Below, one piece after another: positions 1 through 50,453 of a stretch of DNA of 50,453 bases; position 1 is the first letter of the stretch, and every line of letters starts with the position of its first letter. The stretch is from contig WFTL01000043.1 in the NCBI GenBank assembly GCA_015485495.1, positions 1 through 50,453 on the forward strand. Reading direction: 5' to 3'. The position numbers and the translations under genes were made by a program. The notes beneath the pieces are model-generated. The model was not told where the DNA came from and made no database searches. It saw only the letters and a program-made list of their open reading frames with translations. This DNA comes from Planctomycetaceae bacterium. GTDB taxonomy: Bacteria; Planctomycetota; Planctomycetia; Planctomycetales; Planctomycetaceae.

Positions 1-1
1 C

Positions 2-40
2 GTCGACTTTCTGCACCGATATTTCGGCGTATCCGAATAA
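2..40 (+). CDS. C-terminal tail of a gene truncated by the window edge
   Basis: An open frame enters from the left edge and encodes VDFLHRYFGVSE followed by TAA at 38-40. Only twelve residues are visible, so no family can be named. The stop lies three bases before a GC-rich hairpin, and the next gene converges from the other strand, which is what the end of a real gene would look like. It could also be chance. Confidence 0.35.
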   Translation, partial: VDFLHRYFGVSE

Positions 41-42
41 CG

Positions 43-63
43 GGGCCGGCTGCGAACCGGCCC
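43..63. terminator. GC hairpin between convergent genes
   Basis: GGGCCGG (43-49) pairs with CCGGCCC (57-63) around a 7-base loop. It lies between the stop of the left-edge gene and the stop of the sulfatase on the other strand, so it could serve both. There is no T-tract on either side, so it is at best a hairpin-type transcription barrier. Confidence 0.4.
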
Positions 64-76
64 GCGGCGGCCTGCT

Positions 77-1666
77 TCAGTCCGAAGTGACCAGGGATCC
101 CCACCAGGTGGGGTTGGGACGGTAATCGGCTTCCAGCATTCGGGCGTGCTGTTTTTCGAGCCGCGGTTTCAGCACGTCCCGGATGTGCCGCTGCCGTTGT
201 GCATGCTTTTTCGGATCGAAACGGGGATCCGGTTCGGGAACTGCAGCATCGACATCCTGCAGCCAGGCATCCAGTGCGGTGCCCAGAGTGGCTGTGAGCT
301 GCGGGTGCGATGAAGCCACATCCGTCTGTTCAGACGGATCGGTTTCCAGATGGTACAGTTCCCGTCTTCCGTCTTCCCAGTAGTGAATGAGTTTCCAGGG
401 GCCCCGCCGAATGATGGACGACGGTTCGCCTCCCTGATTTCCGTAGTGCGGGTAGTGCCAGAACAGATCTCTTTCCGGGAACACCCCGGCGCCGGTCAGC
501 AGCGGAAGCAGACTGCGTCCGTCCAGATGCTGCTCAGGACGCAGCGGGAGGCCGCACAGTTCCAGCAGAGTCGGGTAGAAGTCGGTTCCTGTGACCGGTG
601 TCCGGCACGTTCCGGAAGCGATTCCGGGGCCGGCGATGAAATACGGTTCCCGAATGCCGCCTTCCCACTGCCGCCCTTTGCCGCCGCGCAGCGGCAGGTT
701 GCTCGTGGCATAGGCGTCTCCGGATGAAACGCCACCGTTGTCGGACGTGAATACGATGACTGTCCGGTCCGTCAGGTTCAGGTCGTCCAGCGTCTGCAGA
801 ACCAGTCCCACCGCATCATCCATGGCTTCGATCATACCCGCGTAGACGGGGCAGTCCTGGACCTGACGGACCGGAAGCGTGCGGTCGATCACGAACCGTT
901 CTTTCGGGCGGGGACGGGAGACGGCCCTGTCACGGTATCGCTGCCAGCGGTCACGACCTGTCTGGATGGGAGCATGCACGGAGTAGAACGACAGAAATGC
1001 GAAGAACGGCCGGTCGTGATGGCCGCGGATGAAATCAGCGGTCTCCCGGGCCAGCCGCAGCGGCAGCGATTCACCGGGCGGTCCGTCTTCAAGCTGCGGG
1101 TTGCGGTACGGGGAAAAATAGCCTCCCACAGGTGACCCGGCCTGCCAGCCGCCGCGATTCATGTCGAAACCATGGTCCTGGGGCAGGCTGCCGTCGCCGC
1201 CCAGATGCCATTTGCCGGCGAAGAACGTGGCATACCCGGCCTGCTGAAAAGCTTCTGCGATGGTGACGTTTTCGTGCGGCAGATGATGTTCATAGTCCGG
1301 CGGCAGCAGCCGGTCGTTGCGGTTCCAGTCGTACCCGGTGGCCGCTCCGATCCAGTCGGTCAGATGCAGACGAGCCGGATACCGTCCCGTCATGATGGCG
1401 GCTCGTGAAGGACTGCATACCTGACAGGCCGCGTAGCCCTGAACGAACCGGACCCCGGATTTCCCGATTCGGTCGATATGCGGTGTTTCGTAGAATGAGC
1501 TGCCCGTGAGGCTCAGATCGCGCCATCCGAGATCGTCCGCCAGAATGAACAGGACGTGCGGAGGATCACTGTCGGCTGCGTGATCGGCAGCAGCCGGCAG
1601 CAGCCACATGCTCACCACGCCAATCAGCATGGGACCATACGAAGACCATCCCGTTGTTCGTTTCAT
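77..1666 (-). CDS. Secreted sulfatase (arylsulfatase family)
   Basis: This is a 529-residue sulfatase of the alkaline-phosphatase superfamily that hydrolyses sulfate esters, probably of polysaccharides, outside the cytoplasm. The N-terminus is a signal peptide or anchor (residues about 10-27). The metal-binding pair sits in ILADDLGW (D44, D45). The sulfatase signature CSPSRAAIMTGR starts at C84, the residue expected to be converted to formylglycine by a maturase. A downstream FTSDNGG motif and a terminal WxHYPHY/W-K-L-I-H block are also typical. The frame stays open far upstream, but ATG at 1666 gives a signal peptide directly before the catalytic domain and is preferred. The gene stands alone and converges on the left-edge gene. 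The substrate cannot be told from sequence; the sulfatase call is secure. Confidence 0.93.
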   Translation of the reverse strand: MKRTTGWSSYGPMLIGVVSMWLLPAAADHAADSDPPHVLFILADDLGWRDLSLTGSSFYETPHIDRIGKSGVRFVQGYAACQVCSPSRAAIMTGRYPARLHLTDWIGAATGYDWNRNDRLLPPDYEHHLPHENVTIAEAFQQAGYATFFAGKWHLGGDGSLPQDHGFDMNRGGWQAGSPVGGYFSPYRNPQLEDGPPGESLPLRLARETADFIRGHHDRPFFAFLSFYSVHAPIQTGRDRWQRYRDRAVSRPRPKERFVIDRTLPVRQVQDCPVYAGMIEAMDDAVGLVLQTLDDLNLTDRTVIVFTSDNGGVSSGDAYATSNLPLRGGKGRQWEGGIREPYFIAGPGIASGTCRTPVTGTDFYPTLLELCGLPLRPEQHLDGRSLLPLLTGAGVFPERDLFWHYPHYGNQGGEPSSIIRRGPWKLIHYWEDGRRELYHLETDPSEQTDVASSHPQLTATLGTALDAWLQDVDAAVPEPDPRFDPKKHAQRQRHIRDVLKPRLEKQHARMLEADYRPNPTWWGSLVTSD

Positions 1667-2379
1667 CTGTCGCTTCACCCCCTGTTCGGCGGATGCCGGT
1701 CGCCTGCGATTCCTGGCCGTCCACCCCGATGGCAGGGTCGCTTCAGGCAGAATGTCTGTTTCCGGCACAGGTGTCGGCAGGATACCTGATCGATGCGGTC
1801 GCTGCTTCTCTGACCGCGAGGAGAATGGAATCCGGGACGCCAGAGGGAACGCGTTGTGGTCGCCGAGACGAACGGCGCCATTCACTGCTGAAGGACAACG
1901 GCGGCACCGGTCAGTCAGACCGAACGGTCGATGATCGGGCGTTCCCGGAGGAACGTGTCCCGGCCTTTCAGAATGCGCACAGCGAGCGGCGGCCGACAGG
2001 CCGGAACCAGGATCGGAGCGACTCCGGTCCGACGCGCGGGGCGCTGGCAGGTGATCACACGAAGAATCACGGGAACGGAACTGGTCTCTGCCAGCCTGCG
2101 GGACTGTGTGCCCTGGTGGCGTCGGTCTTTTCCGGCTGAAAGAACGAATCCATGCCAGAAAGGGGGGCTCACGGAGACGCAGAGCCACGGAGGCACAGCA
2201 GCGTACTGGCCGGACCAGGATCAGGGACGTGGGCGAGCGCTGGCAGCGGACGGGCGCCAGGCGTGCGGTTGGTGCATGGGTGAGTGTGCTCACCGGAAGG
2301 CGCGCCCTCCCGTTACCATTGCTTCCATTGCTGCTGACGCCGCTGATACGTGCAGGCCGGCACCAGGAGCGACGCTGCG
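1667..2379. other. Long intergenic region between divergent genes
   Basis: About 700 bases separate the sulfatase from the next plus-strand gene. Open frames exist on both strands, but they are arginine- and proline-rich and resemble no family I know. The region should carry the two divergent promoters, though I found no convincing -35/-10 pair. It also holds a short hairpin (CGTTCC, four-base loop, GGAACG, 1940-1955) and the degenerate octamer repeat at 2168-2199. Confidence 0.6.
2168..2199. repeat. Degenerate 8-bp tandem repeat
   Basis: The stretch reads as successive octamers TCACGGAG, ACGCAGAG, CCACGGAG, GCACAGCA. Short ACG(C/G)AGAG-type tandem units are scattered between genes in many bacterial genomes, so this may be one copy of such a family. 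Only about four degenerate units are present, so chance purine-rich sequence is possible. Confidence 0.4.
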
Positions 2380-4188
2380 ATGCCGATCCGGCAGGACGAA
2401 CTGAACTTCCCGATTCTTCCTGATTTTGCTAAACCAACAGGCTGTGGAATGTGCCCAGGCTGCGCGATGGTGGCGTGCCTGGATGGAGGCGGGGAGATCG
2501 ACGGCACGATGGGTTTCGTGACGGGTTTCGTATTTCTGGTCTGCCTGACGCTGCTCGTCATGATCTTTGGCGAGAAATTCAGCGTGTTTGCCGTCCTGCG
2601 CGGTGACTGGGTTCGCCGGCTGCCGGATCTGCTGTTCGACGGGTTCGATGTTCTGTCGGACGGAATCTCCCAGGTTCGGGGCTTCGTTCTCCGTCATCTC
2701 TGGTGGGTTCTGGCTGTCGGTTCGGGAGCCGTCGGCGTTTTTCTGACGGGCTGGATGATGTTCGGAGCGGTGGTGGAACAGGCCGCAGCGGAACTGGCTG
2801 TCGTCAGCCGGCCGCTTCATGCCGGAGGCGTGCTGGACACGGGTCTTGTGATCGATTCGCAGGCTGCGGATCGACCGTTCGTTTCCCGGGCGAAGCGGGA
2901 AACGGTCTTCCACCGGATCGTGCAGGAGGGACCGTCGGGCCGGTTCATCGACATTCCGCGTCTGCCGGTGGTGACGGATCCGCTTCCTGATCGCAGCCGG
3001 GAGGATCCGGGTAATGGCCTTCCATGGGAACGGGACAGACCGCCGCTGCGGAACAGGGATTGGGACGGCGAGCGTTTTCTTTCCGATTCCGATGCGCTTC
3101 CGGACCGGCCTTCCGGGCGGAATCCGTTCGATGCCGGACCGCGTCTGCAGGCCGATCTGGATGTCGTCACCATCGCCATCGGCCGTCCGGTGGACTCTCT
3201 GGCGATGGAAGACCTCATCGATCGGGCTCTGGGGTCTTTGAGTCTGTCCGGAACACGGTGGCAGCGTCGGGAGTCCATTCCCATTCCGGACAGGGACGAA
3301 TGGGATACGGATCCGGACGAATCGCTGGCTGTGCCGAATGCCGCTTCCTGGGAGATTCGGGAAATGGAGGATCGGGTTCGGATTCTTCCCGGCAGAGACG
3401 TTTCTCAGGCCGATCTGCGGATCGACAAGCGTGGACACCGCGATGCCCGTCCTGGTCAGTTCACGGTCGAAATCGACATCACCAACACGTCCGACGAACC
3501 GGTCAGCGGGCTTGTCGTTCGCGAGTATCTGGATCCTGAAGTGATTCCCGTTTTCGTCAGCGACGGAGGCGTTTTTCGGGACGGGGTGGTGACCTGGGTC
3601 ATTCCCGATCTGGATGCTCATGCGGTGCAGTCACTGCGGGTGCGCCTGCATCCTTCCGTCGACGATGCCCGGGCGGCCGGTGAACTGGTCTGGGACAGTC
3701 GAACGGAAGTTTCTGCGGTGACGGCCGTCCGGACATCGACTCGGGTTCGTTCGCAGCGGGGAACCCGGCTGCCAATTGCGGGGACGCCGGATGTCCGCAT
3801 GACGCTGCGGCCGCCGGATCGGACGGTGAAGGTGCGTGAGAACCTGGAGATTCCGATCGAACTGCACAATCGGGGAACCGGACCGTCCGGCCGGATGACA
3901 GTCCGTGTGCGTCTCCCGCACGAACTGGATCACATCACGCTGGAACCTTCCGATCGCAATCGGACTCTGGTGATGAACATCCGGCCGATCGCTGCCGGAG
4001 AATCCCGAACGGTCGTACTGAGAACGCGGGCCACAGACGCCGGGATTCACGAAGCGGATGTAGAACTGCTCGATCGGGGACGCATTCTGGACCGTGATCT
4101 TCTGATGGTGCGGGCCCGGGCCGTGGATTCGGAATCTCACGGAGGCGTGCGCAGCCGACCGCTCCCGGCGGGTTCCGATCTTCCCTGA
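2380..4188 (+). CDS. Membrane protein with two DUF11-like domains
   Basis: The product has 602 residues and unknown function. It begins with a cysteine cluster (CGMCPGC, residues 22-28), followed by two hydrophobic segments at about 44-64 and 107-129. A long, arginine- and aspartate-rich extracytoplasmic part follows. Residues about 348-460 and 478-590 form two Ig-like beta domains resembling DUF11/CARDB, with patterns such as ITNTSDEPVSGL and ELHNRGTGPSGR; such domains are common in envelope proteins. ATG 2380 is chosen over an in-frame GTG at 2350 because AGGAG (2365-2369) lies ten bases before it. The neighbours do not suggest a pathway. The N-terminal cysteines could bind a metal or be incidental. 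Membrane anchoring is well supported; function is unknown. Confidence 0.75.
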   Translation: MPIRQDELNFPILPDFAKPTGCGMCPGCAMVACLDGGGEIDGTMGFVTGFVFLVCLTLLVMIFGEKFSVFAVLRGDWVRRLPDLLFDGFDVLSDGISQVRGFVLRHLWWVLAVGSGAVGVFLTGWMMFGAVVEQAAAELAVVSRPLHAGGVLDTGLVIDSQAADRPFVSRAKRETVFHRIVQEGPSGRFIDIPRLPVVTDPLPDRSREDPGNGLPWERDRPPLRNRDWDGERFLSDSDALPDRPSGRNPFDAGPRLQADLDVVTIAIGRPVDSLAMEDLIDRALGSLSLSGTRWQRRESIPIPDRDEWDTDPDESLAVPNAASWEIREMEDRVRILPGRDVSQADLRIDKRGHRDARPGQFTVEIDITNTSDEPVSGLVVREYLDPEVIPVFVSDGGVFRDGVVTWVIPDLDAHAVQSLRVRLHPSVDDARAAGELVWDSRTEVSAVTAVRTSTRVRSQRGTRLPIAGTPDVRMTLRPPDRTVKVRENLEIPIELHNRGTGPSGRMTVRVRLPHELDHITLEPSDRNRTLVMNIRPIAAGESRTVVLRTRATDAGIHEADVELLDRGRILDRDLLMVRARAVDSESHGGVRSRPLPAGSDLP

Positions 4189-4409
4189 CGCAGTCTCGAA
4201 CGGGCCGGAGCGGTCCGGCCGCCGGTTGCCGGGCCCGATCGGATGTTCAGCGATGCGGCGGATTTTTCGCACTTTTCCCGGTACCGGCGGCCTTCCGGCG
4301 GGTTCATACGGACACCGCCGTTCGATGTTCGCATCAGGGACGGTCCGGCGGCGGCCGCAGTCGACAGACGATCTGCGTGTCTGTCAGGGGTTTTCGGAGG
4401 AAAAACATC

Positions 4410-6200
4410 GTGAATGTTTCTGTGCGAACGGTGCTTCTGATTTTCGCCTGCGCGGCGGCGTTGGCGTCGGCAGCGGCAGCCGCTTCTCCAAAGGTCTCTG
4501 CCACGGCGGACCGTCTGGATGAACTCATTCTGGGTCGGGCGGCTGCAGATTCGCTGCCGATTGTCGACGATGCCATCTGGCTGCGCCGCGTCTGTCTGGA
4601 TCTGATCGGTCGTCCGGCGACGCCTGCAGAAATCACGCGGTTCGGCCTGGATCCGTCACCGGACAAACGCCGGACGGCGGTTCAGCGGCTTCTGGCATCC
4701 GACGAGTACGGGCAGAACTGGTCTCGTTACTGGGCGGACACCATTCTGCTGCGGGCGACCAACATGCGGGCAGGAATTGTTCGTCCGACGTTCGAAGAAT
4801 GGATGGCCGACAGTCTGAACCGAAATCGAAGCTGGGATGAGATCGTTACCGACATTCTGACGGCGACCGGGTCGGTTCTGGAAGAAGGAGCCACGGTTCT
4901 GTTTTTCGCTCATGAAGGGAAACCGGAAGAAGTGGCGGCCGAAGCGTCGCGGCTGTTCACGGGCATCCAGATTCAGTGTGCCAACTGCCACGATCATCCC
5001 TGGGATCGCTGGAAGCGGGAGGAATTTCACGAACTGGCCGCGTTTTTTCCGCGTGTGAGCGTTCGGCAGAACCGGGAATCCGATCGGCGTTTCGACTACG
5101 TCGTGTCATCGATGAACATCGATCGCCGTCGCCGGCGCGGTATCAGCGAATTTCTCCTGACGCGTCTGGATCGCGACCAGGACCGAATCATCTCACAGCA
5201 GGAAGCGCAGCGGTCTCCGCTGCGCTTCCTGTTCGCTCGTGAAGAAATCCGGGAACGGGTGGATAGCGACGGAGACGGCCGGCTGTCGTTCAAAGAAATC
5301 ATGGAAGCCAGGCCGCGGGACAACAACCGGCCGGGACGGGGCAGCACCGAACACTACATGCCCGACCTGAACAACCCGTCGTCAGAAGGCACGCGCGTGG
5401 ATCCCGTCTTTTTTCTCAGCGATCAGTCTATTCCGCCGGGTTCCGACGATCAGACGCGCCGACAGGCCGCAGCCCGTTTCATCACCGATCCCGGCAACAT
5501 CTGGTTCGCCCGGGCCATCGTGAACCGGATGTGGGCGGAACTGACGGGAACAGCCTTCTATACGCCCGTGGATGACATCGGTCCGGATCGTCCGGCTGAG
5601 CATGAGCAGGCGCTGCAGTTTCTTGCGGACGCATTCGTTCAAAGCGGCTACGACCTGAAATGGCTGCTGGAGGTCATTGCATCCACGCGGATTTATCAGA
5701 GGGACCTCCAGCCGGATGCGGAAGGGTTCGCTGCCATGCAGCCGACACGGATGCGGGCAGATCAGTTGTATGCCGTCCTGTGTCAGTCTCTGGGCGTGGA
5801 TGGTCTGGCGATGCGCAGCCTTGGAGCCCGCCGTCGCAACGGAATCCGGGATCCTGGCCGAGGCGCCGTGGCGGAGGCCTTTGGCTTCGATCCGTCGGTT
5901 CCGCGCAGCGAGGTGTCCGGCAGCATTCCGCAGGCTCTGCTCATGATGAATTCTCCGATCATCGAAGAGCTGATCGACGGACGGGACAGGACCAGTCCGC
6001 TCGGTCGCATTCAGGCGGCCGTCCGGACAGACGATGATGCCATCGCCGAACTTTACCTGCTGGTTCTCGGCCGCGAACCGACCCGTCAGGAACGGCAGAT
6101 CTGCCGATCGTATCTTCAGGAATCTCCCGACCGCATCGAAGGCATGGAAGACATTTTCTGGGCGCTGCTGAATTCCACTGAATTCCTGGTGAAAAGGTAA
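4410..6200 (+). CDS. DUF1549/DUF1553 protein with inserted EF-hands
   Basis: This 596-residue exported protein belongs to the planctomycete DUF1549 plus DUF1553 architecture, often described as cytochrome-like. A signal peptide (about 1-26) is followed by DUF1549, with the typical WLRRVCLDLIGRPAT start and a CANCHDHPW motif (C190, C193, H194) that could hold haem c or a metal. Residues 254-265 and 285-296 are two calcium-binding EF-hand loops (DRDQDRIISQQE and DSDGDGRLSFKE) between the two DUFs. DUF1553 follows, with the usual WFARAIVNRMWAEL opening and a C-terminal FWALLNSTEF. GTG 4410 is preferred because GGAGG (4396-4400) lies nine bases upstream and the signal peptide starts there. It is cotranscribed with the DUF1501 gene six bases downstream, a pairing seen throughout planctomycetes. 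The biochemical role of the pair is not established. Confidence 0.9.
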   Translation: MNVSVRTVLLIFACAAALASAAAAASPKVSATADRLDELILGRAAADSLPIVDDAIWLRRVCLDLIGRPATPAEITRFGLDPSPDKRRTAVQRLLASDEYGQNWSRYWADTILLRATNMRAGIVRPTFEEWMADSLNRNRSWDEIVTDILTATGSVLEEGATVLFFAHEGKPEEVAAEASRLFTGIQIQCANCHDHPWDRWKREEFHELAAFFPRVSVRQNRESDRRFDYVVSSMNIDRRRRRGISEFLLTRLDRDQDRIISQQEAQRSPLRFLFAREEIRERVDSDGDGRLSFKEIMEARPRDNNRPGRGSTEHYMPDLNNPSSEGTRVDPVFFLSDQSIPPGSDDQTRRQAAARFITDPGNIWFARAIVNRMWAELTGTAFYTPVDDIGPDRPAEHEQALQFLADAFVQSGYDLKWLLEVIASTRIYQRDLQPDAEGFAAMQPTRMRADQLYAVLCQSLGVDGLAMRSLGARRRNGIRDPGRGAVAEAFGFDPSVPRSEVSGSIPQALLMMNSPIIEELIDGRDRTSPLGRIQAAVRTDDDAIAELYLLVLGREPTRQERQICRSYLQESPDRIEGMEDIFWALLNSTEFLVKR

Positions 6201-6206
6201 ACCGAC

Positions 6207-7487
6207 ATGGGAACACATCTGATTGACAGCGTGCGCGTGGAACGATCGGGATTCACCCGGCGCCGCGCTTTGCAGGCCGTTTCCGGATCCGCACTGGCGG
6301 CCGGCACACTGGGGTTTCGCGATCTGATGGCCGAACAGGCGGCCGCTTTGCGGCGGCAGGGCCGGGCCATGATTCTGCTGTGGATGCAGGGCGGTCCCAG
6401 CCAGTTCGAAACACTCGACCCGAAGCCGGGAACGGACAGCGGCGGCCCGACTGAAGCGATTCGCACGGCCGTTCCCGGCATTCACATCGCCGACAACCTT
6501 CCACGGCTGGCCGAAGTCATGAAAGACGTGGCCATCATTCGTTCCATGACCAGTCGGGAAGGCAGTCATCCGCGTGCCAGTTATCAGATGCACACCGGTT
6601 ATATTCCGGCCGGCAGCGTGAAACATCCCAGTCTGGGATCCACCATCACGCAGCAACTGGGCGATCCGGACAGCGAACTGCCGTCGTTCGTGTCCATCGG
6701 CAGCACGCAGGGAGCCGGATTTCTGGGAACCGAATACGATCCGTTCTCCGTCGCCAACCCCGGTCAGCTCCCCTCCAACGTGGCTCTGACCACATCGCGT
6801 GAACGGTTCGGCCGCCGGCGCCGTCTGCTGGACCGTCTGGAAACGCGGTTCGCGGAAACGGGAGCAAAGCCGCTTGTGGAATCTCACCAGGCCATCTACG
6901 GCAAAAGCACCCGCCTGGTTCTCAGCCCGGAAGTGCGGGCCTTCGACATTTCCGATGAAAAACCGTCTTTGCGCAGCCGTTACGGAGACTCCCGGTTCGG
7001 CCGCGGCTGTCTGCTGGCCCGCCGGCTTGTCGAACACGGAGTCACCTTTGTGGAAGTCCGTTCCGGCAACTGGGACACTCATCAGGACAATTTCGAACGC
7101 ACGGCCGAGCAGGCGGCCGAGGTCGATCCGGCCACCGCCACTCTCATTGCCGACCTGAAGGACCGCGGTCTGCTGGAACGAACACTGGTTGTGTGGATGG
7201 GAGAATTCGGCCGCACGCCGAAAATCAATCCCCGCAACGGCCGCGATCATCATCCTCGAGTCTTCAGTCTGGCGATGGCCGGCGGCGGCATTCGGGGCGG
7301 GCAGGTTTTTGGAGCATCCACGGCCACCGGGTCGAATGTCGAACATTCTCCCGTCACTGTGCAGGATCTGTTTCGCACGATCTGCACGGCACTGCATGTC
7401 GACCCGGACCACGAAAACATCAGTCCGCTGGGACGCCCTCTGAAGGTGGTCGACGGCGGCACCGTGCTGTCGGATCTGCTGTCGTAA
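6207..7487 (+). CDS. DUF1501 protein, partner of the DUF1549/DUF1553 gene
   Basis: The product is a 426-residue DUF1501 protein, a family related to the sulfatase/alkaline-phosphatase fold that is greatly expanded in planctomycetes. The N-terminus carries a twin-arginine-like stretch (FTRRRALQAVSGSALAAG), suggesting Tat export. Typical blocks follow: LWMQGGPSQFETLDPKPG, RSMTSREGSHPRASYQMHTG, GNWDTHQDNF and VVWMGEFGRTPKIN...GRDHHP. It starts six bases after the DUF1549/DUF1553 stop, with AAGG (6194-6197) as ribosome site, so the two are one operon. The family is thought to act in the periplasm together with its partner, but no reaction has been established. Confidence 0.92.
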   Translation: MGTHLIDSVRVERSGFTRRRALQAVSGSALAAGTLGFRDLMAEQAAALRRQGRAMILLWMQGGPSQFETLDPKPGTDSGGPTEAIRTAVPGIHIADNLPRLAEVMKDVAIIRSMTSREGSHPRASYQMHTGYIPAGSVKHPSLGSTITQQLGDPDSELPSFVSIGSTQGAGFLGTEYDPFSVANPGQLPSNVALTTSRERFGRRRRLLDRLETRFAETGAKPLVESHQAIYGKSTRLVLSPEVRAFDISDEKPSLRSRYGDSRFGRGCLLARRLVEHGVTFVEVRSGNWDTHQDNFERTAEQAAEVDPATATLIADLKDRGLLERTLVVWMGEFGRTPKINPRNGRDHHPRVFSLAMAGGGIRGGQVFGASTATGSNVEHSPVTVQDLFRTICTALHVDPDHENISPLGRPLKVVDGGTVLSDLLS

Positions 7488-7511
7488 ACGGCGCAACAGC
7501 GGAGGATCCGG

Positions 7512-8543
7512 TCAGTTCTGTTCAGCGATGCGCCGGCTGTATTCGCTGATGATATCCAGATAACCGGCCGGAAATCGCTGCCGAATCAGTTCCCGAACCC
7601 GGGCTTCTTCACGGCGGTCCAGCATGCCCCAGCGGCCGGTTTCCTTCAGCTCCTTCCGGTCGGCTTCTCCGCGACCTTTGGGACCGAAGCCCGCCCGATC
7701 GGCCGGCCGGCGCCCGGATGACGGAGGCCCGGAAGATGGCTGACCGCTGCCGCCTTCCTGAGGCTGCCCCTGCTGTTCGGCCTGTTCCAGAAGCCGGTCG
7801 ATGGCTGCAATGATGTTCTTCTGCTGCTGCCGCACCCGTGGACCGGACCGTCCCAGTTCCAGGCGGCGCTGCACATCGGTCATCAGCCGTGACACATGCC
7901 CCAGATCGTCGTCGCGTTCCTGGTTCAGTTCCTTCAGCAGCAGGTCGGCCACCATGCGGAACCGAACCGGAACATCCTGCGTGTGGTTCAAAAGAAGATT
8001 CAGACTGTCCATCGCTTCCGGGCGCTGCAGCAGATGCCGCTGACAGACCGCGCGATAAAAGAACAGTCCGGCAGGATCCACCACGGTTTCCGGAAGCAGG
8101 TCTTCGAAAATCTCCAGCGCTTCGTCGTAGAAGCGGTGCTGAGTCAGCCAGCGGGCGCGAAACAGCTTCAGGTGATTTCGGTAAAGCGGTTCCTGCCGGA
8201 TTCCGTCGAAGACGATCTGCGGCAGCGGTCCACCGCTGCGGGCCGCTGCCAGCGTGTCGCGGGCCGCAGCGTCCACGGCGGCAAACGATTCAACGAGCCG
8301 GTCGAGAAGTTCTTCGCCGGACAGTCCGGAGGCGACGGCCTGGTCGGTCCATGCGGACAGAGCGTTCTTCCGGACGGCGGCATCCGGTTCGGCGGTCATC
8401 AGCCAGGAGCGAAGCTGTTCCCGGATCTCCGCCGCATCGGGAACCGTGAAGGTTCCCGATGATTCGGCGGCGTCCATTGGATCGGAGCGTCCGTCCGGAA
8501 CATTCGGGAGGATCGACAGAATCGCCACCAGCAGAAGGTTCAT
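7512..8543 (-). CDS. Exported hypothetical protein with coiled coil
   Basis: The 343-residue product is not assignable to a named family. Starting at ATG 8543 gives a short hydrophobic leader (MNLLLVAILSILPN) suitable for export. Residues about 110-200 look like helical TPR-type repeats (HRFYDEALEIFEDLL). Residues about 205-265 are a charged coiled coil, followed by a low-complexity Q/G/P/S linker. The C-terminus (REEARVRELIRQRFPAGYLD) has the look of a conserved motif. It is convergent with the DUF1501 gene and divergent from the next one. Its coding bias is strong, so the gene is real, but function is unknown. Confidence 0.75.
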   Translation of the reverse strand: MNLLLVAILSILPNVPDGRSDPMDAAESSGTFTVPDAAEIREQLRSWLMTAEPDAAVRKNALSAWTDQAVASGLSGEELLDRLVESFAAVDAAARDTLAAARSGGPLPQIVFDGIRQEPLYRNHLKLFRARWLTQHRFYDEALEIFEDLLPETVVDPAGLFFYRAVCQRHLLQRPEAMDSLNLLLNHTQDVPVRFRMVADLLLKELNQERDDDLGHVSRLMTDVQRRLELGRSGPRVRQQQKNIIAAIDRLLEQAEQQGQPQEGGSGQPSSGPPSSGRRPADRAGFGPKGRGEADRKELKETGRWGMLDRREEARVRELIRQRFPAGYLDIISEYSRRIAEQN

Positions 8544-8824
8544 GCGTGCAGTGTACCCGGAATTCCGATGAAGCGAAAAGGTCATGACGAAAGGGACGGC
8601 GGAAGAGGGCTGCTCAGGCCGCAGTGGATTTCCTTGACGCCTGAGACATGCCCAGGTAACCTGAAACTGTCCGTTTGACCGCCGTCGCCGGTGAATCCCG
8701 CGTTGTTTTCCTGCCAGCGGTACACCGCAATCGGCTGTTGGGGGCCGGATCCCGCCGTGCCCCCTTCCTGGAACCTCGCCCTCCGGAACTTCCCGCCTTT
8801 CCGATTTCCTGTGAGGACTGCGCC

Positions 8825-10162
8825 ATGCTGACACTGTTCGGACGGTCTGCCCGCATGTGTGACGGCATCGATCGTCGATCGTTTCTGCAGATCGGCGGCC
8901 TTGTCGGGGGGCTGGGCCTGCCCGACATTCTGCGGGCACAGGCGGCCTCACCGGTCGATCTGTCGCACAAGGCGGTCATCAACATTTTTCTGGCCGGTGG
9001 TCCTCCGCACCAGGACATGTGGGACATCAAGACAGAAGCTCCGGCTGAGATTCGCGGTGAGTTTTCCCCGATTGCCACGTCCGTTCCCGGAATTCAGATC
9101 GGCGAATGTTTTCCGAAGCTGGCGGCCATCATGGACCGGCTGGTTGTGATTCGGTCGGTGGTCGGCTGCAGCGGAGCGCATGATGCATATCAGTGTCTGT
9201 CCGGATGGAAGCGGAACGACCTGCGGTCCATCGGCGGGCGGCCATCCATCGGGTCGGCTCTGGCGCGTCTGAAAGGCCCCGTGGACCCCGGTGTTCCCCC
9301 TTCGGTGGCTCTGGCAGCCCGGACAAGTCATGTGCCGTGGTCGGAACCCGGATCGCCCGGATTTCTCGGACCCGCCTGGCAGGCCTTCCGTCCGAGTCAC
9401 GAAGGTGCCGACAACCTGCGGCTGAACGGTGTCACGCTGGACCGGCTGCATGATCGTCGGGCCCTGCTGACCAGCCTGGACCGGCTCAAACGGGCAGCCG
9501 ACATCAGCGGCAGTCTGGAGGGGATGGATGCCTTCAATCAGGCGGCCTTTGGTGTGCTGACCTCCAGCCGTCTGGCGGACGCTCTGGATATCACTCAGGA
9601 ACCGCAGGAAGTACGCGATCGTTACGGGGACGGGAAGCCGTACAAATATCAGTATGACGGAGCGCCCACGTGCAACGACCATCTTCTCATCGCCCGGCGC
9701 CTTGTGGAAGTCGGAGTTCGGTCGGTGACGCTGTCCTACGGACGCTGGGACAGTCACGGCGCCAATTTCGATCTCGTGCGACACCACGGCACCCGACTGG
9801 ATCAGGCTGTCAGTGCTCTGGTGACCGATCTGGAAGAACGCGGCATGCTGGACGACGTCACGGTGCTCGTCTGGGGAGAATTCGGTCGCACGCCCCGCAT
9901 CAACAAACAGGCCGGCCGCGATCACTGGCCGCGCGTCAGTTGTGCACTCATGGCCGGCGGCGGTATGAAAGCCGGCCAGGTGATCGGCAGCACCAATCGT
10001 CTGGGAGAATATGCCGTGGAACGCCCGGTCGATGTGCAGGAAGTGGTGGCGACGGTGTACCACAACCTGGGAATCGATCCGATGACCACGACACTCACCG
10101 ATCCCACCGGGCGCCCGCAGTTCCTGGTCAATAAGCGGATTCCGGTGGCTGAGCTTGTCTGA
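8825..10162 (+). CDS. Second DUF1501 protein, Tat-exported
   Basis: The product is a 445-residue DUF1501 protein. The N-terminus has a clear twin-arginine signal (DRRSFLQIGGLVGGLGLPD). Family blocks include NIFLAGGPPHQDMWD, GRWDSHGANFD, VLVWGEFGRTPRIN and AGRDHWPRVS. ATG 8825 is chosen because GAGG (8813-8816) lies eight bases before it and the Tat signal begins there, although the frame is open from 8675. Unlike the copy at 6207 it has no adjacent DUF1549/DUF1553 partner. Instead it overlaps the next gene by eight bases, suggesting translational coupling. The family role is unknown. Confidence 0.92.
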   Translation: MLTLFGRSARMCDGIDRRSFLQIGGLVGGLGLPDILRAQAASPVDLSHKAVINIFLAGGPPHQDMWDIKTEAPAEIRGEFSPIATSVPGIQIGECFPKLAAIMDRLVVIRSVVGCSGAHDAYQCLSGWKRNDLRSIGGRPSIGSALARLKGPVDPGVPPSVALAARTSHVPWSEPGSPGFLGPAWQAFRPSHEGADNLRLNGVTLDRLHDRRALLTSLDRLKRAADISGSLEGMDAFNQAAFGVLTSSRLADALDITQEPQEVRDRYGDGKPYKYQYDGAPTCNDHLLIARRLVEVGVRSVTLSYGRWDSHGANFDLVRHHGTRLDQAVSALVTDLEERGMLDDVTVLVWGEFGRTPRINKQAGRDHWPRVSCALMAGGGMKAGQVIGSTNRLGEYAVERPVDVQEVVATVYHNLGIDPMTTTLTDPTGRPQFLVNKRIPVAELV

Positions 10163-11561
10163 ACGTGTCGGTCCCGTGGCGTGCGGACATCAGACGACCG
10201 GCCGGATCACTGTGGCGGTCCTGGTGATCCTGGTCGGTGGTTCCGCAGGATTCGCGGATGCATCATCCGGCTGGTCGGCGGCCTGGAGAACACCTGCCGG
10301 TCCGGATGGGATCTGTGCCGTCAGCGGCCGCTGGCTGAAGCTGCCGCCATCGCATCAGGACGTCCTGCGCGCCTGGGCCGGCATCCGAACCCATGATCCG
10401 ACAGACTCGGCCTGCTGTGTCATTCGGCAGCGGCACGACCGGCAGCGCGATCGCCAGATACGCCGGTGGCAGGCAGACATTCAGGACGGCTGTGGTCCGC
10501 AGGAACTGTCCCGGCGTCGGCAGCAGACGTCCTGCTTCACGGCGCGATACACGGATTTCGTGGTCATTCAGCAGCCCGGTACTGCGGTTCCGCTGCTGCT
10601 GGTCGATGAAAATGCCGATGGCGTGCTGGAAGTGCCGGGGGAAGTGCCGGAGTCCGGCCTGAATCCTGACGCGGCATCGGAGAACGACTGGACGACGTGG
10701 CTGATGATTCAGCCGAACGGGGACGGAACCATTCGCAGTGCCGGTCTGCCGGAACTGCCGGAGCCGCCGGAACCACCGGAGATCGAAGGCCCTGCGCCGC
10801 AGACGCTTCCTGAACGTCTCATGCATCGGCTGCGCCGTCTGGATCATCCGGTTCATCGGAAGCGCCATCTGCCGGAAATCGAAGCGACCGCCGACAGGCT
10901 GCTCGCATTCCTTTCGAAATCCGATTCCGCGAACCGGCCGCTTCTGGCGGAAGTTCTGTACCGCAAAGGGCGGGCCATCGCCTACCGGGATCTGCCGGAT
11001 GTCCGGGCCGTGCATCCGGTGGATGATCCGGCTGCTTTGCAGAAACGGTTCGAAGCCTGTTACCGGCGTCTGGCGGAACTGGTGGATATGACTCAGCCGG
11101 CCTGGATTCTGCTGGCGGTTCGCCGTGAACGGCGTCGCGGCTGCCCGGGCCGTGCTCTGGAACTGCTGGAACAGTATCGGCGGACGCACCCGAATCCGGT
11201 GTGGTATCTGAAGAAGCGGACGGACCTGCTGAACGAGCTGGGTCTGTCGACCGCAGCTCATCAGACCGCCTGTGCCCGGTGGCTGTCCGGCGCTCCGCCG
11301 CGGCAGCCGGTGCCCGTGATACTGTCTGTGTACACAGCCGGTGAGGTTCCTTCGACATCAGGGAACTGGCGACCCGATGCTCCGTGGCGAACCCGGTCTC
11401 CGCGATTCTGTCGAGTAGCTTCCGATCGTCTGGAAGCGGTTGTCTGGCTGCTGCCGTTTCGCAGCTACGAATGGTCCGTGGGAACCCGTCGCACTGGCTG
11501 GACGCTGGATGCTTCCTTCGTCCGATCCGGCTGCCGCCGAACGGTGAGGCTTCATCCCTGA
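10155..11561 (+). CDS. Hypothetical exported protein, start and end uncertain
   Basis: The 468-residue frame overlaps the preceding DUF1501 gene by eight bases and probably shares its transcript. The only start at this position is TTG; internal GTG codons are alternatives. An early hydrophobic segment (TVAVLVILVGGSAGFA) suggests a signal peptide. The middle has an acidic/proline linker (ELPEPPEPPE) and then a helical region (about 215-375) resembling TPR-type repeats. After roughly position 11300 the bias to G/C at third codon positions fades and the protein turns arginine/serine/proline-rich. The true C-terminus may therefore lie earlier, or a frameshift may be present. No family is recognised. 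Confidence 0.55.
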   Translation: MSERVGPVACGHQTTGRITVAVLVILVGGSAGFADASSGWSAAWRTPAGPDGICAVSGRWLKLPPSHQDVLRAWAGIRTHDPTDSACCVIRQRHDRQRDRQIRRWQADIQDGCGPQELSRRRQQTSCFTARYTDFVVIQQPGTAVPLLLVDENADGVLEVPGEVPESGLNPDAASENDWTTWLMIQPNGDGTIRSAGLPELPEPPEPPEIEGPAPQTLPERLMHRLRRLDHPVHRKRHLPEIEATADRLLAFLSKSDSANRPLLAEVLYRKGRAIAYRDLPDVRAVHPVDDPAALQKRFEACYRRLAELVDMTQPAWILLAVRRERRRGCPGRALELLEQYRRTHPNPVWYLKKRTDLLNELGLSTAAHQTACARWLSGAPPRQPVPVILSVYTAGEVPSTSGNWRPDAPWRTRSPRFCRVASDRLEAVVWLLPFRSYEWSVGTRRTGWTLDASFVRSGCRRTVRLHP

Positions 11562-11644
11562 CGCATCCGTCCGCCGCCGGCAGCGCGATGCCGACAGCGA
11601 CGAACGGGTGTCCGGCCGAGAGCGGTTTCCCAGGAGCAGCCGAA

Positions 11645-12277
11645 TCAGTCGGGCAGCACCATCACTTCCACTTTCCGGATTTCCACCCGGCTGCCGGGGT
11701 CATGATGCTGGAACGCGAAGTGACCTTCCCGGAACGTCTGTTCGAAATCCAGGTATTCGTAGAGTTCGTTTCCATCCACCGTGACACGGATGCGGGTGTT
11801 GGGCCGTCCGCGCCACACGTTGTCCTGAACGCGGATTTCGTAGGTGAACCAGGTATCCGGTTCGACCAGACGCTGATAAACGTGGCACATTCCGTACAGG
11901 GAACCGGTGCGGATGGGATCACGGTGCGTGCTGTCGATCTGAGCTTCGTAGCCGTCGGCAAATCCCGGCCGGCGCGTGGTCCGAAAATACAGTCCCGAAT
12001 TTCCTCCGTCGCTGATGCGAATTTCCGCCCGGTAGCGAAAATTTCTGTACGGGCCGCTGGTGTGGACGAGCATCGACGGGGCTCCCGATCCGACCAGGGC
12101 GCCGTTTTCGACCTTCCAGACACTGCCTTCCCGTCCCACGACTTCCCAGCCGTTCATGGTTTTCCCGTCGAACAGAGACACCCAGGAACCTTCTTCGTCT
12201 GCCTGGCAGCAGGAGGCGGCAGCGACAATCAGAAAAGCGGAAACCGAACGAATCGACATTTTCAGCCATCCGGACAT
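11645..12277 (-). CDS. DUF1080 (3-keto-disaccharide hydrolase-like) secreted protein
   Basis: This 210-residue protein consists of a signal peptide and one DUF1080 domain (PF06439), a concanavalin-like beta-sandwich abundant in planctomycetes. Some members act as 3-keto-disaccharide hydrolases; most are uncharacterised. The signal peptide is about residues 1-26, possibly of lipoprotein type (AAASCC). The domain starts with the typical WVSLFDGKTMNGWEVVG and includes GNSGLYFRT and GYEAQIDST. ATG 12277 is used because GAAGGA lies just upstream on this strand; ATG 12259 is an alternative. A promoter candidate lies 44-72 bases upstream. Confidence 0.9.
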   Translation of the reverse strand: MSGWLKMSIRSVSAFLIVAAASCCQADEEGSWVSLFDGKTMNGWEVVGREGSVWKVENGALVGSGAPSMLVHTSGPYRNFRYRAEIRISDGGNSGLYFRTTRRPGFADGYEAQIDSTHRDPIRTGSLYGMCHVYQRLVEPDTWFTYEIRVQDNVWRGRPNTRIRVTVDGNELYEYLDFEQTFREGHFAFQHHDPGSRVEIRKVEVMVLPD

Positions 12278-12320
12278 GGAGCATCCTTCATCATCAGGAA
12301 ACGGGAAACAGACAGGACCC

Positions 12321-12349
12321 ACTATGCAGTGCGTCTGGGGGCGTTGCAA
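12321..12349 (-). promoter_or_regulatory. Candidate sigma-70 promoter for the DUF1080 gene
   Basis: On the minus strand TTGCAA (12349-12344) is followed after 17 bases by CATAGT (12326-12321), each matching the consensus at four of six positions. Transcription would start near 12314, giving a leader of under 40 bases before ATG 12277. It was found by eye and is not unique enough to be sure. Confidence 0.4.
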
Positions 12350-12393
12350 TGCACCTTTGGGGGCTTTCCGAGTTCGCGAACCCGAGTTCCCGT

Positions 12394-12411
12394 CGGGACG
12401 CAGTCGTCCCG
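12394..12411 (-). terminator. Hairpin after xseA
   Basis: CGGGACG (12394-12400) pairs with CGTCCCG (12405-12411) around the loop CAGT. It lies twelve bases past the xseA stop, in the right place to end that transcript. There is no following T-run on the minus strand, so intrinsic termination is doubtful. Confidence 0.35.
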
Positions 12412-12422
12412 GAGACCGGTTT

Positions 12423-13649
12423 TCAGGACGGTATGCCGCCGGGTGGATCGCTGCGTGCTGCAGACACGACGACGGATGTGATTTCTCCGTCGGCCAGCCG
12501 TGTGCAGATGGTTTCATCGGCGTTCACCTGGTCGGCCGATGTGATCAGAGTGCCGTCCGGGTGTGTGGTCAGCGAATACCCGCGGGAAAGAACGCGCAGC
12601 GGGCTGAGTGCATCCAGGGCGGCCGACAGAGCCGCCAGATGCAGCCGGCGGCGTTCCAGCATCTGGTCGACAGCCTGCCGGCCGCGTTCTGCCAGTTCGT
12701 CCAGGTGGCGGCGGCGGTCGTCTGTGAGCAGATGCGGGCGGGTCAGGACCGGTCGGGAACGCAGCGCGGACAGACGCAGCCGCATCTGTTCCAGCCGACC
12801 GGCCAGGCTGCGTTCCAGGCGGCGGGCAAGCTGCAGAAGCTGTCCTCGGAGTTCGCCGCGGGCGGGAACAACCAGTTCCGCGGCTTCACTGGGCGTCAGG
12901 GCCCGTCGGTCGGCCGCCAGATCGGCGATGGACACATCCGTTTCGTGCCCCACGGCGGCCACCACCGGCACGGGGCATTCCACGATGGCACGGGCCACGA
13001 TTTCTTCATTGAATGCCCACAGGTCTTCCAGACTGCCGCCTCCCCGTCCGGTGATCACCACGTCGATTTCCGGCAGGTGGGTCACCGATCGCAGAGCTTC
13101 GGCGATGCGTCCGGCCGCTTCCTTCCCCTGAACGGGAACCGGAACAATCAGAATGCGGGCCGCGGGCCAGCGGCGCACGATCACCTGAATCATGTCCCGC
13201 ACGGCGGCTCCGGTCGGACTGGTGACCAGAGCGATGCGGCGGGGGATCCGGGGCAGCGGCCGTTTGCGTTCCGGGTCGAACAGTCCTTCCGCTGCCAGTT
13301 TTTCCTTCATCTGGCGAAAGGCGAGTTCCAGTTCTCCCACACCCTGCGGCTGCAGATGGCGGATGATGAACTGGCAGGTGCCGCGGGCCACATAAACCTG
13401 CAGTCCGCCGGTTGCCAGAACACTCATTCCATCCTGCGGTTCGAAACGCAGTCCCGCAGCGGTGCTCCGCCAGATGACCGCACGGATTTCGGCCGTTTCG
13501 TCTTTCAGTGTGAGATACCAGTGTCCGGCCGGCGATCTGCGGCAGTTGGACAGTTCCCCTTCGACCGTGCACGGCGGCAGGGCCGTTTCCACGACCTCCC
13601 GCAGTGTTTCCACCAGTTCCGTCACGCTGATGATCGGCAGGTCACTCAT
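12423..13649 (-). CDS. xseA: Exodeoxyribonuclease VII large subunit
   Basis: XseA is the catalytic subunit of exonuclease VII, which degrades single-stranded DNA from both ends in repair. The product has 408 residues, near the usual length. An N-terminal OB-fold (EGELSNCRRSPAGHWYLTLKD) is followed by the catalytic domain with ALVTSPTGAAVRDM, ITGRGGGSLEDLWAFNEE and VGHETDVSIADLAADRRALTPSEAAE. A long arginine-rich coiled coil and a C-terminal LRVLSRGYSLT motif complete it. The small-subunit gene xseB is not next to it and is not seen in this window. Its start overlaps the TerC-family stop by four bases, so the two are probably translationally coupled. Confidence 0.96.
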   Translation of the reverse strand: MSDLPIISVTELVETLREVVETALPPCTVEGELSNCRRSPAGHWYLTLKDETAEIRAVIWRSTAAGLRFEPQDGMSVLATGGLQVYVARGTCQFIIRHLQPQGVGELELAFRQMKEKLAAEGLFDPERKRPLPRIPRRIALVTSPTGAAVRDMIQVIVRRWPAARILIVPVPVQGKEAAGRIAEALRSVTHLPEIDVVITGRGGGSLEDLWAFNEEIVARAIVECPVPVVAAVGHETDVSIADLAADRRALTPSEAAELVVPARGELRGQLLQLARRLERSLAGRLEQMRLRLSALRSRPVLTRPHLLTDDRRRHLDELAERGRQAVDQMLERRRLHLAALSAALDALSPLRVLSRGYSLTTHPDGTLITSADQVNADETICTRLADGEITSVVVSAARSDPPGGIPS

Positions 13650-14398
13650 GGTTGCCGTTCCTGCCTCTGCAGCCGGATGTTGATCATTTCCACAGCCAGG
13701 GAGAACGCCATGGCGAAGTAGATGTAGCCTTTGTTCACCTGAGTTCCCACAGCTTCGGCCACCAGCATGACACCGATGAGAATGAGAAAGCTGAGAGCCA
13801 GGATTTTGAGCGTCGGGTGGTGTTTCACGAAGCGGCTGACATGCTCCGCGAACAGCATCATCACGGCAACCGCCAGGACGACCGCCGCGATCATCACGGT
13901 CAGGTCATCCGCCATGCCGACCGCTGTGATAACCGAGTCCAGTGAAAACACGACGTCCAGCACGGCGATCTGCACGAGAACACCGACGAAACCCGGCGTC
14001 GGAGTGATCCGGTGCGGCCGGTCTTCCGGCTCGAAGCGGGCGTGGATTTCCAGAACGCTCTTGCCGATCAGGAACAGCCCGCCGCTGACAAGAATCATGT
14101 CCCGCCAGGACACGTGAAGAATCTCTTCCCAGTGTTCCGGACTGACCTGCTGCAGCCAGGTTTCGGAAACGCCCAGAGTCGACAGTCGGAACACCGTGTC
14201 TGTCAGGCCCAGTACCCATTTGATGGCGAACAGCAGGGCGATTCGGGATGCCATGGCCAGAACCAGACCGGCTCTCCGGGCCACCGCCTGCCGGTTCTCG
14301 GGAAGCCGATCGGTGAGAATCGTGATGAAGATGATGTTGTCGATGCCCAGCACGATCTCCATCAGAGTCAGTGCCAGCAGTGCGGCCATGGCATCCAT
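13646..14398 (-). CDS. TerC-family integral membrane protein
   Basis: This 250-residue polytopic protein has about seven membrane segments and belongs to the TerC family, whose members are linked to metal efflux (manganese, tellurite) at the inner membrane. The two diagnostic acidic membrane motifs are present: ALTLMEIVLGIDNIIF near the N-terminus and VLDVVFSLDSVITAVG in the middle. ATG 14398 has AGGA about ten bases upstream. It is the first gene of a two-gene unit with xseA. The family is certain; the transported ion is not. Confidence 0.93.
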   Translation of the reverse strand: MDAMAALLALTLMEIVLGIDNIIFITILTDRLPENRQAVARRAGLVLAMASRIALLFAIKWVLGLTDTVFRLSTLGVSETWLQQVSPEHWEEILHVSWRDMILVSGGLFLIGKSVLEIHARFEPEDRPHRITPTPGFVGVLVQIAVLDVVFSLDSVITAVGMADDLTVMIAAVVLAVAVMMLFAEHVSRFVKHHPTLKILALSFLILIGVMLVAEAVGTQVNKGYIYFAMAFSLAVEMINIRLQRQERQP

Positions 14399-14707
14399 CG
14401 ACGGTCTTTCCTGAATGATCTGCCGCGGCAGCGGTCCGTCTGTCCGGTCTGCAGCGGATCTTCGGTCTGCACGGATTCTGAGTCAAGCTGGCCGAAAATC
14501 ATCGGAAAGCCGGTTCGGGCAGGTGCTGTCCGCGGACCGGATGGCAGAAGACATCCTAGGGTTCCGTATCCCCTCTTCTGACAGCATGCCGACCGGATGT
14601 CGGTTCGACAGTCGGCGCCGTCCGGCCATTCCGGGCCGCCGGACAGGTCAAAGCCGGTGCGCCGCTGATCGGTGCTGCGCACCTGAAATCTTCTGAGGGG
14701 ACTTACG
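14399..14707. other. Divergent promoter region, TerC gene / response regulator
   Basis: This 309-base gap must hold the promoters for the TerC-xseA unit and for the response regulator. I see one inverted repeat, GTCCGGC (14620-14626) with GCCGGAC (14638-14644), and the ribosome site GAGGGG (14695-14700) of the response regulator. No sigma-54 -24/-12 element or strong -10 box was found. Confidence 0.5.
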
Positions 14708-16108
14708 ATGGCGACAGCTTATTCCGGTTCGCTGCTGGTCGTTGACGACGACAAACACATTCGGTCAGCCATGGCCGACTACCTGCGCAGTCTGGGACAC
14801 CGTACGGAAACGGCTCAGGACTGTTCCGAAGCCATGCAGCGGATGGACGAATATCCGTTCGAAGTGGTCATCTGCGATGTCAATCTGCCGGACCGCGACG
14901 GTTTCGAACTGTTGCAGTGGGCGCGGGAACACGTCCCGGGAACAGCCGTGATTCTGCTGACCGGATACGGAACCATCGAAAGTGCGGTGGAAGCCATTCG
15001 CATGGGGGCCTTCGACTATCTGACCAAACCGGTCATCGATGAAGAACTCAGTCTGTCCATCGAACGGGCCATCGGACAGCGACAGATTCTGCAGGAGAAC
15101 GAGCAGCTCAGAGAACAACTGAACGAAAAGCACGGGCTGTCCAGCATCATCGGCAAAGACTACAAGATGCTGCGGATGTTCGAACTGATCGAAAGTGTGG
15201 CCGACACGCGCACCACCGTGCTCATTCTGGGTGAAAGCGGAACCGGCAAAACGATGACGGCCCGCAGCATTCATCAGCTGAGCAACCGGGCCGACAAGCC
15301 GTTCGTGGAAGTCGCCTGCGGGGCGCTTCCTGACAATCTGCTGGAAAGCGAACTGTTCGGGCACGTGGCCGGGGCCTTCACGGGAGCCAGTCACGACAAG
15401 GTCGGAAAGTTCCTGCAGGCCGACGGCGGCACGCTGTTTCTCGACGAAATCGCCACCGCGTCCCCGCAGCTCCAGGTGAAGCTGCTGCGGGTCCTGCAGG
15501 ATCGGGAATTCGAACCGGTCGGCGGCAACGAAACGCACAAGGTGGACGTGCGGCTGATTCTGGCAACCAACGAAGATCTGGAACAGGCCGTCCGGCGGGG
15601 CGAATTCCGGGAAGATCTTTATTACCGCATCAATGTGATCACTCTGACCCAGCCGGCACTGCGCGAGCGCATCGGCGACATTCCGCTGCTGGCAGAACAC
15701 TATCTGAAGCAGTTCGCCGAACAGACCGGCCGCCGTCTTCGCGGAATCGATGACCAGGCCATGAAGGCGCTGCAGCAGTATCACTGGCCCGGAAACGTCC
15801 GGGAACTGCTCAACGTCCTGGAACGGGCCGTCGTTCTCTGCCAGGGAGACGTGATCACCGTCAGCGATCTTCCTGAAAAAATCCTGGCACCTCAGGAACG
15901 CCCCGCCGATCTGTCGGCGCGGCTGGAAGGCGGATCGCTGAAATCGGCCCTCACACAGCCCGAACGTCAGCTCATCATCCAGGCCCTGGAAGCGAACGGA
16001 TGGAACCGCCAGAACACGGCGAAAATGCTGGGCATCAACCGGACCACGCTGTACAAGAAAATGAAGCGCTACAACATCGATTTCGAATCGGTGTACAGAC
16101 ACGCCTGA
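14708..16108 (+). CDS. NtrC-type sigma-54 response regulator
   Basis: The 466-residue product has the complete three-domain NtrC layout. The receiver (about 8-122) has the acidic pocket (VVDDD), phosphoacceptor D57 in [10 protein letters not shown], switch T85 and K107. The AAA+ domain has Walker A GESGTGKT (175-182), the sigma-54 contact loop GAFTGA (222-227), Walker [11 protein letters not shown] and the [10 protein letters not shown] block. A Fis-type helix-turn-helix ends the protein ([20 protein letters not shown]). When phosphorylated it should activate sigma-54 promoters. No histidine kinase lies in the window, so the regulator is an orphan by position and its targets are unknown. GAGGGG lies seven bases before ATG 14708. 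Confidence 0.95.
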
Positions 16109-16235
16109 TCGGCCAGGGGATTTCGTGCGACAGAACGGGTGCGGCCCGGGCCGTCTCCGTTCCACCCGGTGTTCACTGGCAATCCGATCGTGCAGTCCGC
16201 ACAATGCGTCCTGTCATGCGGAACGTCGGTTCGGC

Positions 16236-17720
16236 ATGAATCATGTGCGACGGTGTCTGGTTCTGGTGTGCGACGTGTCCGACATTCGGTCCCTGCCGGG
16301 TCTCCGGCTGTGGTTTCTGCTGCCTGTGCTGCTGTTCACCGGGGAAACAGCCGCCCGGGATCCCAATGTCGTGTTCATTCTGGTCGACGACTGGGGCGTG
16401 ACGGATGCAGCCGTTCTGGGCAGCGACTTTTTCGAAACCCCGGCAATCGATCGGCTGGCAGCCGACGGCCTGCGGTTCACTCAGGCTTATGCGGCTTCTC
16501 CGGTGTGTTCGCCCACGCGGGCCGCGATTCTCACCGGACGCTCTCCGGCGCGTCTGGACATGACCATCTGGCATGAAGGAGCCCGGGACGGCGGACCGAA
16601 AGACCGACCGCTGCTCAACGCCGTCAGCCGGCCGAACCTTCCCCGCGAAGAAGTCACTCTGGCCGAACTGTTCCGAGCCAAAGGCTACGCGACGATTCAT
16701 ATCGGCAAATGGCATCTGGGACGGGCCGCATGGTATCCGGAAACGCAGGGGTACGATCTGAACGTCGGCGGAACATGCTGGGGAGCGCCGGTGTCGTACT
16801 TTTATCCCTATCGAGGTGCCTGGTCGGCCAGCGATCCGGAACTGCGGTACGTGCCGATCGGGCCGGGAAAGGAAGGCGACTACCTGACGGACCGGCTGAC
16901 CGATCATGCCATCGAAGCCGTCCGGCGCCACCGCGGTGAACCGTTCTTTCTGAGTCTGTGGTTTCACACGGTTCACACACCCATCATGGGAAAGCCGAAA
17001 CTGGTCCGGCGGTTTCAGAACCGGTCTCCTGGAGCCGTGCATCGTCATGCGGAATACGCCGCCATGATCGCCTGTCTCGATGACAACATCGGCCGCCTCC
17101 TGAGTGTTCTCGAAGAACTCGATCTGGCAGACGATACGATCGTGGTTCTGACCAGCGACAACGGCGGTGTCGATTTCCCGTCCCGCCGGTCCGGGAACCG
17201 GCCGCCCACGTCCAATGCGCCGTATCGGTCGGGAAAAGGCACCTTATATGAAGGCGGCATTCGGGTTCCGCTCATCATCCGCTGGCCCGGACGCACGCAG
17301 CCGAACGGCATCTGCCGCATCCCGGTCACATCGCAGGATTTTCTGCCGACGTTCGCTGCCGGCTGCGGTCTGGCCGATGATCTTCCGGCGGAATCCGACG
17401 GAATCAGCCTGATGCCGCTGCTGGACAATCCGGAAGCGGACCTGGGCCGCGATACCCTGTACTGGCACTATCCGCACTACTATCCGCGGATGACTCCCGG
17501 CAGTGCCGTTCGCCAGGGCAACTGGAAACTGATTCACTACTACGAAGGTGATCGGACAGAACTGTATGATCTGGCCTCCGATGAAGGAGAAACGACCGAT
17601 CTGGCCCGGCAGCATCCGGACCGCGTCCGCAGGATGCGGCAGCTTCTGGATACGTGGCGGACATCCGTCCAGGCGAAGGCTCCGCGTCCCAATCCCGACT
17701 ACCGCGCCGGAACCCCCTGA
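16236..17720 (+). CDS. Secreted sulfatase
   Basis: The product is a 494-residue sulfatase. A hydrophobic leader (about 24-41) precedes the metal site (FILVDDWGVTDA). The signature CSPTRAAILTGR starts at C91, the residue expected to become formylglycine. HIGKWHLG, LTSDNGGVDFPS and a C-terminal WHYPHYYPR block are further family marks. ATG 16236 is chosen over upstream in-frame starts because it gives the signal peptide close to the mature domain. It resembles the sulfatase at 77-1666 in overall order and may act on a related substrate, but specificity cannot be read from the sequence. The next plus-strand gene starts 52 bases downstream. Confidence 0.92.
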   Translation: MNHVRRCLVLVCDVSDIRSLPGLRLWFLLPVLLFTGETAARDPNVVFILVDDWGVTDAAVLGSDFFETPAIDRLAADGLRFTQAYAASPVCSPTRAAILTGRSPARLDMTIWHEGARDGGPKDRPLLNAVSRPNLPREEVTLAELFRAKGYATIHIGKWHLGRAAWYPETQGYDLNVGGTCWGAPVSYFYPYRGAWSASDPELRYVPIGPGKEGDYLTDRLTDHAIEAVRRHRGEPFFLSLWFHTVHTPIMGKPKLVRRFQNRSPGAVHRHAEYAAMIACLDDNIGRLLSVLEELDLADDTIVVLTSDNGGVDFPSRRSGNRPPTSNAPYRSGKGTLYEGGIRVPLIIRWPGRTQPNGICRIPVTSQDFLPTFAAGCGLADDLPAESDGISLMPLLDNPEADLGRDTLYWHYPHYYPRMTPGSAVRQGNWKLIHYYEGDRTELYDLASDEGETTDLARQHPDRVRRMRQLLDTWRTSVQAKAPRPNPDYRAGTP

Positions 17721-17771
17721 CGTCTTCCGATTCGCATTTCCGTTCTTCAGCTTTTCCTGACCGATCTTTTC

Positions 17772-18773
17772 ATGACTCAGAATCTTCCTGTTTCCGAACA
17801 CGGTCTGCAGCTTTCTTCCGGCCGCACCATGCCTCCTGTGGGGCTGGGGGTCTGGAAGATCGAACCCGGGCAGACGGCCCGCATCGTCCGAACGGCCATC
17901 GATGCGGGCTACCGGCATTTCGACTGCGCCTGCGATTACGGCAATGAAGCACAGGTCGGACAGGGACTGGCCGACGCGCTGTCTTCAGGGGCGGTGCGCC
18001 GCGAAGAACTCTGGATCACGTCCAAACTGTGGAACACTTTTCACCGTCCGGAACATGTCCGGCCGGCTCTGGAGCGGACTCTGCGCGATCTGCAGCTCGA
18101 TTTCCTCGACCTGTACCTGATTCATTTTCCGATTGCCCAGAAATTCGTCCCGTTCGAAACCCGGTATCCTCCCGGGTGGTTTTTCGACCCGGACGCGGCG
18201 GAACCGCGTATGGAGTTCGACCGGGTTCCGATCAGTGCGACCTGGCAGGCCATGGAAGAACTGCAGACCGCCGGCCTGGTGCGGGAAATCGGCGTCTGCA
18301 ATTTCGGAACGGCACTGCTGCGCGATCTGATCTGTCACGCGCAGGTGCCGCCGGCGGTGCTGCAGGTGGAACTCCACCCGTATCTCACTCAGGAACGGCT
18401 GCTGCGTTTCTGCCGGGAAGCCGGCATCGCCGTGACGGCGTTTTCCCCGCTGGGGGCTCTGTCGTATTTCTCCCTGCAGATGGCCCGGCCGGAGGAGTCT
18501 GTGCTTGCTCAGCCGGTCATTCAGGAAATCGCTGCCCGTCACAGCCGCACTCCGGCCCAGATCGTCCTGCGGTGGGGGGTGCAGCGGGGGACGGCGATCG
18601 TCCCCAAAACGACTCAGCCCGACCGTCTGGCAGAGAACCTGTCGCTGTTCGATTTCGAACTGACCGAAGACGAAATGACGGCCATCAGTCAGCTCAACCG
18701 CAACCGCCGCTTCAATGACCCGGGGGATTTCTGCGAAACGGCCTTCAATACGTTCTGTCCGATTTACGACTGA
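17772..18773 (+). CDS. Aldo/keto reductase
   Basis: This 333-residue NAD(P)H-dependent oxidoreductase of the aldo/keto reductase superfamily reduces aldehydes, ketones or sugars in the cytoplasm. The catalytic tetrad is visible: D51 and Y56 in FDCACDYGNE, K85 in TSKLWN and H118 in LIHFP. The cofactor-binding end (IVPKTTQPDRLAENL) is also typical. It resembles aldose/xylose-reductase-type members more than short AKRs. It follows the sulfatase in the same direction and may be cotranscribed, which would fit sugar processing, but that is only suggested by position. It converges on the sdh operon. Confidence 0.93.
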   Translation: MTQNLPVSEHGLQLSSGRTMPPVGLGVWKIEPGQTARIVRTAIDAGYRHFDCACDYGNEAQVGQGLADALSSGAVRREELWITSKLWNTFHRPEHVRPALERTLRDLQLDFLDLYLIHFPIAQKFVPFETRYPPGWFFDPDAAEPRMEFDRVPISATWQAMEELQTAGLVREIGVCNFGTALLRDLICHAQVPPAVLQVELHPYLTQERLLRFCREAGIAVTAFSPLGALSYFSLQMARPEESVLAQPVIQEIAARHSRTPAQIVLRWGVQRGTAIVPKTTQPDRLAENLSLFDFELTEDEMTAISQLNRNRRFNDPGDFCETAFNTFCPIYD

Positions 18774-18820
18774 AGGCCGATCCCATCCGGGACTTGGGAG
18801 TGTCTGACCGATGTGCCGTG

Positions 18821-19582
18821 TTATCCGGCGGTCAGAGCGGCCCGCACGTATTCGCGGTTCAGTCGGGCGATGTGGCTGACGGAGATTTCCGCCGGGCAGG
18901 CGGCTTCGCATTCGGATGTGTTCGTGCAGGCTCCGAACCCTTCTTCATCCATCTGCGTCACCATACCGAGCACCCGGCGGGTGCGTTCGGCCTGCCCCTG
19001 CGGCAGCATGGCCAGCTGAGACACTTTGGCGGATACGAACAGCATGGCCGACGCGTTTTTGCAGGCGGCCACGCATGCACCGCAGCCGATACAGGCCGCG
19101 GCATCCATGGCGGTTTCCTGAACGGTTCCCGGGACAGGTATGGCGTTGCCATCCGGAGCGTTGCCGGTGTTGACGGACACGTAGCCGCCGGCCTGAATGA
19201 TGCGGTCGAAAGCGGACCGGTCCACAACCAGGTCCCGCACCACCGGAAAGGCGCTGGCGCGCCAGGGTTCGATGGTGATCGTATCGCCGCTGCGGAACCG
19301 GCGCATATGAAGCTGGCAGGTCGTTGTGGCCCGGTCGGGACCGTGTGCCTGCCCGTTGATCATCAGGCTGCACATGCCGCAGATGCCTTCCCGGCAGTCG
19401 TGATCGAATTCCACCGGTTCGTCGCCCGATTCGATCAGCTGTTCGTTCAGGACATCCAGCATTTCCAGAAACGACATATGCGGATTGACGTTGTCAAGCT
19501 GATATGTTTCGAAGCGCCCGGGATCTTCGGGGCCGTCCTGCCGCCAGACCCGCAGAGTCAGACTGAGGTGTTCTCCACTCAT
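18821..19582 (-). CDS. sdhB: Succinate dehydrogenase / fumarate reductase iron-sulfur subunit
   Basis: SdhB passes electrons from the flavoprotein to the membrane quinone site in complex II. The 253-residue protein has the [2Fe-2S] ligands in CREGICGMC plus a later cysteine (TTCQLH). The 4Fe-4S ligands are in [11 protein letters not shown], and the last cluster is served by the [15 protein letters not shown] region. Its length and organisation match the B. subtilis-like (non-E. coli) type of enzyme. Its ATG shares one base with the sdhA stop (TAATG), so translation is coupled. It is the last gene of sdhC-sdhA-sdhB. Confidence 0.95.
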
Positions 19583-21513
19583 TATTTGTAACTCCTGGTC
19601 GTCGGAGGCACGTACTGGAAGTTCAGAGGTTCTTTGTGCAGCGTGGGTTCTTCGCCCACGCCGTGAAATTCCCAGGCGGCCACGTGCATGAACTGTTCAT
19701 CGTTGCGCCGGGCCTCACCGTCTTCTGTCTGGTGTTCTTCACGGAAATGCCCGCCGCACGATTCTTCGCGTTCCAGAGCGTCGATCGCCAGCAGTTCCGC
19801 GAATTCCAGAAAATCGGCCACCCGGCCGGCTTTCTCCAGACTCTGGTTGAGCGTGCCGGCGGATCCTGGAACCCGTACGTCCTTCCAGAACTGTTCCCGC
19901 AGATCCCGGATTTCGCTGATGGCGGTTTCCAGCCCGGACCGGTTGCGGGCCATGCCGCAGCGGTCCCACATGATCTGTCCCAGGGCCCGATGAAAACTGT
20001 CGACAGACCGCTTTCCGGACACAGACATCAGTCGGCTGAGCCGTTCTTCGGCTGCCTGGACGGCTTCCTGACAGGCCGGATGGTCTTCGGAGACCGGTGG
20101 CAGGGAGGCGGTCGCCAGATGATCGCCGATCGTGTAGGGGATGACGAAGTATCCGTCTGACAGTCCCTGCATCAGGGCGCTGGCTCCCAGACGGTTGGCT
20201 CCATGGTCGGAAAAGTTGGCTTCTCCCAGAACGAACAGCCCCGGCACGGTACTCATCAGGTTGTAATCCACCCACAGTCCGCCCATGGTGTAGTGCACGG
20301 CCGGATAGATGCGCATCGGCACTTCGTACGGGTTTTCTGCCGTGATTTTCTGGTACATGTGGAACAGATTGCCGTACTTCCGCCGAATGGTCTCCACGCC
20401 GTCGCGGGCGATGGCGTCCTGGAAATCCAGGTACACGGCCAGTCGGGTTTCTCCCACGCCATAGCCCGCATCGCAGCGTTCCTTGGCCGCCCGGGACGCC
20501 ACATCGCGGGGGACCAGGTTGCCGAACGACGGATAACGGCGTTCCAGGTAGTAGTCGCGTTCGTCTTCCGGGATTTCAGAAGGCGGGCGTGTGTCGCCCG
20601 CTTTTTTCGGCACCCAGACGCGTCCGTCGTTCCGCAGGCTTTCGCTCATCAGCGTCAGTTTGGACTGGTAGTCTCCGCTGACCGGAATGCAGGTCGGATG
20701 AATCTGAGTGTAACACGGATTGGCGAAGTACGCTCCGCGACGACAGCAGCGCCAGGCCGCCGTGACGTTGCAGCCTTTGGCATTGGTCGACAGATAGAAC
20801 ACATTTCCGTATCCGCCGGTGCACAGCACCACGGCATCGGCCGTGTGGGTTTCCAGTTGTCCGGTTCTCATATTGCGGACGACAATGCCGCGCGCCAGAC
20901 CGTCGACGACGATCAGTTCCAGCATTTCGCGGCGGGCGAAGACTTCCACGCGCCCCTGCTGCACCTGCCGCATCATGGCCTGATAGGCTCCCAGCAGAAG
21001 CTGCTGCCCGGTCTGACCGCGGCAGTAGAACGTGCGGGATACCTGTGCACCGCCGAACGATCGGTTGGCCAGCGTGCCGCCGTATTCCCGGGCGAAGGGG
21101 ACTCCCTGAGCCACGCACTGGTCGATGATGTGGTTGCTGATCTGGGCCAGGCGGTACACGTTTGCTTCGCGGGCCCGGTAGTCGCCGCCCTTGACGGTGT
21201 CGTAAAACAGTCTCCAGATGCTGTCCCCGTCGTTGGGATAGTTCTTGGCCGCGTTGATTCCTCCCTGAGCGGCAATGCTGTGTGCCCGTCGCGGACTGTC
21301 CTGAAAGCAGAACGCCTGCACGTGGTACCCCAGTTCCCCCAGAGACGCGGCCGCCGCTCCTCCCGCCAGTCCCGTGCCGACGACAATGATGCGGAACTTC
21401 CGCTTGTTGGCCGGATTGACCAGCTTCATGTTGAAGCGATGCCGGTCCCACAACTGTTCGATCGGGCCGTCCGGCACCCGGGAGTTCAGAGGTTCACTTG
21501 CCACACGAGCCAT
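19582..21513 (-). CDS. sdhA: Succinate dehydrogenase / fumarate reductase flavoprotein subunit
   Basis: SdhA oxidises succinate to fumarate, or the reverse, with covalently bound FAD. The 643-residue protein has the dinucleotide fold [17 protein letters not shown]. The flavin-attachment region is [14 protein letters not shown], whose histidine is the expected covalent link. Substrate-site motifs QIHPTCIP and [10 protein letters not shown] are also present. ATG 21513 is preferred, with AAGG about eight bases upstream; a TTG at 21570 is an in-frame alternative. It lies between sdhC (89-base gap) and sdhB (one-base overlap). Confidence 0.96.
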
Positions 21514-21602
21514 CAGGTTGACCTTCGGCGAAAAAACAGGAATCGTTGAAAAGCCGTCCGGACCGGACAAACCACCGCAGAAACATCATGGGAGGCCGAC
21601 TG

Positions 21603-22355
21603 TCAGGAAACGGATCGGAGCGCTGCCAGAACCACCAGACTCAGAAACCCCAGTGTAATCACCCAGGCGAAAAGCTGTCCGGCGATGTCCAGAAGACCGT
21701 TCCAGCGGGGATGACTGATTCCCAGCGTCTGAAACGCGCTGCGAACACCGTGACTCAGGTGAATTCCCAGAGCGATCAGTCCGACCACATAGCCCCACGA
21801 AGTGGCGTAGCTGGTCAGAACCAGATGAACGGCCCGAAATTCGCTCATCGTTCCGTCCTGGACGGCCGCTTCATAGTCGACGACGGGATTCATCTTCAGC
21901 CGCATGTCGGTGACATGCAGAATGAGGAAGAAGGCGATGAGGATTCCCGTGACCACCATCCAGGAAGACGCTCCTCCGGGAATCGCGGTCGGGTCCTGTT
22001 TGCTGTCTTTTTCCGCATAGCGGTGACGACGCGCCTGACGGTTCATGGCGGTTGTGGAAATCGCCAGACCGATGTGTGCCAGAAACAAAGCCAGCAGGCC
22101 GGCTTCCGCGGCGTTCAGAACCACGCCCCAGCTGTGCAGGGATTCGGCATAGTGATTGAAACGCTCTTCACCGGCGTACAGCAGCAGATTGCCGGCCAGA
22201 TGCGTCACCAGAAATCCGCACAGCAGAAATCCGGTGACGGCCATGAGAATCTTCTGGCCCACCGACGTGGCCGCCGCCTGCACCACCGGCCCCAGTCCGG
22301 GCACCTGGGCCAGCAGCCTGGCCGGAAGACTGAGTATTCGACTGACGGAACCCAA
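21603..22355 (-). CDS. sdhC: Succinate dehydrogenase cytochrome b558 subunit
   Basis: This is the single membrane anchor of a B. subtilis-type complex II, which binds haem b and quinone. The 250-residue product has five hydrophobic segments and conserved histidines in FLVTHLAGNLLLY, LAHIGLAIS, FLILHVTDMR and GIHLSHGVRSAFQTLG. The best start is TTG 22355: AGGGAG (22368-22363) lies seven bases upstream, and the protein then begins MGSVSRILSLP. Upstream in-frame codons run through a 13-bp tandem repeat and are unlikely to be translated. It is the first gene of sdhCAB, with a promoter candidate about 85-120 bases upstream. There is no sdhD, as expected for this type. Confidence 0.9.
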   Translation of the reverse strand: MGSVSRILSLPARLLAQVPGLGPVVQAAATSVGQKILMAVTGFLLCGFLVTHLAGNLLLYAGEERFNHYAESLHSWGVVLNAAEAGLLALFLAHIGLAISTTAMNRQARRHRYAEKDSKQDPTAIPGGASSWMVVTGILIAFFLILHVTDMRLKMNPVVDYEAAVQDGTMSEFRAVHLVLTSYATSWGYVVGLIALGIHLSHGVRSAFQTLGISHPRWNGLLDIAGQLFAWVITLGFLSLVVLAALRSVS

Positions 22356-22370
22356 AGCGACACTCCCTGA

Positions 22371-22398
22371 GACCGGAAACCTGAAGACCGGAAACCTG
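22371..22398 (-). repeat. 13-bp tandem direct repeat in the sdh leader
   Basis: GACCGGAAACCTG occurs twice, at 22371-22383 and 22386-22398, with a 15-base period. On the sdh (minus) strand this reads CAGGTTTCCGGTC twice, ending just before the AGGGAG ribosome site of sdhC. It could be a binding site for a regulator acting on the leader, or a recent slippage duplication. Confidence 0.6.
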
Positions 22399-22446
22399 CG
22401 TGCGGTACGTGGCCCGTGCCGACATGCGGACACAGGACGAGAATCG

Positions 22447-22474
22447 ATTATAGGTGGCACCAGGTGATCTGCAA
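22447..22474 (-). promoter_or_regulatory. Candidate sigma-70 promoter of sdhCAB
   Basis: The minus strand has a perfect TATAAT (22452-22447), preceded after 16 bases by TTGCAG (22474-22469). The expected start near 22440 would give a leader of about 85 bases before sdhC, containing the tandem repeat. A consensus -10 is rare in DNA this rich in G+C, which raises confidence. Confidence 0.55.
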
Positions 22475-22552
22475 TCAGTCGCGACGTGCGCTGAGCGGGA
22501 ATGCAGATTCAGAGAATCGCGCTGCCAAAAGCAGCAGAAAACCGGACCTCAT

Positions 22553-24718
22553 TCAGGATGATGTGTCTGTGCCATCCGGCCGGAGGAATCGCCGGGGGCG
22601 TTCGTTCGGCGGGTGTGCGGCTGCCAGAAACGCGATTCCCGCGGCGGCCAGGCCTGCGCAGGCGAGCGTTGTCATCACCGGCAGGTGTGTCTGCTGCGCA
22701 AGACCGATGCCGTACTGTTCCAGTGTCTTCTGAAAGTCCACCAGACCGATCAGCAGGCCATTGTGCATGACATGCAGCAGCATCCCCGGCAGGACAGTGC
22801 CGGAGCGTTCCCGCATCCAGCCGAGAAGGATTCCCATGATCGTGCTGGGAATGAGGCGTTCCACGAACAGGCCGTCGCGCACGAAGATGTGAAACAGTCC
22901 GAACAGCAGGGCCGTGGCGACAACGGCGGCAGACGGTTTCAGGCGTTCCCGCAGCGATGTCTGCAGAAACCCTCGAAAAAACAGCTCCTCGCACACAGCC
23001 GGTGCGACCGCCAGAGCGGCCAGACGAATGGTCAGAGGCGTCTGCCGGAGGCCTTCTGTGAGGGTTTCCAGACTGCGCCGCAGGTTGTCGGCTTCGGCAT
23101 CCAGCCCGATCACCACACTGATTTCGTACAGAATCGCCCACATCGACAGTCCCAGGCAGATCGCAGCGGCTGCGGCGGTCCGGGGAATGGGCCGGTTCAG
23201 ACCCAGTCCGCCGGGCAGGCGCGTCCCGGTCGCCTTCAGCACGATCAGCGGCACTCCCGCAAACACCAGCAGAAACACGCCGATGTTCAGCAGCAGGACA
23301 CCCGACAGACTGTCGGTCAGTCGGGTCGGCACGGAACCGATCACGAGAAACAGAGGAAACACGAGTGCCAGGGTCAGCAGAGCGGATTCCGGCGGTGCTG
23401 CCGTCCGCGGCGGGCCGTGTCGGTGCCGGAGCGAGGACCAGGATGACGAACTGCCGTACAGGACCGCATCGGAACCGAACACACGTGCTGCCAGAGCGAG
23501 AGCCGAAACGCTGTACACGGCTGTGCTGATGAGCACCACCGTGAAACGCAGCAGATCGAAATGTCCCTGCAGCAGATCCCGGCCGGACAGGACGATATTC
23601 ACCAGGGGAGTCACCGTCAGCACGGGGCCCATTTCCAGGCCGGGCATCAGGCTGAAGACCCCGGGAGTCAGCGACAGAAGCATCAGAGGAATCAGCCAGG
23701 CCTGGGCTTCTTTGAAGCTGCGGGCCACGCTCGTGATACTCAGCAGAACCGCTGAAAAGAATGCGGCGAAGACCACCATCAGCAGCAGAATCAGAGGGAT
23801 GGTTCGCAGGCCGCTGCTGCCCAGAACCGTCCGGTCCAGCCCCAGCGTGAACAGGGTGGCGAACATGGACACCATGTTCACGGTGGCCGTCAGCAGGGCC
23901 ACCGTCAGCACTGCCACGAACTTGCCGGCCAGCAGGGTTCTCCGCGGGACGGGGGCGGCCATGAGAATTTCCATGGTGCCCCGTTCGCGTTCGCCGGCTG
24001 TCAGGTCGATGGCCGGATAGACGGCTCCTGTCATGGTCATCAGTACCAGAACCAGCGGAATGAAGGTCACCAGCGGTGAGGCCGGCTGTTCACTGGAAAC
24101 GAGGGAACGTTCGGTGATCCGGACGGGCAGGACGAGATCGATGCCGTGGGCTTCCAGAGTCCTGCGCAGCCATTGTTCGTTCAGAGCCCGCAGGCATTCG
24201 ATGACGTGGTTTCTGGCCTGGACGCTGGCAGCAGCATCCGCCCGATGCAGGATGAACCAGTCGCAGACCGGCGGACTGCCGTCCAGGATGTCGATGCGGA
24301 TGGCCAGGTCGGCGTATCCTTTGAGCAGTTCTGATTCCGGGGTCGCACCGGGGGCAGGCGGATACACCTCGAATTCCGGTCGACTTCGTCGCGGCGATTT
24401 CATCAGCGTCTGCAGGGGACTGCCGGGCGTGTTCTGCGGGGGAGGAGACGGCAGCAGAGCCGATCCGGATTCGAGCTGCTGCCGCAGAATGGCGGCCTCT
24501 TCATCGGATTCCATCACGATCCGGAAGACCGCTGTTCCGGCTGTTTCCATTCCCGTCAGCAGCACCCGCCGCACGATGACACCCAGCATCGGATAGATGA
24601 ACAGCGGCATGAGAACCAGCGTGACGATCGTGCGGCGGTCCCGCAGAATTTCGCGCAGTTCCTTCACGGCCAGACGCACGGTGCGCAATGTTGTCGGAGA
24701 CAAAATGGCGGACTTCAC
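22553..24718 (-). CDS. ABC exporter permease fused to a CPBP intramembrane protease
   Basis: The 721-residue product joins two membrane modules. Residues about 1-430 are an ABC-2/NatB-type permease: an N-terminal helix after RRTIVTLVLMPLFIYPMLG, a long external loop, then about six helices with the AGERERGTMEILMAAPVPR motif. Residues about 470-700 are a CPBP (Abi, type II CAAX protease-like) domain with all catalytic motifs: EELFFR, FGLFH and HVMHN. Such permease-CPBP fusions are known in planctomycetes. Its start overlaps the ATPase stop by four bases, so the two proteins are made together and should form one exporter. The substrate is unknown; sodium or a peptide has been proposed for relatives. 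Confidence 0.9.
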   Translation of the reverse strand: MKSAILSPTTLRTVRLAVKELREILRDRRTIVTLVLMPLFIYPMLGVIVRRVLLTGMETAGTAVFRIVMESDEEAAILRQQLESGSALLPSPPPQNTPGSPLQTLMKSPRRSRPEFEVYPPAPGATPESELLKGYADLAIRIDILDGSPPVCDWFILHRADAAASVQARNHVIECLRALNEQWLRRTLEAHGIDLVLPVRITERSLVSSEQPASPLVTFIPLVLVLMTMTGAVYPAIDLTAGERERGTMEILMAAPVPRRTLLAGKFVAVLTVALLTATVNMVSMFATLFTLGLDRTVLGSSGLRTIPLILLLMVVFAAFFSAVLLSITSVARSFKEAQAWLIPLMLLSLTPGVFSLMPGLEMGPVLTVTPLVNIVLSGRDLLQGHFDLLRFTVVLISTAVYSVSALALAARVFGSDAVLYGSSSSWSSLRHRHGPPRTAAPPESALLTLALVFPLFLVIGSVPTRLTDSLSGVLLLNIGVFLLVFAGVPLIVLKATGTRLPGGLGLNRPIPRTAAAAAICLGLSMWAILYEISVVIGLDAEADNLRRSLETLTEGLRQTPLTIRLAALAVAPAVCEELFFRGFLQTSLRERLKPSAAVVATALLFGLFHIFVRDGLFVERLIPSTIMGILLGWMRERSGTVLPGMLLHVMHNGLLIGLVDFQKTLEQYGIGLAQQTHLPVMTTLACAGLAAAGIAFLAAAHPPNERPRRFLRPDGTDTSS

Positions 24719-25470
24719 GATCCGGTCTCCTGCGGAGACCGGATCAGGTCGATGAAAATGTCGGTCAGTCCCTTTTTCCCGGTCTGTTGCTGAAGTTCAG
24801 CCAGCGTGCCGGTCAGACGCATGGCGCCCTGGTGCATCAGTCCAAAGCGGTCTCCAAATCGTTCGGCTTCATCCAGGCGGTGTGTGCAGATGACCACCGC
24901 CCGGCCTTCGGATTTCAGAAGCTGCAGGTATTCGAAGATCACCTGACTGCCGACGATGTCCAGTCCCCGCGTCGGTTCATCCAGCAGCATGACAGGCGGA
25001 TCGTGTATCAGAGCCCGGGCCAGACTGACGCGCTGTTTCTGTCCGGTGCTGAGAACTCCGCAGCGCCGATGCAGAAACGAGGAAAAGTCGAGCAGCCGGG
25101 AAAGATGGTCGATGCGTTCGCGGCACGTTTCGGGCGGCACGTTGTAAAGGTCGCCCACGAACAGCAGCATTTCTTCGGTGGTCAGCCACTGGTAGACGCC
25201 CACGCTCGTGGATACGAACCCGACCAGTCGCTTCACCTGATCCGGATCAGCGGACACGGAACAGCCATTGATCCGGGCGTCGCCGGATGAAGGGCGCAGC
25301 AGTCCCAGCATCATCCGCAGTGTCGTCGTCTTGCCGGCTCCGTTGGGCCCCAGCAGGCCGAAGACTTCGCCGGACTGAACCTCGAACGACACCGAATCCA
25401 CCGCGACAACGTCGCGATTCTCGCTCGTCGAAAAACGTTTCGTCAGATGGTCAGCACGAATGACGGTCAC
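24715..25470 (-). CDS. ABC transporter ATP-binding protein (NatA type)
   Basis: This 251-residue ATPase drives the permease-CPBP protein encoded downstream. Walker A is GPNGAGKT (41-48), the signature is LSTGQKQRVSLARAL, Walker B is VMLLDEPTRGLD and the switch histidine is in VICTHRLDEAERF. GTG 25470 is chosen because the protein then starts MTVIRADHLTKRF, the usual beginning of this family; the frame itself is open much further upstream. It overlaps the permease gene by four bases (ATGA), a typical two-gene export operon. Confidence 0.93.
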   Translation of the reverse strand: MTVIRADHLTKRFSTSENRDVVAVDSVSFEVQSGEVFGLLGPNGAGKTTTLRMMLGLLRPSSGDARINGCSVSADPDQVKRLVGFVSTSVGVYQWLTTEEMLLFVGDLYNVPPETCRERIDHLSRLLDFSSFLHRRCGVLSTGQKQRVSLARALIHDPPVMLLDEPTRGLDIVGSQVIFEYLQLLKSEGRAVVICTHRLDEAERFGDRFGLMHQGAMRLTGTLAELQQQTGKKGLTDIFIDLIRSPQETGS

Positions 25471-25885
25471 GGATCCGCCCGCTGCAGCCTGTCCGATGGC
25501 ACCGCAGAAGACCCGTTGCCCACAAAGAACAGGAAACGGTCTCGCACACAAATCTGCGGCGCAGACAGCCACAGTATGGCTTCTGCATGCTCGAAATTCC
25601 GGTCTTCGGGGACTCAGAATCCGGCACTGCCGCCGTTTTGTCGCCCCTCCCCCCCGTCCATTCTCTCCCTGGCGGCAGACCGCTGCGGATGTCCGGGCGG
25701 ATGATCCGGAATGGAACGCACTGTGTGCAAAAGCGAAGACGGTGCGGTACAGTGAGTCGGTGCGGCTGTGAGAGCCGGCCTGCGTGAGCGGGCCGGTGTG
25801 TTCGTTGTTCCGGCCGCAGCAGCCGGCCAGCCGGCCGCTGTCCGTTTCTGCCGTCTGTCCGGATGGAATCAGGATTTCGTCTGCC
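25471..25885. other. Divergent intergenic region, ABC operon / VWA gene
   Basis: About 415 bases lie between divergent genes. Frames are open on both strands because the DNA is GC-rich, but none has a recognisable product. The region includes a C-rich tract near 25647 and an AGGA (25871-25874) that may be the ribosome site of the VWA gene. I see no convincing promoter. Confidence 0.5.
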
Positions 25886-27595
25886 ATGCCTGCGCCTTCG
25901 GATCATCCGCATCGCGGCGGCATCGTCCACACCTACCAGAAGTACGATCCGGCCCGATTTCCGTCGGCATCCGGTCCGCCGCCGGATGTGGTGGGTCCGG
26001 CTTTCGATCACCTTCTGCAGTGGGGATCGATGCGGGAACTGACCGAAGAAGAACTGGCTTCCGCCATTCGACTCGATCCGGAACAGTTTGCCGGACTTGG
26101 TCCCGGCCTGGATGCGCTCATCGCCATGCTTCAGGAACGGCGGCGAAAAATTCTGGAGAAATACGAAACGGATTCCGTTCGGCGGCGGGCCCGTGAGCGG
26201 TTTGAAAAGACGGCCGCTCAGACGCGTCCGCCGTCGGAATTTCGCCGCGCCTGGAATCGGGCGGTGCGGACCGAGCAGATCTATCAGCTCGAACATCTGT
26301 GGTACCGGGCCGAACGAACCAGCCCGCGGTTCGCATCCGGTGTGCTGGCCGTGATGGAATCTCTGGCCGATCTGTACCAGGTCGATGCTCTGGCTTCCGG
26401 CCGCGATTTCACCGGCAGAACGCCGTTGACGATTCCTCAGGCGCTGGAGGTGCTGGAAGAGCTGCAGCGGATCGAGGAACTTCTGGAACAGCTCGAACAG
26501 GCCCGGGAAACGGCTCAACTGGCTATCATCGATCTGGACGAACTGTCGGAATTCACGGATCCGGAAACCGTTCAGCAGATGGCCGACTTTCAAAGGCAGG
26601 TCCAGGACTACCTGAACACGCTTCTGGAAGAGCAGGGCGTGATCCGTTCCGACGGCCAGGTGCATCTGTCGCCCCGGGCGTACCGCATCTTTCAGGGCCG
26701 TCTGCTGGAACGCATTTTCAGCGATCTGAATGCGTCCGGTACGGGACGTCATCGGGAGCCGATCGAAGGCGACGGAGCGGTCGAACTGCAGCAGACCCGT
26801 CCGTATGAATTCGGTGATTCGGTCACTCAGATGGACATTCCGCAGACGATGATCAACGCTCTGCTGCGACAGAAGGGGGAGCGTCCTGTCCGGCTGCATC
26901 CGGATGACATCGAAATCCATCGCAGCCGCAACAATCCCCGCTGCGCGACGGCAGTGGTGATGGATATGAGCGGTTCCATGCGGTACGACGGACAGTACAT
27001 CAACGTCAAGCGCATGGCCCTGGCGCTCAACGGACTGATTCTTTCCGAATACCCGGGCGATTTTCTTCGGTTCATTGATGTGGCCAGTTTCGCCCGTCCG
27101 GTGCCGCCTGGAGACATCGTGTCGCTGATGCCCCGGATTCCCACCGTCACCGATCCGGTCGTGCGGCTGCGGGTGGACATGAGCCGGGATGATGTCAGCG
27201 AACTCCACATCCCGCCTCATTTCACGAATCTGCAGCACGGGCTGCAGATGGCGCGGCGTTTCCTGACCGGACAGGACACTCCGAATCGACAGATCATTCT
27301 GATCACCGACGGACTGCCGACGGCTCACTTCGAAGACAGCCATCTGTTCCTGCTGTATCCGCCGGATCCGCGTACCGAACAGGCCACCCTGCGCGAAGGC
27401 CATCTGTGCCGCCAGGACGACATCACCATCAACATCTTTCTGCTGCCGGGGTGGGCTCAGTCGCACGAAGACATCCGTTTCGCGCACCGCCTGGCCGAAG
27501 GGACCGGAGGCCGCGTGTTCTTCACGGCAGGAAAGGATCTGGACCGTTTCGTCGTCTGGGATTATGTGAACCGCCGACGGGAGATCATCGGTTAG
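25886..27595 (+). CDS. VWA-domain protein
   Basis: The 569-residue cytoplasmic-looking protein has a C-terminal von Willebrand A domain. The metal-ion-dependent adhesion site is intact: DMSGS (D360, S362, S364), followed by [10 protein letters not shown] later in the domain. The N-terminal 300 residues are helical with coiled-coil stretches ([19 protein letters not shown]) and no known domain. Such proteins often work with a MoxR-type AAA+ ATPase in metal insertion or complex assembly, but no MoxR gene is in the window. ATG 25886 has AGGA eleven bases upstream. Its stop overlaps that of the convergent sulfatase by four bases. Confidence 0.85.
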
Positions 27596-29211
27596 GGAGC
27601 AGCCTGCGGCGGTCCGTCTTCCTGGGCTGCCGCTTCGAACAGGGGGGCCGGTTCGAAATCGGTCGGCAGAACCCAGCCGGCGCGGACGGGCTGTCCGGCC
27701 CGGTATCGTTCGTAGAAATCCTTCAGATCCGGGCGCGACCAGGGGTACTGGTCGAACACCTCTCCCCGGCCGGCCATCCGCGGATCTTTCTGATCGCGCA
27801 GTTCGGTTTCCATCTGCTGTCGGAGCTGCCTCAGACGTTCCTGGTGGTCGGTGCTGCCGGCCAGATTGATGACGCAGTCCGGGTCGGACGCCAGGTGGTA
27901 CAGTTCTTCGGCCGGCCGGCGTCCGAAGCACAGATCCCAGTGCGGAGCGGATTCCGGATGGGCCCGGCGAAGGCTGAGAATCCGGGATTTGGTCGGACCG
28001 CCGTCGCAGTTGAGATATCCGGTTTCCGGATTGCCGGCCGGCCACCGATCGGGATGCCAGTTTCTCAGATACAGCCAGTCGCTGCTGAGGATGCCGCGAA
28101 TCGGGTATCCGCCGTTGTGCGGCCGGCCGGCGTCGTGCCGTTCCTTGCCCAGCAGCACATGGTCCCTCCAGGAAACGATGCGGCCGGACCGGCTGCTGAT
28201 GAACATCTCCTGCAGGCTGTGTCCGGCGGCGGGGGCCATCCCGGTCGCCTGCCATTCCAGACCGGCCGCCTCGATCAGAGTCGGGGCGATGTCTGTGAAG
28301 GACACATAATCATCCACCTGGCGGCCGCGGCCCCGAATGCCGTCCGGCCACATCATGGCCAGAGGCACGTGGCAGGATGCGTCGTACGCCTGTCCCTTGC
28401 ACCGGGGAAACGGCATGCCGTGGTCCGACGTGACGATCACCAGGGTGCTGTCGGTCAGACCGGCCCGTTCGATGACATCCAGAATGCGGCCCAGATGAGC
28501 GTCGAAGTATTCGACTTCCGCGGCATAGTCGAGCATATCCGATCGGACGATGTGGTCATCCGGCCAGAAAGCCGGCACACGATCGATATCGGCGACCGTC
28601 TTTCCCGATCGCCGGCCGGATCCGGCTTCATAGGGGCGATGCGGTTCGAACGCCCCGTACCAGAAACACCAGGGCTGTCCTTCCGGAACGGATTCCAGAA
28701 ACGCTTCGAACCCCGCCGTGTAGTCGATGGGGGACACGCCCGACAAAGGACGTTCTGTCCGACGCGGACTGAATCGTGTGCCCGTCATCTGCCGCGGATG
28801 TCCGCGGGAATCGACGGCGATTCCTGGTCCCCAGCCTTTTCCGGTGAACCCGGTGGCGTATCCGTGCTCGTTCAGAACTTCCATCCATGTTCGAAACTGC
28901 GGCGGAAACAGGCACAGATGATTGGCCGCCTGTTCGAGCTGCCAGGAATGCCGTCCGGTCAGCAGAATGGCGCGCGAAGGAGCGCATTTGGCATTGGGCG
29001 TATATGCCTGGTGAAAAAGAATCCCGCTGCGGGCGACACGGTCGAACGCCGGAGTCTCCACCCAGGGACACCCGTATGCTCCGGCGTGGCCGAACGACCA
29101 GTCATCGGCAATGGCCAGAAGGATGTTGGGCCGTGGAGGGGCGGCCGGTGCCGGCAGGCCGGACAGCACGGACGCCGTCAGAACGACCAGGGGCGAAACG
29201 ATTCGTATCAT
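27592..29211 (-). CDS. Secreted sulfatase (heparan N-sulfatase-like)
   Basis: The product is a 539-residue sulfatase. A signal peptide (about 1-25) precedes [20 protein letters not shown] with the metal aspartates. The signature [19 protein letters not shown] has C76 as the predicted formylglycine. [16 protein letters not shown] and the C-terminal [15 protein letters not shown] block follow. The overall pattern resembles N-sulfoglucosamine sulfohydrolase and related glycosaminoglycan sulfatases more than the other two sulfatases here, so a different substrate is likely. ATG 29211 gives the signal peptide. It converges on the VWA gene with a four-base overlap of stops. Confidence 0.92.
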
Positions 29212-29475
29212 GGCAGCCGACAGTGTTGTTGCAGGAGCGAAGTTGGTCGGGACGGTTCCGAAGAAGGGCCGCCTTCCGAAACACGGCCGTCCGCCCGTTC
29301 CGCCCATGCGGCGGCACCGTTTCAGACGGCGAAGAATGTTTCTGATCCGGATTTTGGTCTGTCTCCGGCGGAACGCCTGGGGAACAGTCGAGGACCGCGG
29401 GGGATTCCGGTAGAATACCGCATGTTCCCTGGCGGGCTCCAGGCAGTCATCCGTCTGTTTTCTCCGGCGACACCC

Positions 29476-30180
29476 ATGAAAAAGCACGGCTTCAGAAACT
29501 GGGTTTATCAGCGTATTGAAACGCAGCGCAAACTGACGTTCATGGCAGCAGTGGGAATGGCGGTGACAGGAACCGTGTTTTTCATTCTGCAGGCCGGGTT
29601 TCTGTTATTCGCGTTCCTCATGGCCGGATACAGTCTGATGACGGCCGTTCTGGTCATCGCCGGTCTGTACAGTGTCATGGGCCTGTACACGTGGTCCAGG
29701 GCCCGCACGGAACTTCAGGATGCCCGACATCGGGCTGTTTCCCACAGCACAACCGTGGAGCTGAGTATCGCGCCGCCGACGTCTCACATCTGGGCGTGGG
29801 CGTTCGGCAGCATCGACAGCGACCAGTCTCTGCTGGAATGGCTGACGAGCATCGTGATGATCGTGCCGCGTCTGTTCTGTGCGGCCTGGTATACCTGGCA
29901 GCGTCTGGACGATGTTCACTGCATCGATGAAGAATCGACTCTGGAAGTGATGAAGGTTCTGTTTCGCAGCGAACATGCCGTGCGGCCGGTCGACATTCAG
30001 GACGCCATTCAGGATGATGATCTGGTCAAAGCCATTCGCGATGTGTCGCTGCTGGACGGGGTCGTGTTTCTGACCAAGGACGAAGTCACCATTTCCATCG
30101 CGCCGCGACTCAGCGAAGACCTCGAAGCCTGGCGGAAACGCGACGTGGTGGAGGATACTCTGGACAGCGTGTCCGGCTGA
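29476..30180 (+). CDS. Hypothetical membrane protein
   Basis: The 234-residue product starts with a basic segment and two strong transmembrane helices (about 22-47 and 50-72), then a weaker one near 117-140. It ends in a charged cytoplasmic-looking domain (about 150-234) of alternating helices and strands. I do not recognise the family. ATG 29476 is used; an in-frame ATG at 29422 is possible. The frame is open for 2 kb further upstream, but that part is antisense to the sulfatase and not credible as protein. It is followed by the DUF4175-like gene 79 bases downstream. Confidence 0.75.
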
Positions 30181-30259
30181 ATGGTCTGACGGGACATCCA
30201 TTGCTGCGGCAGATCGTTCCGCCTTCGCCGTGCACGGCCGCGTCAACCGGAAGGACGGT

Positions 30260-32713
30260 ATGGATCCTTCGTCCGACACAATGCATGCTGAACTGCCTGC
30301 GGAACTGCAGCAGCTGATGGAATCGGTCAGCCGGCGTCTGAAGCGCTATGTGCTGCTGTCAGGACTGCTGGGGCTGATCATTGCTGCTGTGACGGTTTTC
30401 TGGATCACCACCGGACTCGACCTGGGCTGGTTTGCATTGAGGCATCTGGAACTGCCCGTGGGGCTGCGGATATCGGTGCTGGTGCTGATGATCGTCGGCG
30501 CACTGTGGCTGCTGCTGCAAAGTGTGGTGCTGCCTTCCCTGCGGCGCATCCACGATCGTGATACGGCTGTGCTGCTGGAACGGCGATTTCCGCAGTTCGG
30601 CGACCGTCTGATCACAGCGGTCGAAGGCACTTCCGGACTGAAGGCCGACGGGCCGCTGTCCCGCGGCATGCTGAACCGAACGGTTCGGGAAGCCCGCATG
30701 CTGGCCGCGTCGGCGACTGCCGAAGCCGTGTTCGACCTGCGTCCTTTGAAGCGGCGTGTGTTCACGGCCGGTCTGCTGCTGCTGTCGCTGGGCGGTGTCA
30801 CGGTGGCATCGCCGCAGACGATTCCCCGCTGGTGGAACGCCTTTGTTCGCTGCCAGGACGTGTATCATGAACGGACAACCGATCTGCGAATCACGGCCAT
30901 TCAGCAGCCGGGCCGCCGCCGCCTGGAAATCGGCCCGTCTGTCGACCGGTGGCTGTATCGGCATCCCCGCGGGACGGATCTGGAGCTGGAACTGACCGTT
31001 CCGGACGCTCCCCGTCCGGACGGTCGGCCGTGGGTCGTGCCTCCCCGCATTCGCATCGACGTGCGGCGTGTCGACGGCACGGTCAGCCGCACCTGGCTGT
31101 CTGCGGCTGCCCCGCGCATCTTTCGGTTCGTGATGACGCGTCTTCAGGAAGATGTGGACATCGATCTTTTGGCGGGAGATCTGCGGCTGCCCCGGCCTCT
31201 GCACATCCGTGCGGTGGAACCGCCGGGATTCGACCACATCGTGGCGCACTGCGACTATCCGGCATACACCGGCTGGAACCGCCTGCGTTCGACATCGCGG
31301 ACGGTCACCGGCAGCGAGCTGGCTTTGCCGGTGGGCACCGCCTTTGAGCTGGAAGCGGTTTCCACGAAACCTCTGCAGGCGCTGCGCGTCGCCACGGACA
31401 CGTTCGAACTGACCGGCAATCAGCACTCCGCACAGAGAACCGAAGGCGGCCGCCTGTCGGAGACTGTGTTGCCGCCGGTGCTGGATGCCGATGCCGCAAC
31501 AATCCGCATTCGGTTTCGGCTGGTTCCGGACCGGCCGGCCGGTTCCGGGGACATGACAGAGTCCGATTTGGACGATTCGTCTGAGCCGGACGGGAAGGTG
31601 TCGGAGTGGGAGTCGACAGGCGGAGAGCTGGCCGTGACTCCGGGAACGATGCTGCGATTTTCTCTGCACGACCAGGACGATGTCGTTTCCACCCGTCCGG
31701 TGGTGCTGCGGATCGCCGGCATTCCCGACCGACCGCCTGTTCTGGAAGTCCGGCCGGAAGGGATCGACCGGGCCGTCACGCGGCGGGCCGTGATCCCGTT
31801 TTCCGGCCGCATTCGCGATGATTACGGGCTGAAGTCGGCCGGCTTCGAATTTCTGGTGGACGACCAGACGCAGTGGCGGCCGCGGCCGTTTTCACAGCCG
31901 GTCCCCTCGGATGCCCGGGAATTTCGTCTGGATCGTTCGGAATCCGGTGCGGGCCCGGCGGCGGAACGGTTTCAGGTGGAACCTCTGGATCTGACCGAAG
32001 GCCAGACGCTGTCTCTGGCGGTCAGCGCTGTCGACAACTGCGGAATCAATGGTCCTCAGACCGCCCGCAGCGAACCGGTCGTGTTCCGGGTTGTCAGCAG
32101 CGAAGAACTGCTCTCCATGCTGTACACCCGGGAGATCAGTCTGAGACGGCGGTTCGAACAGGTCATTCAGGAGCTCATCCAGGTGCAGAAGGATCTGGAC
32201 CTGCAGGAACAGGTGGCGCGGCGGCTGGAAACGTCGGAAACGGAATCCCGGCGGGACGATCGCATCGGACTGACGACGTCCGCCACGCGGAGTGCTGATG
32301 TTCTGAGGCGGCAGGCGAATGAACTGAAGTCCATTCTGCAGGGGTTCGACGGCATCATTCAGCAGCTCATCAACAACGCGATCCCGCCGGCCCGGCTGGC
32401 GGACACCATGCGGCAGAACATCCTGGAGCCTCTGAACAGGGTCATCGAAAGCGATCTGCCGAGGGCGGATCTGGCGATGAGTGTCTTTCGAGTGGCGGCG
32501 GCCGATCAGCGGCCGACGCGGGATCTGATCCGGACTGCCGATCAGCAGATCAGCCGCGTCATCGTTCGGCTCCGCAGCATCCTCGAAAACGTCCGCGACA
32601 TGGCGGAATTCCATGAGGTTCTCAGTGATCTGCGGGCCATGCGGGAAGAGCAGAAACGGATTCTCGAAGAAACCAGACGCATCAAACGCCGGCAGCTCAT
32701 CGATGAACTGTGA
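30260..32713 (+). CDS. DUF4175-like membrane protein with C-terminal coiled coil
   Basis: This 817-residue protein resembles the large DUF4175-type envelope proteins of planctomycetes. Two N-terminal helices (about 30-48 and 70-92) are followed by the motif RDTAVLLERRFPQFGDRLITAVEG and a third helix near 170-188. A long beta-rich extracytoplasmic region follows, and the last 200 residues are charged coiled coil. In related clusters such genes sit with MoxR and DUF58 genes, absent here. ATG 30260 has AAGGA close upstream; GTG 30230 is an alternative. Its last 37 codons occur again, identical, at 34487-34597 beyond the fic gene, so this 3' end has been duplicated. Confidence 0.8.
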   Translation: MDPSSDTMHAELPAELQQLMESVSRRLKRYVLLSGLLGLIIAAVTVFWITTGLDLGWFALRHLELPVGLRISVLVLMIVGALWLLLQSVVLPSLRRIHDRDTAVLLERRFPQFGDRLITAVEGTSGLKADGPLSRGMLNRTVREARMLAASATAEAVFDLRPLKRRVFTAGLLLLSLGGVTVASPQTIPRWWNAFVRCQDVYHERTTDLRITAIQQPGRRRLEIGPSVDRWLYRHPRGTDLELELTVPDAPRPDGRPWVVPPRIRIDVRRVDGTVSRTWLSAAAPRIFRFVMTRLQEDVDIDLLAGDLRLPRPLHIRAVEPPGFDHIVAHCDYPAYTGWNRLRSTSRTVTGSELALPVGTAFELEAVSTKPLQALRVATDTFELTGNQHSAQRTEGGRLSETVLPPVLDADAATIRIRFRLVPDRPAGSGDMTESDLDDSSEPDGKVSEWESTGGELAVTPGTMLRFSLHDQDDVVSTRPVVLRIAGIPDRPPVLEVRPEGIDRAVTRRAVIPFSGRIRDDYGLKSAGFEFLVDDQTQWRPRPFSQPVPSDAREFRLDRSESGAGPAAERFQVEPLDLTEGQTLSLAVSAVDNCGINGPQTARSEPVVFRVVSSEELLSMLYTREISLRRRFEQVIQELIQVQKDLDLQEQVARRLETSETESRRDDRIGLTTSATRSADVLRRQANELKSILQGFDGIIQQLINNAIPPARLADTMRQNILEPLNRVIESDLPRADLAMSVFRVAAADQRPTRDLIRTADQQISRVIVRLRSILENVRDMAEFHEVLSDLRAMREEQKRILEETRRIKRRQLIDEL
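32600..32711 (+). repeat. 112-bp direct repeat, copy 1 (3' end of the DUF4175-like gene)
   Basis: This stretch is identical base for base to 34487-34598. It starts at an in-frame ATG (MAEFHEVLSD...) and runs through the last sense codon plus the first base of the stop. The two copies then diverge, giving TGA here and TAA there. Together the copies bracket the fic gene and its flanks. Confidence 0.95.
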
Positions 32714-32717
32714 ATCC

Positions 32718-32806
32718 GGTTCGTCGAGGATTCGTATTGCCGGGATGCAAAACGGGGAGATGCCGGTGTGATCGGTGGTCGTTTCACGGCCATTCGATCA
32801 GCCAGA
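32718..32806. repeat. Diverged 89-bp direct repeat, copy 1
   Basis: Aligns without gaps to 34323-34411, with 14 mismatches in 89 positions (about 84% identity by hand count). The core GGTGTGATCGGTGGTCGTTT is identical in both. It lies six bases after the 112-bp repeat and before the fic stop. It may belong to a dispersed intergenic repeat family. Confidence 0.85.
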
Positions 32807-32854
32807 CCGAGCAACCGTTGTGTCAGCGGTTGACTGTGCTCGTCGCCTGGTCGC

Positions 32855-34042
32855 TCAGGATTCCCCTTCTGCGTCATCGTGGAACAGGTGGATGTAGCTC
32901 TGGTACATAAAGCGGCGGTTGCGCGCCTGGCCGGTGATTTCGGTCAGAATCCTCGCTGCCGCGAAACGCGACACCAGATCATTGGCCGACTGATACGTCG
33001 TGCCGATCAGTTGCTGCACGTCGTTGACCGAGACAATTGGATGCTCGTACAGATGCTCCAGCACGCGGTAACCGTTGGCCGCCGCGCGGCCGAGCTGGTC
33101 GGTGATGGCCTGGCGATGTGTTTCTCGCAAAGCGAGAATACGGCGTGCGGTTTCCGTCGCCTGCCCGCTGACTTCGATCACGCCGCGCAGGAAAAACGCC
33201 AGCCACTCTTCCCACGTTCCATCGTCACGCACCGACTGCAGGCGGTCGTAATACTCCTGGCGGTATCGTTTGAAGAAGTAAGACAGGTACAGCACGGGCT
33301 TTTGGAGCACGTCCTGCTGGCACAACAGGAACGTGATCAGCAGCCGGCCCACGCGGCCGTTGCCGTCGAGAAACGGGTGAATCGTCTCGAACTGAACATG
33401 AGCCAGCCCGACTTTGATCAGTAGCGGCAATTGTGAGTCGGAATTGAGGAAGCGTTCCAGGTCGGACAGAGCGGGCGCAACTTCAGAAGGTGGTGGCGGG
33501 ACGAACGTGGCTTCGTTGAGTGTGCAGCCGGACGGACCGATCCAGTTCTGGCTGGTCCGCAGATCACCCGGTGCCAGGTGCGCACCACGAACACCCTTCA
33601 GCAGCCGGGCGTGAATCTCGCGAATGAGCCGCACGGAGACGGGAAGCTCCGCGAGCCGCTGGAGCCCGTAGTTCATCGCGCGAACATAATTGACCACCTC
33701 GTCCACGTCGCGTGGCCGGTCCGGGGCGAGAATCTGAGCCTCGGCGGCCAGCACGTCCTGCAGAGAACTCTGTGTCCCTTCGATCTGGCTGGACAGAACC
33801 GCTTCTTTGCGGACGTACATGTAGACGAATAAATCGGGATGGGGGAGCGTCTGAATGGAGCCGTCCAGCCGTCCCAACGCCCGGTCAGCCTGCGACAACA
33901 GAACCTGGAGCGTTCGGTCGATCCTGACTGGCGGGTCGGGCGGCAGCGGCGCTGGGACAAATGCCCGGGGGCCCGCAGGCTGGCGGACGTATCTACCTGC
34001 CCGATAGGTAGTTGGCGCCTGTGAGGGCTCGCTTTCGTTCAT
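32855..34042 (-). CDS. Fic-family protein with inhibitory helix and winged helix
   Basis: The 395-residue protein is predicted to transfer AMP (or a related nucleotide) to target proteins. The Fic motif HPFLDGNGRVGR (222-233) is complete, including catalytic H222. SSQIEG at 84-89 matches the inhibitory [ST]xxxE[GN] helix of self-restrained, N-terminal-inhibited (class II) Fic proteins. A Fic_N-type region precedes the core, and the C-terminus (about 320-380) looks like a winged helix, which could bind DNA. ATG 34042 has GGGGGAG about ten bases upstream. No separate antitoxin gene is adjacent, consistent with in-built inhibition. The flanking repeats and palindromes mark this as an inserted, possibly horizontally acquired, single-gene cassette. 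The target is unknown. Confidence 0.93.
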   Translation of the reverse strand: MNESEPSQAPTTYRAGRYVRQPAGPRAFVPAPLPPDPPVRIDRTLQVLLSQADRALGRLDGSIQTLPHPDLFVYMYVRKEAVLSSQIEGTQSSLQDVLAAEAQILAPDRPRDVDEVVNYVRAMNYGLQRLAELPVSVRLIREIHARLLKGVRGAHLAPGDLRTSQNWIGPSGCTLNEATFVPPPPSEVAPALSDLERFLNSDSQLPLLIKVGLAHVQFETIHPFLDGNGRVGRLLITFLLCQQDVLQKPVLYLSYFFKRYRQEYYDRLQSVRDDGTWEEWLAFFLRGVIEVSGQATETARRILALRETHRQAITDQLGRAAANGYRVLEHLYEHPIVSVNDVQQLIGTTYQSANDLVSRFAAARILTEITGQARNRRFMYQSYIHLFHDDAEGES

Positions 34043-34093
34043 GAAGATCTGCTCCCCCGCCACCGCGGAAAGACGTCGCATTGATCAAGGCAG

Positions 34094-34143
34094 CCTTGAA
34101 TAAGGGGCGGCAATATTGCCGTTATTCAGGATTCACCTGAATA
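34094..34143. promoter_or_regulatory. Nested palindromes upstream of fic (operator candidate)
   Basis: Three symmetric elements overlap. CGGCAATATTGCCG (34108-34121) is a perfect 14-bp palindrome. It is framed by CCTTGAATAA (34094-34103) and its near complement TTATTCAGG (34122-34130). TATTCAGG (34123-34130) also pairs with CCTGAATA (34136-34143). The two outer structures share an arm, so only one can form at a time. The block lies 52-101 bases upstream of the fic start and could bind a regulator, possibly Fic's own winged helix. Confidence 0.6.
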
Positions 34144-34322
34144 TGCGTGGGTTCGTCGTGCCTGCTGCGTGGTGCGCTGAATTGAGTCACGCGCCTACAT
34201 CCTCCGACGATCTGATCAGGCAGCCCCTTCGACTCTTTCACGCAGCACCAGAATGTCCGCACTGATTTCGACCAGTGAGCACAACGGCTGCGGTTTATCG
34301 AAGTGGCGGGTGAAGGAAATCT

Positions 34323-34411
34323 GGTTGGTCGAAGATTCATGCCGCCGGGTTGCCAAATGGGGAGATCCTGGTGTGATCGGTGGTCGTTTCACGGGCATTC
34401 GATCATCCACA
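34323..34411. repeat. Diverged 89-bp direct repeat, copy 2
   Basis: Partner of 32718-32806 in the same orientation, about 84% identical. It lies 76 bases before the second 112-bp repeat. Confidence 0.85.
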
Positions 34412-34486
34412 CGGGCCTGTCTACGAGCATATTCTACCGGGCACCCGGGATCCATGCCCACGAACTCCGGTCGATTCGTCAGCAGG

Positions 34487-34600
34487 ATGGCGGAATTCCA
34501 TGAGGTTCTCAGTGATCTGCGGGCCATGCGGGAAGAGCAGAAACGGATTCTCGAAGAAACCAGACGCATCAAACGCCGGCAGCTCATCGATGAACTGTAA
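34487..34600 (+). pseudogene. Duplicated 3' end of the DUF4175-like gene
   Basis: An identical copy of the last 37 codons of the gene at 30260-32713 (112 bases, 34487-34598) closes with its own stop, TAA instead of TGA. It begins exactly at an ATG, so a 37-residue peptide MAEFHEVLSD...QLIDEL could in principle be made, but no ribosome site is evident. The most likely reading is a gene remnant left by insertion or duplication around fic. Confidence 0.85.
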
Positions 34601-34651
34601 TCGGTTTCGTATGGACGAATGGTCCCTGTTCCACACGCCGTGAGCGGGTGA

Positions 34652-35395
34652 TCACTGTCGGCCGTGTTCTGTGGACAGTTGTTGCAGCCGCGACACCCGC
34701 ACATGCACACCAGGCGACCAGACGACATGATCGGGAGGATCGGCGGCCGCCACGTCGATCCCGTTCGCCGCCAGCAGGGTCTGTCTGACGGACTGCAGCC
34801 GAACCGGTCGGTACGTGTACGGGGCATGGTGAACGCGGCCCGTATGGAAGGTTCCGTCGGAGAATCGCGAAAACAGCAGATAGCGTTCCAGCAGGAAATG
34901 CTCGAGTGATCCCGGAGACGCGGTGATCGGAGAATCGGCACCGCTCAGATCGACCGACAGACGGAAGGCAACATCCGGATCGTCCGGGCGGAATCCCGCA
35001 TAATCGATCTGCTCAGGGCACCGGCCGGACACGCTCAGGTCGGCGTGGATGTAGTTGAGGTGCCAGAAGCGGCGGGCCACAGCGACCGCCAGCCGCTGGC
35101 TGCAGTCGAGGCTGAAGAACCAGACTCCCGATGTTCCCGATTCATGCCGCACGTACGTGCGGACGTTGGTTTCCAGAAACCACGAGATTCCGGGAATCGG
35201 CGGACTCCACCAGGGCCTCACCGCCTTCATACGAAACGGCACCAGACCGATCCAGGCATCCCCGTTTCGCACTTCGACCGTCAGTCCGCACGGCAGGAGA
35301 CGCTGCACGGCTGCCGGGTCGGCCTTCCAGTGCAGGAACAGCAGATCGGTCCACGTCTGATAGCCTGCCGTGCGGCCGGCATTCGGTTTCGCCAT
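34652..35395 (-). CDS. DUF2071 (YqjF-type) protein
   Basis: This 247-residue protein is of the DUF2071 / YqjF family, of unknown biochemical function. Family marks are [19 protein letters not shown] at the start, [36 protein letters not shown] and a C-terminal [15 protein letters not shown] 35395 gives the usual family N-terminus; the frame is open upstream to 35737, but that part is not family-like. It is divergent from trpB. No membrane segment or signal peptide is visible. Confidence 0.9.
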
Positions 35396-35783
35396 GACGT
35401 CTTCCAGAGTTCCCGGATCAGGACACGGGTGCCCGAATCGGCTGCCCGAATGCTGCGATCGCCGGATTCCCGTTCCGGGGCCGTTCTGCCGGGCAGATTG
35501 CTTCATCCATTCTGGCGACCGTCTGTCGGAAGAGACAGACATCAGGGCGCGTCTTCCGGAAACAGAGAACGACAGGATCGATGAGCGAGGAAATCGGGGA
35601 GGCGGCGGCGCTGATGCTGGTCGGGATACGGGCCAGCCCGTGGGGACGGATGTTCGTGTTTGCTTCCGCGGGATCCGAACCATCGATTCGGATTCCGGAA
35701 ATCGGTCGATGGTTGTGTGGGCTCGGAAAAACATCATGATGGGTCTGTGTCCGACACCTTCCTGTCAGAAAGCCGTCGATTCC
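35396..35783. other. Divergent region upstream of trpB with hairpin
   Basis: 388 bases lie between the DUF2071 gene and trpB. A clean inverted repeat, ATCCGAA (35673-35679) with TTCGGAT (35687-35693) around a 7-base loop, lies about 90 bases before trpB and could be an operator or leader structure. There is no run of tryptophan codons nearby, so a classical trp attenuator is not supported. Confidence 0.5.
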
Positions 35784-37001
35784 ATGTCTTCTGCCTCCTC
35801 CGAACTCAGTGCCGTTCCGGACGAACGGGGACGCTTTGGCGAATTCGGGCGTCGCTACGTCCCCGAAACGCTCATGTATGCGCTCGATCAGCTGACGGAA
35901 GCGTGGCAGGAAGCCCGCAGCGATCCGCAGTTTCATGAACAGTACCGGACCCTGCTGCGCGACTATGTGGGCCGTCCGAATCCTCTGTATTTTGCGGAAC
36001 GCCTGACGAAAACCTGCGGCGGCGCTCAGATCTGGTTCAAGCGCGAAGATCTCAATCTGACCGGGGCTCATAAGATCAACAACACGATCGGTCAGATCCT
36101 TCTGACACTTCGAATGGGCAAAACGCGTGTCATTGCCGAAACCGGCGCCGGTCAGCATGGCGTGGCCACGGCCACCGCCTGTGCCCGCTTCGGTCTGCCG
36201 TGTGTCGTCTACATGGGCGAGGAAGATGTGCGGCGTCAGAAACTGAATGTGTTCAACATGGAAACGATGGGAGCCGAAGTGCGGCCGGTGACCACCGGTT
36301 CCCGAACTCTGCGCGATGCCATCAATGAAGCAATGCGGGAATGGATGGCATCGGTGCGCGACACGCACTACATCATCGGCAGTGTGGTGGGACCGCATCC
36401 GTTTCCGGCCATGGTGAGGGATTTTCAGTCGGTCATCGGTACGGAAACCCGGGAACAGTGTCTGGACCGGATCGGCCGTCTGCCGGACGAAATCGTGGCC
36501 TGTGTGGGCGGCGGATCGAATTCCGCCGGGATGTTCTACCCGTTCATCGATGATTCCTCAGTCGCCCTGACCGGTGTGGAAGCCGGCGGCCGCGGTTCGG
36601 CAGCGGGCGATCACGCCAGCACGCTCACCTGGGGCCGTCCTGGCGTGCTGCACGGCAGTTACAGCTACGTCCTGCAGGATGACGACGGACAGACTCAGGA
36701 CGTGCATTCGATTTCCGCCGGCCTGGATTATCCGGGAGTCGGTCCCGAACACAGCTTCTGGAAGGAATCCGGTCGGGTTACGTATACGAGTATTTCGGAT
36801 GACGAAGCGCTGCAGGCGTTTCACACGATGGCCCGCACCGAAGGCATCCTGCCGGCCATCGAATCGTCTCATGCGATCGCCTGGGCCCTGAAATCGGCCG
36901 CTGAGCGCCGTCCTGAAGATGTCGTCGTCGTCTGTCTGTCCGGCCGGGGAGACAAGGATGTCCACGAAGTGGCCAGGCTGACCGGTCGGGATCTGTCATG
37001 A
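35784..37001 (+). CDS. trpB: Tryptophan synthase beta chain
   Basis: TrpB condenses indole with serine to make tryptophan. The 405-residue protein is of normal length for the main TrpB type. The PLP lysine is K97 in [11 protein letters not shown], the phosphate-binding loop is GGGSNSAG, and the C-terminal SGRGDKD is diagnostic. ATG 35784 is chosen to match family length; the frame is open upstream. trpA is not adjacent, so the alpha chain must be encoded elsewhere. The gene overlaps slyX by four bases. Confidence 0.96.
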
Positions 37002-37210
37002 ACGAAACGGACCAGCGGCTGGAAAAACTCGAAACCGTCCTCATGCTGCTGCAGCGCGACGTGGAACAGATCCATCAGTCGCTCACGTATCACTTCGAAC
37101 AGCTGCAGGCCATGGATGCGCGCTTTCGCCGCATCGAACGCGAACTGGAACTGCTGCAGGAACCGCCCGAACAGCGCGATCCGGAACACGAACAGCCGCC
37201 TCACTACTGA
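36998..37210 (+). CDS. slyX: SlyX-family small coiled-coil protein
   Basis: The 70-residue protein is almost entirely coiled coil ([20 protein letters not shown]) with a proline-rich tail, matching the SlyX family in length, composition and the early LEKLE block. The function of SlyX is not known. It starts in the last codons of trpB (ATGA overlap), so it is translated from the trpB transcript. The link to tryptophan synthesis is probably just convenience of expression. Confidence 0.8.
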
Positions 37211-37585
37211 CAGCATGTCCATGCCGTGGCCGATTCTTTCGAACGGCGGCCGGATCGGCTGCGTCCGGCCCGCCGCCGATGGGCGATTCCGCACACGCTG
37301 CGTGCAGGAATCTTCACAGCCGGGATCGGTCTGAAAGAACCGGGCCACCGCCGCGGACGTCGGCACAGACAGTCCGGTCGCTTTCGAGAATTTTGGCCGG
37401 ATTCGTCCGGGTTCGCTGCCCGGGGAGCGGGAATTCAGGCGGAGCGGCAGTACGATAACAGGGGGATGCCGGAATGCGGAAATCGCGATGACCGCGTTCC
37501 ATTGCCGGATCGCGCTGTGCTGTCGCCCCCGCTGGTCGTGCCGGCGACAGACGATTTTTCCGAACACGAAAACCAAGGATCAGCC
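37211..37585. other. Intergenic region before the beta-helix gene
   Basis: 375 bases with no recognised gene. The plus frame is open through it from 37226 but carries no family signal. AAGGA (37575-37579) is the ribosome site of the next gene. No promoter stands out. Confidence 0.5.
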
Positions 37586-39220
37586 ATGTCTCTGCGAATG
37601 TCTTTGTTGCTGTTCAGTCTGACGGGTCTGTTCATGGCGGGCGGCTGTGTGGATTCGGTGTCCGACAGAACGTCGTCCGACGCATCTTCTTCTTCTTCTT
37701 CTTCTTCAGCGGACCCGTCGGCCGCCGAAGCTGCAGACGCTTCGGAAGCGTCTGCCGGGACGGCCGCGGAAGACACGTCAGCATCTGTTTCAGATGACGG
37801 AGCCGATGAAGCGGCTGCCGTTTCCGAAGACAGCGCATCCGAAGGAGAGGTCGTGGCGGCTGACAACATGCCGGCAGACACTGCGGAAGCAGATGTGCCG
37901 GAACCGGCTGCGGACGACCGGGCACCGGATTCCTCCGGCACGCCGGCCGACCGGCCGGACACGTCCGAATCGGCTGCTGATGCTACGGACGCGGCCGACA
38001 GCAAAGACAGCAGCGACAGGACAGACGCCGACGACAACGTCGTGACATTCACTCCAGGGCCGGAGACTCAGAAAAAGGTTCTGGAAGAACTCATTCTGGC
38101 CGAACCGGGCACGGTCTTTCAGTTCGAAGAAGGCACGTACGAATTCACCGATGGTCTGTCGCTGGATGTCGACAACGTGATCATTCGCGGCCGCGGGATG
38201 GACCGGACGATTCTGAGTTTCCGCAATCAGGAAGCCGGGGCCGAAGGACTGCTCATCACCGGCAACAACGTGACGGTGGAAGATCTGGCAATCGAAGACA
38301 CCAAAGGCAATGCCGTCAAATCGCAGAAGGCCGACAACATCGTGTACCGGCGTGTGCGCACCGAATGGACCGGCGGACCGAAGGAAACCAACGGGGCGTA
38401 CGGCCTGTATCCGGTCGGTTCCAGAAATGTGCTGGTGGAGGGATGCGTGGCGATCGGTGCTTCGGATGCCGGCATCTATGTGGGGCAGTCGATCAATGTG
38501 ATCGTTCGCAACTGCCGGGCCGAATTCAATGTGGCCGGGATCGAGATCGAAAACTGCTACGACGCGGAAGTGCACCACTGCGTGGCGACCAACAACACGG
38601 GCGGAATTCTGGTTTTCGATCTTCCGGACCTACCGCAGCAGCGCGGGCACAATGTGCGTGTGTACAGCAATCAGGTGTACGGCAACAACACGCCGAATTT
38701 CGCTCCCAAAGGCAACATCGTGGCCACCGTGCCGGCCGGCAGCGGGATCGAGATCATGGCCAACAGCAATGTGGAAATCTTCGACAACGACATCCGTGAT
38801 CACGGCACGAACAACATGCTGATCATCAGCTACATCACCACCGGCAAGGACATCAAGGATCCGAACTACTACCCGTATCCGGAAACGATTCATGTTCATC
38901 ACAATCGTTTTGGTGCCGGAGGCGACAAACCGAACAACGCCGGCGGACTGCTCATGGCCGCCATTCTGGGGATGCCCCTTCCTGACATCGTGTGGGATGG
39001 AGTCGTCAACGAAGACCATCTGGTCGACGGGCAGCTTTCCAAAGAATACGGCATCGCCATTCACGACAATGTGAAGGACGGCGGAGAAGTCACGTTCGCC
39101 AGTCTGGGCGGCCTGACGGCTCTGCAGGATCCCGGCAATGCTCAGCCATCGCGCGACCTGGAACCGCACAACTTTACGCTGCCGCCCGTTCCCGCGGTGA
39201 CCATTCCCGGAATCGACTGA
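37586..39220 (+). CDS. Lipoprotein with parallel beta-helix repeats (TIGR03805-like)
   Basis: The 544-residue product has a lipoprotein signal with the lipid-attachment cysteine C21 (LFMAGGC). It continues with about 125 residues of low-complexity S/A/D/E/P linker, including eight serines in a row from a TCT repeat. The rest is a right-handed parallel beta-helix of the NosD/TIGR03805 kind, with successive turns such as NVLVEGCVAIGASDAGIYVG and NCYDAEVHHCVATNNTGG. TIGR03805 proteins are known to occur in pairs with TIGR03806 proteins, and that is the next gene, which overlaps by one base (TGATG). The pair's function is unknown. AAGGA lies six bases before ATG 37586. Confidence 0.88.
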   Translation: MSLRMSLLLFSLTGLFMAGGCVDSVSDRTSSDASSSSSSSSADPSAAEAADASEASAGTAAEDTSASVSDDGADEAAAVSEDSASEGEVVAADNMPADTAEADVPEPAADDRAPDSSGTPADRPDTSESAADATDAADSKDSSDRTDADDNVVTFTPGPETQKKVLEELILAEPGTVFQFEEGTYEFTDGLSLDVDNVIIRGRGMDRTILSFRNQEAGAEGLLITGNNVTVEDLAIEDTKGNAVKSQKADNIVYRRVRTEWTGGPKETNGAYGLYPVGSRNVLVEGCVAIGASDAGIYVGQSINVIVRNCRAEFNVAGIEIENCYDAEVHHCVATNNTGGILVFDLPDLPQQRGHNVRVYSNQVYGNNTPNFAPKGNIVATVPAGSGIEIMANSNVEIFDNDIRDHGTNNMLIISYITTGKDIKDPNYYPYPETIHVHHNRFGAGGDKPNNAGGLLMAAILGMPLPDIVWDGVVNEDHLVDGQLSKEYGIAIHDNVKDGGEVTFASLGGLTALQDPGNAQPSRDLEPHNFTLPPVPAVTIPGID

Positions 39221-40485
39221 TGCGGCGGGATGGATTTTTCCTGAACCCCGGCTGCTGCCGGCCGCCGCGGTGGTTTCACGCGCCGTCCGGTCTGCTCCGG
39301 TCGGTACCCGCTGTCGTTCTGAAGGCGGCAGCGGCGGCGCTGGTGCTGGGGGCTGCGGGGCTGCTGTCGCCCGCTGTGCGGGCGGAGTCTGTGTGGATTG
39401 ACGTGGAGGCACCGCCGGCAGCGCGGCTGTCACATTATGGTCTGTTTCGCGATGCGAAACGACAGATTCCGAACGACGGTGTTCTCCCCTACGAACTCAA
39501 CACGCCGCACTTTGCCGACTATGCCGCTCTGCATCGGTTTTTGTGGCTGCCGGAAGGGACCCGCTGCCGTTACGGGCCGCATGGAGAAATCGAATTTCCT
39601 GTGGGCGCGGTCCTGATCATCACGATGGGATATGTCCACGATATGCGGCATCCGGAACAGGGGGAGCAGATCGTGGAAACCCGGCTGTGGATGCACCGGG
39701 CTTCCGGCTGGATCGGTGCTCAGTATGTGTGGAACGATGAAACGACTGAAGCGCGGCTGGCGCTGGCCGGAGACCAGGTGCCCGTCCACTGGGTGCACTC
39801 GGACGGAACACTGCGCCGGCACACGTTTCGTGTTCCGAATCGCAATCAGTGTCTGCAGTGCCATGGACGCAACGGAATCCTGCTGCCTCTGGGGCCGGTC
39901 CACGCCCGTTATCTGAATCGTCCTGCTGCGTATTCCGACGGAACCGGCAGCCAGCTTCAGCACTGGGCTGCGGTCGGCATCCTGGAGGGGCTGCCGCAGG
40001 ATCCGGCGCAGGTGCCGCGGGTTCCCGTGTGGGATGATCCGTCGACCGGCGACCTGGATTCCCGCGCCCGCGCCTATCTGGACATGAACTGTTCGAGCTG
40101 TCATCGGGAGGGCGGCATTGGTTTCACATCAGGACTGGATCTGCGGTACGATCAGCGGGAGCCGGTGAAATTCGGAATCTACAAGGCTCCGGTGGCCGCC
40201 GGTCGCGGAGCGGGCAATGGTCGGTTCGTGATCGAACCGGGGTATCCGGACCGTTCGATTCTGGTTTACCGGCTGGAATCGGTTGATCCCGGTGTGCGGA
40301 TGCCGGTCACGGGCCGCGGCCTGCGGCATGACGAGGGAGTTGCTTTGATTCGTCAGTGGATCGCCGAAATGGACTACCCGGAACTGACGGCCCGCCAGCA
40401 GCAGCTCGATCGCCGGGCCAGTCTGCTGAATTTTGTTCCGTCCGACGAATCAGCCGGTACCGTGCCGTCTGATGGCCGTCCCTGA
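39220..40485 (+). CDS. Dihaem cytochrome-like protein (TIGR03806-like)
   Basis: The 421-residue exported protein has a hydrophobic signal (about 36-55) and two haem c motifs, CLQCH (211-215) and CSSCH (291-295). The order of blocks matches the TIGR03806 type: LSHYGLFRDAKRQIPNDGVLPYELN, FPVGAVLIITMGY, VPNRNQCLQCH, YLDMNCSSCHREGG and GVRMPVTGRG. Translation is coupled to the beta-helix lipoprotein. The two are expected to act together outside the cytoplasm, possibly in electron transfer, but no reaction is known. Confidence 0.88.
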   Translation: MRRDGFFLNPGCCRPPRWFHAPSGLLRSVPAVVLKAAAAALVLGAAGLLSPAVRAESVWIDVEAPPAARLSHYGLFRDAKRQIPNDGVLPYELNTPHFADYAALHRFLWLPEGTRCRYGPHGEIEFPVGAVLIITMGYVHDMRHPEQGEQIVETRLWMHRASGWIGAQYVWNDETTEARLALAGDQVPVHWVHSDGTLRRHTFRVPNRNQCLQCHGRNGILLPLGPVHARYLNRPAAYSDGTGSQLQHWAAVGILEGLPQDPAQVPRVPVWDDPSTGDLDSRARAYLDMNCSSCHREGGIGFTSGLDLRYDQREPVKFGIYKAPVAAGRGAGNGRFVIEPGYPDRSILVYRLESVDPGVRMPVTGRGLRHDEGVALIRQWIAEMDYPELTARQQQLDRRASLLNFVPSDESAGTVPSDGRP

Positions 40486-40546
40486 CTGCGGACTTCCGCT
40501 GATGTGTCCGGTCTGTTTTCGATTTCTCTGCTGCATCTGCCGACTG

Positions 40547-42319
40547 ATGAAGGCATCTGTCGTCGTCGGCCTTCTGGTGATGAGCGGATGTGGTTCTCCT
40601 GCGGATTCCCCGACACCGTCTGTCGACGGCCGGGCGGAACCTGCTTCCGGTGCGGCTGCGGATCCGGCTGTCGAACCGGGCTTCTCTGCGGCAGGCGCCA
40701 ATCCGGGATCGGCTGCCGACGGCGCGAACAGGGCACGGTCGCCTGCCGGAGGGGATGAGAGGCCACTGGATGCTTCGGCCGTGTCTTCTTCGCCGAATGC
40801 GGTTTCTGATTCTGCCGAATCAGAGGCCGATCGGCCGGCTGTGCCGGTGACGGTCGATGTTCGGGCCCGGCGGCCGGCCATGAAACTGTCGGACTATGGT
40901 CTGTTCACCGACCTGCAGACACTCACACCGAATGATCGCGTGTTCGCCTACCGCATGAATTCGCTCAGCTATCTGGACGGGGCGCGGCAGGAAAACTTCG
41001 TCTATGTTCCGGCCGGGCAGACGGCCGTGTTTGCCGACGACGGTCCTTTCGAGTTTCCGGTCGGTTCCGTGCTGATTCAGAACGTCCGTTTCCCTTCGGA
41101 CGATCCGAAACATGCGGCGACCGGACGTCTGCATGAAACCCGGCTGCTGATTCATCAGACGAGGGGCTGGAGAGCGGTTCCCTATATCTGGAACGCCGAA
41201 GGCACCGATGCGGACCGTTCTGTGATCGGGGAGAAAACGGATATCCGCTGGACGGATGCGGATGGAAGCGTTCACCGTTTTCGGTTCATCACCCCCAATA
41301 TGAACGAATGCCGTCGCTGCCATGTCAACGAAGACGTCATGTATCCGATCGGTGTGACGGCTGCCAATCTGAACACGGACATCGAAATCGACGGGACCAC
41401 CGTGAGTCAGCTCGACTACTGGCAGGAACAGGGGCTTTTGAGCGGTGTGCCGGCCGATCGTGACGCAATCCCCCGGCTTCCCGACTGGACGGATGCCACA
41501 TCGGCCACGGTCGAACAGCGGGCCCGTGCGTGGCTCGATGTGAACTGTTCTCACTGCCACAATCCGCGGGGAGCAGCCAGCACGACGGGGCTCGATCTGA
41601 CCTGGGAACAGAAGGAACCTGTGCGGTATGGAGTCTACAAGCCGCCTGTGGCCGCCGGTCGGGGATCTCAGGGCCTGAAATTCAGCATACTGCCGCAAAA
41701 GCCCGACGAATCCTTTCTCGTACGCCGAATCGAATCCACGGAAATCGGCGTCATGATGCCTCCCCAGGGCCGATCGACCGTCGACCGCGCCGGCGTGGAA
41801 CTCATTCGCCGCTGGATCGCGCAGATGCCGATCGACGAAGCGCTGGCGGAGGCCGCTTTGAATCCCATGAAAGCCTACCGCGATGCGATGCACGGTGGAG
41901 ATCCGAAGATCGGCGAACGAATTTTCCACCAGGGGCAAAAGTGCATGACGTGCCATCGTGTGGGAGATCGGGGAGGAACGGTCGGGCCGAATCTGAGCGA
42001 TGTGGGCCGCCGCACCACGCGGGAGTATCTGCTGGAATCCATCGTGGTTCCCAGTGCGAAGATCGTCAAAGGCTACGAAACTCAGGTGGTGATTCTGCAG
42101 GACGGCCGTGTTGTCACCGGGACCGTTCAGCTCGAAGACGAGTACGAACTGGTGATCGCGGATTCTCAGAAAGAAACCCGCATTCAGAAGAACGAAATCG
42201 AGGAGCGGGAGGTGTCGGACGTGTCCACGATGCCGGTGCTGGCCAGCGTACTTTCTGTGGATGACGTTCGGCATCTGATCGCCTATCTGCAGACTCTGCG
42301 ATCCGACCCGGCAAAGTGA
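40547..42319 (+). CDS. Trihaem lipoprotein, TIGR03806-like domain plus Pirellula-type haem domain
   Basis: This 590-residue protein is related to the preceding one but longer. A lipoprotein signal (VMSGC, C15) and a low-complexity linker (about 16-100) precede the TIGR03806-like core with CRRCH (255-259) and CSHCH (334-338). A third haem motif, CMTCH (466-470), opens a C-terminal domain (about 440-590) of the TIGR02603 Pirellula/Verrucomicrobium haem-binding type (GPNLSDVGRRTTREYLLESI). ATG 40547 gives the lipoprotein signal, but no ribosome site is visible. ATG 40472 and 40502 are alternatives, and 40472 would overlap the upstream gene. It looks like a duplicated and extended copy of its neighbour. 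Confidence 0.85.
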   Translation: MKASVVVGLLVMSGCGSPADSPTPSVDGRAEPASGAAADPAVEPGFSAAGANPGSAADGANRARSPAGGDERPLDASAVSSSPNAVSDSAESEADRPAVPVTVDVRARRPAMKLSDYGLFTDLQTLTPNDRVFAYRMNSLSYLDGARQENFVYVPAGQTAVFADDGPFEFPVGSVLIQNVRFPSDDPKHAATGRLHETRLLIHQTRGWRAVPYIWNAEGTDADRSVIGEKTDIRWTDADGSVHRFRFITPNMNECRRCHVNEDVMYPIGVTAANLNTDIEIDGTTVSQLDYWQEQGLLSGVPADRDAIPRLPDWTDATSATVEQRARAWLDVNCSHCHNPRGAASTTGLDLTWEQKEPVRYGVYKPPVAAGRGSQGLKFSILPQKPDESFLVRRIESTEIGVMMPPQGRSTVDRAGVELIRRWIAQMPIDEALAEAALNPMKAYRDAMHGGDPKIGERIFHQGQKCMTCHRVGDRGGTVGPNLSDVGRRTTREYLLESIVVPSAKIVKGYETQVVILQDGRVVTGTVQLEDEYELVIADSQKETRIQKNEIEEREVSDVSTMPVLASVLSVDDVRHLIAYLQTLRSDPAK

Positions 42320-42676
42320 ATCACCGGACGCCTGATGGACGCCTGCTGCGGGGGATCCGCGGAGCGGCCTGGTGGCAGCATCTGCCGAACAAAGCCGGTG
42401 GCGGGACGAACGGAAAAGCGGGACTCTGGCCGGTGGAACGGCCGCTGCGGCAGGATCGGCCGGTTCCGATCGCCGGATGCGATTTCGGTGGCCGCAGAAC
42501 GAGGAATACCGCGAATTCCGATCGTGGTTGCGGTTGACGGTTTCGGCCGCATTTCCGGAAACTCCCGCAGCCTTTTCACGCGGCCGATTCGAATCCGGTC
42601 TTCTCAGCCGGATCCGGCGGCGTTTCAAAGAACTCTCCTTCCCGCATCTCCCTCTCGTTTTCAGTCAGGTGTTCCT
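42320..42676. other. Intergenic region before the barrel-protein gene
   Basis: 357 bases without a recognisable gene. The plus frame leading into the next gene is open from 42335 but arginine- and serine-rich and not protein-like. AGGTG (42667-42671) near the GTG start may be its ribosome site. No promoter was found. Confidence 0.5.
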
Positions 42677-43930
42677 GTGAAATTGCTTCACCTGTGGCTT
42701 CCGGCCGCCCTGCTGATCACCGGACTGTCATCACACAGCCGCGCTGCGGATGTGTGGTCCGGCAGCCTGATTCCGTTTCGACCATCCGCCTGCTGTGACG
42801 TGTCTTCTGCTGCGGCAGACGTTCAGAACGTGCCGGCGGAACGATCAGGCTGGTTTCGTCTGACAGCCAGTCCGTCTGTCATCTTTCGGGCGCAGTCGGA
42901 CGACGCCGTCCCCACGCCACCGGATGCCGCGGCACCGGCCGGCAGCGGCCCGGCTGCGGGCGATGCCGTTCCGCCGGTGGAACTTCCGGAGCCTTCGACC
43001 TGGAATGCCTTTTCGCCGCCTCTGACGCCCGATCCGTTTCTGGACGGAAGCATGGGGCAGCCGGGAATCCCGGGAGCCGTCCCGCCGGGAACGGTGGGTC
43101 CTCCCGGTGCACCGATCGTGACACCGGGAGCCAATGGCGGACGCCCTTACCGTTTCGGTCTGGAACAGCGGATTGACGGATGGGTGCTTCCCAATGCCAG
43201 TGCCAGTGGCGGAGGAGCGACCGGGCGGCTGGACGAAGTGGGAACGAATTACGACCTGGTGCATACGGCTCCCTATCTGCCCGGCTGGATCGTGCGGAAG
43301 ACGTTTCAGTTCCGCTACCGCGGCTGGAACGGTCCTCTGGGCGGCGGCGGGCTTCCGGGCAGTGCGTTCCGCTTTGGCGATGATTTCGAAATACAGACTC
43401 CGGCCGGCGGCCCGTACAGCATGAGTTTCGGGATCACGCCGTCCATCAACACCGATATGAACCGCAGCATGACATGGAAAGCCTTCCAGCTCGACGGCCG
43501 CGGCATCATCTGGACGCAGCTCGATCCTTACTGGTCTCTGGGACTGGGAGCGATGTACTGGGACCGCGTCGACAATCGGGTTCTGCCGTACGGGGGGCTG
43601 GTGTATCGCGATGATTACTGGGAATGGCGGCTGACGTTTCCGGAAGCAGAAGTGCGTCTGTTTCTGGGAAACGAATATCTGTGGTCCAAGTGGATCTACT
43701 TCCGCGGCCGCTACAACATCGAAGCGTATGAAGGCGTTGGAGCCGGCGGGGTTCAGGGAGAATTCGAAATCGAAGACTGGCAGCTCACACTGGGCCTCCA
43801 GATGGACGCCGGGTACTACCGCTGGTTCATCGAAAACGGGATCGTTCTGGACCGGACCATCGATTTCCAGGCGGCTCCCGACATTCGCATTGCCACGTCC
43901 TACATCGCCCGCATCGGATTTCGGTACTGA
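42677..43930 (+). CDS. Probable outer-membrane beta-barrel protein
   Basis: The 417-residue product starts at GTG 42677 with a clear signal peptide (MKLLHLWLPAALLITGLSSHSRA). A proline/glycine-rich linker (GQPGIPGAVPPGTVGPPGAP) precedes about 250 residues of alternating aromatic beta-strands. The chain ends in RIGFRY, and a terminal aromatic strand is typical of barrels inserted by BamA. No known family name can be given beyond planctomycete outer-membrane-like protein. It follows the cytochrome-like genes in the same direction after a 357-base gap and is closed by the terminator at 43983. Confidence 0.75.
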   Translation: MKLLHLWLPAALLITGLSSHSRAADVWSGSLIPFRPSACCDVSSAAADVQNVPAERSGWFRLTASPSVIFRAQSDDAVPTPPDAAAPAGSGPAAGDAVPPVELPEPSTWNAFSPPLTPDPFLDGSMGQPGIPGAVPPGTVGPPGAPIVTPGANGGRPYRFGLEQRIDGWVLPNASASGGGATGRLDEVGTNYDLVHTAPYLPGWIVRKTFQFRYRGWNGPLGGGGLPGSAFRFGDDFEIQTPAGGPYSMSFGITPSINTDMNRSMTWKAFQLDGRGIIWTQLDPYWSLGLGAMYWDRVDNRVLPYGGLVYRDDYWEWRLTFPEAEVRLFLGNEYLWSKWIYFRGRYNIEAYEGVGAGGVQGEFEIEDWQLTLGLQMDAGYYRWFIENGIVLDRTIDFQAAPDIRIATSYIARIGFRY

Positions 43931-43982
43931 TCGGGCATCCGCGTCGATCGTCCGAAGTGCCGTTTCGTCTTCGGTCTGTCGC

Positions 43983-44014
43983 CCCCGGCCGCATCACACA
44001 GCCGGGGCTTTTTT
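43983..44014 (+). terminator. Rho-independent terminator
   Basis: CCCCGGC (43983-43989) pairs with GCCGGGG (44001-44007) around an 11-base loop and is followed by a T-run to 44014. It lies about 50 bases after the barrel-protein stop and separates that unit from the glmU-like gene. Confidence 0.85.
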
Positions 44015-44057
44015 CGTTTGTGACCGCCTGTCAGCGTTGTCCTTCAGGAGATGTTCC

Positions 44058-45029
44058 ATGTCGGGTTCGGTTCCTGCCGCCGTCATTCTGGCTGCCGGAA
44101 AAAGCACACGGATGAAATCGAACACGCCCAAGGTTCTGCACACGCTGTGCGGCCGGCCGATGATCGAATACGTGATGGATGCGGCGCGGGCTGCCGGAGT
44201 CGAAAAGCTGATCGTCGTGGTGGGGCATCAGGCGCGAACCGTTCAGGATGCTCTGTCGAATCATTCCGATGTGGTTTTCGCCGAACAGACCGAACAGCTC
44301 GGAACAGGCCATGCGGTCATGATGTGCGAATCGGAGCTGCAGGATCATTCCGGACCGGTTCTCATTCTGGCAGGCGACACTCCTCTGCTGGAAAGCCGGT
44401 CTCTGCGGCGGCTGCTGGATGAACAGCACCGCACGTCAGCCGCCTGTGTGATCGGTTCGGCCGACACGGCGGACAATGAAGGACTCGGCCGAATCGTGCG
44501 GGATGACAGCGGGCAGTTCCACTGCATCCGTGAACACAAAGACGCGTCCGAAGACGAACGGCAGATTACGGAAATCAACACCGGGTGCTATGCCTTTGAC
44601 ACACCGCTGCTTCTGGAATCGCTGCGGGAACTGAAGCCCGACAACGCGCAGTCGGAATACTATCTCACGGACTGTCCGCGGATTCTGATGGAAGCCGGCC
44701 ATCGCGTGACGGCTCTGTGCTGCCTGACGGTGCGGGAGGCTGTCGGAGTCAACAATCGTGTTCAGCTGGCGGAAGTGCGGCGTCACATACAGCAGAACAT
44801 TCTGAACGGCCTGATGCTCAGCGGAGTGACCATCGAAGATCCGCTTCAGACGACCATCGATCAGGATGTTTCCGTCGGACAGGATACGGTCATTCGTCCG
44901 GGGACGGTCATCGATCGCGGCGCCCGAATCGGCAGCGGCTGCCGCATCGGACCCAACGTGCATCTGACGGCCGCCTGCTGTATCCCCGACGGAACCACCG
45001 TGGCATCCTCTTCCGACCTGGATGACTAA
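44058..45029 (+). CDS. UDP-N-acetylglucosamine pyrophosphorylase (short GlmU-like)
   Basis: This 323-residue nucleotidyltransferase should convert GlcNAc-1-phosphate and UTP to UDP-GlcNAc, a precursor of peptidoglycan and lipid A. The N-terminal domain has the GlmU signature LAAGKSTRMKSNTPKVLHTL, EQTEQLGTGHAV and LAGDTPLL. Bifunctional GlmU has about 450 residues. Here the left-handed beta-helix stops after only a few hexapeptide turns (DVSVGQDTVIRPGTVIDRGA), and the acetyltransferase part is absent. The acetyl transfer must then be done by another protein. AGGAG (44046-44050) lies seven bases before ATG 44058. The stop overlaps that of the convergent methyltransferase. Confidence 0.88.
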   Translation: MSGSVPAAVILAAGKSTRMKSNTPKVLHTLCGRPMIEYVMDAARAAGVEKLIVVVGHQARTVQDALSNHSDVVFAEQTEQLGTGHAVMMCESELQDHSGPVLILAGDTPLLESRSLRRLLDEQHRTSAACVIGSADTADNEGLGRIVRDDSGQFHCIREHKDASEDERQITEINTGCYAFDTPLLLESLRELKPDNAQSEYYLTDCPRILMEAGHRVTALCCLTVREAVGVNNRVQLAEVRRHIQQNILNGLMLSGVTIEDPLQTTIDQDVSVGQDTVIRPGTVIDRGARIGSGCRIGPNVHLTAACCIPDGTTVASSSDLDD

Positions 45030-46960
45030 CGGCCGCGGGCGGCGTGGCCGGTGTGCAGCTCAGCCAGATTGTACTGCGGGACGGTCGGCCGGCTGCTGAT
45101 GACGGCGCTGACCCATGGCAGCAGGTCGGTCTGTCCTTCGGGAACGGCGAAGTACCGGTAGCTCAGCTGTCTTCGGCGCCCTTCCCAGCGTTCGTCGGGT
45201 TTCCGGGTGACGTCGACCAGACGCGATGCCAGACAGGCGGCAGATCCCACGTAGATGCATTCGTCGTCACGATACACCAGGTAGATGCCGGGCCGATCGG
45301 GCAGGTCCCGCGGGCGGCAGCGGGAGAACCGGTCTCCCAGCCAGAACCGGCGGGGTACATTCAGGTCTGTTCCGCGGGAACGCGCTTTTTTTAGAGTTTT
45401 GCGCAGACGCAGGGCTCCCCAGCGGTAGTCCAGACTGCGAAATCCGGGAGCGAACTGCCGGGCCGTGGCATCGAACTGACGCGCCAGATCGGGATCGGCG
45501 AGAATGTCTTCGATGGTGCGGTCCGGATGGCCGTTTCTCAGGCGGACCCAGGCGATTTCCGATGCCGACAGATACGGCTCGCATTCTTCAGCCGTGACGG
45601 AATAACGCCGGGTACCCTTCAGAGCACCACCCACTTTTCGCAGTTTCAGCAGGCGCAGGCAGGCGTCCCGGGGTGACAGCGGCAGTCCCAGCCGGGCACA
45701 TTCCTCGCAGAAGGCCGCCTGCAGATCGGGGTCGGCCAGAACCCGATCGACTGCCCAGCCTTCGTGGATTTTCTGCCAGGCGGTCACGATCGTTTCGTTC
45801 AGAATCTCCTTCAGCCGTCTGGCCACAGGGCGGCGGCGATCGCGAGCGGTCTTCTTTCGGCGGGACGGCTGTGTTTCCGGAACGACTGCATCTTTGTCGG
45901 CCGCGGCGGACTGCAAAGATGTTTCTGCTTCCGGCGGGCTGCCGATGGCCGTTTTTCCGGCCGCGGGACCTGCTGCCGGGACGGCGCCGGCATCGGGATC
46001 GTTCGGCCGGTTCTCTGCTGCTGCGGCCGGCTGATCGGAGGGGCGGTGCGGCTGACGAGGCGTCTTTTTCGCCGCCATCGATGGTTCGGGGGCGCCGTTG
46101 AGCGGATCGCCGGGGCGGACCGCGTCCAGCCGCTGCTGACCGGCTTCCGTGTATTCCGGCGACAGTTCGAACCCGATCGTTCGGCGGTGAAGTTTGCGGG
46201 CTGTGATCAGCGTGGATGCACTGCCGGCGAACGGATCCAGAACGATGTCGTTTTCATGGGAACAGCAGCGGATGATGCGCCCCAGAAGCTGTTCGGGCAT
46301 CTGGCAGCCGTGAAATCCGGCTCGTTCACGAAAGGTGCCGGCCACACGAGCAAAGTACCAGGTGTCTTCGTGTTCCTGGAACTGTTCTTCCAGGTCCTGG
46401 GGCCTCAGGGTGAATGTCTGGTCCACTGCGGGCGGAATGATCCAGGTGTCGTCCGGCAGGCGTCCGCGGCTGTTGGCGCGGCGGTCGTTGTAGACGAGCT
46501 GACGGGCGGAAGGCACGCGGTTTTCGGGATCATCGGCGCGGAAGGTGAATCGTTTCGGGTCCTTCACGAAATACAGAAGATGCGTGTGGGACCGTGTGAA
46601 CTTGTTTTTGCAGTTCACTCCGAAGGTGTAGTACCAGATGACCCAGCTGCGCATGTGAAACCCGGCTTCTCGGGCCATGATTTTCAGTTCGGCCGCGTAT
46701 TCGTCTCCGATGGCCAGCCAGAATGTGCCGTCCTCCGTCAGGACCCGATGCACGGCCTGCATCCAGTCACGGGACCACTTCAGGTACTCATCGTCATCGA
46801 CGCGGTCATCGTACACATCGTAGCTGTAGCCGATGTTGAAGGGCGGATCGGCAAATGCCAGATGCACGCTGTGTTTCGGCAGAGCATTCATTCCATCGAT
46901 GCAGTCGCCGCAGTGAATCCGTTCCAGCAGTTCAGTGAGAGGTTCGGTGGTGGGCGTCAT
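45026..46960 (-). CDS. DNA methyltransferase with duplicated module and GIY-YIG-like C-terminus
   Basis: The 644-residue protein has three parts. Residues 1-285 are a beta-class DNA amino-methyltransferase: catalytic DPPF (38-41) comes before the SAM site DPFAGSASTLITAR (242-255), which favours N6-adenine methylation. Residues 286-375 are a low-complexity A/P/K linker. Residues 380-530 contain two copies of a helical module sharing (V/I)LADPDL (407-412 and 486-491) and a downstream L-x-L-R-K. The end is GIY-YIG-like: GIY (558-560), YVG (570-572), R580 and terminal PQYN. The glutamate expected before PQYN in active nucleases is not seen, so cleavage is doubtful. It starts on the stop of the GNAT gene (TGATG), so it belongs to that operon. 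The methylated site is unknown. Confidence 0.88.
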   Translation of the reverse strand: MTPTTEPLTELLERIHCGDCIDGMNALPKHSVHLAFADPPFNIGYSYDVYDDRVDDDEYLKWSRDWMQAVHRVLTEDGTFWLAIGDEYAAELKIMAREAGFHMRSWVIWYYTFGVNCKNKFTRSHTHLLYFVKDPKRFTFRADDPENRVPSARQLVYNDRRANSRGRLPDDTWIIPPAVDQTFTLRPQDLEEQFQEHEDTWYFARVAGTFRERAGFHGCQMPEQLLGRIIRCCSHENDIVLDPFAGSASTLITARKLHRRTIGFELSPEYTEAGQQRLDAVRPGDPLNGAPEPSMAAKKTPRQPHRPSDQPAAAAENRPNDPDAGAVPAAGPAAGKTAIGSPPEAETSLQSAAADKDAVVPETQPSRRKKTARDRRRPVARRLKEILNETIVTAWQKIHEGWAVDRVLADPDLQAAFCEECARLGLPLSPRDACLRLLKLRKVGGALKGTRRYSVTAEECEPYLSASEIAWVRLRNGHPDRTIEDILADPDLARQFDATARQFAPGFRSLDYRWGALRLRKTLKKARSRGTDLNVPRRFWLGDRFSRCRPRDLPDRPGIYLVYRDDECIYVGSAACLASRLVDVTRKPDERWEGRRRQLSYRYFAVPEGQTDLLPWVSAVISSRPTVPQYNLAELHTGHAARGR

Positions 46961-47385
46961 CAGTGTGTCTCCCGTGTCTGAATGAACAGCGCCTTTTTTT
47001 CTCCGGGCAGAGTGAAATCGAACCCGCAGGACCGAAAGAATTCGTCGGATGATGTCACGGCCATGACTTCCAGGATATTTCGCCGGCGGGCCAGAGCCAC
47101 GCATTCGTCGACCAGGCGGCGGCCGATGCCGTGGCCCTGCATGTCTTCGGTCACTGCCAGACTCCGCACTTCCGCCAGCTTCGGGGAGTAGATTTCCAGA
47201 GCGGCGAATCCCACGATACGCTCCGCGTGGACGGCGACGAAGCCGGTCGGCAGCAGATCTTCCAGTTCCACCACGGTTCGTGGCAGCAGGCGGCCGCGGC
47301 GCACGAAATGGTGCACGACTTCTGTCAGTTCCGGCAGATCATCCGGGCCGGCCGGCCGAATCACAGTGTGGTCAGGATCGTTCAT
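46960..47385 (-). CDS. GNAT-family N-acetyltransferase (ArgA-like)
   Basis: This 141-residue single-domain acetyltransferase uses acetyl-CoA. The acyl-CoA loop is visible in VTEDMQGHGIGRRL (Q/R-x-x-G-x-G), with V-R-S-L-A-V just before it and the final FFRSCGFDF beta-bulge strand. The pattern RPAGPDDLPELTEVVHHFVRRGRLLPR resembles the N-acetylglutamate synthase branch, so a role in arginine synthesis is possible, though protein or metabolite acetylation is not excluded. It overlaps cinA by four bases upstream and shares one base with the methyltransferase start downstream. Confidence 0.85.
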   Translation of the reverse strand: MNDPDHTVIRPAGPDDLPELTEVVHHFVRRGRLLPRTVVELEDLLPTGFVAVHAERIVGFAALEIYSPKLAEVRSLAVTEDMQGHGIGRRLVDECVALARRRNILEVMAVTSSDEFFRSCGFDFTLPGEKKALFIQTRETH

Positions 47386-48623
47386 CCGTCGTTCGCAGTG
47401 AGGGGTCCTGCGGATGTCCCGCCGCTGCCGTGCTGCAGCAGATGCAGGCGAATCCGATTCAGCGCCATACGGGCCGCTCGTTCGTGAAAAATTCCGGTGT
47501 TGCCGGCAAAGTCCGCATCGATCACCTGCTGCAGTCCGGGGCCGGTGACCGCCACCTGGCCCCGCCACACAGCGGCAGCCCGGTTCTGTCCGTCTTTGCT
47601 GTCGGCCGAATCGGTGACGTGCGATGAAACAATGGCGAAGTCCGCGTGCTGCCGCATCGTGTCGCACCGTTCCAGCAGACCGCCTGGACTGTCTTTCGGG
47701 GGAATCAGTTCGGCTTTGCGAATGACGGACGGACCGGCCGCGGATTCTTCCGCGAGCAGCCATCGGCTGAGAAGTCCTGCGGTGGCGGTGCCTTCCGTCA
47801 CGGCCACGGTCAGGCCGGCGGCCGCCAGCAGACGGTGGACCACCGTCTGCAGCTGATCGTCGTCCTGTCCGTAGACGGCCTGTCCCAGCCGGTCGCGGAT
47901 ATGGTCAACGACCGGCTGAATCATTTCCTGACACTGTTCTTCAGAATCGGCCCGGGCGGTGACCGACAGGGAAATGACGGCTCCGCTGGCCGTGATTCCC
48001 ACTTCGGGGTTCCGGCCGCGCGCTGTCAGGTCTCCCAGTTTTTCTTCCACGTGCGATTCTCCGTAGCCGAATGTTCGAAGGACCACGCGGCGCACGACCG
48101 TGTCCGGCCGGGGCAGGCCGGAGACGAGCTGTTCGTGAAACATGTGCTTCATTTCACGCGGCACGCCCGGCAGAGCCGCCAGGGTGCAGTCCGGGTCGGA
48201 CCGTTCCAGAAGAATTCCGGGAGCTGTTCCGTGATTGTTGCGCAAAGGCCGGGCATCGCGCGGCCGCAGCGCCTGAACCGTGTTGCGTTCGGGCATGCGG
48301 CGTCGGAAACGGGCGAACAGGCTGCGAATATGGTCCAGTTCGCCGGCGTCTTCCACCAGCGGCTGGTCGAAGGCGACGGCCAGAGCGTCCCGGGTGATGT
48401 CGTCTCGCGTGGGACCCAGCCCGCCGGTGATCAGGACGACCCGGCTGCGACGGGCCGCCGCCTGCAGCACATCGACCATGATGTCCAGACTGTCGCCGAC
48501 TGTCGTATGCCGGGTGACCGTATAACCGCGCGATTCGAGCTGCTGACTGAGCCACTGACTGTTCGTGTCCAGGGCGGCTCCACAGGTGAGTTCTGAACCG
48601 ATGGCAATGAGTTCCGCTTTCAT
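47382..48623 (-). CDS. cinA: CinA-family protein with altered amidase motif
   Basis: CinA proteins combine an N-terminal molybdopterin-binding-like ADP-ribose pyrophosphatase domain with a C-terminal nicotinamide-nucleotide amidase (PncC) domain. They act in pyridine-nucleotide salvage and are named for competence or damage induction. The 413-residue product has a normal N-terminal domain (IAIGSELTCGAALDTNSQWL, GGLGPTRDD at 67-75, LPGVPREMKHMF). In the C-terminal domain the usual AESCTGG catalytic motif is replaced by TEGTATAG (276-283), so the active serine is missing, and the expected TGIAGPGG block is also not recognisable. The amidase is therefore probably inactive. It overlaps both neighbours by four bases. 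Confidence 0.92.
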   Translation of the reverse strand: MKAELIAIGSELTCGAALDTNSQWLSQQLESRGYTVTRHTTVGDSLDIMVDVLQAAARRSRVVLITGGLGPTRDDITRDALAVAFDQPLVEDAGELDHIRSLFARFRRRMPERNTVQALRPRDARPLRNNHGTAPGILLERSDPDCTLAALPGVPREMKHMFHEQLVSGLPRPDTVVRRVVLRTFGYGESHVEEKLGDLTARGRNPEVGITASGAVISLSVTARADSEEQCQEMIQPVVDHIRDRLGQAVYGQDDDQLQTVVHRLLAAAGLTVAVTEGTATAGLLSRWLLAEESAAGPSVIRKAELIPPKDSPGGLLERCDTMRQHADFAIVSSHVTDSADSKDGQNRAAAVWRGQVAVTGPGLQQVIDADFAGNTGIFHERAARMALNRIRLHLLQHGSGGTSAGPLTANDG

Positions 48624-49759
48624 GATGTTTCCTGTTCCGGATGTCCGGAGGTCCCGGAAACAGACACGGGGGCCGGATCGCCGCCGAGCAGTTCGGAATA
48701 GACCCCGTGCATTTCCTGCACCATGCGGGACAGTCCGAACTGACGGGCCACCAGATCCCGCCCGGCGTTCGCCATCTGCCGTGTTTTTTCCGGGCTGGCC
48801 AGCAGGCTCGTGACCGCATCGGCCAGACGGCGGCTGTCGGAGGCCGGCACGGTGATGCCCACCTGAGTGTCATTCAGGACGGACACGATCCCGCCGACAC
48901 CGGAGGCCACCACCGGCCGTCCCAGAGCCATGGCTTCCAGCAGCAGCACACCGATGCCCTGCTGCAGCGACGGAAGACAGAACACGTCCATCGCCGAAAG
49001 AAACGTCTGCATATCGGTACTGTCGTCCACAAACGTCACACGGTCGGCAAGCTGCAGTGAGTTGGCCAGTTTGCGCAGGTTGCGTTCTTCCGGTCCGGAC
49101 CCGGCGATCACAATCCGAATGTCACGGCCACCGCTGACAATCCGGTGGCAGGCTCTCAGGAAGAAAGAACCGCCCTTGAGCACTTCCAGAGGTCCGGCCA
49201 TGCCGATGACCGGGTCGCGTCCTTCGCTGAGAATCGGCTGCGATTCATCCGGCGGGCACACCGGCACACCCGGAAGAATGACCCGCTGTTCCACATGATT
49301 CAGGTGGTCGCTGCCGGGAAGAGCCGCCTGGACGCTGTCGCTGACTGCCACGATGGTCCGACAGCAGGCTGCCCAGGGCGGGATGGAAAGCTGTGCCGCT
49401 TCTGCATGGTCGTGCACACTCAGCACGACCGGGCATCCCACCTGGTTTCCCAGCCACGCGGCCTGGGGCAGCAGGGCAGCGGATGCCAGATGGATGACAT
49501 CCGGAGGACGTTCCTGAAGGTTTTTCAGGACGGACCGCCGGACGATCCGTCCCCAGACCGGGCGGGCCAGACCGGGCAGCACATGCAGTGTCAGGCCGCT
49601 GCGCAGCCGTTCATCGATGTGTCCGATGCCGGTGCACAGCAGCACGACTTCTGTACCGTGTTCCTGCAGACCGCGGGCCAGACGCAGCGTCAGGATCGAT
49701 GACCCGCGAAAGGTCAGCGTCCCGGCAATGATCAGCACACGTTCGGGAACCTCGGCCAT
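48620..49759 (-). CDS. Glycosyltransferase family 4 protein
   Basis: This is a 379-residue GT-B fold glycosyltransferase, probably attaching a sugar to a cell-surface glycan at the cytoplasmic face of the membrane. The N-terminal half begins RVLIIAGTLTFRGSSILTLRLARGL, the expected acceptor domain. The C-terminal donor domain has VIGMAGPLEVLKGGSFFLRA, VIAGSGPEERNLRKLA and the conserved LLEAMALGRPVVASGVGG. Donor and acceptor are unknown. It is the first of four overlapping minus-strand genes (this gene, cinA, GNAT, methyltransferase) and starts 39 bases after aroB ends, so aroB may be cotranscribed. Confidence 0.9.
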   Translation of the reverse strand: MAEVPERVLIIAGTLTFRGSSILTLRLARGLQEHGTEVVLLCTGIGHIDERLRSGLTLHVLPGLARPVWGRIVRRSVLKNLQERPPDVIHLASAALLPQAAWLGNQVGCPVVLSVHDHAEAAQLSIPPWAACCRTIVAVSDSVQAALPGSDHLNHVEQRVILPGVPVCPPDESQPILSEGRDPVIGMAGPLEVLKGGSFFLRACHRIVSGGRDIRIVIAGSGPEERNLRKLANSLQLADRVTFVDDSTDMQTFLSAMDVFCLPSLQQGIGVLLLEAMALGRPVVASGVGGIVSVLNDTQVGITVPASDSRRLADAVTSLLASPEKTRQMANAGRDLVARQFGLSRMVQEMHGVYSELLGGDPAPVSVSGTSGHPEQETS

Positions 49760-49798
49760 GATTCCAGGTCATCTGAACAGAGTGAAAGAAACGGCCGT

Positions 49799-50453
49799 TC
49801 AGGCCGACAGGCACTCCAGAGCCGTCTCAGGAGAGATGCCGCCCACGAGTTCCACATGTCCCAGGCGATCCGGAAGAATGAACCGCAGTCGTCCGTCGAC
49901 GGTTTTCTTGTCAAGCAGCATGCGCCGGACGATCTGTTCCGGCTGACTGCGAAGATCGTCGGGAACATCAACCGGAAGACCGGCTGCGGTCAGCAGGCGG
50001 ATCTGCCGTTCCGTGATGTCCGGGGACACACGTCCCGTTTTTTCTGCCAGGCGGCTGGCACAGACCATGCCGATGGCCACGGCTTCTCCGTGCAGAAGCC
50101 GGCCGTAGCCGGACAGGGCTTCGAACGCATGAGCGAACGTGTGGCCGTAGTTGAGGATGGCGCGCAGTCCGGTGGTTTCGAATTCGTCGTCCCGGACGAC
50201 GGCGGCTTTGAGCTGACAGCTTCGGGCCACGACATGCCCCAGTGCTTCGGCGTCGCGACCAAGCACCCGCTCGATATGCGTTTCCAGCCATTCGAAAAAA
50301 TCAGCGTCCAGAATGACTCCATATTTGATGACTTCCGCCAGTCCGGCGCGGAATTCGCGATCCGGCAGAGTATCAAGCGTGCTCGTGTCGGCTGTGACGG
50401 CACATGGCTGGTGGAATGATCCGATGAGATTCTTTCCCTGAGGATGATTGATG
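49799..50453 (-). CDS. aroB: 3-dehydroquinate synthase, N-terminus beyond the window
   Basis: AroB converts DAHP to 3-dehydroquinate, step two of the shikimate pathway. The visible 217 residues cover the C-terminal part and begin INHPQGKNLIGSFHQP, a family motif normally near residue 140-150. The conserved AEVIKYG, NYGHTFAHAFE (a metal ligand histidine) and LHGEAVAIGM follow. The frame runs to the last base of the window, so about 140 residues and the start are missing. The stop is at 49799-49801. A GTG at 50266 lies inside the gene and is not its start. Confidence 0.95.
   Translation of the reverse strand, partial: INHPQGKNLIGSFHQPCAVTADTSTLDTLPDREFRAGLAEVIKYGVILDADFFEWLETHIERVLGRDAEALGHVVARSCQLKAAVVRDDEFETTGLRAILNYGHTFAHAFEALSGYGRLLHGEAVAIGMVCASRLAEKTGRVSPDITERQIRLLTAAGLPVDVPDDLRSQPEQIVRRMLLDKKTVDGRLRFILPDRLGHVELVGGISPETALECLSA

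Follow-up and report, generated by a model that had tools for sequence, protein, structure and literature searches.

Locus and domain layout

The window considered here is the whole 50,453-nucleotide stretch of DNA that was analysed, contig WFTL01000043.1 of a Planctomycetaceae bacterium (assembly GCA_015485495.1). On its minus strand, a strand that the initial annotation did not state, an open reading frame, P0001 (45026..46960), runs from an ATG at 46960 to a stop at 45026 and encodes a single-chain protein of 644 amino acids. A search of the same assembly with this protein matched nothing but itself at E <= 0.001. The order described in the initial annotation, namely a methyltransferase (MTase), a linker, two helical modules and a GIY-YIG domain, was reproduced on this frame with its residue positions.

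A beta-class DNA MTase domain occupies residues 14-287 (46100..46921), supported by Pfam, Foldseek, VIA and invariant motifs, with DPPF at residues 38-41 and DPFAGSAS at 242-249. It is followed by a low-complexity linker at residues 288-370 (45851..46099), recognised from the sequence and from a pLDDT under 50 at residues 296-366 of the window model. Two helical modules, seen as helices in the model and aligned to each other by hhalign, come next; module 1 spans residues 371-443 (45632..45850) with VLADPDL at 407 and module 2 residues 457-530 (45371..45592) with ILADPDL at 486, so that the two copies of (V/I)LADPDL lie 79 residues apart. The chain ends in a putatively nuclease-dead GIY-YIG domain at residues 545-635 (45056..45328), delimited by hhalign to standalone homologues and carrying GIY at 558-560, YVG at 570-572 and R580. 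The modules and this domain are here called the tail.

A duplication of the helical module is not decisively indicated by the window sequence on its own (local score 53; shuffles with mean 23.9, sd 4.6 and maximum 55, n=1000). Comparison of family profiles by hhalign upheld the duplication proposed earlier, with E values of 1.4e-6 for the MTase-fused proteins (57 rows) and 5.5e-8 for the standalone ones (11 rows). A helix-turn-helix (HTH) name for the fold of module 1 was rejected as too weakly founded, the best VIA superposition reaching Z 5.8 (Nur) and other HTH proteins about 5, a range that the tool calls common.

A CcrM-like methyltransferase family of planctomycetes

Pfam N6_N4_Mtase matched residues 32-274 with an E value of 1.4e-49. 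When the full-length model was searched with Foldseek, CcrM (6pbd) ranked first (E 2.1e-16), and VIA superposed the model on MboIIA (1g60) with Z 25.4 and on CcrM with Z 25.3. Residues D38, P39, P40, D242, P243, F244 and G246 are invariant in 119/119 relatives, with F41Y in four and S247T in three of them. Motif IV precedes motif I and the motifs read DPP[FY] and DPFxGS, the arrangement of the beta-class amino-MTases (N6_N4_Mtase). As a rule, DPPF together with a CcrM fold points to m6A, and we favour adenine N6 as the predicted target of the window MTase over the m4C alternative.

Of the 80 top-ranking genome loci obtained with the window protein as the query, 74 carried the full single-chain order and 78 have planctomycete titles; the order, of which the initial annotation knew no instance, is not singular. 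Among 59 genomes sampled from the genus, family and class, own genome included, 53 had a match at E <= 4.5e-73, and at least 16 of the 59 had the single-chain order. A phylum-wide profile search, in which at most eight candidates per genome were scored, gave matches in at least 7 of 294 genomes, a count that we do not rely on. Judged by sequence, the family shows the conservation across a broad clade that is characteristic of orphan MTases of the CcrM and Dam kind. CcrM, a beta-class orphan m6A MTase of Alphaproteobacteria and the nearest solved fold by Foldseek, is likewise conserved class-wide and mostly without a linked nuclease, but is a chain of 350 amino acids that has neither helical modules nor a GIY-YIG tail of this type. 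A search of the open-licence literature, thus outside subscription papers, preprints and REBASE, found no published description of the family.

The GIY-YIG tail and a standalone nuclease gene

The GIY-YIG core consists of beta-beta-beta-alpha-alpha-beta-alpha, with GIY and YIG-like strands. The window protein alone matched GIY-YIG proteins weakly (Cho, E 0.018; UvrC, E 0.16 and 0.29), and Pfam found its MTase domain but no GIY-YIG match. In Foldseek and VIA searches with its full-length model MTases filled the lists, and the assignment of the tail fold therefore rests on a standalone homologue's model and on profile comparison. Compared by hhalign, the fused-tail profile and the profile built from standalone homologues matched with 99.1% probability and E 9.7e-19, ruling out a chance resemblance, and Pfam GIY-YIG was matched by 11/11 of the standalone homologues scanned. 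A standalone homologue model superposed on I-TevI with Z 10.4 (rmsd 1.8, 82 aligned) and on UvrC with Z 9.5 (rmsd 2.6, 88 aligned), and after residue 545 the window model has the same order of strands and helices as the standalone model. By profile and standalone model, the predicted fold places the domain in the GIY-YIG superfamily, which bears out the fold proposed earlier for this region. The I-TevI and UvrC catalytic domains share this fold with the standalone homologue, but belong to homing or repair contexts and have other partner domains.

Of the active-site positions, the window protein keeps Y560, Y570, R580 and N631. Alignment columns, supported for the first position by the profile alignment, place V617 (codon 45110..45112) at the catalytic Glu and V584 (codon 45209..45211) at the His four residues after the Arg (R+4 His). 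The glutamate that had been reported missing is indeed absent here and in all aligned MTase-fused tails (0/80); a Gln stands in its place in 59/80, and the substitutes (Q, K, R, A, C, Y, V, H) include none that is fixed. Both Tyr, the Arg and the Asn are retained together in 58/80 fused tails. Lacking the metal-binding Glu, the domain is predicted to be inactive as a nuclease, and with the R+4 His also gone the chain does not have the makings of an active single-chain type IIC/IIG enzyme; the earlier view that this is not a full restriction-modification enzyme holds to that extent.

The initial annotation had also asked whether any homologue keeps the glutamate; one does as a separate gene, though never as an MTase fusion. 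In 14/90 loci, some of them retrieved by searching with the nuclease, a further gene that carries the tail's modules and intact Tyr/Tyr/Arg/His/Glu/Asn overlaps or abuts the MTase gene, at -21 to +7 bases; among the loci retrieved with the window protein the figure is 12/74. The complete residue set is found in 11/11 operon-linked standalone copies that are long enough, each counted once (the duplicate rows L007 = L043 and L017 = L070 are the same genes), and the catalytic Glu aligns with that of UvrC. In a 397-genome sample, 6/6 full-length close relatives of the nuclease adjoin the MTase of this family. For 13 pairs of fused and separate tails the distances are correlated (Mantel r 0.74 for the modules, a value reached in 0/5000 permutations, and 0.55 for GIY-YIG, reached in 1/5000); the standalone gene is co-inherited with the MTase gene. 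In the tail tree, where L111, a relative with its MTase deleted and not a standalone nuclease, was labelled A by hand and rows that were identical or of low profile coverage were dropped, one 100/100 branch separates the fused from the other tails.

R.Eco29kI, a GIY-YIG type II restriction enzyme, has the same Tyr/Tyr/Arg/His/Glu/Asn set as the standalone homologues (PMC1952068). It differs from them in having no two-module N-terminal part, and from the window-type fused tails in that these have no Glu. A standalone homologue superposed on Eco29kI (3mx4) with VIA Z 7.3, the GIY-YIG part alone aligning (about 98 to 101 of 208 to 210 residues). Another parallel is the COG4123 MTase of Lactobacillales, which is fused to an Slx1-like GIY-YIG domain, the two being neighbouring genes elsewhere; it has an MTase and a GIY-YIG domain on one chain like the window protein, but its MTase is of the NPPY type whereas that of the window is beta-class, and neither helical modules nor loss of the Glu is described for it in section 11 of PMC1564403.

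Origin and role of the tail

Orphan MTases are widely held to derive from restriction-modification pairs, a step that is rarely observed. We consider it the best explanation, at a probability of roughly 60%, that the window protein is an orphan CcrM-like MTase that arose from an ancient restriction-modification pair and keeps a nuclease-dead tail that binds DNA or a partner. The tail would be a former restriction-type nuclease, composed of two modules and GIY-YIG, in which the metal-binding Glu was replaced, and its live version would persist as the next gene in part of the family, so that MTase and nuclease resemble the M and R components of an ancient restriction-modification system that have been inherited together. 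The MTase would mark one sequence common to the family and set by its own recognition region, while the tail would serve as a non-cutting module, binding either DNA, with raised residence or processivity, or a partner nuclease. DNA binding is suggested by the fold and by analogy with Eco29kI mutants; E142A abolished cleavage and kept robust site binding (PMC1952068), and E142Q is an inactive variant made for a DNA-binding study, going by its PDB entry title. The natural Glu-to-Gln replacement is of the same kind as this laboratory change, used to trap Eco29kI on DNA, and has long been kept, which suggests a working pseudonuclease. No second copy of the tail, which would be the sign of a live partner of this kind, was found in the 180-contig draft of the window genome, where the MTase is probably an orphan. 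Another such case, DnmA (YeeA) of Bacillus subtilis, is likewise an orphan MTase derived from a restriction relic, its neighbour YeeC having a T5orf172 domain, but it belongs to a different MTase family, and the passages on it in PMC9973331 describe no fusion to a GIY-YIG tail. One bacterial class here holds the live nuclease gene, the dead fused copy, one-module remnants and tailless MTases, so a phylogeny can establish the succession of steps and put the proposed route to the test.

It is unlikely, though not to be neglected, that the dead tail mainly binds the partner, pairing with the separate nuclease in a mixed dimer that either keeps the nuclease near the MTase or inhibits it, which would build the control of restriction into the MTase itself. 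The two genes overlap in translation, are co-inherited and share a fold, and Eco29kI binds with two-subunit cooperativity (n about 2; PMC1952068). Against this, 76/90 loci keep the tail without an adjacent nuclease, and most tailed MTases seem partnerless, because all six full-length close nuclease relatives in the 397-genome sample adjoin the MTase. Cognate fused and separate tails are moreover no more alike than non-cognate ones (0.378 vs 0.382 for the modules, 0.216 vs 0.223 for GIY-YIG); this counts against the preferred explanation as well, since nothing therefore shows that both read the same site.

We give somewhat less credence to the tail as a means of sequence targeting, which would direct the MTase to particular loci or set its recognition motif. 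Module 1 weakly matches HTH-like folds, and in a third subfamily the modules and a dead GIY-YIG lie beside another DNA MTase class, both of which speak for it. In beta-class enzymes, however, DNA is read by a region between the MTase motifs, which we take, from the general layout of the class, to be residues 141-218 of the window protein (46307..46540). This presumed region, of which residues 169-217 are at pLDDT under 50 in the window model, is the most conserved MTase stretch in the 119 relatives, tailed and tailless alike (mean identity 0.747 among tailed, 0.740 among tailless and 0.731 between tailed and tailless). Its conservation does not depend on the presence of a tail, so sequence recognition is probably not determined by the tail, and the earlier proposal of a built-in targeting module stays unproven. 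The modules, with mean identities of 0.40 and 0.47 across fused tails, are also unlike hypervariable recognition domains. The conserved recognition region predicts a single shared methylation motif across Planctomycetia, where methylation is little studied in the literature found.

We assign little probability to the view that the tail merely decays as a remnant of a lost nuclease and has no present function. Parsimony on the MTase tree, which was built by a quick method without bootstrap, requires 13 or more gains or losses of the tail, three of them forced by starred branches, and the MTase therefore works without it. Truncated one-module tails occur in four rows marked P, and the GIY domains diverge fastest (mean identity 0.27). 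On the other hand, dN/dS in relatives is well under 1 in all measurable pairs, at 0.01 to 0.31 for the dead GIY part (17/20 pairs with computable dS), 0.02 to 0.23 for the modules (13/20) and 0.02 to 0.08 for the MTase (15/19), dS being saturated for the window's own tail. Wherever it can be measured, purifying selection thus acts on the fused tails of relatives, and pure decay was rejected on this ground; their frames also stay open across deep divergence, and the four residues named above are kept in most. In a same-genus relative (L111) the MTase was deleted in place and the tail frame persists, which argues against a pure MTase-helper role unless the deletion is recent.

R.Hpy188I reportedly has an unusual GIY-YIG active site, a point in favour of reading the window protein as a restriction-modification enzyme on one chain whose active site has changed. 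That possibility, which can also draw on an artificial fusion of the R and M of Eco29kI that was active as one chain (PMC3039593), is very improbable and was rejected in its active form, since Glu and R+4 His are lost in the window, Glu is gone from 80/80 fused tails and its substitute varies.

As a wider and decidedly tentative proposal, the chain of two modules and GIY-YIG may be a general partner part of DNA MTases, used live and dead in three settings: dead when fused to the class-wide orphan MTase of the window, live as the co-inherited neighbouring gene, and dead once more in the third subfamily. It would act together with an MTase in each, in which case the dead copies might be DNA clamps or nuclease antagonists and inactivation, mostly Glu to Gln, their working state rather than a sign of decay.

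Collections of phage and plasmid records gave no match to one standalone nuclease used as the query. In IMG/VR there was one related contig, and its protein as the query led to a second contig with a partial copy. The third subfamily, whose modules and dead GIY-YIG adjoin the other MTase class in 6/6 loci, carries a HicB-like DNA-binding head in front, lies beside Dam-class MTases and adjoins phage head genes at least once.

Domain anatomy of the methyltransferase chain

The gene lies on the minus strand as one open frame of 644 residues, which begins with the ATG at 46960 and ends with the stop at 45026. Residues 14-287 hit Pfam N6_N4_Mtase (E 1.4e-49) and form a beta-class DNA methyltransferase that matches CcrM 6pbd in Foldseek (E 2.1e-16) and, in structure comparison (VIA), MboIIA (Z 25.4) and CcrM (Z 25.3). 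A linker that is disordered in the predicted model (residues 288-370), two modelled helical modules (371-443 and 457-530) and a GIY-YIG domain (545-635; strand/helix order E-E-E-H-H-E-H in the model) follow on the same strand, the modules and the domain being referred to here as the tail. The residue numbering proposed in the initial annotation, with repeats at 407 and 486, GIY at 558, YVG at 570 and R580, proved correct.

Module 1 aligned to module 2 with a score of 53 in the window protein, and since the maximum of 1000 shuffles was 55 (mean 23.9), this protein alone is suggestive of duplication; family profiles matched the two modules at E 1.4e-6 for fused proteins and 5.5e-8 for standalone proteins. 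Searched by itself, the GIY-YIG part of the window protein yielded only weak matches. The fused GIY-YIG profile matched that of the standalone homologues (99.1%, E 9.7e-19), of which all 11 that were scanned hit Pfam GIY-YIG (best E 2.4e-8), and the standalone profile found UvrC in the PDB (E 9e-4), in an alignment that pairs the catalytic Glu residues. The predicted model of one standalone homologue (pLDDT 88, pTM 0.57) superposed on I-TevI with Z 10.4 and rmsd 1.8 over 82 aligned residues. We regard this anatomy, and the loss of the catalytic Glu, as nearly certain.

Fused tails lacking the catalytic Glu and standalone homologues keeping it

The catalytic glutamate had been thought missing from the window protein, and it is: the column holds Val in the window and Glu in none of the 80 distinct aligned fused tails, which carry 59 Gln, 7 Lys, 6 Arg, 2 Ala, 2 Cys, 2 Tyr, 1 His and the window's own Val. 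Both Tyr, the Arg and the Asn are kept in 58/80, while the His at R+4 is found in 16/80 fused rows versus 19/20 other rows. This His is a catalytic residue of I-TevI and Eco29kI. According to PMC1952068, Eco29kI E142A no longer cuts and still binds robustly, and PDB titles name an Eco29kI "inactive variant E142Q" whose structure was determined to study DNA binding. Given the Glu loss, the retained residues and these E142 mutants, the fused tails look, from sequence and analogy, like nucleases that have become locked so as not to cut.

Our main reading, at a probability of roughly 0.6, is that a restriction-modification pair would have given rise to an orphan, CcrM-like methyltransferase whose nuclease-dead tail would be kept to bind DNA or a partner. 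The restriction-modification ancestry is likely; the binding role is what we infer for the tail. DnmA is a known orphan methyltransferase derived from a restriction relic (PMC9973331). A methyltransferase and a GIY-YIG domain in one chain are already known from COG4123 proteins of Lactobacillales (PMC1564403); in the open-licence papers searched we found no description of a beta-class methyltransferase joined to a pair of helical modules and a GIY-YIG domain that is dead.

Of the 90 distinct fused loci with enough flank (three further loci were too short), 14 have a standalone gene, about 255 to 270 codons long and encoding both modules and a GIY-YIG domain, at a distance of -21 to +7 bases from where the methyltransferase gene ends. 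As that sample includes loci retrieved with the nuclease as query, the count of 12/74 among loci retrieved with the window protein is also given. Once two rows truncated at contig ends and second sightings of a gene already counted are set aside, Tyr/Tyr/Arg/His/Glu/Asn are intact in all 11 operon-linked copies, and in the 397-genome sample 6/6 full-length nuclease matches above 290 bits lie beside a fused methyltransferase. Over 13 fused/standalone pairs the distances among fused tails correlate with those among their neighbours (modules, Mantel r 0.74, 0/5000 permutations as high; GIY-YIG, r 0.55, 1/5000), hence the fused tail and the neighbouring nuclease have long been inherited together. 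This would suit a mixed dimer of tail and nuclease, which we nevertheless consider unlikely; a fused tail is not closer to its own neighbour than to others (0.378 vs 0.382 in the modules and 0.216 vs 0.223 in GIY-YIG, 13 pairs), and so the comparison gives no support for a shared recognition site. The standalone nucleases (locus L034:7809-8579 and relatives) also weakly match PADLOC UzuA (9/11, best 4.9e-7) and PDC-S14 (up to 11/11, best 1.1e-4), confined to the GIY-YIG part for the member shown.

Presumed recognition region, history and constraint

Sequence targeting of the methyltransferase by the tail is a slightly less probable alternative again. Residues 141-218 occupy the position, between the conserved motifs, at which beta-class enzymes have their recognition region, and presumably play that part here. 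They are its best-conserved stretch, with identities of 0.747 (91 tailed), 0.740 (28 tailless) and 0.731 between the groups versus 0.65 to 0.69 elsewhere, as scored on window positions with insertions relative to the window uncounted and the stretch partly poorly modelled. Because conservation is equal with or without a tail, the simplest reading is that these methyltransferases share one target motif, which the tail would not set.

The tail tree holds 121 sequences, of which 94 are fused, 15 operon-linked, 8 marked by a hydrophobic N-terminus and 4 HicB-headed; a single branch (support 100/100; 100% of 200 bootstrap trees) sets the fused tails apart from all others. On the methyltransferase tree (119 rows, quick method) tail presence requires at least 13 changes by parsimony, three forced by starred branches, which, with a single origin of fused tails, implies repeated loss. 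By eye, four rows have a shortened tail with one recognisable module; close methyltransferase relatives at L002/L110, L092, L095 and L106 have tails reduced to about one degenerate module.

That the tail is a mere relic has little probability, although the GIY part is the most divergent among fused tails (mean identity 0.27 versus 0.40 and 0.47 for the modules). dN/dS was 0.01 to 0.31 for the dead GIY part (17/20 relative pairs computable, some with dS >2), 0.02 to 0.23 for the modules (13/20) and 0.02 to 0.08 for the methyltransferase (15 of 19). The locus is conserved in a same-genus relative, G002 (glycosyltransferase 64%, cinA 63%, GNAT 71% identity), where the methyltransferase is deleted in place and the tail frame stays open with 61% identity to the window (L111, G002:C173:67500-73500, 2888-3961); dS between the two tails is saturated. 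An active single-chain enzyme can be dismissed as highly improbable for a protein with Val in place of the catalytic Glu, even if an artificial R-M fusion of Eco29kI works (PMC3039593). At L105:1496-4393 the same methyltransferase shares one open frame of 966 aa with PAS, histidine kinase, HATPase and response-regulator domains (Pfam); a lysine run at the junction makes a frameshift or assembly error possible.

Distribution and related subfamilies

Of the 420 related loci in genome_contigs, the 80 top-ranking ones comprise 78 titled planctomycetes and two titled merely "bacterium"; all 80 have the methyltransferase frame and 74 a fused tail. A strong methyltransferase match (E <= 4.5e-73) occurs in 53 of 59 genomes of the genus, family and class, the window's own included, and fused tails in at least 16 of the 59, among the matches listed. 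Tails of any kind were detected in 101/397 class genomes (E <= 1e-8, standalone nuclease as query).

Another set of standalone proteins combining two modules and a GIY-YIG domain (L112, L113, L115, L116, L138, L140, L142, L161) has an N-terminus that by eye is hydrophobic and resembles a signal peptide; they form one clade (support 100/100). Glu is intact in 4/4 aligned members, and in the others by eye; judged from sequence, these are possibly exported nucleases.

The same modules and GIY-YIG domain follow a HicB head at six loci (L162:1574-2701, L114, L159/L198, L141/L199, L143/L200 and L195, on G374:C12). Glu is not at the catalytic column in L114, the only one aligned, and likewise by eye in the others. 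A D12-class DNA adenine methyltransferase lies within about 0.7 kb in 6/6 (Pfam check of one), on the same strand in two and divergent in four. This subfamily is ground for a bolder and tentative proposal, that the tail chain may be a general partner part for DNA methyltransferases, used live and dead. One of the six loci is on an IMG/VR contig, and another, L195, adjoins phage portal and head-morphogenesis genes. A small ORF beside the HicB gene has a tblastn match in 3/6 (L162, L200, L195) as well as in L196, a HicB-only locus, and the remaining three have an ORF in a similar position by eye only.
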